NCBI RefSeq assembly: GCF_003130795.1
Contig: NZ_CP029354.1
Location: 372,001 to 436,000 of the forward strand
Origin: Azospirillum thermophilum
GTDB lineage: Bacteria; Pseudomonadota; Alphaproteobacteria; Azospirillales; Azospirillaceae
Length of the DNA stretch: 64,000 bases
Direction: 5' to 3'
Part shown: positions 1-64,000 of the stretch, piece after piece
Layout of the letters: each line of letters begins with the position of its first letter
Position numbering within the stretch: the stretch's first letter is position 1
Notes under the pieces: model-generated
Databases searched by the model: none
Told to the model about the DNA's origin: nothing
What the model saw: only the letters and a program-made list of their open reading frames with translations
Made by a program: the position numbers and the translations under genes

Positions 1-391
1 CCCGGGTAAACAGATCCCCCGGACCCTGGGAGTACAGGTTGCCGATCGGCGACGGGTTGTTCGCGGCGCTGTTCACCGCCTGCCAGCCATGGTTGTGGGC
101 CGGAATCTGCGCGGTGGTCAACGTCACCGTCTCGCTGCCGCCCTTCTGACCCATATTGTAATGGCTGAGCGGCCCGATGGTCGCCGCATTGGTGTACTGC
201 CCGACCGGAACCCGCCCGCGCAGGTCCGGAAGATTGAAATTCTGCGTGTCCTTACCGTAATAGTTGCCGACCAGCGAAAAGAGAGCGGCATTCTGCTGGA
301 TCGGCAGCGACTGGCCGTTGCAGCTCGCCCAGTTCTGTGGCGCGTAATCGAAGGCATTGATTCGGATTTCTCCGATAAACGGATCGGTCAT
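1..391 (-). CDS. Phage tail collar domain protein (MdpB-like), C-terminus cut by window edge
   Basis: The gene starts at an ATG at 391 read leftwards, preceded by a strong GGAGGA ribosome binding site, and stays open to base 1, so only about 130 N-terminal residues are present. It begins MTDPFIGEIR and carries the collar-domain signature NFNLPDLRGRVPVG near residue 61 and the motif QIPAHNH near residue 104. This is typical of the microcystin-dependent/tail-collar family, small secreted or tail-tip-like proteins whose cellular role is poorly known. It diverges from the lasso-peptide genes. Nothing else phage-like is visible, so it need not belong to a prophage. The family is clear; the function is not. 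Confidence 0.85.
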   Translation of the reverse strand, partial: MTDPFIGEIRINAFDYAPQNWASCNGQSLPIQQNAALFSLVGNYYGKDTQNFNLPDLRGRVPVGQYTNAATIGPLSHYNMGQKGGSETVTLTTAQIPAHNHGWQAVNSAANNPSPIGNLYSQGPGDLFTR

Positions 392-773
392 GGCGTCCTC
401 CTTCCCCAATCCCGTGGGACATCACCCGAACTGGTGTGTCACCGGACAGGAGGACATCAGAGTACACAAGTCCGGCAAAGCGATTTTGCCCGCCTGTTAC
501 AATTCGTCATATGATCAACGGGCCTATCATACCATTGAATGCGTTGGTGGATTTTGTTGCATACACTTGAATGTCATTGATCAATTCTTAGTAGATGTTG
601 CTAAAAATGAGCATCCTGCGGGTGCCGCATCCATGTGCGACTCGGGGAATGCGGGAGAATGCATCCCCTCCCGCTCCGGATGGCGACATGTCGACGGGAG
701 CGGTCCGCGATGAGGATGTCCGTCACACATAGAGTTACCCGCGACGGCATCGTTCGGGGTAAGGTGACGCATC
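392..773. promoter_or_regulatory. Divergent intergenic region between collar protein and lasso cluster
   Basis: This is 382 bp without a supportable gene. It must hold the promoters of both the leftward collar gene and the rightward kinase gene. The part at about 510-620 is clearly more AT-rich than the surrounding DNA, as expected for promoter DNA. I could not fix -35 and -10 boxes with confidence. Confidence 0.4.
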
Positions 774-1730
774 ATGCCGACCCTGTCCCGCCCCGCCCCC
801 GGCCTTCTGCCTTCGACCGACGACCGCATGCTGTGCGGCTGGCGGGTCGCGAGCGCTCTGCGTCTGCCCGATCTGCTGCCATGGACCGGTGACGGCCGTG
901 CTCCCGATCTGGTCATCGATCTGGGGCCGGTGCCGGACCGGCTGGACGATCCGGTCATCGACCACGCGCTGCTCCAGGTCGCCGCCGACGGCGCCTGCCG
1001 CTTCGCCATACCGGACGTTGCCGCCTTTCTGATCGACCCGGCCGGCCGGCATGTGACCGTCGATCCGGCGCTGCCGCCGGAGACGCCGGACATCCGCGTC
1101 TTCCTCCTCGGCACGGTGTTCGGCATCCTGTGCTACCGGCGCGGGCTGCTGCCGCTCCACGCCAGCTGCGTGCGGGTCGGCGACGGGGCGGTGGCGCTCG
1201 CCGGGCCTTCGGGCATCGGGAAATCCACGCTCGCCGCGGCGCTGGTGCGGCAAGGCCATGCGATGCTGGCCGACGACGTGACCGTCCTCGACGTCGTCGG
1301 ACCGGGAGGGCCGCGGGTGCTGCCCGCCTTTCCCCGGTTGAAGCTGTGGCGGGACGCTTTGGCGCGCATGGGCCGGAATGCCGACGGGCTGGAGCGCAGC
1401 CGCGCGGAGCTCGACAAGTTCCATCTGCCCGTCACCGACGCCTTCTGCCCGGAACCGCTGCCGCTGCGCGCCGTGTTCCATCTGGAAGCGGCACGGCACG
1501 GGGATGGCGACGGCCTGCGCCGCCTGAGGGGGCCGGAGGCGGTGGCGCGGATGGGGCGCGATCTCTACCGTGGCGGATTGATGATGCGGCTGGGCCTGAC
1601 CGGACGCGCGCTGCCGGCCATGGTGACGGCGGCCGGCGCGCGGGACGGGACCTGGGCCGTGGCGCACGGGCACGGACCGGGCGGACTGGACCGGAGCATC
1701 GCCGGAATCCTCGACCGGCTGCCGACATGA
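774..1730 (+). CDS. HprK-like kinase of lasso-peptide cluster (PadeK/ThcoK type)
   Basis: This 318-residue protein has a P-loop GPSGIGKST at residues 144-152, preceded by LPLHAS and followed by ADDVTVLD, the layout of HPr kinase/phosphorylase relatives without the N-terminal HPrK domain. In paeninodin-type lasso clusters such kinases phosphorylate the C-terminal Ser of the precursor. The precursor encoded downstream here also ends in Ser, so that role is likely. The stop overlaps the start of the sulfotransferase (ATGA), so the two are translationally coupled. The ATG at 774 follows a GGGGTAAGG stretch. Kinase family is well supported; the substrate is inferred from context. Confidence 0.8.
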   Translation: MPTLSRPAPGLLPSTDDRMLCGWRVASALRLPDLLPWTGDGRAPDLVIDLGPVPDRLDDPVIDHALLQVAADGACRFAIPDVAAFLIDPAGRHVTVDPALPPETPDIRVFLLGTVFGILCYRRGLLPLHASCVRVGDGAVALAGPSGIGKSTLAAALVRQGHAMLADDVTVLDVVGPGGPRVLPAFPRLKLWRDALARMGRNADGLERSRAELDKFHLPVTDAFCPEPLPLRAVFHLEAARHGDGDGLRRLRGPEAVARMGRDLYRGGLMMRLGLTGRALPAMVTAAGARDGTWAVAHGHGPGGLDRSIAGILDRLPT

Positions 1731-2575
1731 CCGGCTTCTACTGGGTCGTCTCCTACCCGAAATCGGGGAACACATGGCTGCGGCTGGCATTGCGCGCGCT
1801 GCTCCACCCCGATCGCGGAGCCGGCCCGCTCGATGCCACGGGCTTCGCCCCCGACGCCAGCCAGCGCACCGACATCGAGGAGGCGCTGGACGTGGAGAGC
1901 GGCGATCTGACGCCGGCCGAACTCGGGCGCCTGCGGCCGCAGGCCTATCGCGCCCTGGCCGCGACGGCGACCCGGCCGCTGTTCCGCAAGGTCCATGACG
2001 CGCAGTCCGGCACGGCGGACGGGCCGCTGTTCCCGCCGGAGGTGACGCTCGGCACGCTGTATGTCGTCCGCGACCCGCGCGATGTCGTGGTGTCCTGGGC
2101 TCATTTCGCCGGCGTCGGACTGGACGAGGCGATCGCGATGCTCTGTGATCCCGCGGCCGTCCTGCAGGCCCCGGCAGGGCGGCCGGCATTGACCCTGCCC
2201 CAGCGGCTGGGCTGTTGGAGCAGCCATGTCCGGAGCTGGCTGGATGCGCCCGGCCGCTCCTGCTGCCTGCTGCGCTACGAGGACATGCTGGCCGATCCCG
2301 CCGCCGTGTTGCGCCGCGCCGCCCTCTACGCCGGCATTCCCCACGGCGAGGCGGACATCCGCAATGCCGTCGCCCTGACCCGTTTCGACGCGCTGCGGGA
2401 GCGGGAGGAGGCGCACGGGTTCGACGGCGGACAGTCCGGCGGCGTTCCCTTCTTCCGCAGCGGACGCGCCGGCCAATGGCGCACAGCGCTCAGTCCGGAG
2501 CAGGCCGGGCGGGTATGGGACGTCCACCGGGAGATGATGACGAGGATCGGCTACATCGCGGATGGATGGGCTTGA
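1727..2575 (+). CDS. PAPS-dependent sulfotransferase in lasso cluster
   Basis: This 282-residue protein begins MTGFYWVVSYPKSGNTWLR, the 5'-phosphosulfate-binding loop of the Sulfotransfer_1 family at residues 9-18. VRDPRDVVVSW near residue 108 matches the 3'-phosphate binding motif. The C-terminal half has the usual RYEDM segment. Such enzymes transfer sulfate from PAPS to a hydroxyl or amine. The gene overlaps the kinase gene by 4 bp and lies 56 bp ahead of the precursor, so the lasso peptide (Thr, Ser or a modified residue) is the obvious candidate substrate, although this is inference. The start at 1727 is fixed by the overlap and by the P-loop lying next to the N-terminus. Confidence 0.85.
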   Translation: MTGFYWVVSYPKSGNTWLRLALRALLHPDRGAGPLDATGFAPDASQRTDIEEALDVESGDLTPAELGRLRPQAYRALAATATRPLFRKVHDAQSGTADGPLFPPEVTLGTLYVVRDPRDVVVSWAHFAGVGLDEAIAMLCDPAAVLQAPAGRPALTLPQRLGCWSSHVRSWLDAPGRSCCLLRYEDMLADPAAVLRRAALYAGIPHGEADIRNAVALTRFDALREREEAHGFDGGQSGGVPFFRSGRAGQWRTALSPEQAGRVWDVHREMMTRIGYIADGWA

Positions 2576-2631
2576 AGTCGCTTTTTCGCCATGATACATG
2601 GGTAATCCGAGTGGATGAGGGTGGAAGCGCC

Positions 2632-2802
2632 ATGAATCAGGACGTTCAGAACGGTACGCGGACAGAAACCGGCGCAGGCGGCCGTGCCCCGTGGCGCGCC
2701 CCGACCCTTACCGAATACGACATCGCGTCCAGCACCGAAGGAACGAACTGCGGGAACGGGTCGGACGGGTTCATTACCTTCTGCCTGATTGCGCCGTCCT
2801 GA
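2632..2802 (+). CDS. Lasso peptide precursor (paeninodin-like), 56 aa
   Basis: The leader contains WRAPTL (residues 21-26) followed by EYDIASST, which matches the WxxPxL...D[IV]xxxT pattern of PadeA-family precursors recognised by the RRE protein B1. Thr35 sits at leader position -2, so the core is predicted to begin at Gly37 and run to Ser56, 20 residues. Core Gly1 and Asp9 (Asp45) can form the macrolactam; core Cys4 and Cys15 (residues 40 and 51) could form a disulfide; the C-terminal residue is Ser, the site phosphorylated in paeninodin. A GAGGGTGGAAG ribosome site precedes the ATG. The leader cut and ring residue are predictions from pattern only. Confidence 0.8.
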   Translation: MNQDVQNGTRTETGAGGRAPWRAPTLTEYDIASSTEGTNCGNGSDGFITFCLIAPS

Positions 2803-2803
2803 C

Positions 2804-2834
2804 CCTCCGACCGTTCGGCCAGCTATCGGAGAGG
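2804..2834 (+). promoter_or_regulatory. Inverted repeat just after the precursor stop
   Basis: CTCCGA at 2805-2810 pairs with TCGGAG at 2826-2831, extended by flanking C/G pairs, and begins immediately after the precursor TGA. It has no T run, so it is more likely an mRNA-stabilising or attenuating hairpin that raises precursor message over the downstream enzymes than a terminator. The rest of the 165-bp gap to the radical SAM gene shows nothing else. Confidence 0.35.
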
Positions 2835-2967
2835 GCGCGCGCAGGATCGTGACCGGACACTTCATGCGGCTCTCTTCCGACGCCGATGGCTTGCCAGTGA
2901 TGCACTTGCCAGCGATGCAAGGGGTTGCACGACGGGGCGCCGGAACAGTCGGTCACGGGATGCGGCC

Positions 2968-4464
2968 ATGCCCCACGATGTGACGCTCGTCGATGCCGGG
3001 GTGATAGCGGGCTACCGGGATTTCATGCCGGTCGGCCCCCTTTACCTTGCCTCCGCTCTGGCTGCGCGGGGGCGGCGCGTCGAGTTCGCCGATCTCCGTT
3101 CGTCCGGCAGCCCCTTCGATTTCCAGTCCATGGCCGACCTGTTCGAGGCGGCCGATTCGCCCGTCATAGGCGTGTCCCTGCTCGGCAACTCCCTGCCGGT
3201 GGCATTGGCCGCCTCGCGCGAATACCGCCGGCGGGGCGGCGGCAAGACGATCGTGTTCGGCGGCCCCGGCCCCAACGGCGTCGAGTCGCGGCTGCTGGAG
3301 CGGTTTCCCGAAGTCGACATCGTGGTGCGCGGGGAGGGGGAGGTCGTTTTCCCGGACCTGCTGGACGCGCTGGAGCGCAAGGCCTCGCCGGCGGCGCCCG
3401 GTGTCGTCTTCCGCGATGCGGACGGCAACATCCAGGGCAGCCAGCCGCAGCGCATCGCCGACATCGACGCCCTTCCATGGCCCGACCGGTCGCTCGCGGC
3501 GCACAACCGTTTCTCGGAGACGGCACTTCTCACCGCACGCGGCTGCCCCTTCACCTGCTCCTTCTGCGACATCATCGCGATGTGGGGACGCAGCGTCGGC
3601 TACCGCGCGCTCGACGACGTGGTGCGGGAGGCCGCGGCCATCACGGCCAGCGGGTTCGGCCATTTCAACATCATCGACGACACCTTCACGGTGAACCGCA
3701 AGCGCGTGCTCGCCTTCTGCCGCGCGCTGCGCGCGGAAGGGCTGACGGCGCGATGGAGCTGCTTTGCCCGCATCGATCTCGTCGACGGCGACCTGCTGGA
3801 CGAGATGGCGGCGGCCGGCTGCGACACGATCTTCTATGGCGTCGATTCCTCGACCGAGGACGGCTGGAAGAAGATCAACAAGAAGCTGACGCGGGACATG
3901 GTGATCGACACCATCGGGCAGACGCTGAAGCGCTGCAACGTCACCCCGTCCCTGATCTGGGGCTATCCCTTCGAGACCTTCGCGGATTTCTGCTCGACGG
4001 TCGAGCTTGCCTACGACCTTGCGATGCTGGCCGGGTCGTCCCCGCATCGCATCAACGTCCAGACACACTTCCTGGCGCCGGAGCCCGCCACCCCGCTGTT
4101 CGAGGAGTACGGCCACACCGTCAGGTTCGGGGAAACCATGCCTCTGTCCTTCTTCGAAGGCAGCCCGCTGAAGGCCTTCTCCGCCTGCGCGGGCTATGCC
4201 GAGTGCCTGGAGCTGGTCCGCAGCGACCCCGTGCTTTTCGCCCCGTTCCACTTCTATCCGTCGGAACGGCTGCTGGAGAAACTGCTGGTCATGCAGGGTG
4301 CGCCGGGGCTTCCGGGCCATGCCGGCGCAGCGGACGACGGACAGCCCTGCGGCGACGGACGGGACGTCGCGACCCTTGCGCGGAAGATGCGCTTCGTCCG
4401 CTCGATCAAGCCACGGTTCCGGAAGGCGAAGCCGGCGCCGGAACTGCAGGCCACGCCCCGGTGA
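2968..4464 (+). CDS. B12-binding-domain radical SAM enzyme in lasso cluster
   Basis: This 498-residue protein has an N-terminal cobalamin-binding-like Rossmann domain (about residues 1-150, with GPGPNGVESRLLERFPEVD and RGEGE) and a radical SAM domain with CxxxCxxC at Cys193, Cys197 and Cys200 (GCPFTCSFC), which holds the 4Fe-4S cluster. This architecture matches class B radical SAM enzymes, many of which methylate or rearrange unactivated carbons. The gene lies between the precursor and the lasso cyclase, and its stop is 4 bp before the cyclase ATG, so it is probably a tailoring enzyme of the lasso peptide. The exact reaction cannot be read from the sequence. The start at 2968 is weakly supported by its ribosome site. 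Confidence 0.85.
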   Translation: MPHDVTLVDAGVIAGYRDFMPVGPLYLASALAARGRRVEFADLRSSGSPFDFQSMADLFEAADSPVIGVSLLGNSLPVALAASREYRRRGGGKTIVFGGPGPNGVESRLLERFPEVDIVVRGEGEVVFPDLLDALERKASPAAPGVVFRDADGNIQGSQPQRIADIDALPWPDRSLAAHNRFSETALLTARGCPFTCSFCDIIAMWGRSVGYRALDDVVREAAAITASGFGHFNIIDDTFTVNRKRVLAFCRALRAEGLTARWSCFARIDLVDGDLLDEMAAAGCDTIFYGVDSSTEDGWKKINKKLTRDMVIDTIGQTLKRCNVTPSLIWGYPFETFADFCSTVELAYDLAMLAGSSPHRINVQTHFLAPEPATPLFEEYGHTVRFGETMPLSFFEGSPLKAFSACAGYAECLELVRSDPVLFAPFHFYPSERLLEKLLVMQGAPGLPGHAGAADDGQPCGDGRDVATLARKMRFVRSIKPRFRKAKPAPELQATPR

Positions 4465-4468
4465 CCCG

Positions 4469-6547
4469 ATGACGCCTCCTCTCCGGACAAGGGCGGGCGG
4501 CCATGGGTCGGCGCTTGCCGGCGTCGTCGCGGCTGATGCGATGCCCGACCTGATCCGCGCGCTGTCCACGCAGGTCGGCCCCTCCGTCTCCCTTGGCCCG
4601 ATCCGGCTGTTCGGATCGTCGGGCAGGCTGCGCAGCGATGTCCGGGGGGCCATTCTCGGCCTCGACGGCCGCATCGACAATGCCGCCGAACTGCGGCGGA
4701 GTTTCGAGGCCCGTGGTCCCGCGTCCGACGATGCGTCGCTTGCCCTCGATGCGCTCTCGCGCTGGGGAGCCGATGCGCCCGCCCGGTTCCGCGGCGCCTT
4801 CGCCCTGGCCTATTGGGAGGAGGAGGCGGGGCGGCTCCTGCTCGCCGGGGATCACCTCGGCCTGAAGACGGTGTTCCACGCGCGGATCGACGGGGCCCTG
4901 GTCTTCTCCACCAGCCTGCGTGTCCTTCTCGCCCTGCCGGGCCTGCCGCGGGACCTGGACGAGGCCTATCTGGCCGCCTTCCTCTCCGACGTGGTGCCGG
5001 AGCCGGACGCCACCCTCTACGCCGCCATCCGCCGCGTCCCGTCCGCCTGCACGGCGACCTTCCGTCCGGATGGGTCCCCGGTCATCGGCGAGTATTGGCG
5101 GCCGGATTGGGACCGCCGCATCCGCCACCGCGACGACGACACCTATGTGGAGGAGGCGCGCGCCCTGCTGGACCAGGCGGTGCGCCGCCAGCTGCACGGC
5201 CCCGGTCCGGTCGTCTGCCAGCTGAGCGGCGGCTTCGATTCCGGCGCGGTCGCGGCCACCGCCGCCCGCCTGTGCGCGCCCGCCGTCGTCCATGCGCTGA
5301 CCGCCGCCCCGCCCGACGGCGTGCCGCGGTTCGAGCACCCCGCGCTGATCACCGACGAGCGTGCCGCGGCGGCGGCGGTCGCGCGGATGCATCCGAACAT
5401 GGCGTGGGAAGCGGTGGCATCCGCCACGCTGCATCCGCTCGACGAGAACCCGTTGCGCCTCTTCCTGCCGCTGGGCATGCCGACCCGCAACGTGCTGAAC
5501 ATCGGTTGGTTCGCGCCATCGATGGACCGCGCCCGCGCGCTGGGTGCCCGGGCGGTGCTCGGCGGCTATCTCGGCAACATGACGCTGAGCTGGGACGGGC
5601 TCTGCGGCCTCGCCTCCATGGCACGGCGCGGCGACTGGCTCCGCCTGTGGCGGGAGGCGACGGCGCTGGGCCGGCGCCATGGCCTGTCCGCCGCGACGAT
5701 CCTGCGTCGTCATGCGCTGAAACCGCTGTTGCCGCCGCACCTGCAACGCCGCTGGGACGACCATCGCGGCGCCCCGCGGCCGGAGAGCGAACGCTACGGC
5801 GCCATCAATCCCGAATTCGCCCGGTCCGTCGGCATGGACGAACGGCGGCTGGCCATGGGCAACGATTATCCTGGCGATACGGACACCATGCGCCGCCGCT
5901 GGATGAGCCGAGTGCAGACCCTGCCGCCGGTGATGGGTGCGATGGGCGAGCTGTTCGGGGTCGAGATGCGCGACCCGACCGCCGACATCGACCTGCTGGA
6001 ATTCTGCTTCGCCGTGCCGGACGAACAGTATCTGCGCGATGGCCAGACCCGCTGGCTTGCCCGGCGCGTGCTGGCCGACCGGCTGCCTCCGGAGGTGCTG
6101 AACGAGCAGCGGCGCGGTTTCCAGTGCCCCGAGTTCCTGCACCGCCTGACCCTGCAGCGTGACGCGATCGTCGAGGGGGTGGAGGCTCTGGACCGCTCGC
6201 CGCTCGCCTCCCGCGTGCTGGACGTGGCGCGCATGAAGCGGCTGGCGGCCGACTGGCCGACCGACGCGGCGGCCACCGGGTTCGGCGAGTATGGCGCGGT
6301 TCTGCACCGCGGGCTGCATGTCGGCCGCTTCCTGCGCTGGATCGAAGGGGGAACCAATGAGGCGGGCGGTCGTCTGGATCATGATCGGCCTGCTGGCCCT
6401 GCTGGCCGCCGGCGGAGCCCTGATGGCGGTGGAGCCGAAGGCCCAGGCCATCGCCCTCCACGTGGCGCACCGGGTGGTCCGCAAGGTGCAGAACCTGATC
6501 GACCCGCCCCAGTCGCTCGCCGCCGTCCGCTACCGCCTGTTCGATAA
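4469..6547 (+). CDS. Lasso cyclase (asparagine synthetase-like, C protein); stop probably displaced
   Basis: The protein has an N-terminal glutaminase-like domain without the catalytic Cys2 (it begins MTPPLRTR) and an ATP-PPase domain with SGGFDS at residues 253-258. This is the architecture of lasso macrolactam synthetases, which adenylate the ring Asp/Glu side chain and join it to the core N-terminus. As written the frame runs to 6547 and overlaps the next gene by 191 bp with an Arg/Pro/Gly-rich tail that looks like shadow sequence. One extra G in the G5 run at 6347-6351 would end the protein as ...EGGNQ at the TGA at 6358-6360, giving the usual ATGA overlap and about 630 residues. I consider that the real end. 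Confidence 0.85.
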   Translation: MTPPLRTRAGGHGSALAGVVAADAMPDLIRALSTQVGPSVSLGPIRLFGSSGRLRSDVRGAILGLDGRIDNAAELRRSFEARGPASDDASLALDALSRWGADAPARFRGAFALAYWEEEAGRLLLAGDHLGLKTVFHARIDGALVFSTSLRVLLALPGLPRDLDEAYLAAFLSDVVPEPDATLYAAIRRVPSACTATFRPDGSPVIGEYWRPDWDRRIRHRDDDTYVEEARALLDQAVRRQLHGPGPVVCQLSGGFDSGAVAATAARLCAPAVVHALTAAPPDGVPRFEHPALITDERAAAAAVARMHPNMAWEAVASATLHPLDENPLRLFLPLGMPTRNVLNIGWFAPSMDRARALGARAVLGGYLGNMTLSWDGLCGLASMARRGDWLRLWREATALGRRHGLSAATILRRHALKPLLPPHLQRRWDDHRGAPRPESERYGAINPEFARSVGMDERRLAMGNDYPGDTDTMRRRWMSRVQTLPPVMGAMGELFGVEMRDPTADIDLLEFCFAVPDEQYLRDGQTRWLARRVLADRLPPEVLNEQRRGFQCPEFLHRLTLQRDAIVEGVEALDRSPLASRVLDVARMKRLAADWPTDAAATGFGEYGAVLHRGLHVGRFLRWIEGGTNEAGGRLDHDRPAGPAGRRRSPDGGGAEGPGHRPPRGAPGGPQGAEPDRPAPVARRRPLPPVR

Positions 6548-7046
6548 GGCGACGGCCGCGGTCATCGGTCCGCCCGGAGTGCCGGACGAGGCATCGGGCA
6601 TCGTCGTCTTCATCGACTACAACTGCATCTTCTGCCGCCGCCAGTTCCAGGTCTTCGAGGCCATGGCGGCGGAAGGACGCCCGCCGCGGGTCATCCTGCG
6701 CCACCTGCCGCACTCGGTCGACTCCATCGCCCTGGCCCAGGCCCTGCTCGCGGCACGGCAACAGGGCGGCGCCGAGGCACTGCATCGCGTGATGGCGGCG
6801 GCCGACCAGCCGCTCGGCCCCGGTGACCTGCCGGACCTCGCCCGCGCGGCGGGGCTCGACCCCGAGCGGCTGCGCGCGGATGCCGCCTCGCCGGAGATCG
6901 AGGCCCTGCTCGACGGCGACGTGAAGCTGGCCTGGAGCCTGCGCATCGAGAGTACGCCGACCATGGTGGTCGGGACCGAGCTGCGGCGCGGCGTGCAGAG
7001 CGGCGATGCGCTCGCGGCCCTGACGGCTGCCGCGGCCGGCCGCTGA
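6357..7046 (+). CDS. Membrane-anchored DsbA-like thiol oxidoreductase
   Basis: This 229-residue protein has one N-terminal membrane segment (about residues 3-25), then a thioredoxin-fold DsbA-like domain with CIFC at Cys90-Cys93 and a later ESTPTM loop that provides the cis-Pro. The catalytic domain is expected in the periplasm. The gene follows the cyclase by an apparent ATGA overlap and is the last gene of the rightward lasso block. Because the predicted core peptide has two cysteines, an oxidase or isomerase for a core disulfide is the attractive role, but this is inferred only from context. The ATG at 6357 is preceded by GAAGGGGGAA. There is no DsbB partner in the window. Confidence 0.8.
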   Translation: MRRAVVWIMIGLLALLAAGGALMAVEPKAQAIALHVAHRVVRKVQNLIDPPQSLAAVRYRLFDKATAAVIGPPGVPDEASGIVVFIDYNCIFCRRQFQVFEAMAAEGRPPRVILRHLPHSVDSIALAQALLAARQQGGAEALHRVMAAADQPLGPGDLPDLARAAGLDPERLRADAASPEIEALLDGDVKLAWSLRIESTPTMVVGTELRRGVQSGDALAALTAAAAGR

Positions 7047-7056
7047 GAGAGCCTCT

Positions 7057-7478
7057 TCAGCTCTTTCCCGGCCGGATGACCGCCAGCGGGGTCATGCCGA
7101 CCGCCGCCGGCCCGCCGCAGACGGTACCGCCGGCCGCGGTCAGCCAGGCATGGGCACGGAAGCCGCGGCCACCGCCTACCGCCACGCCGATGCACAGGCT
7201 GCAGGGAATGCCGCGGCGGCGCAGCAGGATCGCCGCGGCAAGGGCCTGCTCCAGGCACAGCGGGTGCCAGGGCAGCCGGCGGGCAGCCGCCTCGACGGCG
7301 CGGCCGACCGCTGCGGCCAGCGGATCCGGCGTGGGGGAGGGCAGGGCTCCGCCGTGCTTTCCGCCCGCCCGGCCAGCCGGACCACCATGCGGAACGGCAG
7401 AACCGCCAGAAGGCTGCTCACGAGCGTCAAAGCCGCCGCGGCTTCCACCACGCGCAGGCGGTGGAGGAGCCTCGTCAT
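7057..7478 (-). CDS. Lasso leader peptidase B2 (transglutaminase-like), apparent frameshift
   Basis: The N-terminus (MTRLLHRLRVVEAAAALT..., start 7478) and the C-terminal catalytic part (PLCLEQALAAAILLRRRGI and FRAHAWL) lie in different frames. Joined, they give a normal B2 cysteine protease of the Transglut_core3 family with catalytic Cys in CLEQ and His in HAW. The switch falls near a G5 run at 7333-7337 (C5 on the coding strand); one more base restores a single frame. The start overlaps the B1 stop (ATGA at 7475-7478). B2 removes the leader after the RRE protein presents it. I favour a sequencing under-call over a real mutation, because B1, the cyclase and the precursor are preserved. Confidence 0.75.
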
Positions 7479-7780
7479 TCCGTAACCGAAACCAGTTTGC
7501 GGTCGGCCATGCGGCCCAGCAGATCCAGCACGTCACGTTCGATCTGCATGGGATCGCCGTCATAGTCGGCGACGAGGCAAGCGCACAGGTCGGACACGCG
7601 GACCGCGGTCTCCATCCGTCGCCAGATGTCGGCGCCGATGGGGTCCAGACCGAAATAGAGCCCCTGCTCGACGCTCATCAGGACGAGTTCGCCATCCACC
7701 ACGGCCGCCAGGACCTCGTCGTTGCGCACCACCGTCGCCGAAGGACCCACGGACCGTTCAACCATGATGACGCGCTCCAC
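7475..7780 (-). CDS. Lasso RRE protein B1 (PqqD family)
   Basis: This 101-residue protein has the PqqD/RRE pattern: a beta-strand N-terminus (VVRNDEVLAAVVDGELVLMSVEQGLYFGLDPIGADIW) followed by helices (VSDLCACLVADYDGDPMQIERDVLDLLGRMADRKLV). Such proteins bind the WxxPxL part of the leader and hand the precursor to B2. It is translationally coupled to the B2 gene by a 4-bp overlap. The B1-B2 pair is convergent with the precursor-cyclase genes, so it has its own promoter somewhere in 7781-8242. The assignment is secure. Confidence 0.85.
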   Translation of the reverse strand: MERVIMVERSVGPSATVVRNDEVLAAVVDGELVLMSVEQGLYFGLDPIGADIWRRMETAVRVSDLCACLVADYDGDPMQIERDVLDLLGRMADRKLVSVTE

Positions 7781-8242
7781 CGCCGGACTGAAACCCTTGC
7801 GCTGTCTCTAGCACCGGGATCGCACCGGAGCAAGCCGGGACGGTCCCCCGGCTGCAGGACGTCACGGGCCGCGGACCGCCGGCGTCGGCGGACGCTGACC
7901 ATCCCAACGTGGGGTCCGTCAGTCCTCGCGCCAACATAGGGTGAAGGCGTAGAGCACGTAGGCTGGGCCGCTTGCGTCGGGTTGCCGGGCGCAGGACGTT
8001 GCTCACCTCGTCGTGAAACCGGCGACTGGTTCCATAATACATCTTATCTTGCGTTCGTCCTCCGCCTCCCTCCGTCGCATGCCGTTGCGGCAGGTCGCGC
8101 GGTGCTCCACGGAGACGGCGCCCCGCCCGCGGATCCGCCGGGTGAAACGCCCCGGCATCGCGGATCGTTGCGTTCCCGGCTTGACCGCGCCCGATCGCCT
8201 GGATAGCTCTGCCGCAACGGGTTAACCCATCGGGACCGCGGC
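7781..8242. promoter_or_regulatory. Divergent intergenic region, no gene seen
   Basis: This is 462 bp between the leftward B1 gene and the rightward transporter gene. Short open frames exist but none has a plausible start site or recognisable content, and none has the leader motif of a second lasso precursor. It should contain promoters for both directions; I could not place them. No lasso exporter gene is present here or elsewhere in the cluster. Confidence 0.35.
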
Positions 8243-9868
8243 ATGTCCGTTCTGATCACGCTTTTCGCCGGGCTCGGCTTCATCTTCATCGGCACACAGT
8301 TCCTGACCGCCAACATGAAACAGGTGGTCGGCGCCCGCTTCCACAAGCTGGTGGCGCGGGCGACCGGACATCCGGTGAAGGCGGCGGCGGTCGGCGTCGC
8401 CGCCGGGGCGGTGATCCAAAGCACAAACGCCGTCACCTTCATCGTCGTCAGCCTGATCGGCGCCGGGGCCGCGACCGTGCGCGAGGCGATGCCCATCGTC
8501 ACCTGGTCCTATGCCGGCTCCACCCTGCGCCTGCTGCTCGCCTCGCTCGACCTCGGCACCGCGGTGATGCTGGCGGTCGGGCTGATCGGCATGGCCTTCC
8601 TGCTGGGCTACGACCGTTCGGCCAAGCACCGCCATCTCGTGGCGGCGCTGCTGGGCCTGGTCCTGCTGCTCTACGGCGTGCAGCTGATGAACCAGGCGGC
8701 GGTGCCGCTGCGCCAGTCGGAGTGGCTGCGCGGCGTGCTGGCCTTCGCCGACCGCTTCTATTTCTGGGGGTTCCTGGCCGGGACGCTGCTGGCCTCGGTG
8801 ATCCAGGGGCAGACCGTGTCGGTCATCGCGGTGGCGCTCGCCGATGGCGGGCTGCTCGGGCTCGACCAGACGATCCTGGTGGTGATCGGCGCCAATCTCG
8901 GCACCGGCATCCAGGCGCTGATCCAGGGGGCCGGGCTGAAGGGAACCAGCCGCCAGCTCAACCTCTACCAGCTCGTCCTCAAGCTGATCGGCGTCGCGGT
9001 GCTGCTGCCGCTGCTGACGGCCGAGCATTATGCCGGGCTGCCGGGGGTGAAGGCGGCGGTCGGGCTGCTGACGCAGGACGTCGCCTTCCAGGTGACCGCC
9101 GTGCACTGGGCCTTCCAGATCGTGTCGGCCCTGGTGGCGAGCGTCCTCAACAGGCCGCTCTACCGGGTGATCGAGCGGATGAGCCCGCCGACCGGCGAGG
9201 AGATCCTGTCCCGTCCGGAGCACATCGACGGCCGGGCCGCGGTCCAGCCGCTGGCGGCGCTGTCGATGGTGGAGCAGGAGCAGGCCCGCCTGCTGCACCG
9301 GCTTCCCGACTTCCTGGCCGGCGTGCGCGAGGATGCTTCCGCCCGCCCGCTGGCTCCCGCCCCGGTCCTGCGCTCGGCCGGGAACGAACTGGCCCGCGCC
9401 ATCGACGCCTTCCTGAAGAGCACGCTGCAGACGCCGATGCCGCCGGAGGAACTCGACCGGCTGATGCGCCGCTGGAACTGCAACGAGCTTCTGCTCGGGC
9501 TGCAGGACGCGCTGGCGGAGCTGGCCACCACGCTGGAGAAGGTCCGCCGCAATCCCGAGGTCGCCCGCATCGCCGACGGCATGGCGGAATCGCTGCACAT
9601 GATGCTGCTGACGCTCGCCGAGGAGGCCGACCCCGCGCATGCGGCCGGGCCGGCGATGCTGGAAACGCTGACCGCCGACCGCTCCGCCCTGATGCGGCGC
9701 ATCCGCGAGGACTTGACGGAGCGTCTGCCCGACCTGCCCGTCGCCGACCGGCAGGCGGTGTGGCGGGCGACCGACCTGTTCGAGCGGCTGACCTGGCTGA
9801 TGCGCCGCTATGCCGTGAACCTGCCGCGGCCGGCCGAAGACCCCGCATCCCCCATGGCCGGGGCGTGA
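8243..9868 (+). CDS. Na/Pi-cotransporter II family protein with PhoU-like tail
   Basis: This 541-residue protein has two inverted membrane repeats of the NptA/PNaS family. Each repeat carries a Gln-Ser/Thr-rich signature (VIQSTNAVTF near residue 56, and VIQGQTVSV near residue 188), followed by about 220 soluble residues of PhoU-like helices from about residue 320. Members import phosphate with sodium or are tied to phosphate sensing; the substrate is not certain because the usual QSSS signature is altered to QSTN and QGQT. It is a single gene flanked by intergenic DNA on both sides. The ATG at 8243 begins directly with a membrane helix. Confidence 0.8.
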   Translation: MSVLITLFAGLGFIFIGTQFLTANMKQVVGARFHKLVARATGHPVKAAAVGVAAGAVIQSTNAVTFIVVSLIGAGAATVREAMPIVTWSYAGSTLRLLLASLDLGTAVMLAVGLIGMAFLLGYDRSAKHRHLVAALLGLVLLLYGVQLMNQAAVPLRQSEWLRGVLAFADRFYFWGFLAGTLLASVIQGQTVSVIAVALADGGLLGLDQTILVVIGANLGTGIQALIQGAGLKGTSRQLNLYQLVLKLIGVAVLLPLLTAEHYAGLPGVKAAVGLLTQDVAFQVTAVHWAFQIVSALVASVLNRPLYRVIERMSPPTGEEILSRPEHIDGRAAVQPLAALSMVEQEQARLLHRLPDFLAGVREDASARPLAPAPVLRSAGNELARAIDAFLKSTLQTPMPPEELDRLMRRWNCNELLLGLQDALAELATTLEKVRRNPEVARIADGMAESLHMMLLTLAEEADPAHAAGPAMLETLTADRSALMRRIREDLTERLPDLPVADRQAVWRATDLFERLTWLMRRYAVNLPRPAEDPASPMAGA

Positions 9869-9976
9869 CGGGCGCCGGCGGCGGTTAAAGCGCGGTGAAA
9901 AAGCCCGAGACAGCGTTTGACGGGGCGATTCTTATCTCACTAGGAGGGGGAGAGCTTGGCCATTTGAGGTAGGACC

Positions 9977-12900
9977 ATGAAACTCGCAGTTCGCGGCCTG
10001 ACGGGCGCGTTGCTGGCTTCCGCGGCATTCTTCGGCCCGCTCCCCGGACCCGCCCTGGCGCAGACCATCGGCGATCCGGCCTCCTTCGTCACCGCGGAAT
10101 ATCTCGCCGACCACGGGCTCGCCCTGTCCAATGCGGCGCAGGCCTACGCGCTGGGCTTCACCGGAAAGGGCGTGATCGTCGGCGTGATCGACACCGGGCT
10201 CGACACCAGCCATCCGGAGTTCGCCGGCAAGATCGCGGTGGGCGGGCAGGACCTGCTCTACGGCGTGCCGATGACCGACCGCGACGGGCATGGCACCCAT
10301 GTCGCCGGCACGATCGCCGCAGCGCGCGACGGGATCGGCATGCATGGCGTCGCCTTCGACGCCCGCGTCATCCCCTTCCGGTCGATCCGCGGCCGCGGCG
10401 ACACCGAGACCCAGCTTCCCAACGACGTCAGCGCGACCACCCGCGGGATCGACGCCGCCGTGGCGGCCGGCGCCCGCGTCATCAACGGCAGCTACGGGCC
10501 GTCCTTCTACGACGAGGCCTACCCGAACACCGCCCAGATGATCGGCCCGTCCGACGCGGCCGAGGCGCAGGCGCTGATCCGCGCGGCACGCGCCGGCGTG
10601 GTCGGCGTGTTCGCCGCCGGCAACGAGTACACCGACAATCCCGTCATCAACCGCAACCCGACCGGCAGCGCCTTCCTGCCCTATGTCCGGCCGTCCAACC
10701 GCGACAGCGGCGTCTATGTGACGGTGGATGACGACGGCGACCCGACCGAGGCGAACTACGACTTCTCGGAACTGGAGGGGATGGTGGTGGCGGTCGCCTC
10801 GGTCGACCGCAACAAGCGGATCTCCTGGTTCAGCAACCGCTGCGGCGTCGCGCGGAACTGGTGCCTCGTCGCCTTCGGCGGCGGTGCCGCGGGCGAGAAC
10901 CAGCCGTCGACCGCCGACGACGTGCTGTCGGCCAAGGCCGGAGGCGGCTATTTCACGACCTACGGCACCTCGATGGCGAGCCCGCACGTCGCGGGCGGCA
11001 TCGCCGTGCTGATGGAGGCCTTCCCCGGCCTGTCCGCCCGCGACATCGTCTACATCCTGCTGAACACGGCGGAGGATCTGGGCGCCCCCGGCGTGGACGA
11101 GATCTACGGCCACGGGCTGATGGACCTGGGCAAGGCGGTGCGCGGCCCGACCTCCTTCGCCGCGGGCGGCTTCACCACCATCACCGTCGCCAACGGGTCT
11201 GGCGCCACCTTCGCCAACGACATCTCCGGCACCGGCGGGCTGATCAAGCAGGGCGCCGGCACCCTGACGCTGACCGGTGCCAACAGCTACACCGGGCTGT
11301 CGCAGGTGCAGGCCGGCACGCTGGCGGTCAACGGCACGGTGGCCGGCGGGGTCACCGTCTCGCAGGGCGCCACGCTGCGCGGCACCGGGCGGGTCGACGG
11401 CGGCACGCTGGTGGCCGGCACGCTGGCACCCGGCAACTCGCCCGGCACGCTGACCGCCGGCGGCCCGGTGGAGCTCACCCGAACCGCCACCCTGGCGGTG
11501 GAGATCGACGGAACGGGCACCGGCAACGGCGCCGGCAACCACGACCGGCTGATCGTCACCGGGACCGGCGGCAGCTTCACCGCCGGCGGCACGATCGCGC
11601 CGGTCACCCGCGGGATCAGCGCGCCGGCCACCAACAGCTTCACCCCGACCCTCGGCCAGGGCTTCACGGTGGTGGAGGCGGCGGGCGGCGTGCTCGGCAG
11701 CTTCGGCGGCCTGACGCAGCCGACGAGCGGCCTGCCCGCCGGCACGCGGTTCGACGCCGTCTACGGCAGCAGGACGCTGACCCTGCGCGTCACCCCCGCC
11801 CGCTACGGCGACATCGCCGCCGCCGGCCTGACCGGCACGCGCAACCGCAATGCCGCGGGCGGCGCGCTCGATGCTGCCCGCCCGGTTGCCGGCACCCGGC
11901 CCGACGCGGCGGCCCAGCCGGTGTTCGACGCGCTCTACCCGCTGGCCGGCGAGGCGGTCGGCCAGGCGCTCGACCAGATCGGCGGCGCCATCCATGGCGA
12001 GGCGATGCAGGCCCAGCTCGGCGTCCGCCGCGCGGTCGGCGGCGCCATCGGCGACCGCCTCGCCCTGCTGCGCGACGGCAGCGCCGCGGCGCAGGCCTCG
12101 GCCGGCCTCGGCCGCGTCGGCGTCACCGGCCGGGGCGCCGCGGCGCTCGGCGTGGCGGAGGGCGGCCTGACGGAGCGCGGCGGAGCGGAAGGTGCCGGCG
12201 GCGACCGAGCCGCCTGGATCCGCGTGCTCGGCAGCTTCGGTTCGATCCGCGGCGACGGCAATGCGCCGGGCGTCAAGGCGCGCACCGGCGCGGCGCTGGT
12301 CGGTGCCGATGCCGAGGTCGCCCGGGGCGTGACGGCCGGCCTGGCGGTCGGCTACTCCCGGACCGACGCCGATGCCCGCAAGGGCGGCGGCTCCGTCACC
12401 ATCGACGGCTACCACGCCACGCTCTACGGGGCCGCCAGCGTCGGCAGCGCCTTCATCGAGGGGACGGCCGGCTACAGCTTCGACCGCTACGAGTCCTCGC
12501 GCCCGCTCTCCTTCGGCGGCTATTCCGCCGTGGCGTCGGGCAAGGCGGACGGGCACGACCTCTCGGCCTCGCTGACGGCCGGCACCCGCCTCACGGTGGA
12601 GGGAGTCACGGTGGAGCCCAGCGCCGGCCTGCGCGTCGACCGGCTGTTCCGCTCCGGCTTCGGCGAGCGGGGGGCCGGGCTGCTGAGCCTGTCGGTGGCG
12701 GACGAGACGCTGACCGCCGTCCGGTCCACCATCGGTGCCCGCGCCAACACGCTGGTGACGCTGGAGGACGGCACGGAGATCCGCCCGTCGCTGCGCCTGC
12801 ACTGGGCGCACGACCTCGCCGACCGCGGGGCGGAAACGCGGGCCGGCCTCGCCGCCGCCAGCTTCACCACTGCCGGCACGCGGGTCGGCCGCGACGCCGC

Positions 12901-13027
12901 CCTGATCGGCACCGGCGTCTCGGTCGGGCTGTCCGGCAGCCTGGCGCTCTACGCCGACTATGGCGCCGAACTGCGCCGCCACGCGGCCGACCACACGGTG
13001 GCGGCCGGCTTGAAGCTCGCCTGGTGA
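9977..13027 (+). CDS. Subtilisin-like autotransporter serine protease
   Basis: This 1016-residue protein has a signal peptide (residues 1-28, ending PALAQ) and a peptidase S8 domain with the triad Asp72 (VIDTGLD), His105 (DGHGTHVAG) and Ser332 (GTSMASPHVAGG). One autotransporter-associated beta-strand repeat follows (GGLIKQGAGTLTLTGANSYTG, about residues 415-450), then a C-terminal beta-barrel of about 270 residues. It should be secreted by the type V route and display or release the protease at the cell surface. The gene stands alone, convergent with the peptidase operon, which could consume the peptides it makes; that link is inference. The ATG follows a GAGGTAGG ribosome site. Confidence 0.9.
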   Translation: MKLAVRGLTGALLASAAFFGPLPGPALAQTIGDPASFVTAEYLADHGLALSNAAQAYALGFTGKGVIVGVIDTGLDTSHPEFAGKIAVGGQDLLYGVPMTDRDGHGTHVAGTIAAARDGIGMHGVAFDARVIPFRSIRGRGDTETQLPNDVSATTRGIDAAVAAGARVINGSYGPSFYDEAYPNTAQMIGPSDAAEAQALIRAARAGVVGVFAAGNEYTDNPVINRNPTGSAFLPYVRPSNRDSGVYVTVDDDGDPTEANYDFSELEGMVVAVASVDRNKRISWFSNRCGVARNWCLVAFGGGAAGENQPSTADDVLSAKAGGGYFTTYGTSMASPHVAGGIAVLMEAFPGLSARDIVYILLNTAEDLGAPGVDEIYGHGLMDLGKAVRGPTSFAAGGFTTITVANGSGATFANDISGTGGLIKQGAGTLTLTGANSYTGLSQVQAGTLAVNGTVAGGVTVSQGATLRGTGRVDGGTLVAGTLAPGNSPGTLTAGGPVELTRTATLAVEIDGTGTGNGAGNHDRLIVTGTGGSFTAGGTIAPVTRGISAPATNSFTPTLGQGFTVVEAAGGVLGSFGGLTQPTSGLPAGTRFDAVYGSRTLTLRVTPARYGDIAAAGLTGTRNRNAAGGALDAARPVAGTRPDAAAQPVFDALYPLAGEAVGQALDQIGGAIHGEAMQAQLGVRRAVGGAIGDRLALLRDGSAAAQASAGLGRVGVTGRGAAALGVAEGGLTERGGAEGAGGDRAAWIRVLGSFGSIRGDGNAPGVKARTGAALVGADAEVARGVTAGLAVGYSRTDADARKGGGSVTIDGYHATLYGAASVGSAFIEGTAGYSFDRYESSRPLSFGGYSAVASGKADGHDLSASLTAGTRLTVEGVTVEPSAGLRVDRLFRSGFGERGAGLLSLSVADETLTAVRSTIGARANTLVTLEDGTEIRPSLRLHWAHDLADRGAETRAGLAAASFTTAGTRVGRDAALIGTGVSVGLSGSLALYADYGAELRRHAADHTVAAGLKLAW

Positions 13028-13040
13028 GGCGGCGCACCCG

Positions 13041-13057
13041 GTAGGCGGTTCGCCTAC
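13041..13057. terminator. Short hairpin between convergent genes
   Basis: GTAGGCG and CGCCTAC form a perfect 7-bp stem around a GTT loop. It lies in the 26-bp gap between the autotransporter stop and the isoaspartyl peptidase stop and overlaps the latter. Its position suits a bidirectional transcription end, but neither side has a T run. Confidence 0.35.
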
Positions 13058-14019
13058 AGCGCCGCGCTGCGATAGTCCTCGCGGTGGATGGCGGTGTGGG
13101 CGACCGCATCGGCGCGGACATAGCCGCGGTACATGCCCGAACAGTTGAAGGGCAGCGACACAGTACCGCGGCGGTCCACCGCGATCAGCCCGCCGGAGCC
13201 GCCGATCGGGCCGAGCTCGTCCACCACGACGGCCTGGGCGGCCTCGTCGAGCCCCTGCCCCGCCCAGCGCATGCGGGCGGCGATCTCGTGGGCGACGCCG
13301 TGGCGGATGAAATACTCGCCGTGGCCGGTGGCGGAGATGGCGCAGGTCGCGTTGTCGGCCCAGGTGCCGGCACCGATCACCGGCGAATCCCCCACCCGGC
13401 CCGGCGCCTTGGCCGTCATGCCGCCGGTGGAGGTGGCGGCGGCCACCGTGCCGTGGATGTCGAGCGCGACCGCGCCGACCGTGCCGTGCTTGCGCTGCTC
13501 GTCCCCGTCGTCGGCCGCACCGCTGCGCCGGCGCTCCATCTCGTCCTGCAGGGCGGTCCAGCGCTCCCGCGTGAAGAAGTAGGACTCCTCGGCGAAGGGA
13601 ATGCCCTGGGCACGGGCGAACTCCTCCGCCCCCTTGCCGATCAGCAGCACATGCTCCGACCGCTCCATCACCGCGCGGGCGGCCAGCACCGGGTTGCGCG
13701 GGCCGAACAGGCCGGCGACGGCCCCTGCCGCCCGCTCCCGCCCGTCCATCACCGCGGCGTCCATCTCCTGCCGGCCCTCGCTGGTGAAGACGGCGCCGCG
13801 GCCGGCGTTGAACAGCGGCTCGTCCTCCAGCGCCATCACGGCGGCGGTGACGGCGTCGAGCGCGGCGCCTCCCCCGGCCAGCACGGCATGGCCGGCGGCG
13901 AGCGCGGCGCGCAGGCCGGCATGGTAGGCGGCCTCCCGCTCGGGCGTCAGGCGGCTGCGGTCGATGGTCCCCGCTCCGCCATGGACGGCCAGGACGAAGG
14001 GATAAGAGCTTTCGGTCAT
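13054..14019 (-). CDS. iaaA: Isoaspartyl peptidase/L-asparaginase (Ntn hydrolase)
   Basis: This 321-residue protein is of the plant-type asparaginase family. It contains HGGAGTID near the N-terminus, NAGRGAVFT, and the autoprocessing site HGTVGAVALD, in which Thr180 becomes the N-terminal nucleophile of the beta chain. GGMTAKAPGRVGDSP and GHGE motifs are intact. It hydrolyses isoaspartyl dipeptides and asparagine. It is the last gene of a minus-strand peptidase/transport operon, 49 bp after dppA, so it likely finishes the breakdown of imported peptides. Length is normal for the family. Confidence 0.9.
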   Translation of the reverse strand: MTESSYPFVLAVHGGAGTIDRSRLTPEREAAYHAGLRAALAAGHAVLAGGGAALDAVTAAVMALEDEPLFNAGRGAVFTSEGRQEMDAAVMDGRERAAGAVAGLFGPRNPVLAARAVMERSEHVLLIGKGAEEFARAQGIPFAEESYFFTRERWTALQDEMERRRSGAADDGDEQRKHGTVGAVALDIHGTVAAATSTGGMTAKAPGRVGDSPVIGAGTWADNATCAISATGHGEYFIRHGVAHEIAARMRWAGQGLDEAAQAVVVDELGPIGGSGGLIAVDRRGTVSLPFNCSGMYRGYVRADAVAHTAIHREDYRSAAL

Positions 14020-14068
14020 CGGGTCCTCCCCCTTGGGTGGGGCTTCTTGTCGGGAGCGTCTTGTCGGG

Positions 14069-14886
14069 TCAGCGCAGGAAGGCGGACAGGGCGGACAGCG
14101 TGTTCACCCAGCCCAGCACGCCGCCCATGCTGTCGGCGTCGAGCGCCACGGTGACGGCGTTCAGCCGCCGCGCCACGGGGATGACGGCGGCGAGATCGGC
14201 AAGCGCCGGCGAGGTCATCTCCACCTCGACCGTGAAGGGACCGGTGAGGGCGAAGGGCGGGATGCGGCCGCGGTGGCGCACGGCGCTCTCCGCCGCCGCG
14301 CGCAGATGGGCGCAGGCGACGGACGGCGACACGCTGCGCGCCGCCCGCTGGCCCAGCGCCTGCTTGACCACCACCCGCTCCGCCTCGGGGAACAGCGGCT
14401 CGACCTCCTCGGCGAAGCGGTCGTCGCCCGACAGCAGGATGACGGGCACGCCGAGGCTGCCGGCATAGGCGCCGTAGAGCCCCGCCTCGCCCAGTTCCAG
14501 CCCGTTGACGCAGACGCGCGAGAAGGCGAAGCCGTTGGTGGTGTGGGCCAGCACGCCCCAGCGCCGCGCCCCGCCGTGGAAGCCCAGGCACATCACCCCG
14601 GCGAAGCCGGAGTCGAGGCCGGCGAACATGTTCATCGGCTTGGGCTTGCCCAGGATCAGGCCGGCGGCCGGATGCAGCTCGTCTGGCAGCAGGTTGGTCA
14701 TGGCGCCGTGGGAGTCGTTCACCAGCACCTCCGTCGCCCCGGCGGCGAGCGCCCCTTCGACGGCGGCGTTGACCTCGGCCGTCATCAGGCGGCGGGCGCG
14801 CTCGTATTCTCCGTTGCCCGGCGTGACCTGCTGGGGGAGACGACTCCCGCCACCCCCTCGATGTCGGCCGAAACATAGATCCTCAT
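14069..14886 (-). CDS. dppA: D-aminopeptidase DppA (M55), apparent frameshift near start
   Basis: From the ATG at 14886 the product reads [18 protein letters not shown] and then leaves frame; the body resumes as QQVTPGNGEYERARRLM in the adjacent frame and continues to 14069. Both halves match M55 zinc D-aminopeptidases, including the N-terminal zinc-binding DxE (SADIEG) and later FHGG and NDSHG motifs. The break is at a G5 run at 14833-14837; one extra base would restore an unbroken family-length protein. DppA releases D-amino acids such as D-Ala from peptides. The start overlaps the P1-peptidase stop (ATGA). I treat the frameshift as a probable sequencing error. Confidence 0.8.
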
Positions 14887-15944
14887 GGCTTGTCCTTCTC
14901 CAGCAGGTCGCGCAGGCCGGGGCGCCAGTTGCCGGCGCGTCCGGCCAGCGGCCCGGCGGCGACCAGCGCGTCCAGCACCGCCTCCTGCGTCGCATCGGCC
15001 ATCGCCTCGAACAGGCGGTCGATGCGGGATTCGTTCAGCATCCGGAACGGCACGAGGTCGTGCGCCTCGTCATGGTTCACGCGGTTGGCGGTGGTGAAGC
15101 CCAGCGCGATGTCGCCGCTGCCGTGGCCCCAGAAGGAGCCGACCCGCGCCAGCCCCACCCCGGCCCGCCGCACCACCCGGCGGAGCTGCCGGTGGTCGAG
15201 CGGCACGTCGGTCGCCATGACGATGATGACGGAGCCCTTCTCGACCGGCGTCGGCTCGTCGAGCGGCACGAGGCGCCGCCCGTCCGGCAGGCGCAGGTCG
15301 CCTGCCCGCCCGAAATTCGCCAGCACCAGCACGCCGAGATGGAAGCGCCCGCCGTCGAAGGTCAGCCGCCGCGAGGCGGTGCCGATGCCGCCCTTGAAGC
15401 CGAAGCAGCTCATGCCCCGCCCGGCGCCGACCGCACCGACCGCGACCTCCCCGCCCGCCGCATCGAGGGCGGCGAAGGCATGCTCCTCCGTCACGGCGAG
15501 CGCCTGGATGTCGCTGAGGAAGCCGTCGTTGCACTCCATCACCACCGGATTGACGGTGGCGGTGGTGCGGCCGATGTCCGGGTTCTCGCGCAGCGCCCGG
15601 CGGATCAGCGCGGTGGAGCAGGTGCCGACCGACAGCGTGTTGGTCAGCAGGATGGGGGTTTCGAGGGTGCCGAGCTCCTCCACCTGGACCAGCCCGGCGC
15701 TCTTGCCGAAGCCGTTCAGCACGTCCGCCGCGGCGACCGGCTTGTCGCGGTAGAGGTTTCCGCCATGCGGCAGGATGGCGGTGACGCCGGTCTGCACCTC
15801 GCCCTCGGCGATGGTGCTGTGGCCGACCAGCACGCCCGGCACGTCGGTGATGGCGTTGCGCGGGCCCGGCCGGCCCCGTCCACAGGCGAGGCCGTAGGCG
15901 CGGGCGCGGGCCTCAATGCTGCCGGAGCTTGGGATCGAGGGCAT
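14883..15944 (-). CDS. P1 family (DmpA-type) aminopeptidase
   Basis: This 353-residue protein has the S58/DmpA Ntn-hydrolase pattern: [16 protein letters not shown] near the N-terminus, [14 protein letters not shown] in the middle, and [20 protein letters not shown] around the self-cleavage region. DmpA-type enzymes remove N-terminal L- or D-residues or beta-amino acids from small peptides. The gene overlaps the permease gene upstream by 32 bp and dppA downstream by 4 bp, so it belongs to the peptide uptake operon. The GGACTGCGC ahead of the ATG is a weak ribosome site, in line with coupled translation. Substrate preference is not readable. Confidence 0.85.
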
Positions 15945-16821
15945 CGCGCAGTCCGTCGCCGAGGAGGTTGAAGGCCAGCACCGTCAGGAAGATCGCGAGG
16001 CCCGGATAGAAGGTGACGTGGTCGGCCACGCCGAGATAGCTGCGGCCGTCCGCCAGCATGGCGCCCCATTCCGGGCTGGGCGGCTGCGCACCGAGGCCGA
16101 TGAAGCTGAGGCTGGCGGCGGTCAGGATGGAGGTGCCGATGCGCATGGAGAAATAGACGATCACGCTCGGCAGCGTGCCGGGCAGGATGTGGCGCAGCAT
16201 CAGCAGGCCGTTGCGCACGCCGATGGCGCGGGCGGCGTCGACATAGACCGCCTGCTTCAGCGCCAGCGTGCTGCCGCGCACCAGGCGGGCGAAGACCGGC
16301 ACGCTGAACACCGCGACCGCATAGATCACGTTCTCGATGCCGGGGCCGAGGATGGCGACGATGCCGATCGCCAGCAGGATGCCGGGGAAGGCCAGCAGCA
16401 CGTCGCACAGCCGCATCACCAGCGTGTCGATCCAGCGGCCGTAGAAGCCGCTGAACAGGCCGAGCAGGATGCCGACCGCCCCGCCGAGCGTCACCGACAG
16501 GAAGCCCACCGCCAGCGAGATGCGGGCGCCCCACAGGATGCGGCTGAAGATGTCGCGCCCGTAGGCGTCGGTGCCGGCCCAGTGCAGGGCCGACACCCCT
16601 TCCAGCACATTCTCGTAGTCGGGGGCGGCCGGATCGTAGGGGGCGATCCACGGCGCGAAGACGGCGGCCAGCAGCAGCGCCAGCAGGGCCACGCCGGCGG
16701 TGAGCGCCAGCTTCTGCCGGCGGAACTTGCGCCAGAACTCCCGCAGCGGCGAGCGGATCGCCTCGTCGCGGGCGGTGACGGCCTTGGCGGCCGGCGGAGG
16801 GGTCTCGGTCGTCGTGGTCAT
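15913..16821 (-). CDS. Peptide ABC transporter permease (DppC/GsiD type)
   Basis: This 302-residue membrane protein has the OppC-like N-terminal extension ([35 protein letters not shown]), a periplasmic segment with [14 protein letters not shown], and the permease EAA loop [19 protein letters not shown] that contacts the ATPase. It pairs with the DppB-type subunit, whose stop its ATG overlaps (16818-16821). Together they form the channel of a dipeptide/oligopeptide or glutathione-type importer. It could equally be named dppC or gsiD, and the substrate cannot be told from the permease. Confidence 0.88.
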
Positions 16822-17738
16822 GAGTAGCGGATCTCGGGATTGACCAGGGCGTAGAGCACATCGACCAGCAGGTTGATCAGGATGAACTCCAGCGAGAAGA
16901 GCAGGATCTCCGCCTGGATGACGGTGTAGTCGCGGTAGGACACGGAATCGACCAGCAGGCGCCCCAGCCCCGGCCAGGCGAAGACCGTCTCGACGACGAT
17001 GGATCCGCCGAGCAGGAAGCCGAACTGCAGGCCGACCATGGTGATGATCGGGATCAGCGCGTTGCGCAGCGTGTGCTTCCACACCACCAGCCGGGCAGGC
17101 ACGCCCTTGGCGCGGGCGGTGCGCACGTAATCCTCGCGGGCGATGTCGATGAAGGCGGAGCGCGTGAAGCGCGCCATCACCGCCGCCACCCCGACGCCCA
17201 GCGTCAGCGACGGCATGATGAAGTGCTGCCAGGTGCCGTAGCCGCCGGTCGGCAGCCAGCCGAGCTGGACCGAGAAGAGGTCGATCAGCAGCAGGCCCAG
17301 CCAGAAGGACGGGAAGGCGATGCCGGACACCGCGACGACCATGCCCATGTAGTCCGGCCAGCGGCCCCGCCGCACCGCCGACGCCACGCCGATGACCAGC
17401 CCCGCCAGCGTCGCCCACACCATGCTGACCACGGTCAGCCACAGGGTCGGCATGAAGCGCTCGCCGATCTCCTCGATCACCGGCCGCTTGGTCTTCAGCG
17501 AAAGGCCGAACTCGCCCTGCACCGCGTTGCTGACGAAGCGCAGGTACTGGACGTGCAGCGGCCGGTCGAGCCCGAGGTCCTGGCGGATCAGCGCGATGTC
17601 CTGCGCGGTCGCGTCGGGGCCGGCGACCAGCCGGGCCGGGTCGCCCGGCAGCAGATGGACGAACCCGAAGACGAACAGCGAGATGACCAACAGCACCGGC
17701 ACGATGCCGGCCACGCGCCGGATCAGGTATTTGAACAT
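16818..17738 (-). CDS. Peptide ABC transporter permease (DppB/GsiC type)
   Basis: This 306-residue membrane protein starts [35 protein letters not shown], the hallmark of DppB/OppB permeases. It has [16 protein letters not shown], the EAA loop [27 protein letters not shown] and the C-terminal [12 protein letters not shown]. About six membrane helices are expected. It partners with the next permease gene. It begins 107 bp after the binding-protein gene, separated by a terminator-like hairpin, so it is probably expressed at a lower level than the binding protein. Confidence 0.88.
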
Positions 17739-17770
17739 GGCGGAAACTTCGTCATGAGAGAACCGGCTGC

Positions 17771-17838
17771 AAAAAAACGGAACGGGGGGCCCCTCCCCCG
17801 CCCGGCGCTGCGATCGCGTCGCCGGGCGGAGGGGAGGC
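17771..17838 (-). terminator. Rho-independent terminator/attenuator between binding protein and permeases
   Basis: On the minus strand, a long GC stem (plus-strand arms at about 17790-17807 and 17819-17836, including CCCGCCCGGCG and CGCCGGGCGG) is followed by seven Ts (17771-17777 read as A7 on the plus strand). It lies inside the operon just after the substrate-binding protein gene. Such partial terminators raise binding-protein message above permease message. Confidence 0.75.
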
Positions 17839-17844
17839 TGTCCC

Positions 17845-19386
17845 TTACTTCAGGTCGGCGTCTTCCATGATCAGGCCGCCGTCGGGAAGCTGGTGCAGGC
17901 CGCTCAGCTTCTTGCTCTGGCCGGCCAGCAGGTTCTCGACGATCAGGAAGATCCAGGGGGCGTCCTTCCAGATCTGGGCCTGGGCGACCTTGTAGGCCTC
18001 GGCGCGCTTGGCCGGATCGGCGGTGGCGATGGCCGCCTCGATGGCGGTGTCGACCGTCTCGTTCTTGTAGTACGCGACGTTGAAGAACTTCGGCGGGAAG
18101 CCCTTGCCCCACAGCAGCGGACGCAGGCCCCAGTCGGCGTCGCCGGTGGAGGCCGACCAGCCGCCATACTGCATCTGCACGGTGCTGTCCTCGGGCTTCT
18201 CGACGCTCCACACCTTGGCGGCCTCGATGCCGGCCTCCAGCGGCTGGACGTTCACCTTCACCCCGACCTGGGCCAGCTGCTGCTGCAGGAACTGCATGGC
18301 GCGGATCGAGGTGGTGTTGTTGCGGGCGAACATCTCCGTCTCGAAGCCGTTCGGGTAGCCCGCCTCGGCCAGGAGCTGCTTCGCCTTCGCCGGATCATAG
18401 GGGTACGGGTCGCCCTGGTCGACGTAGAAGCCGAGGTTCGGCGGCAGGGCCGAGTCCATCGGCTTGGCGAAGCCGTTGTAGACCACCTTGACGAAGGCGT
18501 TCTTGTCGACGGCGTGGTTCAGCGCCTGACGGACGCGGACGTCGTCGAACGGCTTCTTCGTCTCGTTCATCGCGACGTAGCGGGCGATGATCGACGGGCC
18601 GTTGATGATGTCGAGCGCCGGGTTCTTCTCCACCACCTTCACCATTTCCGGCGGCAGCGGGTAGATGAACTGGGCCTCGCCGGCCTGCAGCGCCGCGACG
18701 CGGCTGCCGTTCTCCGGCATGCTCTTGAAGGTGACGCTGTCGACCTTCGGCAGACCCTGCTTCCAATAGCTCTCGTTGCGCGCGACCTTCAGCGTGTCGG
18801 CCGACCAGCTCACGAACTTGTAGGGGCCGGTGCCGACCGGATGGCGCCCGATCTCCTTGCCATAGGTCTCCAGCGCCTTCGGGCTGTGCATCATCGCGCC
18901 GGGGTGGGCGAGGTTGTTCAGCAGGGCGCCGAACGGCTCCTTCAGGCGCAGGCGGATGGTGTAGTCGTCGATCACCTCCGATTCCGCCAGCATCGACAGC
19001 AGGCTCTGCCGCTTCAGCTTGTTGGCCGGGTTGGCCACGCGGTCGACGTTGACCTTCACCGCCTGGGCGTTGAACGGGGTGCCGTCATGGAAGACGACGC
19101 CCTTGCGCAGCTTGAAGGTGAATTCCTTGGCATCCGGGCTGATCTCGGCGCTTTCGGCCAGCACCGGGATCAGCTTCATGTCCTTGTCGAAGCCGTAGAG
19201 CCCCTGCAGCATGGTGCGGGTGGCCGATTGCGACAGGGTGTCGTTGATGTCTGCCGGGTCTAGGCCGGTCAGGTTGTCGGGAACGCCGACGACCAGATCC
19301 TTGGCGGCGAAGGCCGGGCTGGCAAGCGCGGTGCAGAGAAGGGCCGCGGCGAGCGGCGCCTTCATGGAACGGAACGGACGGAACAC
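17845..19386 (-). CDS. Peptide ABC transporter substrate-binding protein (SBP family 5)
   Basis: This 513-residue protein has a signal peptide ([20 protein letters not shown] after seven residues) and the family 5 pattern: [53 protein letters not shown], and [13 protein letters not shown]. It binds peptides in the periplasm for the adjoining permeases and ATPase. The start is a GTG at 19386 with AAGGAGA eight bases upstream; the ATG at 19365 is an alternative. GsiB, DppA-SBP and similar names are all possible. A strong hairpin follows the stop. Confidence 0.9.
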
Positions 19387-19425
19387 GGTTGCTGTCTCCT
19401 TCCTCTTGTTCTTCGACGTGATGCC

Positions 19426-21302
<1,877 letters not shown>

Positions 21303-21306
<4 letters not shown>

Positions 21307-22148
21307 CGGCCGATCCGCTGCTGGAAGCGGGCGTCGATCGCCGTCCACACCGGACCGGGCTTGCCGGTGCCGACCGGACGGCCGTCGATGCGGGTGACCG
21401 CGGTGACCTCCTTGCTGGTGCTGGTGATCCACACCTCGTCGGCGGTCGCGAGTTCGTTCGCCGCGACGTCGCGCTCGGCGACCGGCGTTCCGGCCTCCGC
21501 CGCGATCTCCAGCACGACGGCGCGGGTGATCCCCGGCAGGATGCGGTGGTCGGCCTTCGGCGTGGCGATGGCGCCGTCCCTGACGACGAAGACGTTGGTC
21601 GCCGCCCCCTCGGTCACCAGCCCGTCGCGGAGCTGGATGGCGTCCACCACCCCCTGCTCCACCGCCTTCTGCTGCGCCAGCACGCTGCCCAGCAGCCCGA
21701 CGGTCTTCAGGTCGCAGCGGCTCCACCGGATGTCCGGCGTGGTGATCGCCGCCACGCCCCCGCTGCGCCAGGACTCCGGCGGCCGCTTCAGGGCGGAGGG
21801 CATGGCGAAGACGGTCGGCTTCACCCCGGCCGGGAAGGCATGGCCGCGGCTGGTCGAGGCGCCGCGGGTGACCTGGATGTAGACGGCCTGATCCCCCTGC
21901 AGCCCGGAGCGGCGCAGCATCTCCTCCATCAGGGTCAGCCAGTCGGCGTCCGACCAGCCGGTGTCGATGCGCAGTTCCGCAAGGCCGCGCTGCAGGCGGC
22001 GGATATGCGCCTGCGGCTCGAACAGCCGGCCCTGGTAGGCGGCGGCGACCTCGTAGAGGCCATCGGCGAACAGGAAGCCGCGGTCGAGCGGGGAAACGCG
22101 GATCTCGTCGAGCGGCAGATAGTCGCCGTTCCAGAAGGCAATGGTCAT
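21303..22148 (-). CDS. D-amino-acid/branched-chain class IV aminotransferase (DAT-like)
   Basis: This 281-residue PLP fold-IV enzyme begins [34 protein letters not shown]. Lys148 in [10 protein letters not shown] is the expected PLP lysine, and there are [12 protein letters not shown] and [11 protein letters not shown] phosphate-binding segments. The [12 protein letters not shown] strand and length are those of D-alanine/D-amino-acid aminotransferases, which exchange amino groups between D-amino acids and 2-oxoacids. Position beside DppA and the peptide importer supports a D-amino-acid role, but branched-chain aminotransferase cannot be excluded. Its stop overlaps the ATPase start. Confidence 0.8.
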
Positions 22149-22209
22149 CGCAGATCGCTTCGGGCTTTTCGGGAGGAGGGACAGGCGGTCGAAGGCGGGG
22201 ACGGACGCG

Positions 22210-23073
22210 CTAGCGCCGTCTGGGCGGCGGCGTCTCGCCGACATGGAGGTAGGGCAGGATATGCTCGGTCACGTCGGCGGCCATGCCGACCGCGTCCCGG
22301 TTGGCGCGGGTGAGGGCTGCGGCCAGCCCCTCGATCAGGGCGACCATGCCGATGTGCGAGCCGTGCAGGATGCCGTGGTCGGAGCCCGCCAGCAGCGCCA
22401 CGTCGGCCAGCGGCACCAGAGGCGAGGCGGGCGAGTCGGTCAGCGCCATGATCTTCGCCCCCCGCTCCTTCGTCAGGTGCAGGAAGTCGACGGTGCGCCG
22501 GGAGTAGCGCGGTACCGAAAGGCCGATCACCAGATCCCCCGGACGGACCCGCAGCAGCCGGCGGATCACCCGCTCGCTGCCGCCGAAGCCGGTGCTCTCG
22601 CGGACCATGTCGACATGCGGCTCCAGCGCGTCGGCCAGCAGACCGGCGGTGAAGGCGCTGCCGCCGAGCCCGACGACGAAGACGCGCCGCGCCTCCAGGA
22701 TCAGCGTGACGGCGGCCTCGCACGGGCCGGGCTGCAGGCGGTCGAGCGTGCGGGCGACGTTGGCCGCCGCCGTCTCCAGCGACTCCCGCATGATCTGGGC
22801 GTGGGTGGTCTCGCGGCTGACGGCGGCGCGCAGCTTCTCGACCGGCGCGAAGGTGGAATCATAGGCCCGCAGCAACTCCGCCCGGAAGTCGGGAAAGCCG
22901 GCGAAGCCCAGCGCGCGGGCATAGCGGTTGACCGAGGCGACCGAGACGCCGGCGGCCTCCGCCAGCTCGTCGATCTTCAGCGTCGCGGTCCGGAAGGGAT
23001 AGGCAAGCGCCCAGTCGCCGACCTTGGCGAGGGCGCCGGGCAGATCGTCCTGCGCCCGCGCCATGCGCGCCAT
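22210..23073 (-). CDS. RpiR/MurR family transcriptional regulator
   Basis: This 287-residue protein has an N-terminal RpiR helix-turn-helix (LKIDELAEAAGVSVASVNRYARALGFAGFPDFRAELLRAY) and a C-terminal SIS phosphosugar/metabolite domain (VFVVGLGGSAFTAGLLADALE, GDLVIGLSVPRYSRRTVDFLHLTKERGAKIMALTDS). It is the first gene of the minus-strand aminotransferase-transporter-peptidase operon and probably its regulator. Its MurR relatives sense murein-derived sugars, which would suit a cell-wall-peptide pathway; that is inference. The ATG at 23073 gives family length; an upstream GTG at 23103 is an alternative. Confidence 0.85.
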   Translation of the reverse strand: MARMARAQDDLPGALAKVGDWALAYPFRTATLKIDELAEAAGVSVASVNRYARALGFAGFPDFRAELLRAYDSTFAPVEKLRAAVSRETTHAQIMRESLETAAANVARTLDRLQPGPCEAAVTLILEARRVFVVGLGGSAFTAGLLADALEPHVDMVRESTGFGGSERVIRRLLRVRPGDLVIGLSVPRYSRRTVDFLHLTKERGAKIMALTDSPASPLVPLADVALLAGSDHGILHGSHIGMVALIEGLAAALTRANRDAVGMAADVTEHILPYLHVGETPPPRRR

Positions 23074-23226
23074 GATGGAGCTTGTCGACTCGCCGCCGGC
23101 CACGGTGGAACCCCTCGTCGTCGGGCCGCAGCGACAGGCGCGACCTTGACCGAAATGGTTACATAGGGCGGTATGTTCTGTAAATGGATTTTCATCCCAA
23201 GCCGCGAAAAATTGCACCCTGATTAA

Positions 23227-23487
23227 TCAGGCGGCGGACATGGTCAAATTATGGGCAGTCCTGGGGAAAACTCCGCAGGAGCGGCCGGCAACTCCCGGAA
23301 TGATGTCTGCAGCCTTGCGCGCCGCAGCATCCGATTCAATGCCGTTCAGGCCAATCACGCGGTCGAACCACTCGAAGGCGGCGCGCTTGTTGCCATCGAC
23401 GAACAGGTGATCGCGCCAGATGCCCGGCGCAGGCAGCCGCGGCGATCTCCAAGATCGCCCCACCCGGACGCTCGGCATGCAGGGCAA
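23227..23487 (-). pseudogene. Remnant of a Doc/Fic-like toxin gene
   Basis: The frame contains RDHLFVDGNKRAAFEWFDRVIGLNG, the Fic/Doc active-site motif HxFxDGNKR. The upstream half of a Doc protein is not found in this frame; nearby codons in another frame read EIAAAACAGHLAR, like the helix that normally precedes the motif. Only about 85 residues are open. It appears to be a decayed death-on-curing toxin without its antitoxin. The remaining DNA in the 23074-23597 gap shows no gene. Confidence 0.5.
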
Positions 23488-23597
23488 GCAACGTATGGAG
23501 AGGGCAGGCTCAGATGGGCCTGCCCCCGTTTGGACGGCACCTGGATTATGTGATGACGGCCGTTCTCACGTCGAGGCGCCCATGGAGCGGGCTCTCC

Positions 23598-24593
23598 TCA
23601 CACGAGCTGGAAGCCGTGGGCGTAGGGATCGCGCTCGTCGACGAAGATCGTGTTGATGCCGGTCACGCGGGCCCAGCCGGCGATGCTCGGGCGCATGGCC
23701 TTGCGGCCGGGGATCCCGGCCTCCGCCTCGACGCAGCCTTCGAACAGGCTGCCGATGATGCTCTCATGGACGAACGCGCTGCCGACCGACAGCTCGCCGC
23801 GGGCGTAGAGCTGCGCCATGCGGGCAGAGGTGCCGGTGCCGCAGGGGGAGCGGTCGATGGCGCGGTCGCCGTAGAAGACGGCGTTGCGCCGGTGGGCGCG
23901 CGGATCGCGGGCCGGGCCGGTCCACATGACGTGGCTGACGCCGCGGATCGTGCTGTCCAGCGGGTGGACCGGCTGGACCTTCTCGTTCACCAGCCGGCGG
24001 ACGATGGGGCTGAGGCGCAGGATCGCGTCCACCGACAGCTCGTCCAGCCCGCCGAAGCCCGGCTGCGGCTCGACGATCGCGTAGTAGTTGCCGCCGAAGG
24101 AGACGTCGAGCACCAGCTCGCCCAGGCCCGGCACGTCGATGCGGATCTCCGACGCCTCCAGGAAGGCGGGGACGTTGAACAGCCGCACCTTCTCGACGAA
24201 GCGGCCGGACTGCTCGTACTCCACGTCCACCTTGCCGGCCGGCGCGTCGACCGACAGGCGGCCGGGCGTGCGCGGGGTCACCAGCCCGTGCTCGATCGCC
24301 GAGGTGACCGTGCCGATCAGCCCGTGGCCGCACATCGGCAGGCAGCCGGAGGTCTCGATGAACAGGACGCCGATGTCGCAGTCCTCGCGGGTCGGCGGAT
24401 AGAGGATGGACCCGGACATCATGTCGTGGCCGCGCGGCTCGAACATCAGCGCGCGGCGGATCCAGTCGTAGTCCCGCAGGAAGTGCTGGCGGCGCTCGCT
24501 CATCGTCGCCCCCTCCAGCCGGGGACCGCCGCCCGCCACGAGCCGGACGGGATTGCCGCAGGTGTGACCGTCGATGCAGAAGAAGCTGTGCAT
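23598..24593 (-). CDS. 4-hydroxyproline 2-epimerase (proline racemase family)
   Basis: This 331-residue protein has both catalytic cysteines of a racemase/epimerase: Cys88 in MCGHG and Cys251 in SPCGTGTSA. It begins with the typical FFCIDGHTCGNPVR. It converts trans-4-hydroxy-L-proline to cis-4-hydroxy-D-proline, the first step of bacterial hydroxyproline degradation. The D-hydroxyproline dehydrogenase, deaminase and semialdehyde dehydrogenase that follow in the pathway are all within 8 kb. It is 23 bp downstream of the trans-3-hydroxyproline dehydratase gene, in the same direction. The pathway context makes proline racemase unlikely. Confidence 0.88.
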   Translation of the reverse strand: MHSFFCIDGHTCGNPVRLVAGGGPRLEGATMSERRQHFLRDYDWIRRALMFEPRGHDMMSGSILYPPTREDCDIGVLFIETSGCLPMCGHGLIGTVTSAIEHGLVTPRTPGRLSVDAPAGKVDVEYEQSGRFVEKVRLFNVPAFLEASEIRIDVPGLGELVLDVSFGGNYYAIVEPQPGFGGLDELSVDAILRLSPIVRRLVNEKVQPVHPLDSTIRGVSHVMWTGPARDPRAHRRNAVFYGDRAIDRSPCGTGTSARMAQLYARGELSVGSAFVHESIIGSLFEGCVEAEAGIPGRKAMRPSIAGWARVTGINTIFVDERDPYAHGFQLV

Positions 24594-24616
24594 GATGGAA
24601 TCCTGGAAAGGGAGGA

Positions 24617-25669
24617 TCAGGCCGGAATCGGAGCGGAAAGGTCGAAGCCGTCGCGCAGCGGGTCGTCGGCCTCCACGATGAACTCGGCGGTGCCGCTGTA
24701 GTAGGCCCGCCCGCCGACGCGGACGACGACGCCCTGCCGGTCGCCGACCGCGGCGGAACGGACGGCCATGCCGTCGAAGAGACCACCGGTGACGCTCTCC
24801 ACCCGGCAAGGCTGGTTCAGCGCGAGGCGCCCGCGCGCGACCTCGACCGCGACGCGGGCGGTGACGCCGCTGCCGGTCGGGCTGCGGTCCACCTGCCCTT
24901 CACCGAAGATGCAGATGTTGCGCGACGGCCTTCCGCCCGCCAGCGGCTCGTCGTCGGTCAGGATGGTGCCGTAGAGGAAGGACAGGTCGGGCTCCACCGG
25001 ATGGCGTACCGAGCGCGCGGCGCGGAAGGCGTCGGTGACGGCGACGCCGGCGGCGGTCAGGGCGGCGACCGGCGTGCGGCGCACATCGAGACCGAGGCGC
25101 GAGGCCGGCAGGATGGCGTAGAAGGCACCGCCATAGCCGACGTCGAAGGTCACCTCCCCGAAGCCCGGCACCGGCATCGTCACGCCGGCCTCGGCCAGGA
25201 AGGCCGGCACGCTGTCGAAGGACACGGCGCCCGCCCGGCCGCCGCGGGTGTCGACCGCGACCGCCACCGGTCCGCAGGGGCATTCCAGCAGGAAGCGCGT
25301 CTCGTCGCCGGCGACCGGCACCATCCCCTCGTCCACCGCCCAGCGGCCGATGGCGATGGTGGCGTGCCCGCACATCGTGCTGTAGCCGGAATGATGGGTG
25401 AACAGGACGGCGAGCGCGCAGCCGGGCGTGCTGGGCTCCGTCGGGATCACGCCGTACATCTCGGCATGGCCGCGGGGCTCCAGCATCAGGCGGCGGCGGA
25501 TGTGGTCGAGCGTGTCGCGGGCGTAGCGCCGCTTCTCCAGCAGCGTGGCGCCGGGAAGCGGCGGATAGCCCGACAGCACGATGCGCACCGGCTCCCCCGC
25601 CGTGTGCATGTCCAGGACCCGGTAGCGTTCGCAATCCATCGGTTCGGTCTTGCCTCTATGGGGGCGCAT
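24617..25669 (-). CDS. trans-3-hydroxy-L-proline dehydratase
   Basis: This 350-residue protein belongs to the proline racemase superfamily, but the pair of catalytic residues is Cys100 (MCGHA) and Thr265 (SPTGSG). Replacement of the second Cys by Thr marks the dehydratases that turn trans-3-hydroxy-L-proline into Delta1-pyrroline-2-carboxylate. RVLDMHTAGEPVRIV is the usual N-terminal strand. A downstream ATG at 25639 is an equally good start. A TATTG-N4-CAATA operator lies 35 bp upstream. A Delta1-pyrroline-2-carboxylate reductase was not seen in the window. Confidence 0.88.
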   Translation of the reverse strand: MRPHRGKTEPMDCERYRVLDMHTAGEPVRIVLSGYPPLPGATLLEKRRYARDTLDHIRRRLMLEPRGHAEMYGVIPTEPSTPGCALAVLFTHHSGYSTMCGHATIAIGRWAVDEGMVPVAGDETRFLLECPCGPVAVAVDTRGGRAGAVSFDSVPAFLAEAGVTMPVPGFGEVTFDVGYGGAFYAILPASRLGLDVRRTPVAALTAAGVAVTDAFRAARSVRHPVEPDLSFLYGTILTDDEPLAGGRPSRNICIFGEGQVDRSPTGSGVTARVAVEVARGRLALNQPCRVESVTGGLFDGMAVRSAAVGDRQGVVVRVGGRAYYSGTAEFIVEADDPLRDGFDLSAPIPA

Positions 25670-25703
25670 CTCTTGCGGAGCCGTGACCGGCCATCGCGAA
25701 GTA

Positions 25704-25717
25704 TATTGGATACAATA
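25704..25717. promoter_or_regulatory. GntR-type operator, site 1 (hydroxyproline regulon)
   Basis: TATTGGATACAATA is an inverted repeat of TATTG and CAATA around GATA, 35 bp upstream of the dehydratase start. The same design recurs at 27151-27170, 31211-31224 and 31363-31376, always before a gene of this region, which points to one regulator, most likely the GntR protein encoded at 26297-27001. Confidence 0.65.
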
Positions 25718-25856
25718 GACGGCGCAACAGCGAAGAGGGGGGTCGGACAGCCACGGCCCCTACACAAAGGCGCTGCCCCCTGCCGAAGTCATCTTCGGCA
25801 GCAAGCGTCAGGCGCCGCTCTCCGTCTTCAGCGGACCTGTTCCTGCTTGCTGGCGC

Positions 25857-26180
25857 ATGAAAGCCGCGCATGTCATGCACATAATTCGGGAGGCAGGAAT
25901 ACACATTGCAGCTTACGACACAACGGCGAAGAAGCGACCCACGAACGTGTCGCTGAACGAGGATCTGCTGGCGAACAAACCACCGGCCGCGGCATACGAC
26001 CCAACCGCGATGCCGCCGATCACGGTCAGCGGCGAGACGTTCTTCCTGGACATTCTCGGAATTCTCAACGTTTCGGTGGACCGACTTGGCGAGGTGGTCG
26101 CATCCGCAAAGGAGGACCAGGACGCCATCATCAAAGCGTTGGACTGGTTGGTCCGCACCGGGCCGTCCACGCTGGGCTGA
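25857..26180 (+). CDS. Small protein with CcdA-antitoxin-like N-terminus and unknown C-terminus
   Basis: This 107-residue open frame contains AAYDTTAKKRPTNVSLNEDLLANK at about residues 18-41, very like the start of CcdA antitoxins (LYDTxAxKRxxNxSxNxDLL). The CcdA toxin-binding tail is missing. The remaining residues (from about 45) include FLDILGILNVSVDRLGEVVASAKEDQDAIIKALDWLV and match nothing I recognise. It could be a truncated antitoxin gene fused to unrelated sequence, or a real small protein. Start codons at 25857 and 25875 are both possible and neither has a strong ribosome site. It sits between hydroxyproline genes transcribed the other way. Confidence 0.5.
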   Translation: MKAAHVMHIIREAGIHIAAYDTTAKKRPTNVSLNEDLLANKPPAAAYDPTAMPPITVSGETFFLDILGILNVSVDRLGEVVASAKEDQDAIIKALDWLVRTGPSTLG

Positions 26181-26296
26181 GTGGAGAAGCCACCGCGCCT
26201 GTCAGGAACAAATCTGGACGTCCATCATGTTGCGCCGCCTGAGATTTCCGCGCCGCGCCGCCTTATGCGTAGGGGTTGGCCGACCGGCCCTCCCCC

Positions 26297-27001
26297 TCAG
26301 CCGGCTGCCGCCCCTTCTGCCGCCTGCTCGCTCAGATGCTTCATCAGCCCGTCGCGCACGTCGCCGATATGCTCCTCCAGCAGGCGGGTCGCGCGCAGCG
26401 GGTCGCGCTTGCGGCACAGTTCCAGAAGCTGCTGGTGTTCCTGGTGGGCCTTGCTCTGCCCGACGGTCAGGGAGATCTGCAGGCGCACGTAGCGGTCGAC
26501 CATGCCGTGCAGCCGGTTGATCAGCTTCAGCGTCTCCATCCGGCCGGAGGGGCGGTAGAGCGCCATGTGGAACTCCCAGTTCAGCGAGCCCCACTGATCG
26601 ATCCGGTCGTTGGCGATCATCTTCCTGAGGATGGCCTCCGCCTGCTGCAGATCCGCGTCGGTCATCCGCGGGATGGCGAGGCCGAGCACCCAGGTCTCCA
26701 GCACCGCGCGCAGGTCGAACAGCTCGGCGATCTCGTCGATGGAGAGCTTGGAGACCACAGCCCCCCGGTGGGAGTGGATGGTCAGGAACCCTTCCGCCTC
26801 CAACTGCTTCAGCGCCTCGCGCACCGGGATGCGGCTGACGCCGAGTTCCCCGGCGATCAGCTCCTGCCGGATCTGCTCCCCTTCCTTCAACTGGCCGGAG
26901 ACGATGCGCCGGCGCAGCTCGTCGGCAACCAGAACCGCCGTCGTCTGCCGTTTCAAAGCGGTTTGCGTCACCCGACCCTCCAAGCCTTCGTCCAAAATCA
27001 T
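26297..27001 (-). CDS. GntR family regulator (FadR subfamily, FCD domain)
   Basis: From the ATG at 27001 this is a 234-residue protein with a winged helix (VADELRRRIVSGQLKEGEQIRQELIAGELGVSRIPVREALKQLEAEGFLTIHSHRGAVVS) and an FCD helical effector domain (IAELFDLRAVLETWV, EFHMALYRPSGRMETLKLINRLHGMVDRYVR) with the metal-binding Asp/His positions. It lies in the middle of the hydroxyproline genes and diverges from the aldehyde dehydrogenase gene; its own upstream DNA holds the best copy of the TATTG-N4-CAATA operator. It is probably the local repressor responding to a hydroxyproline or a pathway intermediate. Upstream in-frame ATGs at 27028 and beyond are alternatives. Confidence 0.85.
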   Translation of the reverse strand: MILDEGLEGRVTQTALKRQTTAVLVADELRRRIVSGQLKEGEQIRQELIAGELGVSRIPVREALKQLEAEGFLTIHSHRGAVVSKLSIDEIAELFDLRAVLETWVLGLAIPRMTDADLQQAEAILRKMIANDRIDQWGSLNWEFHMALYRPSGRMETLKLINRLHGMVDRYVRLQISLTVGQSKAHQEHQQLLELCRKRDPLRATRLLEEHIGDVRDGLMKHLSEQAAEGAAAG

Positions 27002-27150
27002 GTTCCAACAGCGCCCGGACAGATCCATGCTTTCCAGAAGCGCCCGCTGCGCGCAAGCTTTATGCCCGAACGAAGGGGGTGCGGGACGCATCGTGACGCG
27101 GCCCCGCCCGGCGACCCTTCGGCCGGCCAACATTCCTGTTGACCAGGATA

Positions 27151-27170
27151 GCATATTGTATCCAATATGC
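27151..27170. promoter_or_regulatory. GntR-type operator, site 2 (perfect palindrome)
   Basis: GCATATTGTATCCAATATGC consists of perfect 8-bp arms around TATC. It lies between the divergent GntR regulator and aldehyde dehydrogenase genes, 69 bp before the latter, where a repressor could control both. It is the longest copy of the motif shared with sites at 25704, 31211 and 31363. Confidence 0.75.
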
Positions 27171-27238
27171 ACGCATCAAGCCGGCCGATCCCGCCGGTCT
27201 CCCGAGTCCTGTCCGCTTGCTCCCGAGGTGACACTTCC

Positions 27239-28677
27239 ATGACCAGCCCGTTCAAGAACCGGATCGGCGATGCCTGGATCGGCGACGGCGATGTGACGGA
27301 GAACATCAACCCCTCCGACCTGTCCGACGTTGTGGGGCTGTATGCGCGGGCCGACGCCGCGCAGGCGGCCGACGCCATCGCGGCGGCGCGGGCGGCCTTC
27401 CCGTCCTGGTCGGCCACCACCGGCCAGATGCGCGGCGACATCCTGGAGCGCGCCGCGGCCGAGATCCTGGCCCGCCGAGAGGAGCTGGGCGAGCTGCTGG
27501 CCCGCGAGGAGGGCAAGACCCTGCCGGAAGCGATGGGCGAGGTCGCCCGCGCCGGCCAGATCTTCCGCTTCTTTGCCGCCGAGGCGGTGCGCGCGGCGGG
27601 GGAGGTGGTTCCCTCCGTCCGTCCCGGCGTCTCGGTCGAGGTGACGCGGGAGCCGCTGGGCGTCATCGGCCTGATCACGCCGTGGAACTTCCCCATCGCG
27701 ATCCCCGCCTGGAAGATCGCCCCGGCGCTCGCCTACGGCAACTGCGTGGTCTTCAAGCCGGCCGAGCTGGTGCCGGGCTGCGCCTGGGCGCTGACCGAGA
27801 TCCTGGTGCGGGCCGGCCTGCCGGCCGGCGTGCTGAACCTCGTCATGGGGCGCGGCTCGGTCGTCGGGGCGGCCATGCTGGAGTCGCCCGAGGTGGACGC
27901 CATCAGCTTCACCGGCTCGGTCGGCACCGGCCGCCAGGTGGCGGAGCGCTGCGTCGCCACCATGAAGAAGGTCCAGCTGGAGATGGGCGGCAAGAATCCG
28001 CTGATCGTGCTGGACGACGCCGACCTTCCCGCGGCGGTCGAGGCGGCGGTCAACGGCGCCTTCTTCTCCACCGGCCAGCGCTGCACCGCCTCCTCGCGCC
28101 TGATCGTCACCGAGGGCATCCACGACCGCTTCGTCGCCGCCGTCACGGCGCGGCTGGAGCGGCTCACCGTCGGCCATGCCCTGCGCAAGGGCACCGACAT
28201 CGGCCCGGTGGTCAGCCAGGACCAGCTCGAGCAGGATCGCCGCTACATCGCCATCGGCCAGGACGAGGGCGCCCGGCTGGCCTGGGGCGGCGGGCTGGTG
28301 GAATGCGACACCAAGGGCTTCTTCCTGCAGCCGGCGCTGTTCACCGAGACCACCAACGCCATGCGCATCAACCGGGAGGAGATCTTCGGCCCGGTCGCCT
28401 CGGTGGTCCGGGTGCGCGACTACGAGGAGGCGCTGGCGGCCGCCAACGACACGGCCTTCGGCCTCGCGGCGGGTATCTGCACCACCAGCCTGAAGCATGC
28501 CAGCCACTTCAAGCGCAACGCCCAGGCCGGCATGGTGATGGTCAACCTGCCGACCGCCGGCGTCGACTATCACGTTCCCTTCGGCGGCCGGAAGGCCTCC
28601 AGCTACGGCCCGCGCGAACAGGGCGCCTACGCCGCGAATTCTACACCACCGTCAAGACCGCCTACATCAACCCCTGA
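27239..28677 (+). CDS. 2,5-dioxopentanoate (alpha-ketoglutarate semialdehyde) dehydrogenase, apparent frameshift at C-terminus
   Basis: This aldehyde dehydrogenase has TPWNFPIAIPAWKIAPALAYGN, FTGSVGTGR, catalytic Glu in LEMGGKN and catalytic Cys in FFSTGQRCTASSR. It oxidises 2-oxoglutarate semialdehyde to 2-oxoglutarate, the last step of hydroxyproline catabolism, which fits its place before the deaminase gene. As written the frame leaves the family after GPREQGAYA and runs to 28768. The conserved end REFYTTVKTAYINP follows in another frame and stops at 28677; one extra C at 28632-28633 joins them, giving about 480 residues. The start at 27239 is fixed by homologous length. Confidence 0.88.
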
Positions 28678-28781
28678 GCCGTTTCCCCGGCAGCGTCGTG
28701 CCCGACCGGCGCCGGCCCCGCGGGATGCGTGGGGCCGGCGGACGATCTCCCCTACCCTTCTTCCTTGAGGAGACCCCCACC

Positions 28782-29687
28782 ATGTCCATCTCCTGGCAGG
28801 GCGTGTTCCCCGCCGTCACCACCAAGTTCAAGGACGACCACTCGCTCGACATCGCGGAGATGAAGACGCACTTCACCCGCCAGATCGACGCCGGGGTGGA
28901 CGGCATCATCACCACCGGCTCGCTGGGCGAGGCCGGCACGCTGATCCTGGAGGAGAAGGTCGAGGTCGCCCGCACCGCGGTCGAGGTCAGCCGCGGCCGG
29001 GTCCCGGTCCTGGCGACGGTGGTGGAGGCGAACACCGCCCGCTCGGTGGAGTTCGTGAAGAAGGCGGAAGCGGCCGGCGTCGACGGCTTCATGATCCTGC
29101 CGGCCGTGCCCTACGTCAGCGACGCGCGCGAGACGCTGACCCACTTCAAGGCGATCGCCGCCGCCGCCAGCAAGCCGATCATGATCTACATCAACCCGGT
29201 CGCCTACCGGGTGGACGTCGACCTCGACATGCTGGCCGAGCTGGCGAACGACCCGAAGTTCGTCGCCATCAAGGAGTCCTCCGACGACGTCCGCCGGGTG
29301 ACGCGCACCATCAACCGCTTCGGCGACCGCTACCGCATCTTCTGCGGCGTCGACAACCTGGCGCTGGAGGCCCTGTTCATGGGCGCCGACGGCTGGGTCG
29401 CCGGTCTGGTGGACGCCTTCCCGGAGGAGACGGTCGCCATCTACAAGCTGTTCCGCGCCGGCCGCTTCGACGAGGCGCTGAAGATCTACCGCTGGTTCAT
29501 CCCGCTGCTGGAGCTCGACGTCTCCACCAAGCTGGTCCAGAACATCAAGCTGGCCGAGGCGATGGCCGGCATCGGCAACGAGCGCGTCCGTCCGCCGCGC
29601 CTCCCGCTCGCCGGCGAGGAGCGCGACCGCGTCGTGCGCATCATCGAGCAGGCGCTGAAGACGCGCCCGACCCTGCCCAAGCTCTGA
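28782..29687 (+). CDS. Delta1-pyrroline-4-hydroxy-2-carboxylate deaminase (DHDPS family)
   Basis: This 301-residue protein has the dihydrodipicolinate synthase barrel with Schiff-base Lys164 in FVAIKESSDD, TTGSLGEAGTL for carboxylate binding and YINPVAYR in place of the usual tyrosine region. Members next to hydroxyproline genes convert Delta1-pyrroline-4-hydroxy-2-carboxylate to 2-oxoglutarate semialdehyde with loss of ammonia. The ATG at 28782 follows TTGAGGAGA. It is 104 bp after the dehydrogenase that uses its product. A clear terminator lies downstream, ending this unit. Generic DHDPS is possible, but the neighbours decide. Confidence 0.88.
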   Translation: MSISWQGVFPAVTTKFKDDHSLDIAEMKTHFTRQIDAGVDGIITTGSLGEAGTLILEEKVEVARTAVEVSRGRVPVLATVVEANTARSVEFVKKAEAAGVDGFMILPAVPYVSDARETLTHFKAIAAAASKPIMIYINPVAYRVDVDLDMLAELANDPKFVAIKESSDDVRRVTRTINRFGDRYRIFCGVDNLALEALFMGADGWVAGLVDAFPEETVAIYKLFRAGRFDEALKIYRWFIPLLELDVSTKLVQNIKLAEAMAGIGNERVRPPRLPLAGEERDRVVRIIEQALKTRPTLPKL

Positions 29688-29732
29688 GGTCGGCTCGCGA
29701 GAGCTTTACCCCCGCTTCTTCGATGACTGGAA

Positions 29733-29764
29733 CCGCCGGCTCCCCCATGGGGCCGGCGGCTTTT
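29733..29764 (+). terminator. Rho-independent terminator after the deaminase gene
   Basis: CCGCCGGC (29733-29740) followed by TCCCCC pairs with GGGG and CCGGCGG (to 29759), with one bulged T, and is followed by CTTTTAT. It is 45 bp after the deaminase stop and also lies between convergent genes. Confidence 0.75.
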
Positions 29765-29864
29765 ATGTCGGCGGTCCGCGGAAGCGTCCGGAACCGGTGC
29801 CCGGGCCTGCTGTCAGCTCCTCCGAATGCGACCGCTCCGCTGCGACGAGAGGCGGTCCGGACGG

Positions 29865-31142
29865 CTACGCGAAGCGCTCGATGCGGAACGGGGTCAGGTC
29901 GATGCCCGGGCTGTTGGTGCCGCGGACGAGGTCGGTGACGATGCGGCTGGTGATGCCGGCCAGCGTCAGGCCGAGATGCTGGTGGCCGAAGGCCCAGATG
30001 ACGTCCGGCGCGCGCGGCTCCGGGCCGATCACCGGCAGATAGTCCGGCAGGGTCGGGCGGCGGCCCATCCAGGGAACCGCCCCGCCCTCCTCGCCCGGCT
30101 TGGACAGGCCGGGCAGCAGCCGGGCGGCATGGCTGCGCAGCACCTCGGCACGGCGGTAGTCGGGCGGCGCGTCGTGGGAGGCGAACTCGACCGTTCCGGC
30201 CAGCCGCAGCCCGTCCATCATCGGCGTCATGATGAACTTGCGCTCGCCCGAGGTGACCGGACGGTTCAGGGACACGCCCGGCCGCGGCAGCATCAGGTGG
30301 TAGCCACGCTCCGCCTCCAGCGGTACGCTGCGGCCGAAGGAACGGCAGAGCGTGGCGGACAGCGCCCCGCCGGCCACCACCAGCTTGCGCGCGCTCCAGC
30401 CCCGGCCGTCGCCGTCCAGCGCCCGCACCCCGCCCGGTCCGGTCTGCAGCGAGACGATCTCCGCCTTCACCAGCCGGCCGCCGCCGGCGCGGAAGCGGTC
30501 CGCCAGCCGCTGCACCAGCCGCCAGGGATCGAGCGTGTGGGCGGTCGCCGGAAAGAGGACGCCGCCCGCCATTCCCCCGGCGAGCGCCGGTTCGAGGTCG
30601 GCGAGGTCGCCGGGAGACAGCATCTGCACCGGCACGCCGTTGGCCGCCATCGCCTGCGCCTCGTGCCGGCCGGAGGCCAGCCCGCGCGCGGTCTCGAACG
30701 CCAGGATCGAGCCGCGACGGACGATCAGATCCTCCATCTCCGCCGCCCGGATCAGGGGCTCGTAGGCCTCGATGGCCCGGGAAGTCAGGCTGCGCAGCGC
30801 CTCTGTTCCGGCGGCGAAGGCCTGCGGGCGGGAGGCGGCGAGGCAGCGCATCATCCAGCCGGCGAGCCGCGGCAGATACTGCCAGCGGACCCGCAGCGGG
30901 CCGAGCGGGTTGAGCAGCATGCCCGGCACCTCCTTCAGGATGCCGGGGGCGGGCAGCGGAAAGATCTGCTCGGTCGCGAAATGGCCGGCATTCCCGCGGG
31001 AGCAGGCATCGCCCGGCTCGCCGCGGTCGACCACCGTGACCGTCAGACCGGCGAGCTGCAGCGCGAGCGCGCTCGCCATCCCGACGACTCCCGCCCCGAC
31101 CACCAGCACATCGTCCCGCCGATCAACCGTCTGAGCCGTCAT
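29865..31142 (-). CDS. FAD-dependent D-amino-acid dehydrogenase, probably D-hydroxyproline dehydrogenase
   Basis: This 425-residue protein begins with a dinucleotide-binding fold (VLVVGAGVVGMASALALQLAGLTVTVVDRG) and has DAO-type features such as SRGNAGHFATEQIFPLP near residue 48 and GHQHLGLTLAGITSRIV near the C-terminus. It is the DadA-like family. In this cluster the expected reaction is cis-4-hydroxy-D-proline to Delta1-pyrroline-4-hydroxy-2-carboxylate, linking the epimerase to the deaminase. It faces the deaminase gene convergently, and its promoter side carries two copies of the regulon operator. The ATG at 31142 is chosen because FAD-binding residues begin about 13 residues later. Confidence 0.85.
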   Translation of the reverse strand: MTAQTVDRRDDVLVVGAGVVGMASALALQLAGLTVTVVDRGEPGDACSRGNAGHFATEQIFPLPAPGILKEVPGMLLNPLGPLRVRWQYLPRLAGWMMRCLAASRPQAFAAGTEALRSLTSRAIEAYEPLIRAAEMEDLIVRRGSILAFETARGLASGRHEAQAMAANGVPVQMLSPGDLADLEPALAGGMAGGVLFPATAHTLDPWRLVQRLADRFRAGGGRLVKAEIVSLQTGPGGVRALDGDGRGWSARKLVVAGGALSATLCRSFGRSVPLEAERGYHLMLPRPGVSLNRPVTSGERKFIMTPMMDGLRLAGTVEFASHDAPPDYRRAEVLRSHAARLLPGLSKPGEEGGAVPWMGRRPTLPDYLPVIGPEPRAPDVIWAFGHQHLGLTLAGITSRIVTDLVRGTNSPGIDLTPFRIERFA

Positions 31143-31210
31143 CCCGGTCCGTCTCCTGCCTGCCGGCGCGTCGTCGCTCCGCCCGCCGATCCATTCACGG
31201 ATCATGAGGA

Positions 31211-31224
31211 TATTGTATACAAAA
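31211..31224. promoter_or_regulatory. GntR-type operator, site 3
   Basis: TATTGTATACAAAA is a slightly imperfect copy of the TATTG-N4-CAATA operator, 69 bp upstream of the D-hydroxyproline dehydrogenase start, in the 377-bp region between that gene and the divergent binding-protein gene. No other gene is seen in that gap. Confidence 0.6.
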
Positions 31225-31362
31225 TTGCGGCGCAAGCGGATTTCCCGCCCTGTCGTTGCCCGGGGCGGGCCGATCCGGCAGGAGCGCCGCCAGCTCCGGA
31301 GTGCTTCGAAAGGCGACCCCGGGGGCCGGGCAAGCGCTGTCATGGCGATTGACATTTTCTTT

Positions 31363-31376
31363 CGTTGGATACAGTA
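31363..31376. promoter_or_regulatory. GntR-type operator, site 4 (weaker copy)
   Basis: CGTTGGATACAGTA keeps TTG-GATA-CA of the regulon operator but has weaker arms. It lies 144 bp before the binding-protein gene and could bring that gene under the same regulator. Confidence 0.45.
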
Positions 31377-31519
31377 TTCAGCCCATCGTCCGTCCGGGGA
31401 ACTCTCCGCATGGACCACCATCCGCACCGCGCTGCTTCCGGCATCGCGGCGGCGCCCGCGCGCCGCCGGACGGGCTGTCGTGCGCGGTCCGGGCAATTTC
31501 TGGGCGAGGAGGAACGAGA

Positions 31520-32635
31520 ATGAGGACGAGGAACGGCCTGAGCCTGCTGGCGCTCGCGGGCGGCATGGCCCTGACCGCGGCGGCCGGCACGGGCACCGCG
31601 CGCGCGGACCTGCTGGTGGGGGTCGCCGGACCGATGACCGGCCAGTACGCGTCGTTCGGCGAGCAGCTCCGCCAGGGGACCGAGGCTGCGATCGCCGACA
31701 TCAACGCCAAGGGTGGCGTCAACGGCCAGAAGCTGGTGATGACGGTCGGCGACGACGTCTGCGATCCGCGCCAGGCCGTCAGCGTCGCCAACCAGTTCGC
31801 CAAGTCCGGCGTCGCCTTCGTGAACGGCCATTTCTGCTCCGGCTCCACCCTGCCGGCCTCGGAGATCTACAACGAGGAGGGGATCCCGGAGATCACCGTC
31901 TCCTCCAATCCCAAGATCACCGAGCGCGGCTTCAAGAGCCTGTTCCGCATCACCGGCCGCGACGACCAGCAGGGCGCCGTCATCGCCGACCACATCGCCA
32001 GGACGATGGCCGGCAAGAAGGTGGCGCTGGTCCACGACAAGAGCGCCTTCGGCAAGGGGCTGGTCGACAACGTCCGCGAGGCGCTGAAGGCCCACAAGAT
32101 CACGCCGGAGTTCGAGGAGGCCATCACCGCCGGCGAGCGCGACTATTCCGCCCTGGTCGCCAAGCTGGCGAGTGCCGGCGTCGAGGCGGTCGCCTTCGGC
32201 GGCTACCACACCGAACTCGGCCTGATCCTTCGCCAGATCACCGACGCGGGCAAGAAGATCGCCTTCATCTCCGGCGATCCCTCGGCCACCACCGAGCTGT
32301 GGTCGATCGCCGGCCCGGCCGCCGAAGGGCTGCTGTTCACCTTCCCGCCCGACCCGCGCAAGATGCCGGGTGCGGCCGAGACGGCCAAGCGCTTCCGCGA
32401 CAAGGGGATCGAGCCGGAAGGCTACGTCCTCTACTCCTACGCCGCGGTGCAGGCCTTCGCCGACGCGGTCGCCAAGGGCAAGGCCAGCGACGGCAAGACG
32501 GTGGCCAAGACCCTGCACGAGCAGGGCGCCGACACCATCCTCGGCCCGGTGAAGTTCGACGCCAAGGGCGACAACGTCGTTCCGGGCTACGTCGTCTATC
32601 GCTGGAGCAACGGCACCTTCGATTACCTGAAGTAA
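31520..32635 (+). CDS. Branched-chain amino acid-type ABC substrate-binding protein (LivK family)
   Basis: This 371-residue protein has a signal peptide (MRTRNGLSLLALAGGMALTAAAG to ARA) and the LivK pattern: VGVAGPMTGQYASFGEQLRQGTEAAIADINAKGGVNGQKL, DDVCDPRQAVSVANQF and VHDKSAFGKGLVDNVR. It should bind an amino acid in the periplasm. GCGAGGAGGAAC precedes the ATG at 31520. No permease or ATPase genes adjoin it, so it must share a distant Liv-type transporter. The operator-like site upstream suggests hydroxyproline as ligand, which is inference. GGCGCC-rich inverted repeats follow the stop without a T run. Confidence 0.88.
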   Translation: MRTRNGLSLLALAGGMALTAAAGTGTARADLLVGVAGPMTGQYASFGEQLRQGTEAAIADINAKGGVNGQKLVMTVGDDVCDPRQAVSVANQFAKSGVAFVNGHFCSGSTLPASEIYNEEGIPEITVSSNPKITERGFKSLFRITGRDDQQGAVIADHIARTMAGKKVALVHDKSAFGKGLVDNVREALKAHKITPEFEEAITAGERDYSALVAKLASAGVEAVAFGGYHTELGLILRQITDAGKKIAFISGDPSATTELWSIAGPAAEGLLFTFPPDPRKMPGAAETAKRFRDKGIEPEGYVLYSYAAVQAFADAVAKGKASDGKTVAKTLHEQGADTILGPVKFDAKGDNVVPGYVVYRWSNGTFDYLK

Positions 32636-32751
32636 GGCTCCGGCCCCGTCCGGCGCCCTCCCCCGCAAAGGGGATGGCGCCGGCCGGCGGTTGGCGCGAT
32701 GCTGTCTCCCGGACGGCGGCCGGAAAGAGCCGCCCCTTCGGGAGGAAGCCC

Positions 32752-34304
32752 ATGAACGTCGCCCGTCTGCTGGCCCGCTCGGGCCGGCTCGCCGCCGACC
32801 GGCCGGCCCTTTTGTCCGGCACGCGCGCCGTATCCCGCTATGACCGGCTGGCCGCCGACGTCGCGGCGATGGCCGGCGCCCTGCGCAACCGCCATGGCCT
32901 CGCCCCCGGCGACCGCGTCCTGCTGGCGATGGGCAATGCGCCGGCCTATGTCGAGGCGCTGTTCGCCTGCTGGCATGCCGGGCTGATCGCCGTCCCCGTC
33001 AATGCCAAGCTGCACGAGCGGGAGATCGCCTACATCCTCGACCATTCCGGCGCCCGGCTGGTCTTCGCCGGCCCCGATCTCGCCGCCACGGTGAACGCCG
33101 CCCTCGCCCATGCCGCCGACGCCCGGCCGCAGGTGGTGGAGGTCGGCGGCGCCGATTGGCAGGCCTTGAAGGCGGGCGATCCGCTGCCCGTCCATGACGC
33201 CGCCCCGACCGACCCGGCCTGGCTCTTCTACACCAGCGGCACAACCGGCCGGCCGAAGGGCGCCACCCTGACCCACCGAAACCTGCTGGCGATGACCGCG
33301 GCCTATGCGATGGACCTCGACGCCATCGCCCCCGGCGACTGCCTCCTGCATGCCGCGCCGATGTCGCACGGCTCCGGTCTCTACATCCTGCCGCACGTCG
33401 CCGCCGGGGCCGCGCAGGCCGTGCCGGAGAGCGGACGCTTCGACCCGGCGGAGGTGCTGTCGCTGCTGCCCGGCCTGCCGGGGACGACGATGTTCCTCGC
33501 CCCCACCATGGTGCGCCGGCTGGTCCATTGTCCCGAGGCGGGCGGCGCCGACAGCCGCACCCTGAAGACCATCGTCTATGGCGGCGCGCCGATGTACCGC
33601 GAGGACTGCCGCGAGGCGCTGGCGCTGTTCGGCCCCAAGCTCGCCCAGATCTACGGCCAGGGCGAAAGCCCGATGACCATCTCGGTGCTGCCCAAGCGCC
33701 TGCACGCCGACACCGCCCACCCCCGCTACGACGAGAGGCTGGGCAGCGTCGGCTACGGCTTCGGACTGGTGGAGCTGCGGATCGCCGATGCCGACGACCG
33801 GCCCCTGCCGGCGGGCGGGACCGGGGAGATCCTGGTGCGCGGCGACACGGTGATGGCGGGCTACTGGCGCGACGAGGCCGCCTCGGCGGAGAGCTTGCGC
33901 GGCGGCTGGCTGCACACCGGCGACCTCGGCGTGCTGGACGGGGACGGGTTCCTGACGCTGAAGGATCGCAGCAAGGATGTCATCATCTCCGGCGGCAGCA
34001 ACATCTATCCGCGGGAGGTCGAGGAGGTGCTGCTGACCCATCCGGCGGTGGCGGAGGTCGCGGTGGTCGGCCGCCCGCATCCCGACTGGGGAGAGGAGGT
34101 CGTGGCCTTCGTCGTCGCCCTGCCGGAGGCCGCCCTCCCCCGGCGGAGCTCGCCGCTGCGCTCGACCGGCTGTGCGTCGGGGCCATCGCCCGCTTCAAGC
34201 GTCCGAAGGACTACCGCGTGGTGGAAGCGCTGCCGAAGAACCATTACGGCAAGGTGTTGAAGACGGCATTGCGGAAGCTCGCCAGCGGAGCGGATGACGT
34301 ATAG
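32752..34304 (+). CDS. Acyl-CoA synthetase (AMP-forming), apparent frameshift near C-terminus
   Basis: This ANL-superfamily ligase has LFYTSGTTGRPKGATLTHRN (AMP binding), IYGQGESPM, GWLHTGDLGVLD and the hinge KDRSKDVIISGGSNIYPREVEE. The C-terminal catalytic lysine segment (ALPKNHYGKVLKTALRKL) lies in a different frame. One extra C in the C5 run at 34137-34141 joins the parts into a normal protein of about 517 residues ending at 34304; as written the frame ends uselessly at 34260. The acyl substrate (short or medium chain, or malonate-like) cannot be told. GGGAGGAAGCC precedes the ATG. Confidence 0.85.
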
Positions 34305-34478
34305 GTCAGCACATTCCAGTGCCTCTACAGGAGACAACCCGCCGTTACTGGAAAGCCATCAACCGCCTCGCAGGCCGGCATGATGTTACTCTCCGGAAAC
34401 GTATAAATTGCGCTTCCCTGTAGCATCACACGCGCACTTATGTCATATCTTTCCTGCGGTTTTTCTGCGGGGGCGGAC

Positions 34479-35537
34479 ATGGCTGGCTGGAATCGCGTGT
34501 CGAATACTATGGTATGCAGGCCGTTTGTCTTCCTTATAATTTCATTGTTCCTGTGCGCTCCGGCGACGGCCGACACCGGCCTGCGCTTCGGCACGGTCTT
34601 TTCCCCCGGAACCTCGACCTTCCGGATGCTGGTCGATGCCTGCCGCCGCATCGAGGAGGAGACGAACAGGGCCGTCACCATCGACATCCGGCCGAGCGGC
34701 GGCTTCGGCAAGCCGACCGAACTGCTGAAGATGGTGGACAGCGGCGAGATCGAGATCGCCTACACCGTGCAGGGCTACAGCCCCGACCGCTTCCCCGCCT
34801 CCTCGGTGATGGAGCTGCCGCTGATCCGCCGCTCCGCCGTCGCCGGGACCCGGGCGATCTGGGACCTCCACGAGTCCGGGGCGCTGGCCGGCGATTACGC
34901 CGGGCTGAAGGTGGTCGGGCTGTGGACCCTGCCGGCCTACGGCATCTTCACGGCCAGCCGGCCGCTGCAGGGCCCGCGCGACCTGCGCGGCCTGCGGGTG
35001 CGCAACCCCAGCACCACGGTGGGGCGCGCGCTCGCCAAGCTCGGCATGGTGCCGGTCGCGCTGCCGTTGAACGGCATGGGCACCGGCCTGAAGGAGCGCA
35101 TGATCGACGGCATCTCCTACGGCTGGTACAGCTCCACCACCACCGCCGGGGCGGACAACCAGCCGCTGATGGCGCAGCTCACCTACCTGCTGGACATCAA
35201 CTTCTCCGGGCCGGTCGTGATGCTGGCGATGCGCCAGCCGGTGTTCGACGCGTTGCCCGACCCGGTGAAGGCCGCCTTCGACCGGCACCTGGGCAAGGCC
35301 ATCTCGCTCGCCATCGCCGAGGAGCGCGACGCGGCGGAGGAGGAGGTCAAGGCGAAGCTCGCCGCCGACGGCACGCACAAGGTGGTCCGCTTCACGCCCG
35401 ACCAGATGCAGGACGTCCGCGGCGAGCTGGAGGACGTCTACGACGACTGGGTCGCCGGCATCACGCGCCAGGGCGTCGACGGCCGCCGCCTGCTGGAACG
35501 GGCGCGCCAGGCCGTCGCGGCGCACGAAAAGCCCTGA
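34479..35537 (+). CDS. TRAP transporter DctP-type substrate-binding protein, orphan
   Basis: This protein of about 352 residues has a signal sequence (VCRPFVFLIISLFLCAPATA) and the DctP fold signature: LRFGTVFSPGTSTFRMLVDACRRIEEETNRAVTIDIRPSGGFGKPTELLKMVDSGEIEIAYTV, then GLRVRNPSTTVGRALAKLGMVPVALP. The conserved Arg of LRVRN binds carboxylates in this family. The ATG at 34479 has GGGGGCGG just upstream; 34440 and 34509 are alternatives. No TRAP membrane subunits follow. Instead a chemoreceptor begins 86 bp later, so it may serve as a periplasmic ligand carrier for chemotaxis. The 174 bp before it hold no gene. Confidence 0.8.
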   Translation: MAGWNRVSNTMVCRPFVFLIISLFLCAPATADTGLRFGTVFSPGTSTFRMLVDACRRIEEETNRAVTIDIRPSGGFGKPTELLKMVDSGEIEIAYTVQGYSPDRFPASSVMELPLIRRSAVAGTRAIWDLHESGALAGDYAGLKVVGLWTLPAYGIFTASRPLQGPRDLRGLRVRNPSTTVGRALAKLGMVPVALPLNGMGTGLKERMIDGISYGWYSSTTTAGADNQPLMAQLTYLLDINFSGPVVMLAMRQPVFDALPDPVKAAFDRHLGKAISLAIAEERDAAEEEVKAKLAADGTHKVVRFTPDQMQDVRGELEDVYDDWVAGITRQGVDGRRLLERARQAVAAHEKP

Positions 35538-35623
35538 CCACCCTCCGGCCGGCCCGCCGGCTTCGGCCAGCCGCAGTTCCGCCCGCCAGTACGCCAGCCT
35601 GCCAGCCATAAGGACCACGCGCC

Positions 35624-37795
35624 ATGGACACCGATCGCCTGTCCCTTCCCGGCCAGTCCGCCACCGGCCGCCCGCTGAGCGGCCTCAGCCTCAAGGTCAA
35701 GCTCGCCGGCGCCTTCGCCGCCATGTTCCTCGCCGCGGCCGGAATCGGCGCCGGCGCGGGGCTGTTCCAGCTCCGCATCGCCGGGCTGTTCCAGCAGGTG
35801 CATGAGCGGGACTTCCCGCTGGCGACCGGTGCCCTGAAGATCGCCGACGAGAGCAACGGGCTGGTGGAGGCGGCACGCCTGCTGGCCGCCGCCCCGGACG
35901 ACCGCGCGCGCACCCAGGCGGTGGCCTTGTTCGACCGCCGGATCGCCGCACTGGAAACCCAGCTCGGCAAGGTCCATGCGCTGGGCGGCGACCCGGCGGC
36001 GGGTGACCGGATGGGCGGGCTGCTGCGCGAGGCCGACGGGGCGGCCAAGGCGCTCGACGGGCAGGTGCGCCGCCCGCTGGACGGTGCGGCCCGCCGCGCC
36101 AAGCGGATGGAGGAGCTGGGTGCCGCCCACGCCGCCTTCCTCGCCCGGTTCCAGCCGATGGTGCGCGAGCTGACGCTGACCATCCAGAACGTCACCATGG
36201 ACCTGCCGTCCGACGCCGCCGGGCTGAACAGGCTGGTGCTGACGCTGGTGTCGAAGGACCTGCCGGTACGCCAGGCCCTGTCGGACATCCTGGGCGACGT
36301 CAATCTGGCGGTGACCCTGCTCGGCAAGGCGGACGGCACCGGCACGGTGGCGCAGGTGTCGGACCAGGCGCGCCAGTTCGCCGCCGCCGCCAAGCGCGTG
36401 GAGTTCTTCGCCGACTTCCTCGCCAACATCCTCACCGACGAGACGCCGCGCCGCATGGCGCAGGCGATCGTCGCCTTCGGCCGCGGCGAGGACGGCATCT
36501 TCGCGCTGCGTCAGGCGGAACTGGAGGCGCGCGCCGGCGCGATGGCCGCCGAGGAGAAGCTGTTCGCCCTGATGGACCGGCTGGGCAAGCAGGCGGACGC
36601 GCTGGCCGCCGCCAACGAGGCCAGCGCCGCGACCGCCGCGGAGGAGGTCGACGCCGCGATCACCCGTGGTCTGGCCGTCACCGGCATCTTGGTGGCGCTG
36701 GCGATGCTGCTCGGCGTGGTGTCGGGCCTGTTCCTGGTCAACCGCTCCATCCGGCTGCTCGACCGGCTGCGCGCGGCGATGGCGGAGCTGGCGGCCGGCC
36801 GCCTCGACCTGCACATTCCCGGCCTGTCGCGCGGCGACGAGATCGGCGGCATGGCCCGCTCGCTGGAGGTCTTCCGCGCCAACGCGCTGGAGGTGGGGCG
36901 GCTGAAGCAGGAGCAGGAACAGGCCGCCCGCCGCGCCGAGGAGGCCAAGCGCACGGCCCGGCTGGAGCTGGCGCAGCATCTGGAGACCAGCGTCAACACC
37001 GTCATCGTCTCGCTGATCGACGCCGCCCGGCGCATGCGCAGCGACGCCCAGGCCCTGTCGGCCAACGCCGAGCAGACCAAGCGCCAGTCGCTCGACGTCG
37101 CCGGCGCCTCCGCCTCCGCGTCGGAGCGGGTTTCCTCCGTCGCCACCGCGGCCGACCAGATGGCCAGCTCCATCGAGGAGATCGGCCGCCACATCGACGA
37201 ATCCTCGCTGATCGCCGGCGACGCGGTGCGCGAGGCGGATTCGACCAACGATGCCATCTCCGGCCTGACGGACGCGGCGGGGCGCATCGACCAGGTGGTG
37301 GAGCTGATCAACTCCATCGCCGCCCAGACCAACCTGCTCGCGCTGAACGCGACGATCGAGGCGGCCCGCGCCGGCGAGGCCGGCAAGGGCTTCGCCGTCG
37401 TCGCCAACGAGGTGAAGGCGCTCGCCAACCAGACGGCCAAGGCGACCGAGGACATCCAGGCCCAGGTGAACCAGATGCAGCTCGTGACGGAGCGGGCGGT
37501 GGCGTCCATCCGCGGCATCGCCGGCACCATCGGCCGCATGAGCGAGATCACCTCCACCATCGCCTCGGCGGTGCAGGAGCAGCACGCCGCCACCCAGGAC
37601 ATCGCCCGCCACGCGCAGGAGGCGGCGTCCGACACCCATTCCGTCTCGCGCACCATCGACGACGTGTCGCAGGCCGCGGCGGAGACCGGCGCCATCGCCG
37701 GAACCGCGCTGACGACCGCGACCTCCCTGCATGCCGAGGCCGACCGGCTGCAGACGGAGGTGGCACGCTTCATCGACACCATCCGGGCGGCGTGA
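35624..37795 (+). CDS. Methyl-accepting chemotaxis protein with all-helical periplasmic domain
   Basis: This 723-residue protein has a first membrane helix at about residues 25-50, a helical periplasmic domain of about 300 residues resembling TorS/HBM sensors, a second helix near residues 347-370, a HAMP domain and an MCP signalling domain with the hairpin tip ELINSIAAQTNLLALNATIEAARAGEAGKGFAVVANEVKALANQT. The cytoplasmic part transmits to CheA. It follows an orphan TRAP-type binding protein, and helical sensor domains of this type can recognise ligand-loaded binding proteins, as TorS does with TorT; that pairing is inference. Confidence 0.9.
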   Translation: MDTDRLSLPGQSATGRPLSGLSLKVKLAGAFAAMFLAAAGIGAGAGLFQLRIAGLFQQVHERDFPLATGALKIADESNGLVEAARLLAAAPDDRARTQAVALFDRRIAALETQLGKVHALGGDPAAGDRMGGLLREADGAAKALDGQVRRPLDGAARRAKRMEELGAAHAAFLARFQPMVRELTLTIQNVTMDLPSDAAGLNRLVLTLVSKDLPVRQALSDILGDVNLAVTLLGKADGTGTVAQVSDQARQFAAAAKRVEFFADFLANILTDETPRRMAQAIVAFGRGEDGIFALRQAELEARAGAMAAEEKLFALMDRLGKQADALAAANEASAATAAEEVDAAITRGLAVTGILVALAMLLGVVSGLFLVNRSIRLLDRLRAAMAELAAGRLDLHIPGLSRGDEIGGMARSLEVFRANALEVGRLKQEQEQAARRAEEAKRTARLELAQHLETSVNTVIVSLIDAARRMRSDAQALSANAEQTKRQSLDVAGASASASERVSSVATAADQMASSIEEIGRHIDESSLIAGDAVREADSTNDAISGLTDAAGRIDQVVELINSIAAQTNLLALNATIEAARAGEAGKGFAVVANEVKALANQTAKATEDIQAQVNQMQLVTERAVASIRGIAGTIGRMSEITSTIASAVQEQHAATQDIARHAQEAASDTHSVSRTIDDVSQAAAETGAIAGTALTTATSLHAEADRLQTEVARFIDTIRAA

Positions 37796-37838
37796 TGCAC
37801 CCGGTATCCCCGTCCGACCGGCCGCCGAGGGCTGCGCC

Positions 37839-39410
37839 ATGACCGACCGTCTTCTCGTCCGCGTCACGGTCCCTGCGGATGCGGACTTCATTCCGGCCCT
37901 GCAGCGTTTCATGACCGACGCCGCCCGCGCCTGCGTCGACAGCCCCGACGAGCTGCCGCCGCTGGGCGAGCTGGTCAAGGAGGTGGCGCTGCACGTCATC
38001 CGCACCGGTTTCGATCCCGGCGAGGAGGGCGAGTACACGGCCGAGCTGCTCAAGCGACGCGGCCAGATCATCTTCGCGGTGGAGGACAAGGGTCTCCCCG
38101 CCGCCTATGCCGACGGGCGGCAGGAGGGTGGCGAGCGGGCCGGCATGACGCCCTTCCTGCCGGGGTCGCTCGCCCATGGTGTCGCCTTCCGCAACCTGGG
38201 CCGCGCCGGCAAAAGGCTGGAGGTGGCGCGCAACCTGTCGGTGCCGCCCGGCGAGGAGGCCGGCGGCCGGCCGGGGGCGGAGGAGCCGCCGCGCGCCGAC
38301 GACGGGCTGGCCCTGCGCCTGCTGGAGCCGGAGGATGCGCCCGGCCTGTCGCGGCTGATGTACCGCTCCTACGGCTATACCTACGGGTCGGAGTTCGTCT
38401 ACTACCCGGAACGCATCTGCGAGATGCTGGCGAACGGCCATCTCGTCTCCTACGTCGCGGTGAACGAAAGCCGCGAGGTGGTCGGCCATCTCGCCATGCT
38501 GCTGCACGGCCCGGGCGCGAAGACCGGCGAGACGGCGATGGCCGCCGTCGACCCGCGCTACCGCGGCCGCCGCCTGTTCGAGCAGATGAAGGAGAGCATG
38601 GGAGAGCTGGCGCGCGAGCGCGGCATGTACGGCCTCTACAGCGAGGCGGTGGCGGTCCACACCTTCACGCAGAAGGGCAACCTGGCGCTCGGCGGCTTCG
38701 AGACCGGCTTCCTGCTGGGCTTCACCCCGGCGACACAGGTCTTCAAGAAGATCAGCGAGGGTGCGCCCGACCGCCGCTCCGCCGTGCTGTTCTACCTGCG
38801 CACCAACGACGAACCGGCGCGCAGCCTCTACGCGCCGCCGCGGCACCACGCCATGATGGCGGCGATCGTCGAGCGGGGCGGCATGAACCGGCGCCTGGAA
38901 CCGCCGCCGAAGGACCTGACGCTGCACAGCCTGCGCGGCCGGGCGACCGAGCTGGACGTCACCGCCCGCATGGATGTCGGCCGCGCCTTCCTGACGGTCC
39001 GCGCCTATGGCGGGGACGTGCTGAAGCAGGTGCTGGACGAACTGAAGGCGCTGGTCCGCGGCGGCTACGCCTGCGTCTACCTTGAGCTGCCGCTGTCCGA
39101 CCCGATGACGGCGGTGCTGTGCAGGGGATTCGAGGCTTTCGGCTTCTTCTTCGCCGGGCTGCTGTTCGAGATCGACGGACGCGACGCGCTGCGCCTGCAA
39201 TACCTCAACAACGTGGCGGTCAACCGCGACGACATCCAGGTCGCCTCCGACTTCGGCCGGCAACTGCTCGACTATGTGGTGGAGGCGAAGGAGGTGGTGG
39301 AGCGGGCGCGCCGGGAACGCCGCCGTGCCTTCCCACCCGGCGATCCCTCTCCCGGCCGCCGCAGGGGCGACCGGCGGATGGGGCGCGTGCTGGAACCGGC
39401 GGGGGAGTGA
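37839..39410 (+). CDS. Fusion of degenerate RsbW-like HATPase domain and GNAT acetyltransferase domain
   Basis: The first 140 or so of 523 residues resemble anti-sigma-factor-type HATPases: RVTVPADADFIPALQRFMTDAARACVD, a helix ending ELVKEVALHVI where the N box should be, and VEDKGLP as the G1 box. The N-box Asn is missing, so ATP binding is doubtful. Residues about 155-310 form a GNAT-like domain (LRLLEPEDAPGLSRLMYRSYGYTY, VGHLAMLLHG, VDPRYRGRRLFEQM). The rest is a second region without a name I can give. It ends 6 bp before the SulP-STAS gene. RsbW-like domains act on STAS domains, so the two products may interact. Confidence 0.7.
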   Translation: MTDRLLVRVTVPADADFIPALQRFMTDAARACVDSPDELPPLGELVKEVALHVIRTGFDPGEEGEYTAELLKRRGQIIFAVEDKGLPAAYADGRQEGGERAGMTPFLPGSLAHGVAFRNLGRAGKRLEVARNLSVPPGEEAGGRPGAEEPPRADDGLALRLLEPEDAPGLSRLMYRSYGYTYGSEFVYYPERICEMLANGHLVSYVAVNESREVVGHLAMLLHGPGAKTGETAMAAVDPRYRGRRLFEQMKESMGELARERGMYGLYSEAVAVHTFTQKGNLALGGFETGFLLGFTPATQVFKKISEGAPDRRSAVLFYLRTNDEPARSLYAPPRHHAMMAAIVERGGMNRRLEPPPKDLTLHSLRGRATELDVTARMDVGRAFLTVRAYGGDVLKQVLDELKALVRGGYACVYLELPLSDPMTAVLCRGFEAFGFFFAGLLFEIDGRDALRLQYLNNVAVNRDDIQVASDFGRQLLDYVVEAKEVVERARRERRRAFPPGDPSPGRRRGDRRMGRVLEPAGE

Positions 39411-39416
39411 GGGAGC

Positions 39417-41678
39417 GTGTTTCGCGGAAAGGAGAAGCGGGACGCGATGCGCGCGTCGACGCGGGACGGCCGGGACCGCGGCTGGGCGGGGGAACTGACC
39501 GGCGGTCTCGTCGCGGCGCTGTTCGTCATGCCGGCGGTCCTGGGCTGCGGCGTGATCGTCTTCGCCCCGCTCGGCGCCGCCTTCCAGTCCCAGGGCATCC
39601 AGGCGGCCTTCGGCGCCACCATCGCCGCGGCCCTGTTCCGCTGGCTGATGGGGGCAGGCAGCCTGCACGTCAACGCGCCGCGCGCCACCCAGGCGGCGCT
39701 GCTCGCCGGGCTGCTGGGGCAGGCGATGCATCTGGCCGATGCCGGCGGCTTCGATGCCCCGGCCGGGGTGCTGTTGGCCCTGCCGGTGCTGGCCCTGGGG
39801 GTGGCGGCCCTCTTCCAGCTCCTCCTCGGCGCGCTGCGGCTGGGCGACGTGCTGAAGTTCATCCCGCAGCCGGTGGTCGCCGGCTTCGTCAACGGCTTCG
39901 CCCTGGTCATCCTGCTGCAGCAGCTTCCCAACCTGCTGGGCCTGCCGGAGGGAACCGGGCTGGCGGCGCTGTGGAGCGGGAACGGAGCGGTCAACCCCTG
40001 GGCCTTCGGGCTGGGGGCGCTGGCGGTCGCCGGCGTCTGGCTGCTGGGCGACCGGCTGCCGGGGCTGCCCGGCCCGCTGATCGGGCTCGCCGCCGGCACC
40101 CTCGCCTTCCAGGCGCTCGCCACCGCCATCGATCCGGCGCTGCTGGGGGTCACGGTGAAGGCGCCGCCGCCCGGCCTGCCCTTCGCCCCGTCGCTGGAGG
40201 CGGTGGCCGGGCTGATCAACCATCCGCTGTCCGGCCTGATGCTGCCCTCCATCCTGGCGACCGGCGTCACGCTGGGCATCGTCTCCTCCATCCAGTCGCT
40301 GCTGAGCGCCGCAGCGGCCGACGCCCTGCTGCGCAGCCGGCACGACAGCAGCCGCGAGCTGATGACCCAGGGCGGCGCCAACCTCGTCTCCTCCCTGCTG
40401 GGGGGAACGGTGACCGGCGGCTCGCCGCTCTATACCCGCGTCGCCGTGCGCAACGGGGCGTGCAGCGACCGCGCCAACCTGTTCGTCGGGCTGGGGCTGC
40501 TCGCCGCCGCCCTCGGGCTCGGCCCGCTGATGGAGAGGATTCCGCTGTCGGTGATGGCCGGCATGGTGGTGATCACCGTGATGCGGCCGGACGACTGGAC
40601 CCTGCAGATGGTGACGCTGCTGCGCCGCCAGCAGACCCGCGCCACGCGGATCGAGCTGCTGCAGAACCTCGCCATCGTGGTGACGGTGGCGCTGCTGGTG
40701 GCGATGGCCGACGTGCTGGTGGCGCTGGCGGTCGGCATGGCGCTCAGCGTCGTCGTCTATCTGCGGCGCTCCGCCGTCTCGGTGCTGCGGCGTTCCTACA
40801 CCGGCGACCGGGTCCACTCGCAGACCGGGCGGTCCGCCGCCGACATGGAGCTGCTGGAGCGTCATGGCGGCGCCATCGCGGTGATGGAGCTGCACGGGCC
40901 TGTCTTCTTCGGCTCCGCCGAAAACCTGGCGCGCAACGCGGAGGCGATGGTGGAGGGGCGCGAGACCCTGATCCTCGACCTCGGCCGCGTCAACGACGTG
41001 GAGAGCACCGGCATCCTGGTGCTGCGCCGGCTTGACGAGCGGCTGGCGCGCGAGGGCCGCACCCTGCTGCTGGCCGGCATGGGCAAGGGGCGCGGCCTGC
41101 GCCGCATGCTGCGCGACATGGGGTTCGACCGGCCGGAGACGGAGGGGCGGATCCACGCGGATCTCGACGGCGCGCTGGCCGCGGCGGAGGACCGGCTGCT
41201 CGCCCGGCTGGCCGGCGGAGAGGCCGTGGAGGACGAGCTGGCCTTGCGCGACCATCCCAGCCTGCTGGGGCTGACGGAGGCGCAGCTCGACCTGCTCTCG
41301 CTGACCGCCCGGCGGGTCGTCTTCGCCCCGGGCGACCGTATCCTGCGCGAGGGCAGCACCGACAACAGCCAGTTCTTCCTGGTCAGGGGCCGGGTCCGCG
41401 TGGAGAAGCGGGCGCCGGACGGTGAACAGACGGTGCGCGTCGGCTCCATCCGCTCCGGCGCCGTCTTTGGAGAAATGGCGATGCTGACCGGCGAGCCGCG
41501 CTCGGCCGACGTGGTCGCCGACAGCCCGGTGGTCTGCTACGAGCTGACGGCCGAGGACGTCGCCATGCTGGACGGCCTCGACCCGTCGATCTCGTTCCTG
41601 CTGCTGCGCAACATCGCGGTCGAGCTGACGGGCAAGATCGCCCGCATGTCGCGCGCCGTCACGATGGGCGACGCTTAG
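39417..41678 (+). CDS. SulP anion transporter with STAS and cyclic-nucleotide-binding domains
   Basis: This 753-residue protein has a SulP transmembrane core (about residues 20-420, with KFIPQPVVAGFVNGFALVILLQQLPNLLG), a STAS domain (about 470-580, IAVMELHGPVFFGSAENL and LILDLGRVNDVESTGI) and a C-terminal cNMP-binding domain (about 620-740, FLVRGRVRVEKR, GAVFGEMAMLTGEPRSADVVA). The last contains the FGE and R-S-A phosphate-binding residues of CRP-like domains. It probably moves sulfate, bicarbonate or a dicarboxylate under control of a cyclic nucleotide. The GTG at 39417 is the longest start; an ATG at 39447 with AAAGGAGAAG upstream is equally plausible. Confidence 0.85.
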   Translation: MFRGKEKRDAMRASTRDGRDRGWAGELTGGLVAALFVMPAVLGCGVIVFAPLGAAFQSQGIQAAFGATIAAALFRWLMGAGSLHVNAPRATQAALLAGLLGQAMHLADAGGFDAPAGVLLALPVLALGVAALFQLLLGALRLGDVLKFIPQPVVAGFVNGFALVILLQQLPNLLGLPEGTGLAALWSGNGAVNPWAFGLGALAVAGVWLLGDRLPGLPGPLIGLAAGTLAFQALATAIDPALLGVTVKAPPPGLPFAPSLEAVAGLINHPLSGLMLPSILATGVTLGIVSSIQSLLSAAAADALLRSRHDSSRELMTQGGANLVSSLLGGTVTGGSPLYTRVAVRNGACSDRANLFVGLGLLAAALGLGPLMERIPLSVMAGMVVITVMRPDDWTLQMVTLLRRQQTRATRIELLQNLAIVVTVALLVAMADVLVALAVGMALSVVVYLRRSAVSVLRRSYTGDRVHSQTGRSAADMELLERHGGAIAVMELHGPVFFGSAENLARNAEAMVEGRETLILDLGRVNDVESTGILVLRRLDERLAREGRTLLLAGMGKGRGLRRMLRDMGFDRPETEGRIHADLDGALAAAEDRLLARLAGGEAVEDELALRDHPSLLGLTEAQLDLLSLTARRVVFAPGDRILREGSTDNSQFFLVRGRVRVEKRAPDGEQTVRVGSIRSGAVFGEMAMLTGEPRSADVVADSPVVCYELTAEDVAMLDGLDPSISFLLLRNIAVELTGKIARMSRAVTMGDA

Positions 41679-41703
41679 GGAGGCGGGGCCCGGCCGGTGC
41701 GCC

Positions 41704-42558
41704 CTACCCGGCGAGCAGGGCCGCCGCGTGGTGGCGCAGGTGGTCGTCGATGAAGCTGGCGATGAAGAAATAGCTGTGGTCGTAGCCCGGCTGCATCCGC
41801 AGCGTCAGCGGATGGCCGGCCGCCGCTGCGGCCTGACGCAGCGCCTCGGGCTTGAGCTGGCTGTCCAGGAAGCCGTCCTTGTCGCCCTGGTCGACCAGCA
41901 GGGGAAGCCGCTCGGCCGCCTCGGCGAGGAGCAGGGAGGCGTCCCACTCCGCCCAGCCCCGCCGGTCCGGCCCCAGATAGCGGCTGAAGGCCTTCTCGCC
42001 CCATGGGCAGTCCGTCGGGTTGGCGATCGGCGCGAAGGCCGACACCGACCGGTAGCGGCCGGGATTGCGCAGGGCGCAGACGAGCGCCCCGTGCCCGCCC
42101 ATGGAATGGCCGGAGACGCTGCGCCGGTCGCTGACCGGAAAGCTGCGCTCGATCAGCGCCGGCAGCTCCGTCACCACATAGTCGTACATGCGGTAGTGGC
42201 GCGCCCAGGGGTCCTGCGTCGCATTGACGTAGAAGCCGGCCCCCAGCCCGAAATCCCACGACCCGTCCGGATCGCCCGGCACGTCGGGGCCGCGCGGGCT
42301 GGTGTCGGGCGCCACGATGGCGATGCCCAGCTCCGCCGCCAGCCGCATCGCCCCGGCCTTCTGCATGAAGTTCTCGTCCGTGCAGGTCAGTCCCGACAGC
42401 CAGTAGAGGACCGGCACCGGGCTGTCGGGCCCGGCCTGCGGCGGCAGGAAGACGGCGAACACCATCTCGCAGCCGAGCGTCGTGCTGTGGTGGCGGTAAC
42501 GCTTGTGCCAGCCGCCGAAGCTCTTGTTGGCCGACACGATGGTCAGGGGCTCGCCCAT
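41704..42558 (-). CDS. fghA: S-formylglutathione hydrolase
   Basis: This 284-residue esterase D family protein has the nucleophile Ser152 in [10 protein letters not shown], the oxyanion region [18 protein letters not shown], and a C-terminal [16 protein letters not shown] with the catalytic His. It splits S-formylglutathione into formate and glutathione, the second step of formaldehyde detoxification. It lies 41 bp after frmA in the same direction, the common bacterial pair. The ATG at 42558 gives the normal family N-terminus, including the [13 protein letters not shown] segment. Confidence 0.93.
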
Positions 42559-42599
42559 GCTCCGTCGTCTCCCTGTTTCGCCGTGAACCGGCGGTTGCC

Positions 42600-43769
<1,170 letters not shown>

Positions 43770-43786
43770 CTATCACCACGCCCGCG

Positions 43787-43818
43787 TTGACAATCGCGCA
43801 ATTGCGCAGAGGATTATT
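43787..43818 (+). promoter_or_regulatory. Palindrome and possible promoter between frmA and the LysR gene
   Basis: GCGCAATTGCGC at 43796-43807 is a perfect 12-bp palindrome. It overlaps the spacer behind a TTGACA box at 43787-43792, with GATTAT at about 43812-43817 as a loose -10. It is placed where the LysR protein could control itself and frmA. Confidence 0.4.
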
Positions 43819-43854
43819 GCCCATACGGGATAATGGGGCGCGGAGGCCGGCAGG

Positions 43855-44742
43855 GTGAGCCGATGGGACGGCATCGACGAGTTCGTGGCGGTCGCCGAAC
43901 TCGGCAGCTTTTCGGCGGCGGCGGATCGGCTGCGCATCTCCTCCTCCCAGGTCAGCCGGCAGGTGGCGCGGCTGGAGGACCGGCTGCACGCCCGCCTGTT
44001 CTACCGCACCACCCGGCGGGTCGCCCTGACCGAGGCCGGGCGCGCCCTGCTGGCCCGCTGTCAGCGGCTGGTGGAGGAGCGGGACGAGGCCTTCCTGACC
44101 GTCCACGACCTGGAGGAGGAGCCCAAGGGCCTGCTGCGGCTGACCTGCGCCGTCGCCTATGGCGAGCAGTTCGTCGTGCCTCTGGTCAATGATTTCCTCG
44201 CCCGCTATCCCGGCCTGCGGGTCGAGATCGAACTGACCAACCGCACGCTCGACCTCGTCCATGATGGGATGGATCTGGCGATCCGGCTGGGCCGGCTGAG
44301 CGATTCCAGCCTCGTCGCCACGCGCATCGCGCCGCGGGTGATGCATCTGTGCGGCGCGCCCGGCTATCTGGAGCGTTATGGCACGCCCCACACCCTGTCG
44401 GAACTGGCGGGGCACGAATGCCTGATCGGCACGGCCGACACCTGGGTGTTCGACGATGGCGGGCGGGAGTGGCTGTTCCGGCCGCGCGGCCGCTGGCGCT
44501 GCAACAGCGGCTTCGCCGTGCTGGACGCCGCGCTGCGCGGCTTCGGCCTGTGCCAGCTTCCCGACTATTACGTCCGCGCCCCGGTGCGCGAGGGGCGGCT
44601 GGTCACATTGCTGGAGACGCACCGCCCACCCAACACGGCGGTCTGGGCGGTCTACCCGCAGCGCCGCCACCTGTCGCCGAAGGTCCGGCTGCTGATCGGC
44701 CACCTGAAGGACGGGCTCGCCAGACGGCCGGAGTACCAGTAG
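43855..44742 (+). CDS. LysR family transcriptional regulator
   Basis: This 295-residue protein has an N-terminal LysR winged helix (FVAVAELGSFSAAADRLRISSSQVSRQVARLEDRLHARLFYRTTRRVALTEAG) and a PBP-fold effector domain (GLLRLTCAVAYGEQFVVPLVNDFLARYPGLRVEIELTNRTLDLVHDGMDLAIRLG) of the DsdC/AaeR-like type. It starts with GTG at 43855 and diverges from frmA, so control of the formaldehyde pathway is plausible but not shown. The effector is unknown. Confidence 0.85.
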   Translation: MSRWDGIDEFVAVAELGSFSAAADRLRISSSQVSRQVARLEDRLHARLFYRTTRRVALTEAGRALLARCQRLVEERDEAFLTVHDLEEEPKGLLRLTCAVAYGEQFVVPLVNDFLARYPGLRVEIELTNRTLDLVHDGMDLAIRLGRLSDSSLVATRIAPRVMHLCGAPGYLERYGTPHTLSELAGHECLIGTADTWVFDDGGREWLFRPRGRWRCNSGFAVLDAALRGFGLCQLPDYYVRAPVREGRLVTLLETHRPPNTAVWAVYPQRRHLSPKVRLLIGHLKDGLARRPEYQ

Positions 44743-44775
44743 GCGGCGGACCCACGTCGGGCGCGCGCCGGCCGG

Positions 44776-45471
44776 CTATACGGCCTGTTCGGAGGCCGCG
44801 CGGGACCGCAGCAGCACCATGAAATCCCCGAGATCCTGCCCCTGGACCTGCGCATGATCGCGAGCCAACGCGGCCGCCCGGTCACCGTCGCCGGAAAGGA
44901 GCGCGTCCCTCAGGGCCTCATGCTCCGCCTGGGCGAGTTCGACGTGGCGGGAGAGGTGCGATTGCAGGCGCCGATAAGGCTGCAACCGCCGCAGCAGGGC
45001 CGAAGCCTGCTCCTCCAGCACGCGGTTGTGGCTGGCCTTGTGGATGGACAGGTGGAACTGTTCGTCCCCGTGGTGGCCGTCGTCGGGACCGCCGGGACAG
45101 GCGGCGCCGCTGCACGCGAAGGCCTCCTCGATCGCCCGCCGGTCCTGCTCCGTCAGACGCCGCGCGGCCAGACGGGCGCAGCAGGCCTCCAACTCGGCCA
45201 TCGCCTCGACCATCTCCAGCACGACGAGCACGTCCAGTTGTGGAACGATGGCTCCCCGCCGCGGACGGAGCTCGACCACCCTGGCCGAGGCCAGTTGCCG
45301 CAGAGCCTCGCGCACCGGGGTGCGGGAGGCGCCGAAGCGTTCCGCCAGGGCGCTTTCCTCCAGGTGCGTGCCGGGTGGAAGAGCGCCGGACGCGATGTCG
45401 CTTTCCAGGGTTCTCCTTATGGCCTCCGACAGCGGAGCACCATCCCCGGCCTCGTCCTTGATCATGCGCAT
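44776..45471 (-). CDS. GntR family regulator (FCD domain)
   Basis: This 231-residue protein has a winged helix (LSEAIRRTLESDIASGALPPGTHLEESALAERFGASRTPVREALRQLASARVVELRPRRGAIVP) and an FCD domain (MVEAMAELEACCARLAARRLTEQD, EQFHLSIHKASHNRVLEEQ). It is 21 bp downstream of the HutP-like gene in the same direction, so the two regulators are probably co-transcribed. Its target is not evident; the malonate operon further upstream is a candidate because related FCD regulators control malonate genes in other bacteria. Confidence 0.85.
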   Translation of the reverse strand: MRMIKDEAGDGAPLSEAIRRTLESDIASGALPPGTHLEESALAERFGASRTPVREALRQLASARVVELRPRRGAIVPQLDVLVVLEMVEAMAELEACCARLAARRLTEQDRRAIEEAFACSGAACPGGPDDGHHGDEQFHLSIHKASHNRVLEEQASALLRRLQPYRRLQSHLSRHVELAQAEHEALRDALLSGDGDRAAALARDHAQVQGQDLGDFMVLLRSRAASEQAV

Positions 45472-45492
45472 CAGAGATGTCCTGCGCGGGAG

Positions 45493-45909
45493 CTAGATGT
45501 GCATTACTCCGAAACCGACCCGCTCGTGGTTGGTTTCCGGGTGGAACGCCGACTCGCCATAGGCGGCGACGACCACCCAGCGCCCGTCCGTCGCGATGGC
45601 AACCTTCACCTTCAGGCTCGACTCGGCGGCGACGTCCGCGCTCAGCCCTTTCAGGCATTCGAGCCCGGCATGAATCACGCCGTGAATCTCATTGTGGTGA
45701 TGTTGTATGAGATTCGACTGCATGGCGCAGCCGACAATGGACTTGACGAAGGTCCGGGTCACATCGGTCCGTGTTCCGGATACCATGGTGAAGCCGATCT
45801 TCACCTTCGTGTTCTTGGCGATATAGTCCTTGAACAGCCCTTCTTCCTCCCGGGAGCTCAATGCGGCGAGCATGGCGATCTTGCCGAGGCGGTCAGGATG
45901 AATGTCCAT
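45493..45909 (-). CDS. HutP-like RNA-binding/antiterminator family protein
   Basis: This 138-residue protein ends NHERVGFGVMHI and has NEIHGVIHAGLECLKGL in the middle, which align by eye with HETFGVGINHI and SHALYHATMEALHGV of Bacillus HutP. His76, His80 and His128 correspond to the three metal-coordinating histidines, and Glu84 to the conserved Glu of that helix. Bacillus HutP binds L-histidine and Mg2+ and then RNA, preventing termination of the hut operon. No hut genes are nearby; the neighbours are a GntR regulator and, further on, the malonate/biotin genes. The ATG at 45909 follows GGAAAG. Family placement is fairly confident; the role here is unknown. Confidence 0.75.
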   Translation of the reverse strand: MDIHPDRLGKIAMLAALSSREEEGLFKDYIAKNTKVKIGFTMVSGTRTDVTRTFVKSIVGCAMQSNLIQHHHNEIHGVIHAGLECLKGLSADVAAESSLKVKVAIATDGRWVVVAAYGESAFHPETNHERVGFGVMHI

Positions 45910-46502
45910 GTCAGAGACTTTCCAGGAAGCTTGCGTTGATTGAAGGGTGCGGACGGCCATTCGTCGATGACGACGGCGCCGGTCCGGGCATGGGGCGCGG
46001 GCGATGTCCGTATCTCGGGACACGCGTCCATCGGATCGATCGGATCGATCGGACGATCCGCCCGCGAGGAGACTTCACGGAACTCCGCCTGTTGCCGACA
46101 AAATCCATGGCCCGCGGCTGCAATGGCAGGTTTCAGGCTGCCCCCGCCCGACACGTATCGCGCCGAATCATGCATGTGCTCGGAACGACTCTCATGTGTA
46201 TACAAGAGGCAGAGGAAAGGCGCAACACGCAAGTCATGCGTATGCATGAAGGGCTCGCAAGAATAAGCGAGCCCATGACTGTATGGCTTGCCGATTATTT
46301 GCTGCTTCCACCCGGAGGATCCTGCAAGCTGTCTTGAGGATCAACGTGATTCACTCTCAGGGAGAGACTGCGCGACCTGCGCCCGAAGCCACTCCGGTCA
46401 CCGGCGTCCCGTCCGCCCTGGGGCTTCGTGCATCCGGTGAGGACCGCAGGACGCTCCATGCCTTCCGTGGCAGGCGGACATGCGATCCATCCCGTGACCG
46501 GC
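45910..46502. promoter_or_regulatory. Intergenic region upstream of the HutP-like gene
   Basis: This 593-bp gap lies between the HutP-like gene and the Cache chemoreceptor gene and has no convincing gene. It holds a short GATC-rich tandem repeat at 46032-46057 and an 8-bp palindrome TGTATACA at 46197-46204 of the kind bound by FCD-type GntR proteins. The latter is about 290 bp before the HutP-like start and could serve the GntR protein encoded after it. Confidence 0.4.
46032..46057. repeat. Short GATC-rich tandem repeat
   Basis: The 9-base unit CGGATCGAT occurs twice in a row, followed by a degenerate third copy CGGACGAT. Each unit contains a GATC. It is too short to be more than a local duplication or a protein-binding cluster. 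Confidence 0.5.
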
Positions 46503-48179
46503 CTATGACCGGCGGACGGACGCCAGGAAGCGGTCGACCTCGCCTTGCAGACGCTCGGACTGTTGGGACAGGGTGCGCGCAGAGGCAAGGACCGAGTTGG
46601 CCGCCCCGCCGACCTCCGCCGACGACTGGGTGACGCCGGAGATGTTGGCCGACACCTCGCTCGTTCCCTGGGCGGCCTGGCTGACGTTCCGGGCGATCTC
46701 GTGGGTGGCAGCGGCCTGCTCCTCGACCGCCGACGCGATGGTCGAAGCGATCCCGTTCAGTTCGGCGATGGTGCCCCCGATGCTGCGGATGGCAACCACG
46801 ACCTCCTTCGAGATGCCCTGCACGGCGGCGATCTGCTGGGCAATATCGCCACTGGCCTGGGATGCCTGACGGGCAAGCGCCTTGACCTCGTGCGCGACCA
46901 CGGCGAACCCCTTGCCATGCTCCCCGGCGCGGGCCGCCTCGATGGTGGCGTTCAAAGCCAGCAGATCCGTCTGCGAAGCAATGGACTGGATGAGGCCGAT
47001 GATCTCGCCGATCTTCTGCGCAGCGACCGACAGCCCTTCGACGGTCGTGTTGGTGCGGCGGGTCTCCTCGACCGCCTTGACGGCGATCTGCGCCGACCGG
47101 GTGACCTGCTGGCTGATCTCGCCGATGGAAGCGGTCAGCTCCTCGGACGCCGCGGCGACCGTCTGCACGTTCGTCGTCGCCTGCGTCGCCGCTGCCGCCA
47201 CCACCGTGGCCTGCTCGTTCGCCCGATCGGAAGTGGTCGACATCGTCTGCGCGGTCTCCTGCATTTCCGACGCGGCGACCGTCAGGGTGCGGGAGATCGC
47301 TCCGACGCTGGCCTCGAAATCCCGGGCAACGCGCTCCATGGCCGCCCGCTGCTCCTCCTCGGCCTGCTGCTTGCTCCGCTCCTGCTCCTCGCGCAGCCGA
47401 TCCGCCTCCTGCGCGCTCTTCTTGAGCACGTCGACCGCACGGGCGATGCGCCCGATCTCGTTGCGACAGTCGGTGAAGGGAACCGGCACCGTCCGATCGC
47501 CGTGGGCCAGGCTGTCCAGCGTCCCGCACAGGGCGTGCAGCGGCCGGGTGATCCCGCGCCCGAGCAGGGCAGCCCCCCCACCGGTCAGCAGAAGCACCAC
47601 CAGCCCGGTGGTGCCGAGGTCGATGGCCTGCCTGCGGACTGCGGCATCCACGTCGTCCACATAGACGCCCGCCTGGATCGCCCACTGCCACGCCGCATAA
47701 CCGCCGACGAAGGCCAGCTTGGGCACGGCCTCGGTGCCTCCGGTGCGCGGAACGGCGTATTCGGTGAAGCCACTGCCGTTCTTGGCGATCTCGACGATGT
47801 CGAAGACCAGGCGCCGGCCGCTCGGATCCTTGTAATCCAGGCGGTTCACACCCTCGTTCTTCGGATTGCTGTGGACGAGGGTCACGCCGTCGAATTGATA
47901 GACGGCATAATAGTCCCCGTCACCCCATCGCATCGAGCGCAGCGCGCGCTTGGCCGCATCCTGCGCCTGTTCCCGCGTCAGGCGTCCGGCCTTCACCTCC
48001 TCCTCGTAGGCCCCGACCAGTTTCAGAACGCTGCCGACCATGTCACGCAACTTTTCCTGGCGTTCCGTCAGGATGGTCTGCCTGAGGCTCATGATTTGAT
48101 TGACCGAGATGCCGCAGAAGGCGACCGTCGAAATCCCGATAATCAGTGCAAGACGCCAAAACACCGACAGATTTTTCAT
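46503..48179 (-). CDS. Methyl-accepting chemotaxis protein with periplasmic Cache domain
   Basis: From the ATG at 48179 (48206 is an alternative) this is a 558-residue protein. A membrane helix (FWRLALIIGISTVAFCGISV) is followed by a single Cache domain at about residues 35-180 (WGDGDYYAVYQFDGVTLVHSNPKNEGVNRLDYKDPSG, WQWAIQAGVYVDDVDAAV), a second helix, HAMP and an MCP domain with the tip IIGLIQSIASQTDLLALNATIEAARAGEHGKGFAVVAHEVKALA. Single Cache domains usually sense small organic acids or similar molecules. Its place 135 bp after the biotin/malonate genes makes malonate or a related acid a reasonable guess only. Confidence 0.9.
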   Translation of the reverse strand: MKNLSVFWRLALIIGISTVAFCGISVNQIMSLRQTILTERQEKLRDMVGSVLKLVGAYEEEVKAGRLTREQAQDAAKRALRSMRWGDGDYYAVYQFDGVTLVHSNPKNEGVNRLDYKDPSGRRLVFDIVEIAKNGSGFTEYAVPRTGGTEAVPKLAFVGGYAAWQWAIQAGVYVDDVDAAVRRQAIDLGTTGLVVLLLTGGGAALLGRGITRPLHALCGTLDSLAHGDRTVPVPFTDCRNEIGRIARAVDVLKKSAQEADRLREEQERSKQQAEEEQRAAMERVARDFEASVGAISRTLTVAASEMQETAQTMSTTSDRANEQATVVAAAATQATTNVQTVAAASEELTASIGEISQQVTRSAQIAVKAVEETRRTNTTVEGLSVAAQKIGEIIGLIQSIASQTDLLALNATIEAARAGEHGKGFAVVAHEVKALARQASQASGDIAQQIAAVQGISKEVVVAIRSIGGTIAELNGIASTIASAVEEQAAATHEIARNVSQAAQGTSEVSANISGVTQSSAEVGGAANSVLASARTLSQQSERLQGEVDRFLASVRRS

Positions 48180-48313
48180 TTCGGATCGTCCAGAAAAGAT
48201 GGTCATGCCATCGCGTGGCGATGACGGAGGCCCTACAACCTTAGGGGAGGAGAGTTAAAGAAAGATGTGAATCTCCGCCCTCCATCGATCTGGACCGTCA
48301 ATCCGTGCATCAC

Positions 48314-48889
48314 TCAACGACGGTCGAGCGTCATGAAGATCTCGATGCGTCGGCATATAATGGCTGCGAGGACGGCCTTGACGACATCTCCGGGCACAAA
48401 CAGGAGCGTTCCGAAAAATGCTTTCCCCCAATCAAGGCCCGTGACCAGCGAGAGCCAGGCAACACCGCATGCATGAATGACGATTACTCCGCCAAACAAA
48501 CATGCACCGATGTAGCACGCTATGCGGGCAACAGAACTTCCGATGCGTTCCCCATGGCGAGCCAGGATGCCGACCACCATGGCGGCGGGCATCCAGCCGA
48601 GGAGATACCCGGCGGTCGGCCCGACGAGTATGCCGAAGCCGCCGCGGCCACCGGCGAGAACCGGCAAGCCGATGGCGACGAGGGCGACGAACACCAGCAT
48701 GGCGGTCGCCCCACGGCGCGGGCCGAGAAGGAGGCCGGCCAGCATGACGCCGAGCGTCTGCAGGGTTATCGGAACCGGCAGGATGCCGAGCGGAATCGGC
48801 GGCGCGGCGCCGAGCGCTACGACCAGTCCGGCGCCAAGCGCGGTCAGGGTCAGATCACGGAATCCGAGGGACGGTGCCACGCTGTTCAT
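48314..48889 (-). CDS. bioY: Biotin transporter substrate-binding component BioY
   Basis: This 191-residue membrane protein has the BioY pattern: LGAAPPIPLGILPVPITLQTLGVMLAGLLLGPRRGA, GGRGGFGILVGPTAGYLLGW and FVPGDVVKAVLAA. It binds biotin and works with the energy module BioMN encoded just upstream. Its ATG overlaps the bioN stop. The three genes follow the malonate operon, whose enzyme needs biotin on MadF. Confidence 0.93.
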   Translation of the reverse strand: MNSVAPSLGFRDLTLTALGAGLVVALGAAPPIPLGILPVPITLQTLGVMLAGLLLGPRRGATAMLVFVALVAIGLPVLAGGRGGFGILVGPTAGYLLGWMPAAMVVGILARHGERIGSSVARIACYIGACLFGGVIVIHACGVAWLSLVTGLDWGKAFFGTLLFVPGDVVKAVLAAIICRRIEIFMTLDRR

Positions 48890-49545
48890 GAGGCGGCTCG
48901 CGATGAGAGGGAGGAGGCAGCGATGGGCCGGCTTCCACCGTGATGGCCGATGGATGCCGGGGGGCCGGCGCGCAGGTCGACGGCCTGGGCGATCTCCTCG
49001 GCGCGCAACAGGATGCGCAGCCCGAGAGGAACCACCAGCGCGAGCACCGAGCGGTCGAGGCCGCGCAGGGCCTGGGCCTCGCGGATTTCCGCGATCTCTT
49101 GGGCCATCACCGGAACGAAGCGGATCGCGAGCATCAAGGTGAAGGCGCAGCGCTCGGCATCGAGGAGGCCGAGGCGGTCCAGCGGGCGCAGCAGCGTGAC
49201 CACCGCCCCGGTGAGTTCGGCCCAGCCCCATGACGTCGTGACGATCTGGGCGGCGCAGACCAGCGCCGAGAAGCGCAGGAAGAGCCGCAGGCCATTCATC
49301 CCGCCACCCGTCGCCACGTCGAAAAGCGCGGTGATCGCGACGACGAGCAGGGCCATCCTGATGTCGCGGAGGGCCGTCCGGAACGAGCCGTGGGCAATGG
49401 CGAGCCCCACCGCGCAGGCGACGGCGGCGGGCGCAAGAAGATCGATCCGATCGACCTGCGTCAGCATCGCTCCGAGGACGGCAAGGGCGCAGAGCGCGGC
49501 AAGAGCACCGGACCGCCCGCGGGGGGCACCATGCGAGGTGGTCAT
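48886..49545 (-). CDS. bioN: Energy-coupling factor transmembrane protein BioN (EcfT)
   Basis: This 219-residue membrane protein of the CbiQ/EcfT family shows the coupling motif EIREAQALRG near residue 133 and a second, degenerate one near ILLRAEEIAQAVDLRAG. These short helices insert into the ATPase. It links BioM to BioY for biotin uptake. Both its start and its stop overlap neighbouring genes by 4 bp (49542-49545 and 48886-48889), so the three are translated together. Confidence 0.92.
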   Translation of the reverse strand: MTTSHGAPRGRSGALAALCALAVLGAMLTQVDRIDLLAPAAVACAVGLAIAHGSFRTALRDIRMALLVVAITALFDVATGGGMNGLRLFLRFSALVCAAQIVTTSWGWAELTGAVVTLLRPLDRLGLLDAERCAFTLMLAIRFVPVMAQEIAEIREAQALRGLDRSVLALVVPLGLRILLRAEEIAQAVDLRAGPPASIGHHGGSRPIAASSLSSRAAS

Positions 49546-50417
49546 CCGCAGCTCCGCCGATAGAAGCCGGTCGCATCCTCCGGGCTGCCGTCGAAGGCGA
49601 TACGCCCGTCGCCGACCACGAGGACGCGGTCGAACCCGGCGACGAGATCGAGGTCATGGCTGACGACGACCGCCTGCTGCGGCAGGTCGGCGAGCAGGTC
49701 GCGGAAGCGGTTGCGATTGGCGAGGTCGAGCTGCGAGGTCGGCTCGTCGAAGAGCAGGGTACGGGGGTTGCGCGCCAGGACACCGGCCAGCACGACCAGT
49801 TGACGCTCGCCGCCCGAGAGTTCGTGGATGCGCCGGTCGGCGAGACCGGCGATGCCGAGCCGCTCCAGCGACCGCGCGATGGCCGCGTCGACCTCCCCCG
49901 CGTGGCCGCCCAGGCCGAAGGCGAGATCATCGCGGACGACCGGGTAGACGATCTGGTTGTCGGCGTTCTGGAACAGCAGCCCGGTGCGCGCCCGGACGGC
50001 CGCGGCATCGGCACAGGGCTCAAGCCCGTCGACGCGCACGCTGCCGGACGACGGCGGGAGCAGGCCCACCATCAGTTTCAGCAGGCTCGACTTGCCGCAG
50101 CCGTTGAGGCCGAGCACGCCGATGCGGCGCTCCTCCAGGACCAGATCGATACCGGCAAGAATGCTGCGGCCGCCGCGCTCCAGCCCGACGTCCGAGAAGA
50201 CGATCGTCTGGGCAACGGGATCAGGCTCGGGAGCGTGATCGACGGTGACCGGGGCGGTCGTCAGCGGGGATGCCGGGTAGAATGCCACATGGCGGATCGA
50301 TCCCCGGCTCAGGAGGAGCGACTTGTGTCCTCCGGCCAGGGCGACGTCGTCCGGTCCCTGTCCAAGGGCGTTGGCCAGACGGCGCAGCGTGTCCGGCAAC
50401 CGACGCATCAGGCTCAT
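49542..50417 (-). CDS. bioM: Biotin transport ATPase BioM with N-terminal extension
   Basis: The ABC domain has Walker A GLNGCGKSS at residues 103-111, Q-loop FQNADNQ, signature LSGGERQLV and Walker B TLLFDEPTSQLD. It energises BioN-BioY. About 70 residues precede the ABC domain (including LRRLANALGQGPDDVALAGGHKSLLLSRGSIRHVAFYP), which BioM proteins usually lack; I found no in-frame start inside this stretch. The ATG at 50417 follows GAGAGGA. The extension has no recognised domain. A terminator-like hairpin separates this gene from madM. Confidence 0.88.
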   Translation of the reverse strand: MSLMRRLPDTLRRLANALGQGPDDVALAGGHKSLLLSRGSIRHVAFYPASPLTTAPVTVDHAPEPDPVAQTIVFSDVGLERGGRSILAGIDLVLEERRIGVLGLNGCGKSSLLKLMVGLLPPSSGSVRVDGLEPCADAAAVRARTGLLFQNADNQIVYPVVRDDLAFGLGGHAGEVDAAIARSLERLGIAGLADRRIHELSGGERQLVVLAGVLARNPRTLLFDEPTSQLDLANRNRFRDLLADLPQQAVVVSHDLDLVAGFDRVLVVGDGRIAFDGSPEDATGFYRRSCG

Positions 50418-50485
50418 GGCGACAGTCCTCTCGGTCGAGCGGTACGGACGGCACCCGTCGCGGATCGACACCGCTTCACGTCTTG

Positions 50486-50529
50486 GAAAACCGCCATGGA
50501 AGGGGGCGGGCGGCCCCCTCCGATGGCGG
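50486..50529 (-). terminator. Hairpin with T run between madM and bioM
   Basis: On the minus strand, arms CGCCATCGGAGGGGGC and GCCCCCTTCCATGGCG (plus-strand span about 50491-50528) form a long stem with few mismatches, followed by TTTT (50487-50490). It lies just after the madM stop and could end the malonate operon or allow partial read-through into bioMNY. Confidence 0.65.
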
Positions 50530-50539
50530 AGCGACGACC

Positions 50540-51307
50540 TCAGCCGAAGATCGCCTTCATGATGATGAAGCCGATCGACGGACAGACGAGGCAGCCGAAA
50601 CCGGTATAGAAGGTCGCGGTCAGAGCGCCGTACGGCACCAGGCGCGCGTCGGTCGCGGCGAGGCCGGCGGCGGTGCCGCTGGTGGTTCCCATGAGGCCGC
50701 CATAGACCATGGCCGCGGCCGGGTTGGTGAGGCCGAAGGGCTTGGCGAGGAACGGCGTCATGATCATCACCGCGATCGACTTGACGACGCCGGCGGCGAC
50801 GGAAAGGGCGATCACGGTCGACGAGGCGCCGATCGCCGTGCCGGTCACCGGACCGACGATGAAGGTCACGGCGCCAGCCCCGATGGTGGTCAGCGAGGCC
50901 GTGTCACGGTATCCGAAGGCATAGGCGACGGCGACCCCGACCACGAAGGCGAGCGCGGTGCCGATGACCAGCGACAGGACGCCGGCGAGGCCGGCCTTCT
51001 TCAACTCCTCGAGCTTCACGCCGTAGGCGGTCGAGACGATGCAGAAGTCGCGCAGCATGGCGCCGCCCATCAGAGCGAAACCGGCGAACATGGGGATGTC
51101 GGCGATTCCCTTCTTGCCACCGGTGGTGGCGCCGCCGATATAGGCGAGGGCGAGGCCGATGATGATCGCCACGGCCGACCCGTGGATGCGGCCCTTGGTG
51201 ATGTTCTTGGAAAAGGCGTAGCAGAGCCAGGTCAGGACGCCGACGACGACGAAGGCGAAGATCAGCGGGCGATCGCCGATCAGGGATGTGAGGAACGCAC
51301 TGTTCAT
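50540..51307 (-). CDS. madM: Malonate transporter subunit MadM
   Basis: This 255-residue, highly hydrophobic protein begins MNSAFLTSLIGDRPLIFAFVVVGVLTWLCYAFSKNITKGRIHGSAVAIIIGLALAYIGG and has several Gly/Thr-rich membrane segments (VGPVTGTAIGASSTV, YGGLMGTTSGTAAGL). It matches the larger half of the two-component sodium:malonate symporter MadLM. The madL gene lies immediately upstream, 31 bp away. Together they import the substrate of the decarboxylase encoded in the same operon. Confidence 0.9.
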   Translation of the reverse strand: MNSAFLTSLIGDRPLIFAFVVVGVLTWLCYAFSKNITKGRIHGSAVAIIIGLALAYIGGATTGGKKGIADIPMFAGFALMGGAMLRDFCIVSTAYGVKLEELKKAGLAGVLSLVIGTALAFVVGVAVAYAFGYRDTASLTTIGAGAVTFIVGPVTGTAIGASSTVIALSVAAGVVKSIAVMIMTPFLAKPFGLTNPAAAMVYGGLMGTTSGTAAGLAATDARLVPYGALTATFYTGFGCLVCPSIGFIIMKAIFG

Positions 51308-51338
51308 GGCGGTATCTCCCCGTTTTGGCTTATTTGGA

Positions 51339-51722
51339 CTAGGCTTCGTCGCCGAAGGTCGACGTTGCCGCCCCGGCCATCGCCGCAAGCGGACGGATCA
51401 GGGCGAAGCAGACGACAACGGAGAGAATGCCGGCGATGATGGCGATCCAGCCGCCCGACAGGGCAGCCGCAACGTTCTGGGTCGCCGCCATGGCGATGAC
51501 GACGGGAATGTACATGGCGTTCCAGAACATGATGCCGTCTTCAGACGCCTTGGGCAGCCAGCCCTTCTTCTTCAGAACCGGCGTCAGGAAGACGAGCAGC
51601 AGCATCGAGAATCCGACGCCGCCGATGTCTCCGGGAATTCCGAGCATAATGCCGAGGGTCAGGCCGATCGATGTTCCGACGAACATGCACAGGCCTAGAA
51701 CCATCACACCATAGATGATCAT
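51339..51722 (-). CDS. madL: Malonate transporter subunit MadL
   Basis: This 127-residue membrane protein (MIIYGVMVLGLCMFVGTSIGLTLGIMLGIPGDIGGVGFSMLLLVFL) is the small half of the MadLM sodium:malonate symporter, with about four helices. The ATG at 51722 follows GAGGAGAGCGCCAC. It is separated from madF by 183 bp holding a perfect 13-bp hairpin, the only large gap inside the otherwise compact mad operon. Gene order madF-madL-madM is that of Malonomonas rubra. Confidence 0.9.
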   Translation of the reverse strand: MIIYGVMVLGLCMFVGTSIGLTLGIMLGIPGDIGGVGFSMLLLVFLTPVLKKKGWLPKASEDGIMFWNAMYIPVVIAMAATQNVAAALSGGWIAIIAGILSVVVCFALIRPLAAMAGAATSTFGDEA

Positions 51723-51861
51723 GTGGCGCTCTCCTCGAAGAGAATGCCGGCACGGACGCCCCGAGGCGACCGTCGACATTCATAAGATGGCCTTAGTTGC
51801 GTGCACCTACTTCGACTTACCCGATCGCCAATTTTGTCAGAAATGTTCGTCGGAAGTCGAA

Positions 51862-51893
51862 CTCCCGAGAATTGACATTTCAATTCTCGGGAG
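51862..51893 (-). promoter_or_regulatory. Perfect 13-bp hairpin between madF and madL
   Basis: CTCCCGAGAATTG (51862-51874) and CAATTCTCGGGAG (51881-51893) pair perfectly around ACATTT. It begins 12 bp after the madF stop. No T run follows in the direction of transcription, so it is more likely an attenuator, RNA processing or stability element than a simple terminator. Confidence 0.6.
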
Positions 51894-51905
51894 CGTTGTT
51901 CTGGT

Positions 51906-52115
51906 TTACTCGACAACCATGATGAGAGCGCCCGGCTTCACGCGATCGCCGACGGCGACGGCGATCGACTTGACGGTGCCGTCCACCGGGCAGACGAGCG
52001 GGTTCTTCATCTTCATCGCCTCGAGCACCGCAACCTCGGTGCCCTTGGTCACGGTGTCGCCGACCGCAACCTTCAGCGATTCGATCTTGGACGGCATCTT
52101 GGACTTGAGTTCCAT
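51906..52115 (-). CDS. madF: Biotin carrier protein of malonate decarboxylase (MadF)
   Basis: This 69-residue biotinyl domain has the biotinylation motif EAMKM with Lys35 as the attachment site, followed by the paired Gly turn CPVDGTVKSIAVAVGDRVKPG. It carries CO2 from the MadC/MadD carboxyltransferase to the membrane decarboxylase MadB. Its presence shows that this is the biotin-dependent type of malonate decarboxylase. The ATG at 52115 follows an AAGGAGTAGACG ribosome site. Confidence 0.93.
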   Translation of the reverse strand: MELKSKMPSKIESLKVAVGDTVTKGTEVAVLEAMKMKNPLVCPVDGTVKSIAVAVGDRVKPGALIMVVE

Positions 52116-52152
52116 AACGTCTACTCCTTGATAAGGGCCAGAGGCCCGAAGT

Positions 52153-52923
52153 TCATGGCACCGGGAAGAGGGGTGGCAACGTGTCGATCTCATCGAGCAC
52201 CCGGTACCTGTCGACGAGGCGAACGCCGTCGATGCCGCGACCAGCGACCGCGGTGACGTCCGACACGAGTTCTGTGAGCTTGACCCCGAGACCGCCGGGC
52301 GTGGCGACCTCGACGTCGTACTTCCGGTTGTACCGCGTCGCGAATCCGGCGAGCGCAGCATGGAAGGAGCGCAGTCCGGCGGACGAGCGGGCGACGACGA
52401 CCGCGTCGACGTCGGAGCGCGGCTCCATGTAGGGCAGGCCGGTGAGGGCCTGCAGGGCCGCCGATCCGAAAAGACCGACGGCAATTCCGTGGTCCCGGCC
52501 GAGAGCGGCGAGCGCAAGCAGCTCGTCCGCCGCCGGGAAGGCGCCGGGGGCGATGCGGTCCATGACCTCCCACGGCGAGTGGACCCCGCAGATCCCGGCA
52601 CAGGGCAGCGCGACGGCGGAGCGTACCCGGACCCCGTCCTCGCGCAGCGGGAAGGACACCCCGATCCACATCCAGCCTTCCGGCACCGGGGCCTTGGGGG
52701 CGCAGACGATTCCGGGGATCCTCCCGGCGAGGAAGATCCGGCGGATGCGATCCACCACGTCGGGCCGGCGGTGCATCGGCAGGAGGCCGTCACCGAGGGA
52801 ACCGGCGACGAGGTCCCGGTGGGCCGGATCGATGTCGACCATGACATGCCGTCTCGACACCGGCCGGTCCGCCGGGCTCGCCGCCGTGGGCACGATGCAG
52901 TCCTGGGATCGGCGGGCGTTCAT
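52153..52923 (-). CDS. mdcG: Phosphoribosyl-dephospho-CoA transferase (malonate decarboxylase holo-ACP synthase, MdcG type)
   Basis: This 256-residue nucleotidyltransferase-like protein has SRRHVMVDIDPA near the N-terminus and GLFGSAALQALTGLPYMEPRSDVDAVV, with the GS and DVD metal-binding residues of MdcG. It transfers the triphosphoribosyl-dephospho-CoA prosthetic group to the acyl carrier subunit (MadE Ser30). In Malonomonas the gene in this position, between madH and madF, is madK. Its start overlaps the madH stop by 4 bp. The VIVTATG-like N-terminal 25 residues are probably disordered. Confidence 0.85.
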   Translation of the reverse strand: MNARRSQDCIVPTAASPADRPVSRRHVMVDIDPAHRDLVAGSLGDGLLPMHRRPDVVDRIRRIFLAGRIPGIVCAPKAPVPEGWMWIGVSFPLREDGVRVRSAVALPCAGICGVHSPWEVMDRIAPGAFPAADELLALAALGRDHGIAVGLFGSAALQALTGLPYMEPRSDVDAVVVARSSAGLRSFHAALAGFATRYNRKYDVEVATPGGLGVKLTELVSDVTAVAGRGIDGVRLVDRYRVLDEIDTLPPLFPVP

Positions 52924-54008
52924 CGCGTCTTCACCCAGGTCGGATCGGTTTTCGACGTCGCCTGGACCTCGGCCTGGGCCCGGACGAGATCGTCGAAGGC
53001 GCGGGTCGCGACCGGCCCGCGGATTTCGAAGGGTTCGGTCCGATCGCCGATGCCGGGGACGAGATGGAGAACGGTCGCCGGGGCGGATGTCTCCAATGCG
53101 GGGTCCACCTTCACCACGCGCCCCTTGATGCGCAGGATGGTGCGGGCGGCCCGCTCGATCGTCTCACGGCTGGCCAGCGTCGTGACGCGCACGACGACCT
53201 CGTATTCCGGATGGGTGCGCCGGCGGCGATAGCTGATGATCCGCCCCGTCGGCGAGCAGGCGTGGCCCGTTTCCGAGATCGGGAAGCTGTCGCCCATCGG
53301 CAGCCCGCCGACCACCATTTCCGCCCATCCCTCGCCGACCGGCGACGGCGCGAGCGAGAGATCGTCGCGCAGGGGATGACCGTCGAGAGTCAGCCAGCCG
53401 AACTCCTGGCAGCCGTAGAGGTCATGGACCGGCCAGCCGAACCGTTCCACCCGGGTCAGCAGGTCGAGGTCCAGCGGCGAGCCCGCCACGACGATGCGGC
53501 AGCGCTCGGGAAAATCACCGGCGAGGCCGAGGGACTCGGCTTCGCCGATGCTTGCGCGGATGAAGGAGGACTCGCCCAGCACGATGTCCGGGCGATTGCG
53601 GCAGAAGGCGGTGATGAAGGCCCCGCGGCTCGACCGGTCGAGGAAGGACCAGTCGATGCCGCAGCGCTCCAGCGCCGTGCGGGAGAACACGTTGACCAGC
53701 GGCGGATAGGTGACGAGCATCCGGTCGCCCGGCTTCGCCCCGATCGCCTCCATCACCCGGCGGGTCGCGTCGCAGCGGGCCTCGATCTCGGTGTGGGCGA
53801 CACCGACGATGTTCTGGAACGCGGACGAGCCGGTCGTGAAGGTGAGATAGGCAAGGTTGAAGGGGGTGTGCACCTCTTCGATGACATGCGCAGCCGTCGG
53901 GCCGGCGATCCCCTTGTCCGCCAGCGTGCGGCGCGGCATCTCGGCCAGGGTCGGCACGGTCGAGAAGGCGTCGGCGACCGCCGCGTATCTCTCAAAGGCT
54001 TCGGACAT
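52920..54008 (-). CDS. madH: Malonate decarboxylase ACP:acetate ligase (MadH)
   Basis: This 362-residue protein resembles the large N-terminal part of adenylating enzymes: TPFNLAYLTFTTGSSAFQNIVGVAHTEIE (a variant of the Thr/Ser-rich AMP loop), DLYGCQEFGWLTLDG and SETGHACSPTGRIISY. It is shorter than usual ANL ligases. MadH activates the enzyme by loading acetate on the ACP thiol at the expense of ATP. The order madD-madH-(mdcG)-madF is conserved with Malonomonas rubra. It overlaps the mdcG-type gene by 4 bp and follows madD by 29 bp. Confidence 0.82.
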   Translation of the reverse strand: MSEAFERYAAVADAFSTVPTLAEMPRRTLADKGIAGPTAAHVIEEVHTPFNLAYLTFTTGSSAFQNIVGVAHTEIEARCDATRRVMEAIGAKPGDRMLVTYPPLVNVFSRTALERCGIDWSFLDRSSRGAFITAFCRNRPDIVLGESSFIRASIGEAESLGLAGDFPERCRIVVAGSPLDLDLLTRVERFGWPVHDLYGCQEFGWLTLDGHPLRDDLSLAPSPVGEGWAEMVVGGLPMGDSFPISETGHACSPTGRIISYRRRRTHPEYEVVVRVTTLASRETIERAARTILRIKGRVVKVDPALETSAPATVLHLVPGIGDRTEPFEIRGPVATRAFDDLVRAQAEVQATSKTDPTWVKTR

Positions 54009-54037
54009 GGCACACCCCCTTTCCTTTCCGCCCCGCT

Positions 54038-54925
54038 TCAGGCGACGCGCGGACGGAAACGCTCCTCGACGGCGGCGAATTCGGAGCGCAGCAGCTCCTG
54101 GACCTTCGGGCGCACCACGCGGCCGCCGCGCTCGGCGCCGAGGCTGCCGCGGCCGCGCGGACCGGTGAGCGTCGCCGCACCGTCGGCCTTGGCCTTGCGG
54201 ATGCCGGCGATCTGGGCGGCGATCGCCGGACGCATGCCGTCGATCGTCTCGACCAGCTGCTCCACGCCGCCGAGCTTGTAGAAGAAGGCCGGACCGGCGG
54301 CGAAGACGGGGTTCGACTTCGCCAGGCCCTCCAGCAGCTCGACGTCCTTCTTGATGATGCGCGACACCGAGGTGATCGGCATCACGTGGATCATCGTCTG
54401 GAATTCGGAGGTGAGGGAGAGGATCCGGTCGGCCTGCAGTCCATGGCAGAGGAAGGCGCCGGAGATGGCGCGCCCGACGACCATGGCGACGATCGGATGG
54501 CCGGCCAGCCGCGCCTCCGCCAGGGCGAGCTGGTAGGCGCCGGTCGCCTTGTTCATGCCGAAGATCTCCTCGACCTTGCCCGGACCGTTGCCGGGGGTGT
54601 CGACGATCAGCACGATCGGGCGCTTCCTGGCCGCTTCCTTCTCGGCGTCGGCGGCGAGGGTGGCGTAGACGGCCTGCGCCATCTTGTAGCCTTCCTCGAG
54701 ACCGATCACGCCCGAATAGACGACCGGGAACTTCTCGTTGAAGGCATCGGCGTCGGAGGCGATGACCGTGACGGTCTCACCCTCGAGCAGGGCGGTGCCG
54801 ACCACGGCGCCGGGGCCGAAGTCCGGGTCGTCGAAGGTCCGCGCACCGACCTTGCCTTCGGTGAAGCTGCCGGCATCGACGATCAGGTCGATGGCCGCGC
54901 GGCCCTGTCCCAACAGAGTTTCCAT
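54038..54925 (-). CDS. madD: Malonate decarboxylase carboxyltransferase subunit MadD
   Basis: This 295-residue protein of the carboxyltransferase (crotonase-like) fold has ARTFDDPDFGPGAVVGTALLEGETVTVIASD, VDTPGNGPGKVEEIFGMNKATGAYQLALAEARLAGHPIVAMVVGRAISGAFLCHGLQAD. With MadC it moves the carboxyl group of malonyl-S-ACP to biotin on MadF. The ATG at 54925 is preceded by GGGAGAAAAG and preferred over a GTG at 54943 that would overlap the madC stop. Confidence 0.9.
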   Translation of the reverse strand: METLLGQGRAAIDLIVDAGSFTEGKVGARTFDDPDFGPGAVVGTALLEGETVTVIASDADAFNEKFPVVYSGVIGLEEGYKMAQAVYATLAADAEKEAARKRPIVLIVDTPGNGPGKVEEIFGMNKATGAYQLALAEARLAGHPIVAMVVGRAISGAFLCHGLQADRILSLTSEFQTMIHVMPITSVSRIIKKDVELLEGLAKSNPVFAAGPAFFYKLGGVEQLVETIDGMRPAIAAQIAGIRKAKADGAATLTGPRGRGSLGAERGGRVVRPKVQELLRSEFAAVEERFRPRVA

Positions 54926-54939
54926 GGCTTTTCTCCCGA

Positions 54940-55896
54940 TCACAGCGCCAGACGGCGGACGGACTTGCGGAAGTCCGAGAGCGGACCGTCGGCAAGGCCG
55001 ACAGGGTCGTTGTTGCCGGCGTGGCGCCAGACGTCGCGCGCATCGGTCGGCTTGAGCTCCACGGCGAGGGCGACGCCGCGCAGCTGCTTCTCGACCAGCT
55101 CCGGCGACCCGATCCGGCGCATCGGCTCGAAGGAGGCGACCGGCAGCTTGCAGAGCTCGGCGAGCTGGGCGCGGAAGGCGGCGACGGTGTCGTCGACGAG
55201 GAAGTTGGCGTCGCCCATGACGTACTTGTGGCGGCCGCCGGTGGTGCGATAGACGAGCGCGCGGTTGGAGGCGTCGAACTCGTCCTTGCCCATCTCCTGC
55301 TCGATGACCTCCGGGCCGGTGAGGCCGAGGCGACCGAACTCGCTCATGATGATGGCGTCGGTGGCGGCGGCGACGAAGCCCATGCCGCCGAAGCAGCCGA
55401 TGCGCGAGCCGATCAGGGCGACGACCGGCACCTTGTGGCGGGCGCGCTGCAGGGCGTCCATCACCTCGGCATGGGCGAGAAGACCGGCGTTGGCTTCGTG
55501 CAGACGGACGCCGCCGGTCTCGAAGGAGATGGCGACGAGGGGACGCGCCGACGCCGGCAGGTCGGGATGGTCGGCGACGAGGCGATCGTGGAAGTCGATC
55601 GCCATGTCGATGATGCCGACCATCTTGGCGCCGCCGACCTCGCCGACCGAACCGCCGATGAAGCGGCCTTCCTGGGAGATCACGAAGACCGGGCGGTCAC
55701 CGATGCGGCCGACGCCGGTCACGATGCCGTCGTCGTTCTCCACCGCCTCGCCGAGGGCGACGAGATGGGGGCTGACCAGACGGTCGAAGGGGCCGCCGAG
55801 CTCGACGAAGGTCCCGTCGTCGACAAGGCCGACGGCGCGTTCGCGCGCGCTGCATTCCAGGAAGGAGTTCTTCTGAAGTCTGTTCCAGTTGGGCAT
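54940..55896 (-). CDS. madC: Malonate decarboxylase carboxyltransferase subunit MadC
   Basis: This 318-residue protein is the other carboxyltransferase half. It begins MPNWNRLQKNSFLECSARERAVGLVDDGTFVEL and has VISQEGRFIGGSVGEVGGAKMVGIIDMAIDF, SFETGGVRLHEANAGLLAHAEVM and GSRIGCFGGMGFVAAATDAIIMSEFGRLGLTGPEVIEQEMG. It relates to MdcD and to acetyl-CoA carboxylase beta-type subunits. It sits 15 bp upstream of the madD ATG, and the two form a complex acting on malonyl-ACP and biotinyl-MadF. Confidence 0.92.
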   Translation of the reverse strand: MPNWNRLQKNSFLECSARERAVGLVDDGTFVELGGPFDRLVSPHLVALGEAVENDDGIVTGVGRIGDRPVFVISQEGRFIGGSVGEVGGAKMVGIIDMAIDFHDRLVADHPDLPASARPLVAISFETGGVRLHEANAGLLAHAEVMDALQRARHKVPVVALIGSRIGCFGGMGFVAAATDAIIMSEFGRLGLTGPEVIEQEMGKDEFDASNRALVYRTTGGRHKYVMGDANFLVDDTVAAFRAQLAELCKLPVASFEPMRRIGSPELVEKQLRGVALAVELKPTDARDVWRHAGNNDPVGLADGPLSDFRKSVRRLAL

Positions 55897-55913
55897 GCTC
55901 GCAGCTCCCGGCT

Positions 55914-56228
55914 TCAGGCCTGCGCCTCGGCCAGCGCCTGGCGCAGGCGCAGGGCGACGATGGCGGGTGAGGCGTTGTTGTCGTTGATCTCGATCGACAG
56001 GCCGGCCAGTCCGGTCTCGGCGACGAAGTGCTCGACCACGCGCTTCCACAGGGCGTCGAAGCCCGTGACCGGGGTGACGATCCGCACCGAAACCGCGCTG
56101 TCGCCGGCCTTCGGCTCGAGCATCACTTCGAGGTCGCCGGAGCCGACGACACCGCAGTGGGCCCGCCTGGCGAGGGAGACGGCACGGCCGTCTCCTGCGA
56201 CTTTGAATTCGATCGTTTCGAGAGACAT
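55914..56228 (-). CDS. madE: Malonate decarboxylase acyl carrier protein (MadE/MdcC)
   Basis: This 104-residue protein contains GVVGSGDLEVML, in which Ser30 is the expected attachment site of the 2'-(5''-phosphoribosyl)-3'-dephospho-CoA group, and a C-terminal SIEINDNNASPAIVALRLRQAL typical of the MdcC/CitD-like carriers. It holds malonyl and acetyl thioesters during the cycle. It lies 12 bp after madA and 17 bp before madC. Confidence 0.92.
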   Translation of the reverse strand: MSLETIEFKVAGDGRAVSLARRAHCGVVGSGDLEVMLEPKAGDSAVSVRIVTPVTGFDALWKRVVEHFVAETGLAGLSIEINDNNASPAIVALRLRQALAEAQA

Positions 56229-56240
56229 GACGTACTCCGA

Positions 56241-57905
56241 TCACCAGTTGCGGAAGCGGGCCGGCGGGTTGTAGAGGCCGCCCGAGATGTCGACGAGGTC
56301 GCGCATCGAGCGGGCCGCGAGCAGGTCGCGGTTGGCCCGGTTGCGGTCGACGCCGAGGTCTTCCGGGGTCATGAAGATGCGCGCCTCGCGCAGGCGCTTC
56401 GTTTCGGCCGGATCGGCCTTGAGGCCGACCTCGGTGTAGCCGGCCGCCGCACGGATGGCGGCCATGCGCGCGGCCATGTCCGGGGCCCGGTTGAGGTAGG
56501 CGACGCCTTCCTCGGTGACGATGTGGGTGACGTCGTCGCCGTAGATCATCACCGGCGGCAGATCGAGGCCGGCATTCTCCGCGAGCTGCCAGGCGTCGAG
56601 CTTTTCCACGAAGGTCGGGGCGCGGCCTTCGCCGAAGGTCTCGGCACCCTGGACGACCAGGCGCTTGCCGCGCGGCATGTTGCCGATCTGGTCGGCCATG
56701 TGCGGGACCTCGCGGCCGCACTTCAGCCAGCTCTCGGTGACGTGGCGGCGCCCCTTGGGATCGCAGCCCATGTTCGGCGCGCCGCCGAAGCCGGAGACGC
56801 GGTTGGCGGTCGCGGTGGACGAGTTGCCCCACTCGTCGATCTGCAGCGTGCCGCCGATGAACATGTCGAGGGCGTAGTGACCGGCGGTCTGGGCGAAGGC
56901 GCGGTTGGAGCGCAGCGAGCCGTCCGGGCCGGTGAAGAAGATGTCGGAGCGCGCCTTGACGTACTCCTCCATCCCCAGCTCGCCGCCGAAGCAGTGGATG
57001 GTGTCGACCCAGCCGGCCTCGATCGCCGGGATCATGGTGGGGTGCGGGTTCAGCACCATGTGGGTGCAGACCTCGCCCTTCAGGCCGAGCTCGGCGCCGT
57101 AGGTCGGCAGGATCAGCTCGATCGCCGAGGTGAGGAAGCCGATGCCGTGGTTGATCCGCTTGACCTTGTACTCGGCGTAGATGCCCTTCAGCGCCAGCAT
57201 GCCGAGAAGGACATGGTTGTCGGTGACGAGGCCGGGATCGCGGGTGAAGAGCGGCTCGATGAAGAAGGGCTTCGGGCTCTCGACGACGGCGTCGACCCAG
57301 TCGGCCGGGATGTCGACCCGCGGCAGCTTGTCGACGATCTTGTTCACCTGGGCGATGACGATGCCCTGGCGGAACTTGGTCGCCTCGGCGATGACCGGCG
57401 TGTCCTCGGTGTTGAAGCCGGTGTAGAGGTTGCCCTCGCGGTCGGCCTCATAGGCGCAGATCAGCGAGACGCGCGGCGTCAGGTCGAGGAAGTAGCGGCC
57501 GAACAGCTCGAGATAGGTATGGATGGCGCCGAGCTGGATCTTGCCTTCGCGGATGAACTTGGCGACGCGGCCGGCCTGCGGCCCGCCGAAGGCGAAGTCG
57601 AGCTTCTTGGCGATGCCGCGCTCGAACATGTCCAGGTGCGAGGCCAGCGGCACGCAGGACTGGACCATGTGAAGGTCGTGGATCTCGGCCGGATCGACCT
57701 GGTTGAGGCAATCGGCGAGGAAATCGGCCTGCTTCTGGTTGTTGCCTTCGATGTTGACACGGTCGCCGGACCGGATCACCGCCTTCAGCAGGGCGACGGT
57801 GTCCTCCGCCTTCACACGCTTGCCGGCGCCGATATAGGCCGCGGCGGCCTCGAGGCGCTGGCGGGTGTCGGCCGCGAGCGTATCCCACCGTTGTTCGGTC
57901 TTCAT
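56241..57905 (-). CDS. madA: Malonate decarboxylase acyl-carrier transferase alpha subunit (MadA/MdcA)
   Basis: This 554-residue protein begins QRWDTLAADTRQRLEAAAAYIGAGKRVKAEDTVALLKAVIRSGDRVNIEGNNQKQADFLADCL and has GRRHVTESWLKCGREVPHMADQIGNMPRGKRLVVQ. Both are typical of MdcA, the acetyl-S-ACP:malonate ACP transferase that regenerates malonyl-ACP in each turnover. The family is shared by the biotin-dependent and biotin-independent systems. Its start overlaps the birA stop (57902-57905). Confidence 0.93.
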   Translation of the reverse strand: MKTEQRWDTLAADTRQRLEAAAAYIGAGKRVKAEDTVALLKAVIRSGDRVNIEGNNQKQADFLADCLNQVDPAEIHDLHMVQSCVPLASHLDMFERGIAKKLDFAFGGPQAGRVAKFIREGKIQLGAIHTYLELFGRYFLDLTPRVSLICAYEADREGNLYTGFNTEDTPVIAEATKFRQGIVIAQVNKIVDKLPRVDIPADWVDAVVESPKPFFIEPLFTRDPGLVTDNHVLLGMLALKGIYAEYKVKRINHGIGFLTSAIELILPTYGAELGLKGEVCTHMVLNPHPTMIPAIEAGWVDTIHCFGGELGMEEYVKARSDIFFTGPDGSLRSNRAFAQTAGHYALDMFIGGTLQIDEWGNSSTATANRVSGFGGAPNMGCDPKGRRHVTESWLKCGREVPHMADQIGNMPRGKRLVVQGAETFGEGRAPTFVEKLDAWQLAENAGLDLPPVMIYGDDVTHIVTEEGVAYLNRAPDMAARMAAIRAAAGYTEVGLKADPAETKRLREARIFMTPEDLGVDRNRANRDLLAARSMRDLVDISGGLYNPPARFRNW

Positions 57906-58765
57906 GAGAATGCCCCCATGTGGGTCTTGGGAAGTTGCGAGGCGATCCGGTCCGCGGCCGGAGCCGCGCCGATCTCGCCGGAATGGACGTCGCGAACGGC
58001 TCCGGCGGCGTCACGGATTCGCAGCGCTCCGTCGGCGGCGAGGCCGATGAGCGTGGCGCAGACGTCCTCATCGCCATCGGTGAGGCGAACGACGGAGCCG
58101 AGCTGAAGGGCGTGGGCGGTCCAGGTCCCGGCGAAGGCGGACAGCCCGTGCCGTTCCCAGAGGGTCACCCAGCGGTCAAAGACGGAGCCGAAGGTCGCCA
58201 CGAACGCGTCGCGGTCAACCGGACGGCCGGAAAGAGTTGAAAGAGAAACCGCCCTTTCCCGCAGAATATCCGGAAATCCATCATCCGGAACTGACAAATT
58301 AAGACCTATGCCGACTACCACGAAGTCGAGATCTCCGCAATCATCGCAAGATGCCTCTGCCAGAATGCCGCAGATCTTCCGACCATCAACAAGGAGATCG
58401 TTGGGCCACTTGATGCCGGCGTCGACTCCTGTCTCGGCGAAGACTGCTTCACGCACCGCAACTGCAGCAAGAAGTGTCAGTTGCGCCGCTTCGATCAGCG
58501 TGCGCCGGGTCTTCACCAGCACCGACATGCAGAGGCTGCCGTCGGGGGTGGAGAACCACCCCCGCTCGCCCTTGCCGCGGCCGGCGGTCTGATCGCGGGC
58601 GACCAGGATCGTGCCGTGGGCGGCCCCGGCCCGGCCGAGTTCGACGAGCCGGCGGTTGGTGCTGTCGACGGACGCGACCTTCATGACGATCCGGCCGATG
58701 CCGTCGCCCCGCTCGATCGCAGGCGGCCGCGGGGCGCTGGGATGGTTGGAGGCGACGGGGGGCAT
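57902..58765 (-). CDS. birA: Biotin--protein ligase (BirA catalytic type, no HTH)
   Basis: This 287-residue protein has the BPL catalytic motif GRGKGERGWFSTPDGSLCMSVLV, then KWPNDLLVDGRKICGILAEA and VVGIGLNLSVP, and a C-terminal SH3-like domain. There is no N-terminal DNA-binding domain, so it is an enzyme only. Encoded between madB and madA, it is presumably dedicated to biotinylating MadF. The stretch at about 58220-58480 is visibly richer in A/T codons than the neighbouring genes, which may reflect a different history for this segment. Confidence 0.92.
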   Translation of the reverse strand: MPPVASNHPSAPRPPAIERGDGIGRIVMKVASVDSTNRRLVELGRAGAAHGTILVARDQTAGRGKGERGWFSTPDGSLCMSVLVKTRRTLIEAAQLTLLAAVAVREAVFAETGVDAGIKWPNDLLVDGRKICGILAEASCDDCGDLDFVVVGIGLNLSVPDDGFPDILRERAVSLSTLSGRPVDRDAFVATFGSVFDRWVTLWERHGLSAFAGTWTAHALQLGSVVRLTDGDEDVCATLIGLAADGALRIRDAAGAVRDVHSGEIGAAPAADRIASQLPKTHMGAFS

Positions 58766-58793
58766 GGGACCGATCTCCGTGGAGCAGCCGTGG

Positions 58794-60008
58794 TCAGTGG
58801 GCGGCGACGAGGCCGATGGTCGAGGCGAAGATGCCGACCGCGATGGCGGAGACGATCAGGCCGCAGACGTTGGCCCCCATGGCGACGGGCAGGACCATGG
58901 CGTAGGGGTTGTCCTCGGCCGCCACCTTCTGGGCGAGCTTGGCGGTCGTCGGCACACAGGACACGCCGGCGATGCCGACCAGCGGGTTGAAGCCGGTCTT
59001 GTTGAAGTACCAGACGATCCAGCCGCCCAGCAGGCCGCCGATGCCGGACACCAGCAGCGCCGTGATGCCGAGGACGAGCAGGATGGCGACGCGGCCGTCG
59101 AGCAGGGTCGAGGCTTCGCAGAGCACGCCGAGGACCAGGCCCAGGATGAGGGTCGAGGAGTAGGTGATCGTCTTCTCGAGCAGTTCCTGGTAGGGCTCGA
59201 TCTCCGCTTCCTTGATGGCGACGCCGAGGAAGAAGGACAGGATCAGCGGCGCGGCCACCGGCAGCAGCAGGCAGAGCAGAGCGGCGGTGACGATGGTGAA
59301 GATGAACTTCGACTTCTGCGTGACCTCGGGGAAGTCCATCTCGACTTCCATCGCCCGGTACTTGGCCGGCACCAGCAGCTTCATCAGGTACGGATAGCCG
59401 GCGTAGGTCAGCGACAGGTAGAGGTAGGCGATGATCGAGATCGGGACGAAGAGGTCCTTGGCCATCATCAGCGAGGCGAAGAGGACCATCGGGCCGTCGG
59501 CGCCGCCGATCGAACCGACAGCCGCCGCCTGGCCGGGGGTCAGGCCGCAGTAGTAGCCGATCACCAGCGTGACGAAGGTGCCCATCTCGGCGAAGATCGC
59601 GCAGGTCATCGCCGCCCAGGGACGGGCGAGGATGAACGACACGTCCGCCATCGTGCCGATGCCGAAGAACAGCATGCAGGCGACCAGCGAGTTCGAGAAG
59701 GCGAAGTTGTAGATCGGCTGCAGGAAGTAGACCTGCATGTCGTTCACGAGCTGCACCGGATCCGAGATCATCGGATCGAGCATCAGCGTGCCGATCTTCT
59801 GCGCCTGCAGGAACATGACGCCGGCGTTGACGCACATCATCGCGACGCCCATCGGCACCATGATGAGCGGTTCGAGCGTGCGCTTGAATCCGAGATAGGC
59901 GAGGAAGAAGCCGAAGCCCATCAGGGCGAGGCGGGCGATGGCGATCGTCGGCTCCTGGACGAAGAGCGTGCCGATGCCGGGAAAGACTGTGAAGAGTTGC
60001 TGCAACAT
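58794..60008 (-). CDS. madB: Sodium-pumping malonate decarboxylase membrane subunit MadB (OadB-like)
   Basis: This 404-residue polytopic protein has the motif GSIGGADGPMVLFAS near residue 170, whose Asp is essential for sodium coupling in the OadB/GcdB/MadB family. Other family segments are PWAAMTCAIFAEMGTFVTLVIGY and the C-terminal GFNPLVGIAGVSCVPTTAKLAQK and NPYAMVLPVAMGANVCGLIVSAIAVGIF. It decarboxylates carboxybiotin on MadF and pumps Na+ outwards. The ATG at 60008 is 24 bp after a tiny membrane-protein gene. Confidence 0.93.
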   Translation of the reverse strand: MLQQLFTVFPGIGTLFVQEPTIAIARLALMGFGFFLAYLGFKRTLEPLIMVPMGVAMMCVNAGVMFLQAQKIGTLMLDPMISDPVQLVNDMQVYFLQPIYNFAFSNSLVACMLFFGIGTMADVSFILARPWAAMTCAIFAEMGTFVTLVIGYYCGLTPGQAAAVGSIGGADGPMVLFASLMMAKDLFVPISIIAYLYLSLTYAGYPYLMKLLVPAKYRAMEVEMDFPEVTQKSKFIFTIVTAALLCLLLPVAAPLILSFFLGVAIKEAEIEPYQELLEKTITYSSTLILGLVLGVLCEASTLLDGRVAILLVLGITALLVSGIGGLLGGWIVWYFNKTGFNPLVGIAGVSCVPTTAKLAQKVAAEDNPYAMVLPVAMGANVCGLIVSAIAVGIFASTIGLVAAH

Positions 60009-60031
60009 GGATGATCTCCTCAGCGCACGGC

Positions 60032-60145
60032 TCAGTCGGCCGAACCGGCCATGGTCTTGTTGAGCAGGACGATCACCCCGATGACGGCGTAGGAGATCAC
60101 TGCGGTGATCGCGTAGGCCATCAGCGCATAGGCGATGACGTTCAT
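60032..60145 (-). CDS. 37-residue single-helix membrane protein (OadG-related small subunit candidate)
   Basis: The product has one hydrophobic helix (residues 3-28, IAYALMAYAITAVISYAVIGVIVLL) and a short polar tail NKTMAGSAD. Its start overlaps the stop of the preceding gene (60142-60145) and an AGGAG site lies seven bases upstream, so it is very likely translated. Sodium-pump decarboxylases have a small single-helix gamma subunit next to the beta subunit, and this gene is in that position before madB. Sequence similarity is too short to prove it. Confidence 0.7.
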   Translation of the reverse strand: MNVIAYALMAYAITAVISYAVIGVIVLLNKTMAGSAD

Positions 60146-61116
60146 GGGTTTTCTCCTGGAGCGGGTCCGTTCGAGGCGGACATGTCGAAGCGGGACGTGA
60201 CCTGAGCCGGGAAGCTCCCCGTCTCGAGCAAATGGATGGCGACGGTGACCGCCAGCAAATCGGCGCCACCGCCGGGGCTGAGCCGGCGGGCGACGCAGTC
60301 GTCGGCGAAGCGATGGATTTCGGCGAGGCCGCGGCCGGTGAGCGCACCGCCGAGGTCGCAAATGCGGGCGGCACGCTCGCGCACGAAGGCGAGTCCCTCG
60401 GGACCGCCGCGCCACAGAACGGTGGTGTCCTCGGCCGCGGCGACGATGGCGATGAGCGCATGCAGCAGCGCGCGGTTGAGCTCGACCTCCTGCGTCAGCG
60501 CGGCGCGCAGGGCGGGCAGCCCATGCGCGGCGACGGTCGGGAAGCCGGCCTCGACCTCGCCCCGGATGCCGGTGACGCCGTGACGGTCGAAGAGGATCTC
60601 GCCTGCGGTCACGGGATCGCGGCGGCGCGTCTCCAGCTCGCGCTCGACGATGCCGCGCGTGATGGCGGCAGTGGCGGCAAAGACGCGGTCGGGGCACATC
60701 GGGCGCCGGTCGTCGTGGCACAGCCCTGCCGCCGCCGCGGTGAGGCCGAGGGCGAACAGCGCGCCGCGCTGCGTGTTGACGCCGTTCGATGCGGCGAGCA
60801 GGCGACGGTCATAGTCACGGCCCACGGTACGCACCAGCGCCAGCACGGCGGCCGGATCGTCGGCATGGGAAAGGCCGATGGCGGCACAGCGATGAAAACA
60901 CGGAGCGATGGCTGCCGACGTCAGCATGAACGTCTGCAGATCCATGTCACGGTGCGCACCCATCGAGCGTGGCGTGACGAGACCGGGCTTGGGGTGGACG
61001 GAGACCTCGAGGAGGATGCCGGTCAGGCAGGCCGATCCGATCGTCCAGGTGGCCGGCTCCATCCCTTCGGGACGGGGCGGCGCGATCGGCAGAACGGCAA
61101 GAGAAGACATATCCAT
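60142..61116 (-). CDS. mdcB: Triphosphoribosyl-dephospho-CoA synthase (MdcB/MadG/CitG type)
   Basis: This 324-residue protein shows LEVSVHPKPGLVTPRSMGAHRDMDLQTFMLTSAAIAPCF, GVNTQRGALFALGL and GGALTGRGLAEIHRFADDCVARRLSPGGGADLLAV, all typical of CitG/MdcB. It makes the 2'-(5''-triphosphoribosyl)-3'-dephospho-CoA precursor of the MadE prosthetic group. It is the first gene of the mad operon and corresponds in position to madG of Malonomonas. An in-frame alternative start lies at 61110. Confidence 0.9.
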   Translation of the reverse strand: MDMSSLAVLPIAPPRPEGMEPATWTIGSACLTGILLEVSVHPKPGLVTPRSMGAHRDMDLQTFMLTSAAIAPCFHRCAAIGLSHADDPAAVLALVRTVGRDYDRRLLAASNGVNTQRGALFALGLTAAAAGLCHDDRRPMCPDRVFAATAAITRGIVERELETRRRDPVTAGEILFDRHGVTGIRGEVEAGFPTVAAHGLPALRAALTQEVELNRALLHALIAIVAAAEDTTVLWRGGPEGLAFVRERAARICDLGGALTGRGLAEIHRFADDCVARRLSPGGGADLLAVTVAIHLLETGSFPAQVTSRFDMSASNGPAPGENP

Positions 61117-61746
61117 GACGACAACCCATCGGGCGTCGTCCGTTGGAGCAAAACTCCACAGACGAACCCAATAACGACGCCTGTTCCGCTGAACGCGCGT
61201 CGTCCGGAGATCACCGTCACGAAGTCTCTGGTGTCACTTGGTGCTATCCCGGCACGTCCCACTGTCGCTCTGCGCGGGTCAGGACATGTCGGCGTCTGGT
61301 GGGTCGATCACATTTCGCTTCGCCGGTCTCGCGACCCCGAGCTGCGGCTTCGATGTGAATGACATGTCCTTCGGGACGAGTCAATCGCCGAACGTCGTAC
61401 TCCCTGCGCCGATCCGGCAGCCAATCGTATGAAACGGGCGGAACTCCGGGCCTGCGCGGATCCAGTGCGGCAGTATGACGCAAACCCTCCAGGAGGACCG
61501 CCTGTGCCGGGCGGCAACGATGCCGGCAAGCCGGCTCACGATGACGGTGCCGCCGACGACCACACGCCGCGCCGCTGCATCCGGTGTTGAACTCGACGGC
61601 TGAAGACAGGAAGATGCAGCCACGCGACCGGGGGGACATCGCCCCCACCCATTGCGCCCCCTTCATCAAGACGCGGTTTCCGCTCGGCTGACTGCGAGGG
61701 CCGCACACGGGACTTCGGACAGTCCCACCTGCACGAGTTCACCATC
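61117..61746. promoter_or_regulatory. Divergent intergenic region upstream of the mad operon
   Basis: This is 630 bp between the leftward mad operon and the rightward AEC transporter gene. I see several short open frames on both strands, none with family resemblance or a good ribosome site. It should hold the mad promoter, most likely in the less GC-rich 100-150 bp next to mdcB, and the AEC promoter. No convincing operator or riboswitch was found. Confidence 0.35.
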
Positions 61747-62637
61747 ATGAGCGTCTTCGCCTCCCTGACCGTCGTCGTCACCGTCATGGCCCCGGTCTTC
61801 ATCGTCGCCGCACTCGGCTTCATCTGGAGCCGGGCCAAGCTGCCCTATGACAGTGCCTTCATCACGACTTTCGCCATCAATGTCTCCAGCCCCTGCCTGG
61901 TCTTCTCATCGCTTACCCGGCTGACACTGGGTGGCGACGAGCTGCTGACCATGACGCTGGCGTCGATCGCCTGCATCACCTCGGCCGCCGTGCTGGCCGT
62001 GCCGCTGCTGCTGGCCTTCCGGCTGCCGCTGCGCACCTATCTGCCCGCACTCAGTTTCCCGAACGCCGGAAACCTTGGGCTGCCGCTCTGCCTGTTCGCT
62101 TTCGGGGAGACCGGCCTCGGCCTCGGCGTGCTGTTCTTCGCGGTGTTTTCGGTCGCACAGTTCGCCATCGGCCCGGTCGCCGCGTCCGGACAGCTCGACC
62201 TGGGGCGGCTGCTCCGCACGCCGGTGATCTACGCCGTCGCCCTGTCGCTGCTGGTGATGCTGGCCGGCGTGCAGCCGCCGCAGTGGGTGGCGAACACCGC
62301 GACCCTGCTCGGCAACTGCGCGGTTCCGATCATGCTGCTGTCCCTCGGAGTCGCCCTGTCCAACCTGCGCATGAACAGCCTGATGCGGGCGGGGGCGCTG
62401 TCGGCCCTGCGGCTGGTGCTGGGGTTGGGCGTCGGCCTGGCGGTGGCCCACCTGATGCAGTTGACCGGGACGATGCGGGGGGTCGTCGTCCTGCAGAGCT
62501 CCATGCCGGTGGCGGTGTTCAATTATCTCTGGGCCCTGCGCTACAACAACGCGCCCGAAGAGGTCGCCGGAATGGTTCTGGGATCGACCGCCCTGGCGTT
62601 CCTCGCGCTGCCGGCGCTGCTGCTGGGCGTCATGTGA
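61747..62637 (+). CDS. AEC family transporter (auxin efflux carrier/MdcF-like)
   Basis: This 296-residue protein has about ten membrane helices in two repeats, with the AEC signatures NVSSPCLVFSSLTRL, PNAGNLGLPLCLFAFGETGLG and AVPIMLLSLGVALSNL, and the second-half motif VVVLQSSMPVAVFNYLWALRYN. Some AEC members (MdcF) carry malonate in biotin-independent malonate operons, so its place beside the mad operon may mean malonate or another organic acid. The ATG at 61747 is preceded by ACGAGTTCACCATC, a weak ribosome site. Confidence 0.85.
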   Translation: MSVFASLTVVVTVMAPVFIVAALGFIWSRAKLPYDSAFITTFAINVSSPCLVFSSLTRLTLGGDELLTMTLASIACITSAAVLAVPLLLAFRLPLRTYLPALSFPNAGNLGLPLCLFAFGETGLGLGVLFFAVFSVAQFAIGPVAASGQLDLGRLLRTPVIYAVALSLLVMLAGVQPPQWVANTATLLGNCAVPIMLLSLGVALSNLRMNSLMRAGALSALRLVLGLGVGLAVAHLMQLTGTMRGVVVLQSSMPVAVFNYLWALRYNNAPEEVAGMVLGSTALAFLALPALLLGVM

Positions 62638-62797
62638 GCACGGCGGGGGCGCATATCGAGCAGACCTCCTCGAAGGCGCCACCCGCCGAACGGCCGATCC
62701 CGACGAGCGCCGTGTCTCCGACACGCCGGCCATAGCGGCAAGATGCGCTGCTGGCCACTGCCACTCGCCAACAACACGCCATTTTATTCCAATACTA

Positions 62798-62824
62798 GCG
62801 CTAACATTGCAATTTTGTTAGCGC
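62798..62824. promoter_or_regulatory. Perfect 9-bp inverted repeat upstream of GntR gene
   Basis: GCGCTAACA (62798-62806) and TGTTAGCGC (62816-62824) are perfect arms around TTGCAATTT, in an AT-rich segment 82 bp before the GntR start. It resembles a repressor site. No T run is placed to make it a terminator for the AEC gene, which ends 160 bp earlier. Confidence 0.55.
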
Positions 62825-62860
62825 AATTGGCGTTCTCCTCGTCCCGCCGCACTGATATGT

Positions 62861-62895
62861 TAGATATCTACGGTCCAGTTGTTGGACCAAACTGG
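62861..62895. promoter_or_regulatory. Nested palindromes before the GntR gene
   Basis: TAGATATCTA (62861-62870) is a perfect palindrome. Next, GGTCCA/TGGACC (62872-62888) and CCAGTT/AACTGG (62875-62895) overlap around TTGGACCAA. TTGG-N-CCAA centres are typical of FadR-subfamily sites, so autoregulation by the GntR protein starting 10 bp later is likely. Confidence 0.55.
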
Positions 62896-62905
62896 TGACG
62901 CCTCC

Positions 62906-63616
62906 ATGACCGGCATTTCGACCGTTAAGGCCATCTTCGAGGAGTTGCGCAAGGAGATCCCGGAGCGCTACCGCCCCGGCGACATGCTCCCCAACGAGCG
63001 GTTGCTGGCCGAGCGCTTCAGCGTCAGTCGCAACACGATCCGGGAAGTCATCATCTTCCTCGAAGCTTACGGCTTGGTGGAGAAGACCAAGCGTGGGTCT
63101 CGGGTCAGCAAGCCGGACATCGAGGCGATGTTCCGGGTCATAGACCAGTGCTTTGACCGCAGCATCAAGACATGCCGCGAGGTTCTTCAGTTCCGGCGCA
63201 TCATCGAGACCGGCATCATGCACGATGTCGTCGACCTGATCACGGATGCCGAAGTCGACAACCTGGAGCGGCTGGCCGACGATCTGGAGCGCCAGTTGAC
63301 CGTGCGTGAGGCCGCCGAAGCCGACTTCCGCTTCCACGCCGCGATCGTCGCCGCGTCGCGCAACACCATGTTGCAGAAGATGTATCAGGCGATGTCCCAG
63401 GCGATGATCTACTACCTGGAAATCGGCAAGAGCAACGTGACCATCGCGCCGGCGACGGTGAACTACCATCGCGAAATCGTCGCGGCTCTGCGCGAGCGCT
63501 CCCATTCCCGGGCCCTCGCCGCGAGCAACGCGCACTATGGCTTCAGCGAGAGCGTGTTCAATCAGGAAACCTATCCTATGCACGCGACCGCCACCGACAG
63601 CAAAGGACATCGATAA
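62906..63616 (+). CDS. GntR family regulator (FadR subfamily, FCD domain)
   Basis: This 236-residue protein has a winged helix (IFEELRKEIPERYRPGDMLPNERLLAERFSVSRNTIREVIIFLEAYGLVEKTKRGSRVS) and an FCD domain (EVLQFRRIIETGIMHDVVDLITDAEVDNLERL, ADFRFHAAIVAASRNTMLQKMYQAM, NYHREIVAALRERSHSRALAASNAH) with the usual Asp/His metal positions. The ATG at 62906 is preferred; a TTG at 62879 in frame would place the start inside the palindromes. Its TAA overlaps the ATG of the following dehydrogenase (TAATG), so it probably regulates that sugar/polyol gene set. Confidence 0.88.
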   Translation: MTGISTVKAIFEELRKEIPERYRPGDMLPNERLLAERFSVSRNTIREVIIFLEAYGLVEKTKRGSRVSKPDIEAMFRVIDQCFDRSIKTCREVLQFRRIIETGIMHDVVDLITDAEVDNLERLADDLERQLTVREAAEADFRFHAAIVAASRNTMLQKMYQAMSQAMIYYLEIGKSNVTIAPATVNYHREIVAALRERSHSRALAASNAHYGFSESVFNQETYPMHATATDSKGHR

Positions 63617-64000
63617 TGAAAGCCTTGATGATTGAAGGCGTGAACGCGTGCGCACTGCATGACGTGGAGGAGCCGTCGCTCCGGCCGGGCGAGGTTCTTC
63701 TGTCCGTACGTCATGTCGCCCTGTGCGGCAGCGACCTCAGCACCTTCAAAGGGCTCAACCCGCTGGTCGCGCTGCCGCGGATTCCCGGCCACGAGATCGG
63801 CGGCGAGATCGCCGCGGTCGGCGAAGGCGTGCCGGCGGACTATGCCGTCGGCCGTCGCGCCATCGTCATCCCCTATACGAGCTGCGGCGTCTGCCCCTCC
63901 TGCCGCAAGGGCCGGGTCAATGCCTGCCGCAGCAACCGCACGCTCGGCGTGCAGCAGAACGGTGGGCTGGCGGAGCGGATCGCCCTTCCCTATGGCAAGC
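63616..64000 (+). CDS. Zinc-dependent alcohol/polyol dehydrogenase, 3' end outside window
   Basis: The first 128 residues are present. They contain Cys37 in ALCGSDLSTF and GHEIGGEIAAVG (catalytic zinc), and CGVCPSCRKGRVNAC (structural zinc with four Cys), typical of the threonine/sorbitol dehydrogenase branch of medium-chain dehydrogenases. The NAD-binding half lies beyond base 64000. It is translationally coupled to the GntR gene. Substrate is unknown; L-threonine, sorbitol, galactitol or a sugar acid are all possible. Confidence 0.85.
   Translation, partial: MKALMIEGVNACALHDVEEPSLRPGEVLLSVRHVALCGSDLSTFKGLNPLVALPRIPGHEIGGEIAAVGEGVPADYAVGRRAIVIPYTSCGVCPSCRKGRVNACRSNRTLGVQQNGGLAERIALPYGK

Follow-up and report, generated by a model that had tools for sequence, protein, structure and literature searches.

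It is rather likely, in our assessment, that the window analysed here (64,000 nucleotides of Azospirillum thermophilum, contig NZ_CP029354.1, positions 372,001 to 436,000) carries at positions 774-7780 a lasso peptide cluster of a small alphaproteobacterial family to which a B12-binding radical SAM enzyme (rSAM) has been added between precursor and cyclase, and that the tailoring steps run as proposed below. Pfam and NCBIfam profile searches of this region found all genes that a preliminary description had named, and the profile matches bear out the claimed set of kinase, sulfotransferase (ST), precursor, B12-rSAM, cyclase, DsbA, B1 and B2; for the precursor itself (2632-2802) neither Pfam nor NCBIfam gave a match, and homologues are listed in its place.

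774-1730, plus strand: HprK-like kinase (PF07475, 34.6 bits against a cut-off of 33.3)
1727-2575, plus strand: PAPS-type sulfotransferase (PF00685, 77.7 bits)
2632-2802, plus strand: lasso precursor (A), 56 amino acids (homologues P0121, 89%, L098 and L129)
2740-2799, plus strand: predicted core GTNCGNGSDGFITFCLIAPS (alignment of four precursors)
2968-4464, plus strand: B12-binding radical SAM enzyme (PF04055, 63.7 bits; PF02310, 54.3 bits)
4469-6547, plus strand: lasso cyclase (C) of the Asn-synthetase type (PF00733, 90.9 bits; natural end expected near 6360)
6357-7046, plus strand: DsbA-like thiol oxidoreductase (PF01323, 46.8 bits; hydrophobic N-terminus, CIFC and TPT motifs)
7057-7478, minus strand: B2 leader peptidase, split over two frames (PF13471, 83.9 bits; NF033537, 82.3 bits)
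7475-7780, minus strand: B1, a PqqD-like RiPP recognition element (PF05402, 61.1 bits)

An Asn-synthetase-like cyclase, a PqqD-like B1 and a precursor with Thr at position -2 and Asp9 together mark the locus as a lasso cluster; the cyclase scored 210.9 bits with NF033535, under that model's cut-off of 525, and B1 57.3 bits with NF033536, under the cut-off of 80. The compact, ATGA-coupled gene order described earlier holds for the kinase and ST genes, to which the ATGA overlap (1727-1730) is confined, but not elsewhere: gaps of 56 nt (ST to A), 165 nt (A to rSAM) and 4 nt (rSAM to cyclase) follow, and B1 and B2 lie on the opposite strand, convergent to the other cluster genes. An Rfam search returned 0 families, terminator-like sites numbered 0, and the one promoter-like site equals the number expected by chance.

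The core GTNCGNGSDGFITFCLIAPS is preceded by Thr at -2 and contains a predicted ring from residue 1 to Asp9, Cys4, Cys15 and a C-terminal Ser. When the window's precursor was aligned with P0121, L098 and L129, core residues T2, N3, C4, G5, G7, D9, G10 and I12 were invariant, as were the Cys of the tail, the final Ser and Thr at -2 (4/4 each); among the hydroxyl-bearing core residues this holds for T2 and the final Ser alone. Judged by this alignment, the precursor family is a small alphaproteobacterial group with the ring I/G-T-N-C-G-x-G-x-D-G, two Cys and a C-terminal Ser, and the label 'PadeA-like' fits it in the C-terminal Ser only. The clusters L098, from the same genus, and L129 share with the window the order HprK-ST-A-C-DsbA with convergent B2-B1, and a near-identical ring (ITNCGSGSDG). 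They differ in that neither has an rSAM gene, in a B2 read in one frame and in the loop, which is V-I-C in both and the two residues longer F-I-x-F-C in the window's precursor; P0121 carries the same Phe loop.

The reactions, their sites and their order are what we infer from these features. B1 would bind the leader, the HprK-like kinase would place a phosphate on the last Ser of the still linear precursor, and the neighbouring ST would sulfate a hydroxyl, most likely that of Thr2, since no further hydroxyl besides this Ser is invariant. The rSAM would methylate a carbon in the Phe-containing loop, with Phe11 or Phe14 favoured, B2 would remove the leader by cutting one residue past the conserved Thr, the cyclase would join residue 1 to Asp9 and so close the ring, and DsbA would help to form a class III-like ring-tail disulfide between Cys4 and Cys15. 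The product would likely be a lasso peptide with one disulfide, phosphorylated at its C-terminal Ser, O-sulfated with Thr2 as the favoured site, and carrying a C-methyl group.

The occurrence of these enzymes was followed through 29 related loci, 18 from the class picked by cyclase similarity (E 1e-60) and 11 from the genus picked by PF13471; seven of them (L134, L138-L142 and L146) matched the cyclase alone, so that not all are proven lasso clusters, and L108, with no match at 1e-5, was counted as negative. Within this set HprK was detected in 21/29 and ST in 13/29 (tblastn, 1e-5), fractions that, given how the loci were picked, are not to be read as population frequencies. HprK accompanies ST in all 13 ST loci and adjoins it in 12. 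Homologues of DsbA were found in L098 and L129 only, and both of these loci encode two core Cys. A precursor pattern combined with judgement gave 24 matches (L098, L129, 16 accepted and 6 discarded); the 16 plausible precursors belong to 13 loci without DsbA, and the other 14 of these 27 loci yielded no accepted candidate. None of the 16 has two core Cys, and only that of L135 has one. Cys4 and Cys15 would suit a single class III-like ring-tail disulfide. Against a part for DsbA in this, passages of PMC9266682 report that the disulfides of class I arise even when the oxidoreductase is missing.

The kinase contains residues that, in our matching, would fit a His-Lys-Asp-Asp motif (LHAS at 128, GPSGIGKST at 144 and ADDV at 166), the motif carried by lasso kinases (PMC9266682, in part). 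Together with a PF07475 score barely above cut-off and a Ser-ending precursor, this places it with the PadeK/ThcoK/SyanK type, predicted to act on the precursor's C-terminal Ser. The ST has TEG12, Teg14 and StaL as its nearest solved relatives and matches PF00685. Its motifs YPKSGNTW, KVHD, VRDPRDVVVS and RSGRAGQW we take to be of the PAPS-binding type, and the genome encodes two APS kinases for PAPS supply.

The target of the ST might, in place of Thr2, be the C-terminal Ser itself or the phosphate on it, HprK and ST then forming one module for C-terminal decoration. We consider this possible, though rather doubtful. It would agree with the constant company of HprK in the ST loci, with a Ser at the end of all 16 plausible precursors from DsbA-less loci (the 6 discarded candidates do not end in Ser, a possible selection lean) and with pseudomycoidin, where PsmN adds hexose to phospho-Ser (PMC9266682, in part). 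The invariance of Thr2 across the four precursors argues for sulfation of the ring, as does chemistry. Sulfation of a phosphate would yield a labile anhydride.

An ST in a lasso cluster had been thought undescribed, which does not hold: passages of PMC4289311 and PMC8498205 note HPr kinase and/or sulfotransferase in lasso clusters of Gram-positive bacteria, and PMC4289311 called the role of the sulfotransferase unclear in 2014. The ST as an exotic element of the cluster is thereby ruled out, being both in print and, with HprK, frequent in related loci. The HprK-ST pair is common among the kin of the cluster, and the rSAM is its one new part.

The rSAM has an N-terminal B12-binding domain, a CxxxCxxC motif (CPFTCSFC at 193) and a methylase fold, the features of class B rSAM methyltransferases. 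Its best NCBIfam model is that of ApyD (NF050148, 187.9 bits, below the curated cut-off of 750). An AlphaFold model (mean pLDDT 86.7) matches TsrM, MgmA, OxsB, TokK and CysS, and also the dehydratase AprD4, which shares the fold. The enzyme is probably a peptide C-methyltransferase, but methylation is not certain, since AprD4 fits about as well as the methylases. Total GC of the gene (0.680) is lower than that of ST (0.718) and cyclase (0.725), whereas its GC3 resembles that of the neighbours (0.884 versus 0.879); composition thus gives no clear sign of a recent horizontal insertion.

Close relatives of this rSAM are rare. At tblastn 1e-5 it was found in 0 of the 29 related loci, and at E 1e-70 only the window's own copy appeared among 82 genomes of the order (45 of the genus included) and among 385 genomes of the class (at most three candidates scored per genome), with 0/2 in the order of G138. 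A phylum scan of 398 genomes, again with at most three candidates each, gave 38 matches at 1e-45, the next match reaching 256 bits against 761. Viral contigs contained 33 pattern matches and 0 relatives, and 17 plasmid records matched at below 60% identity each; the two inspected list no lasso genes. In protein searches that scored the 8000 candidates sharing most words (120 of 298 retained for the rSAM), the rSAM P0004 (61%) and the cyclase P0139 (66%) each lie on two contigs, the longest of 7264 bases, and probably share one contig. Among the seven close relatives P0002-P0008 only one appears on the same contig as a listed cyclase, and the two longest contigs with close relatives (9116 and 12159 bases) correspond to no listed cyclase's contig. 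Ten neighbouring ORFs at L007 and L008 held no lasso genes; they matched radical SAM, cupin, protein kinase, DUF4037 and IgGFc-binding families. As a side observation on the cyclase, proteins from Tistrella appear in the protein search at 58-70%, plasmids include two Tistrella mobilis records (34-37%), and a close cyclase was found in 0/3 genomes of that genus.

These data bear on the claim that the extra enzymes belong to the lasso cluster, which was to fall if their genes were not conserved beside homologous precursors. Since HprK, ST and DsbA are conserved beside the precursors of two other genomes, it stands for kinase and ST. It is half undercut for the rSAM, where 0/29 related loci are set against the probable P0004/P0139 contig and the L012/L168 cluster described below. 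The rSAM could sit in the operon and yet act on another, small-molecule or lipid, substrate, which we judge unlikely. Such a role would be in keeping with the lack of a PqqD/RRE domain detectable by Pfam on the enzyme and with its surroundings elsewhere: among the best 80 of 435 loci, some on short contigs, only L012 matched two or more of the five profiles for lasso-cluster genes (single matches were PqqD-like in L010 and L013, HprK-like in L021 and Asn-synthase-like in L050), and of 19 phylum loci, which represent 19 among the 37 further genomes with a match at 1e-45, 18 matched none, L204 having an Asn-synthase-like gene alone. What speaks for the lasso precursor as substrate is the position of the gene, which follows the precursor on the same strand and stops 4 nt short of the cyclase with a GC3 like its neighbours', the ApyD model as best family match, the probable second rSAM-cyclase contig, and the loop F-I-x-F in place of V-I in the rSAM-less clusters, a link drawn from one cluster. 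On the preferred reading, we infer a gain of the rSAM here rather than its loss in the sisters.

The cluster had been taken as intact, a view that its B2 gene does not support. This gene falls into two pieces, an N-terminal one in the frame of 7478-7176 and a catalytic one in that of 7563-7057, the profile matches covering the catalytic piece alone and starting at positions 31 and 45 of PF13471 and NF033537 (for the latter, 82.3 bits against a cut-off of 33), whereas both parts are read in one frame in L098 and match in one frame in L129; no second PF13471 match was found in the genome. The cyclase passes the stop of its relatives and runs on to 6547, into the DsbA gene, while that of L098 stops at the DsbA start and P0139 ends at the same residues. 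Because B2 is frameshifted in the assembly, the strain may not make the peptide. There is some lesser chance that the cluster is degenerate, with B2 and perhaps the cyclase end mutated and the genes persisting although no lasso peptide is made. Besides the split B2 without a second copy and the lack, in the cyclase, of the end shared by L098 and P0139, a frame-switch scan points this way: 344 kb of the genome yielded only 5 suspect switches, the cyclase-DsbA junction among them, so that the assembly does not look error-ridden. That scan missed B2, however, and the control sequences, with 0 switches over 175 kb, gave it too little power: coding signal covered 44% of their bases, against 76% in the genome itself. 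Moreover, both anomalies are frame slips, as base-run sequencing errors would presumably give, and the remaining motifs that were checked show no damage. The three alternatives discussed above are mutually compatible.

Within the open-access literature we found neither a sulfated nor a B12-rSAM-modified lasso peptide, and a 2026 lasso review contains neither 'sulfotransferase' nor 'radical SAM' (PMC13352647). The rSAM-less sister clusters offer a natural comparison in which enzyme roles would be readable as mass shifts on near-identical rings, and the HprK-ST pairing poses a testable question, the role of a sulfotransferase beside a lasso kinase. More speculatively, the peptide would bear four decorations at once (ring-tail disulfide, C-terminal (poly)phospho-Ser, sulfated ring Thr and C-beta-methyl loop Phe), HprK-ST would be a widespread tailoring pair of proteobacterial lasso clusters, and B12-rSAMs would have joined it on at least two independent occasions, in this alphaproteobacterium and in a Desulfobacteraceae MAG; we put this forward tentatively. 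If true, these would be, to our knowledge, the first lasso peptides in which a B12-rSAM has acted on an unactivated carbon.

The MAG in question, Desulfobacteraceae BB40, contains a lasso cluster (L012, of which L168 is part) with cyclase, B1, B2, HprK-like, ST and B12-rSAM-like genes and a candidate Ser-ending precursor. L012 was found first with the window's proteins alone; later profiles were trained on fetched loci including L168. It differs from the window in its precursor (GGPHSNNDGEGIPTWS), in another, adjoining B12-rSAM-like gene (closest to the model of a RiPP C-methyltransferase, at a sub-threshold 84 bits), in B12-binding matches of 24.4 and 24.7 (below the Pfam cut-off of 32.1) and in an additional HemN-like rSAM and ABC transporter. 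ApyD, likewise a B12-rSAM, makes C-beta-methyl-Tyr on a RiPP precursor in aminopyruvatide biosynthesis (PMC10635010, in part); unlike the window's enzyme, it has an RRE and belongs to a non-lasso P450/MNIO pathway. The Gram-positive clusters with HPr kinase and ST share both enzyme types with the window, the passages concerned making no mention of rSAM or DsbA (PMC4289311, PMC8498205). Paeninodin (PadeK) and pseudomycoidin (PsmK/PsmN) come from Firmicutes, and SyanK (Sphingobium yanoikuyae) is proteobacterial. According to passages of PMC9266682 and PMC8498205, the clusters of all three combine lasso core genes with an HprK-like kinase and a Ser-ending precursor, to which the window adds an ST, a DsbA, two Cys and a B12-rSAM.

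The locus between positions 774 and 7780 of the window is a genuine lasso peptide cluster and a member of a coherent family; its new element is a B12-binding radical SAM enzyme (B12-rSAM). On the + strand, it encodes an HprK-like kinase, a sulfotransferase, the lasso precursor, the B12-rSAM, the lasso cyclase and a DsbA-like protein; the genes for the leader peptidase (B2; PF13471) and the PqqD-like RRE (B1) lie on the - strand, convergent to the others. An ATGA overlap joins the kinase and sulfotransferase genes, 56 nt separate the sulfotransferase gene from that of the precursor, 165 nt separate the latter from the B12-rSAM gene, and the cyclase gene starts 4 nt after the B12-rSAM gene ends. 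The contig comprises 605,262 bases of a 6.78-Mb genome in nine contigs. Upstream of the cluster (1-395, - strand) lies a gene for a phage-tail-collar protein (PF07484, 83 bits); by eye, the start of a similar gene is also present upstream of the cluster in locus L098 from the same genus. Elsewhere in the window, a Na/Pi cotransporter gene (8243-9868, PF02690) adjoins a putative protease gene (9977-13027, + strand), whose translation, on reading, resembles a protease of the subtilisin type that ends like an autotransporter.

Within the genus, 12 of 45 genomes carry PF13471, that of the window included. We assembled 29 comparison loci, not all of which are proven lasso clusters: 11 from the other PF13471-containing genomes of the genus, and 18 centred on cyclases that matched at E 1e-60, drawn from a further 10 genomes out of 385 (at most three candidates scored per genome). 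With the window proteins as queries at a threshold of 1e-5, the kinase was found in 21 loci (10/11 from the genus and 11/18 cyclase-chosen), the sulfotransferase in 13 (5/11 and 8/18) and a DsbA homologue in two, while the B12-rSAM was found in none of the 29. In 12 of the 13 sulfotransferase-containing loci, the kinase and sulfotransferase genes are adjacent on one strand. Kinase and sulfotransferase are thus common among the kin of the window cluster. A single 19.5-kb stretch of another genome (L130, 898-19498; genome G361) holds matches to three such kinase-sulfotransferase pairs and three Asn-synthetase-type cyclases, and probably represents stacked lasso clusters.

Two sister clusters share the layout of the window cluster but, unlike it, lack the B12-rSAM. 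Identities to the window proteins are 67% (kinase), 63% (sulfotransferase), 58% (precursor), 75% (cyclase) and 67% (DsbA) for L098, and 64, 65, 46, 70 and 58%, respectively, for L129. The 56-amino-acid window precursor matched no family in Pfam and NCBIfam searches. We aligned it with the precursors of L098 and L129 and with the homologue P0121. In these four sequences the leader keeps W..P.L..YDI and a Thr at position -2, and the core begins G/I-T-N-C-G-N/S-G-S/A-D-G; the loop after the ring reads F-I-T/N-F-C in the window precursor and P0121 and V-I-C in L098 and L129, followed by the final Ser. Thr2 and this Ser are the sole invariant core hydroxyls. Judged from its sequence, the core would suit a nine-residue ring closed at Asp9, with one Cys in the ring and one in the tail, and the C-terminal Ser would fit a precursor of the kinase type. 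The calculated [M+H]+ of the window core is 1955.863 as a lasso, 1953.847 once the disulfide is included, and 2127.786 if a methyl, a phosphate and a sulfate group are added to the disulfide-bonded form. Both L098 and L129 precursors contain two core Cys residues; this feature occurs in none of 16 plausible precursors from loci that lack DsbA. Of these 27 loci, 13 supplied the 16 precursors and the other 14 yielded no accepted candidate.

The nearest solved structures to the window sulfotransferase are TEG12, Teg14 and StaL, which are glycopeptide-antibiotic sulfotransferases; the genome encodes two APS kinases. The DsbA-like protein keeps the CIFC and TPT motifs. Inspection of the kinase sequence revealed residues matching the His-Lys-Asp-Asp motif that PMC9266682 describes for lasso kinases. 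The best model for the B12-rSAM is ApyD (187.9 bits, below the cut-off of 750), an enzyme that, according to PMC10635010, makes C-beta-methyl-Tyr on its RiPP precursor. An AlphaFold model of the B12-rSAM (21 sequences, mean pLDDT 86.7) matches TsrM, MgmA, OxsB, TokK and CysS; the dehydratase AprD4 matches it about as well, so that methylation is the likely, though not the sole, reading. From sequence and model, the B12-rSAM is probably a peptide C-methylase.

Close relatives of the B12-rSAM are rare. Among the matches listed, seven proteins (P0002-P0008; 53-79% identity) reside on short, presumably metagenomic contigs. Two contigs are listed for each of the B12-rSAM P0004 and the cyclase P0139, the longest having 7264 bases, and we infer that these two proteins share one contig; the six other close relatives, including those on the two longest contigs, showed no such pairing with a listed cyclase. 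At E 1e-70 the enzyme was found in one of 82 genomes of the order and one of 385 of the class, and above 300 bits in one of 398 of the phylum (at most three candidates scored per genome for class and phylum). Of 19 B12-rSAM loci from the phylum, 18 matched no lasso-cluster profile, and L204 matched through an Asn-synthase-like gene alone. A plasmid of Sinorhizobium meliloti GR4, pRmeGR4a, typed as conjugative, carries two adjacent radical SAM genes (L147, 7631-12748), the second of which matches the window B12-rSAM at 30%; genes annotated as diaminopimelate decarboxylase and CPBP endopeptidase follow downstream, and Mesorhizobium loti (L148) has a similar pair.

Whether the window cluster is intact in its own strain is doubtful. 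The B2 gene (7057-7563, - strand) is divided over two frames, while L098 reads B2 in one frame, and a search of the genome gave no second PF13471 match. Moreover, the cyclase frame passes the usual cyclase end (WIEGGNQ in L098, WVEGSNQ in P0139) and runs beyond the DsbA start (6357-6547, + strand), entering DsbA by about 60 residues. A scan for frame switches over 344 kb of the strain's own sequence flagged five suspect switches, one of them the cyclase-DsbA junction, and did not detect the split B2; it flagged none in 175 kb of controls, where the scan is less sensitive. Therefore, either the cluster is decaying in this strain or the assembly contains local errors.

In the open-access passages and listings covered, including PMC9266682, PMC8498205, PMC4289311, PMC10635010, PMC13352647, PMC13381572, PMC11285071 and PMC8776678, we noticed no sulfated or B12-rSAM-modified lasso peptide. 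Among the best 80 of 435 loci with distant relatives of the B12-rSAM (23-44% identity), four matched one lasso-cluster profile and only L012 matched more than one. This locus belongs to a lasso cluster of the Desulfobacteraceae MAG BB40 (contig JADGEQ010000034.1; L012 1-11300, L168 2372-13703) with the following features:

L168:5511-7388, lasso cyclase (NF033535, 376 bits, below cut-off)
L168:7401-8258, sulfotransferase (window comparison and own profile, 3.6e-65; no library model)
L168:8255-9127, HprK-like gene (window comparison and own profile, 3.2e-20; no library model)
B12-rSAM-like gene, 673 amino acids
Candidate precursor, picked by pattern, ending ...TRTF followed by GGPHSNNDGEGIPTWS, with a final Ser
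B2 (NF033537, over cut-off)
ApyD-like B12-rSAM (142 bits; 30% identity to the window B12-rSAM)

On one strand, the cyclase, sulfotransferase, HprK-like, PqqD, B12-rSAM-like, candidate precursor and HemN-like radical SAM genes stand in a row, adjoined by B2, an ABC transporter and the ApyD-like B12-rSAM, with a second kinase-sulfotransferase pair nearby. In total, two kinase-sulfotransferase pairs, two B12-rSAM-like genes, whose B12-binding matches fall below the Pfam cut-off, and one HemN-like radical SAM gene surround the candidate precursor. As in the window cluster, a B12-rSAM-like gene of MAG BB40 adjoins the (candidate) precursor gene.
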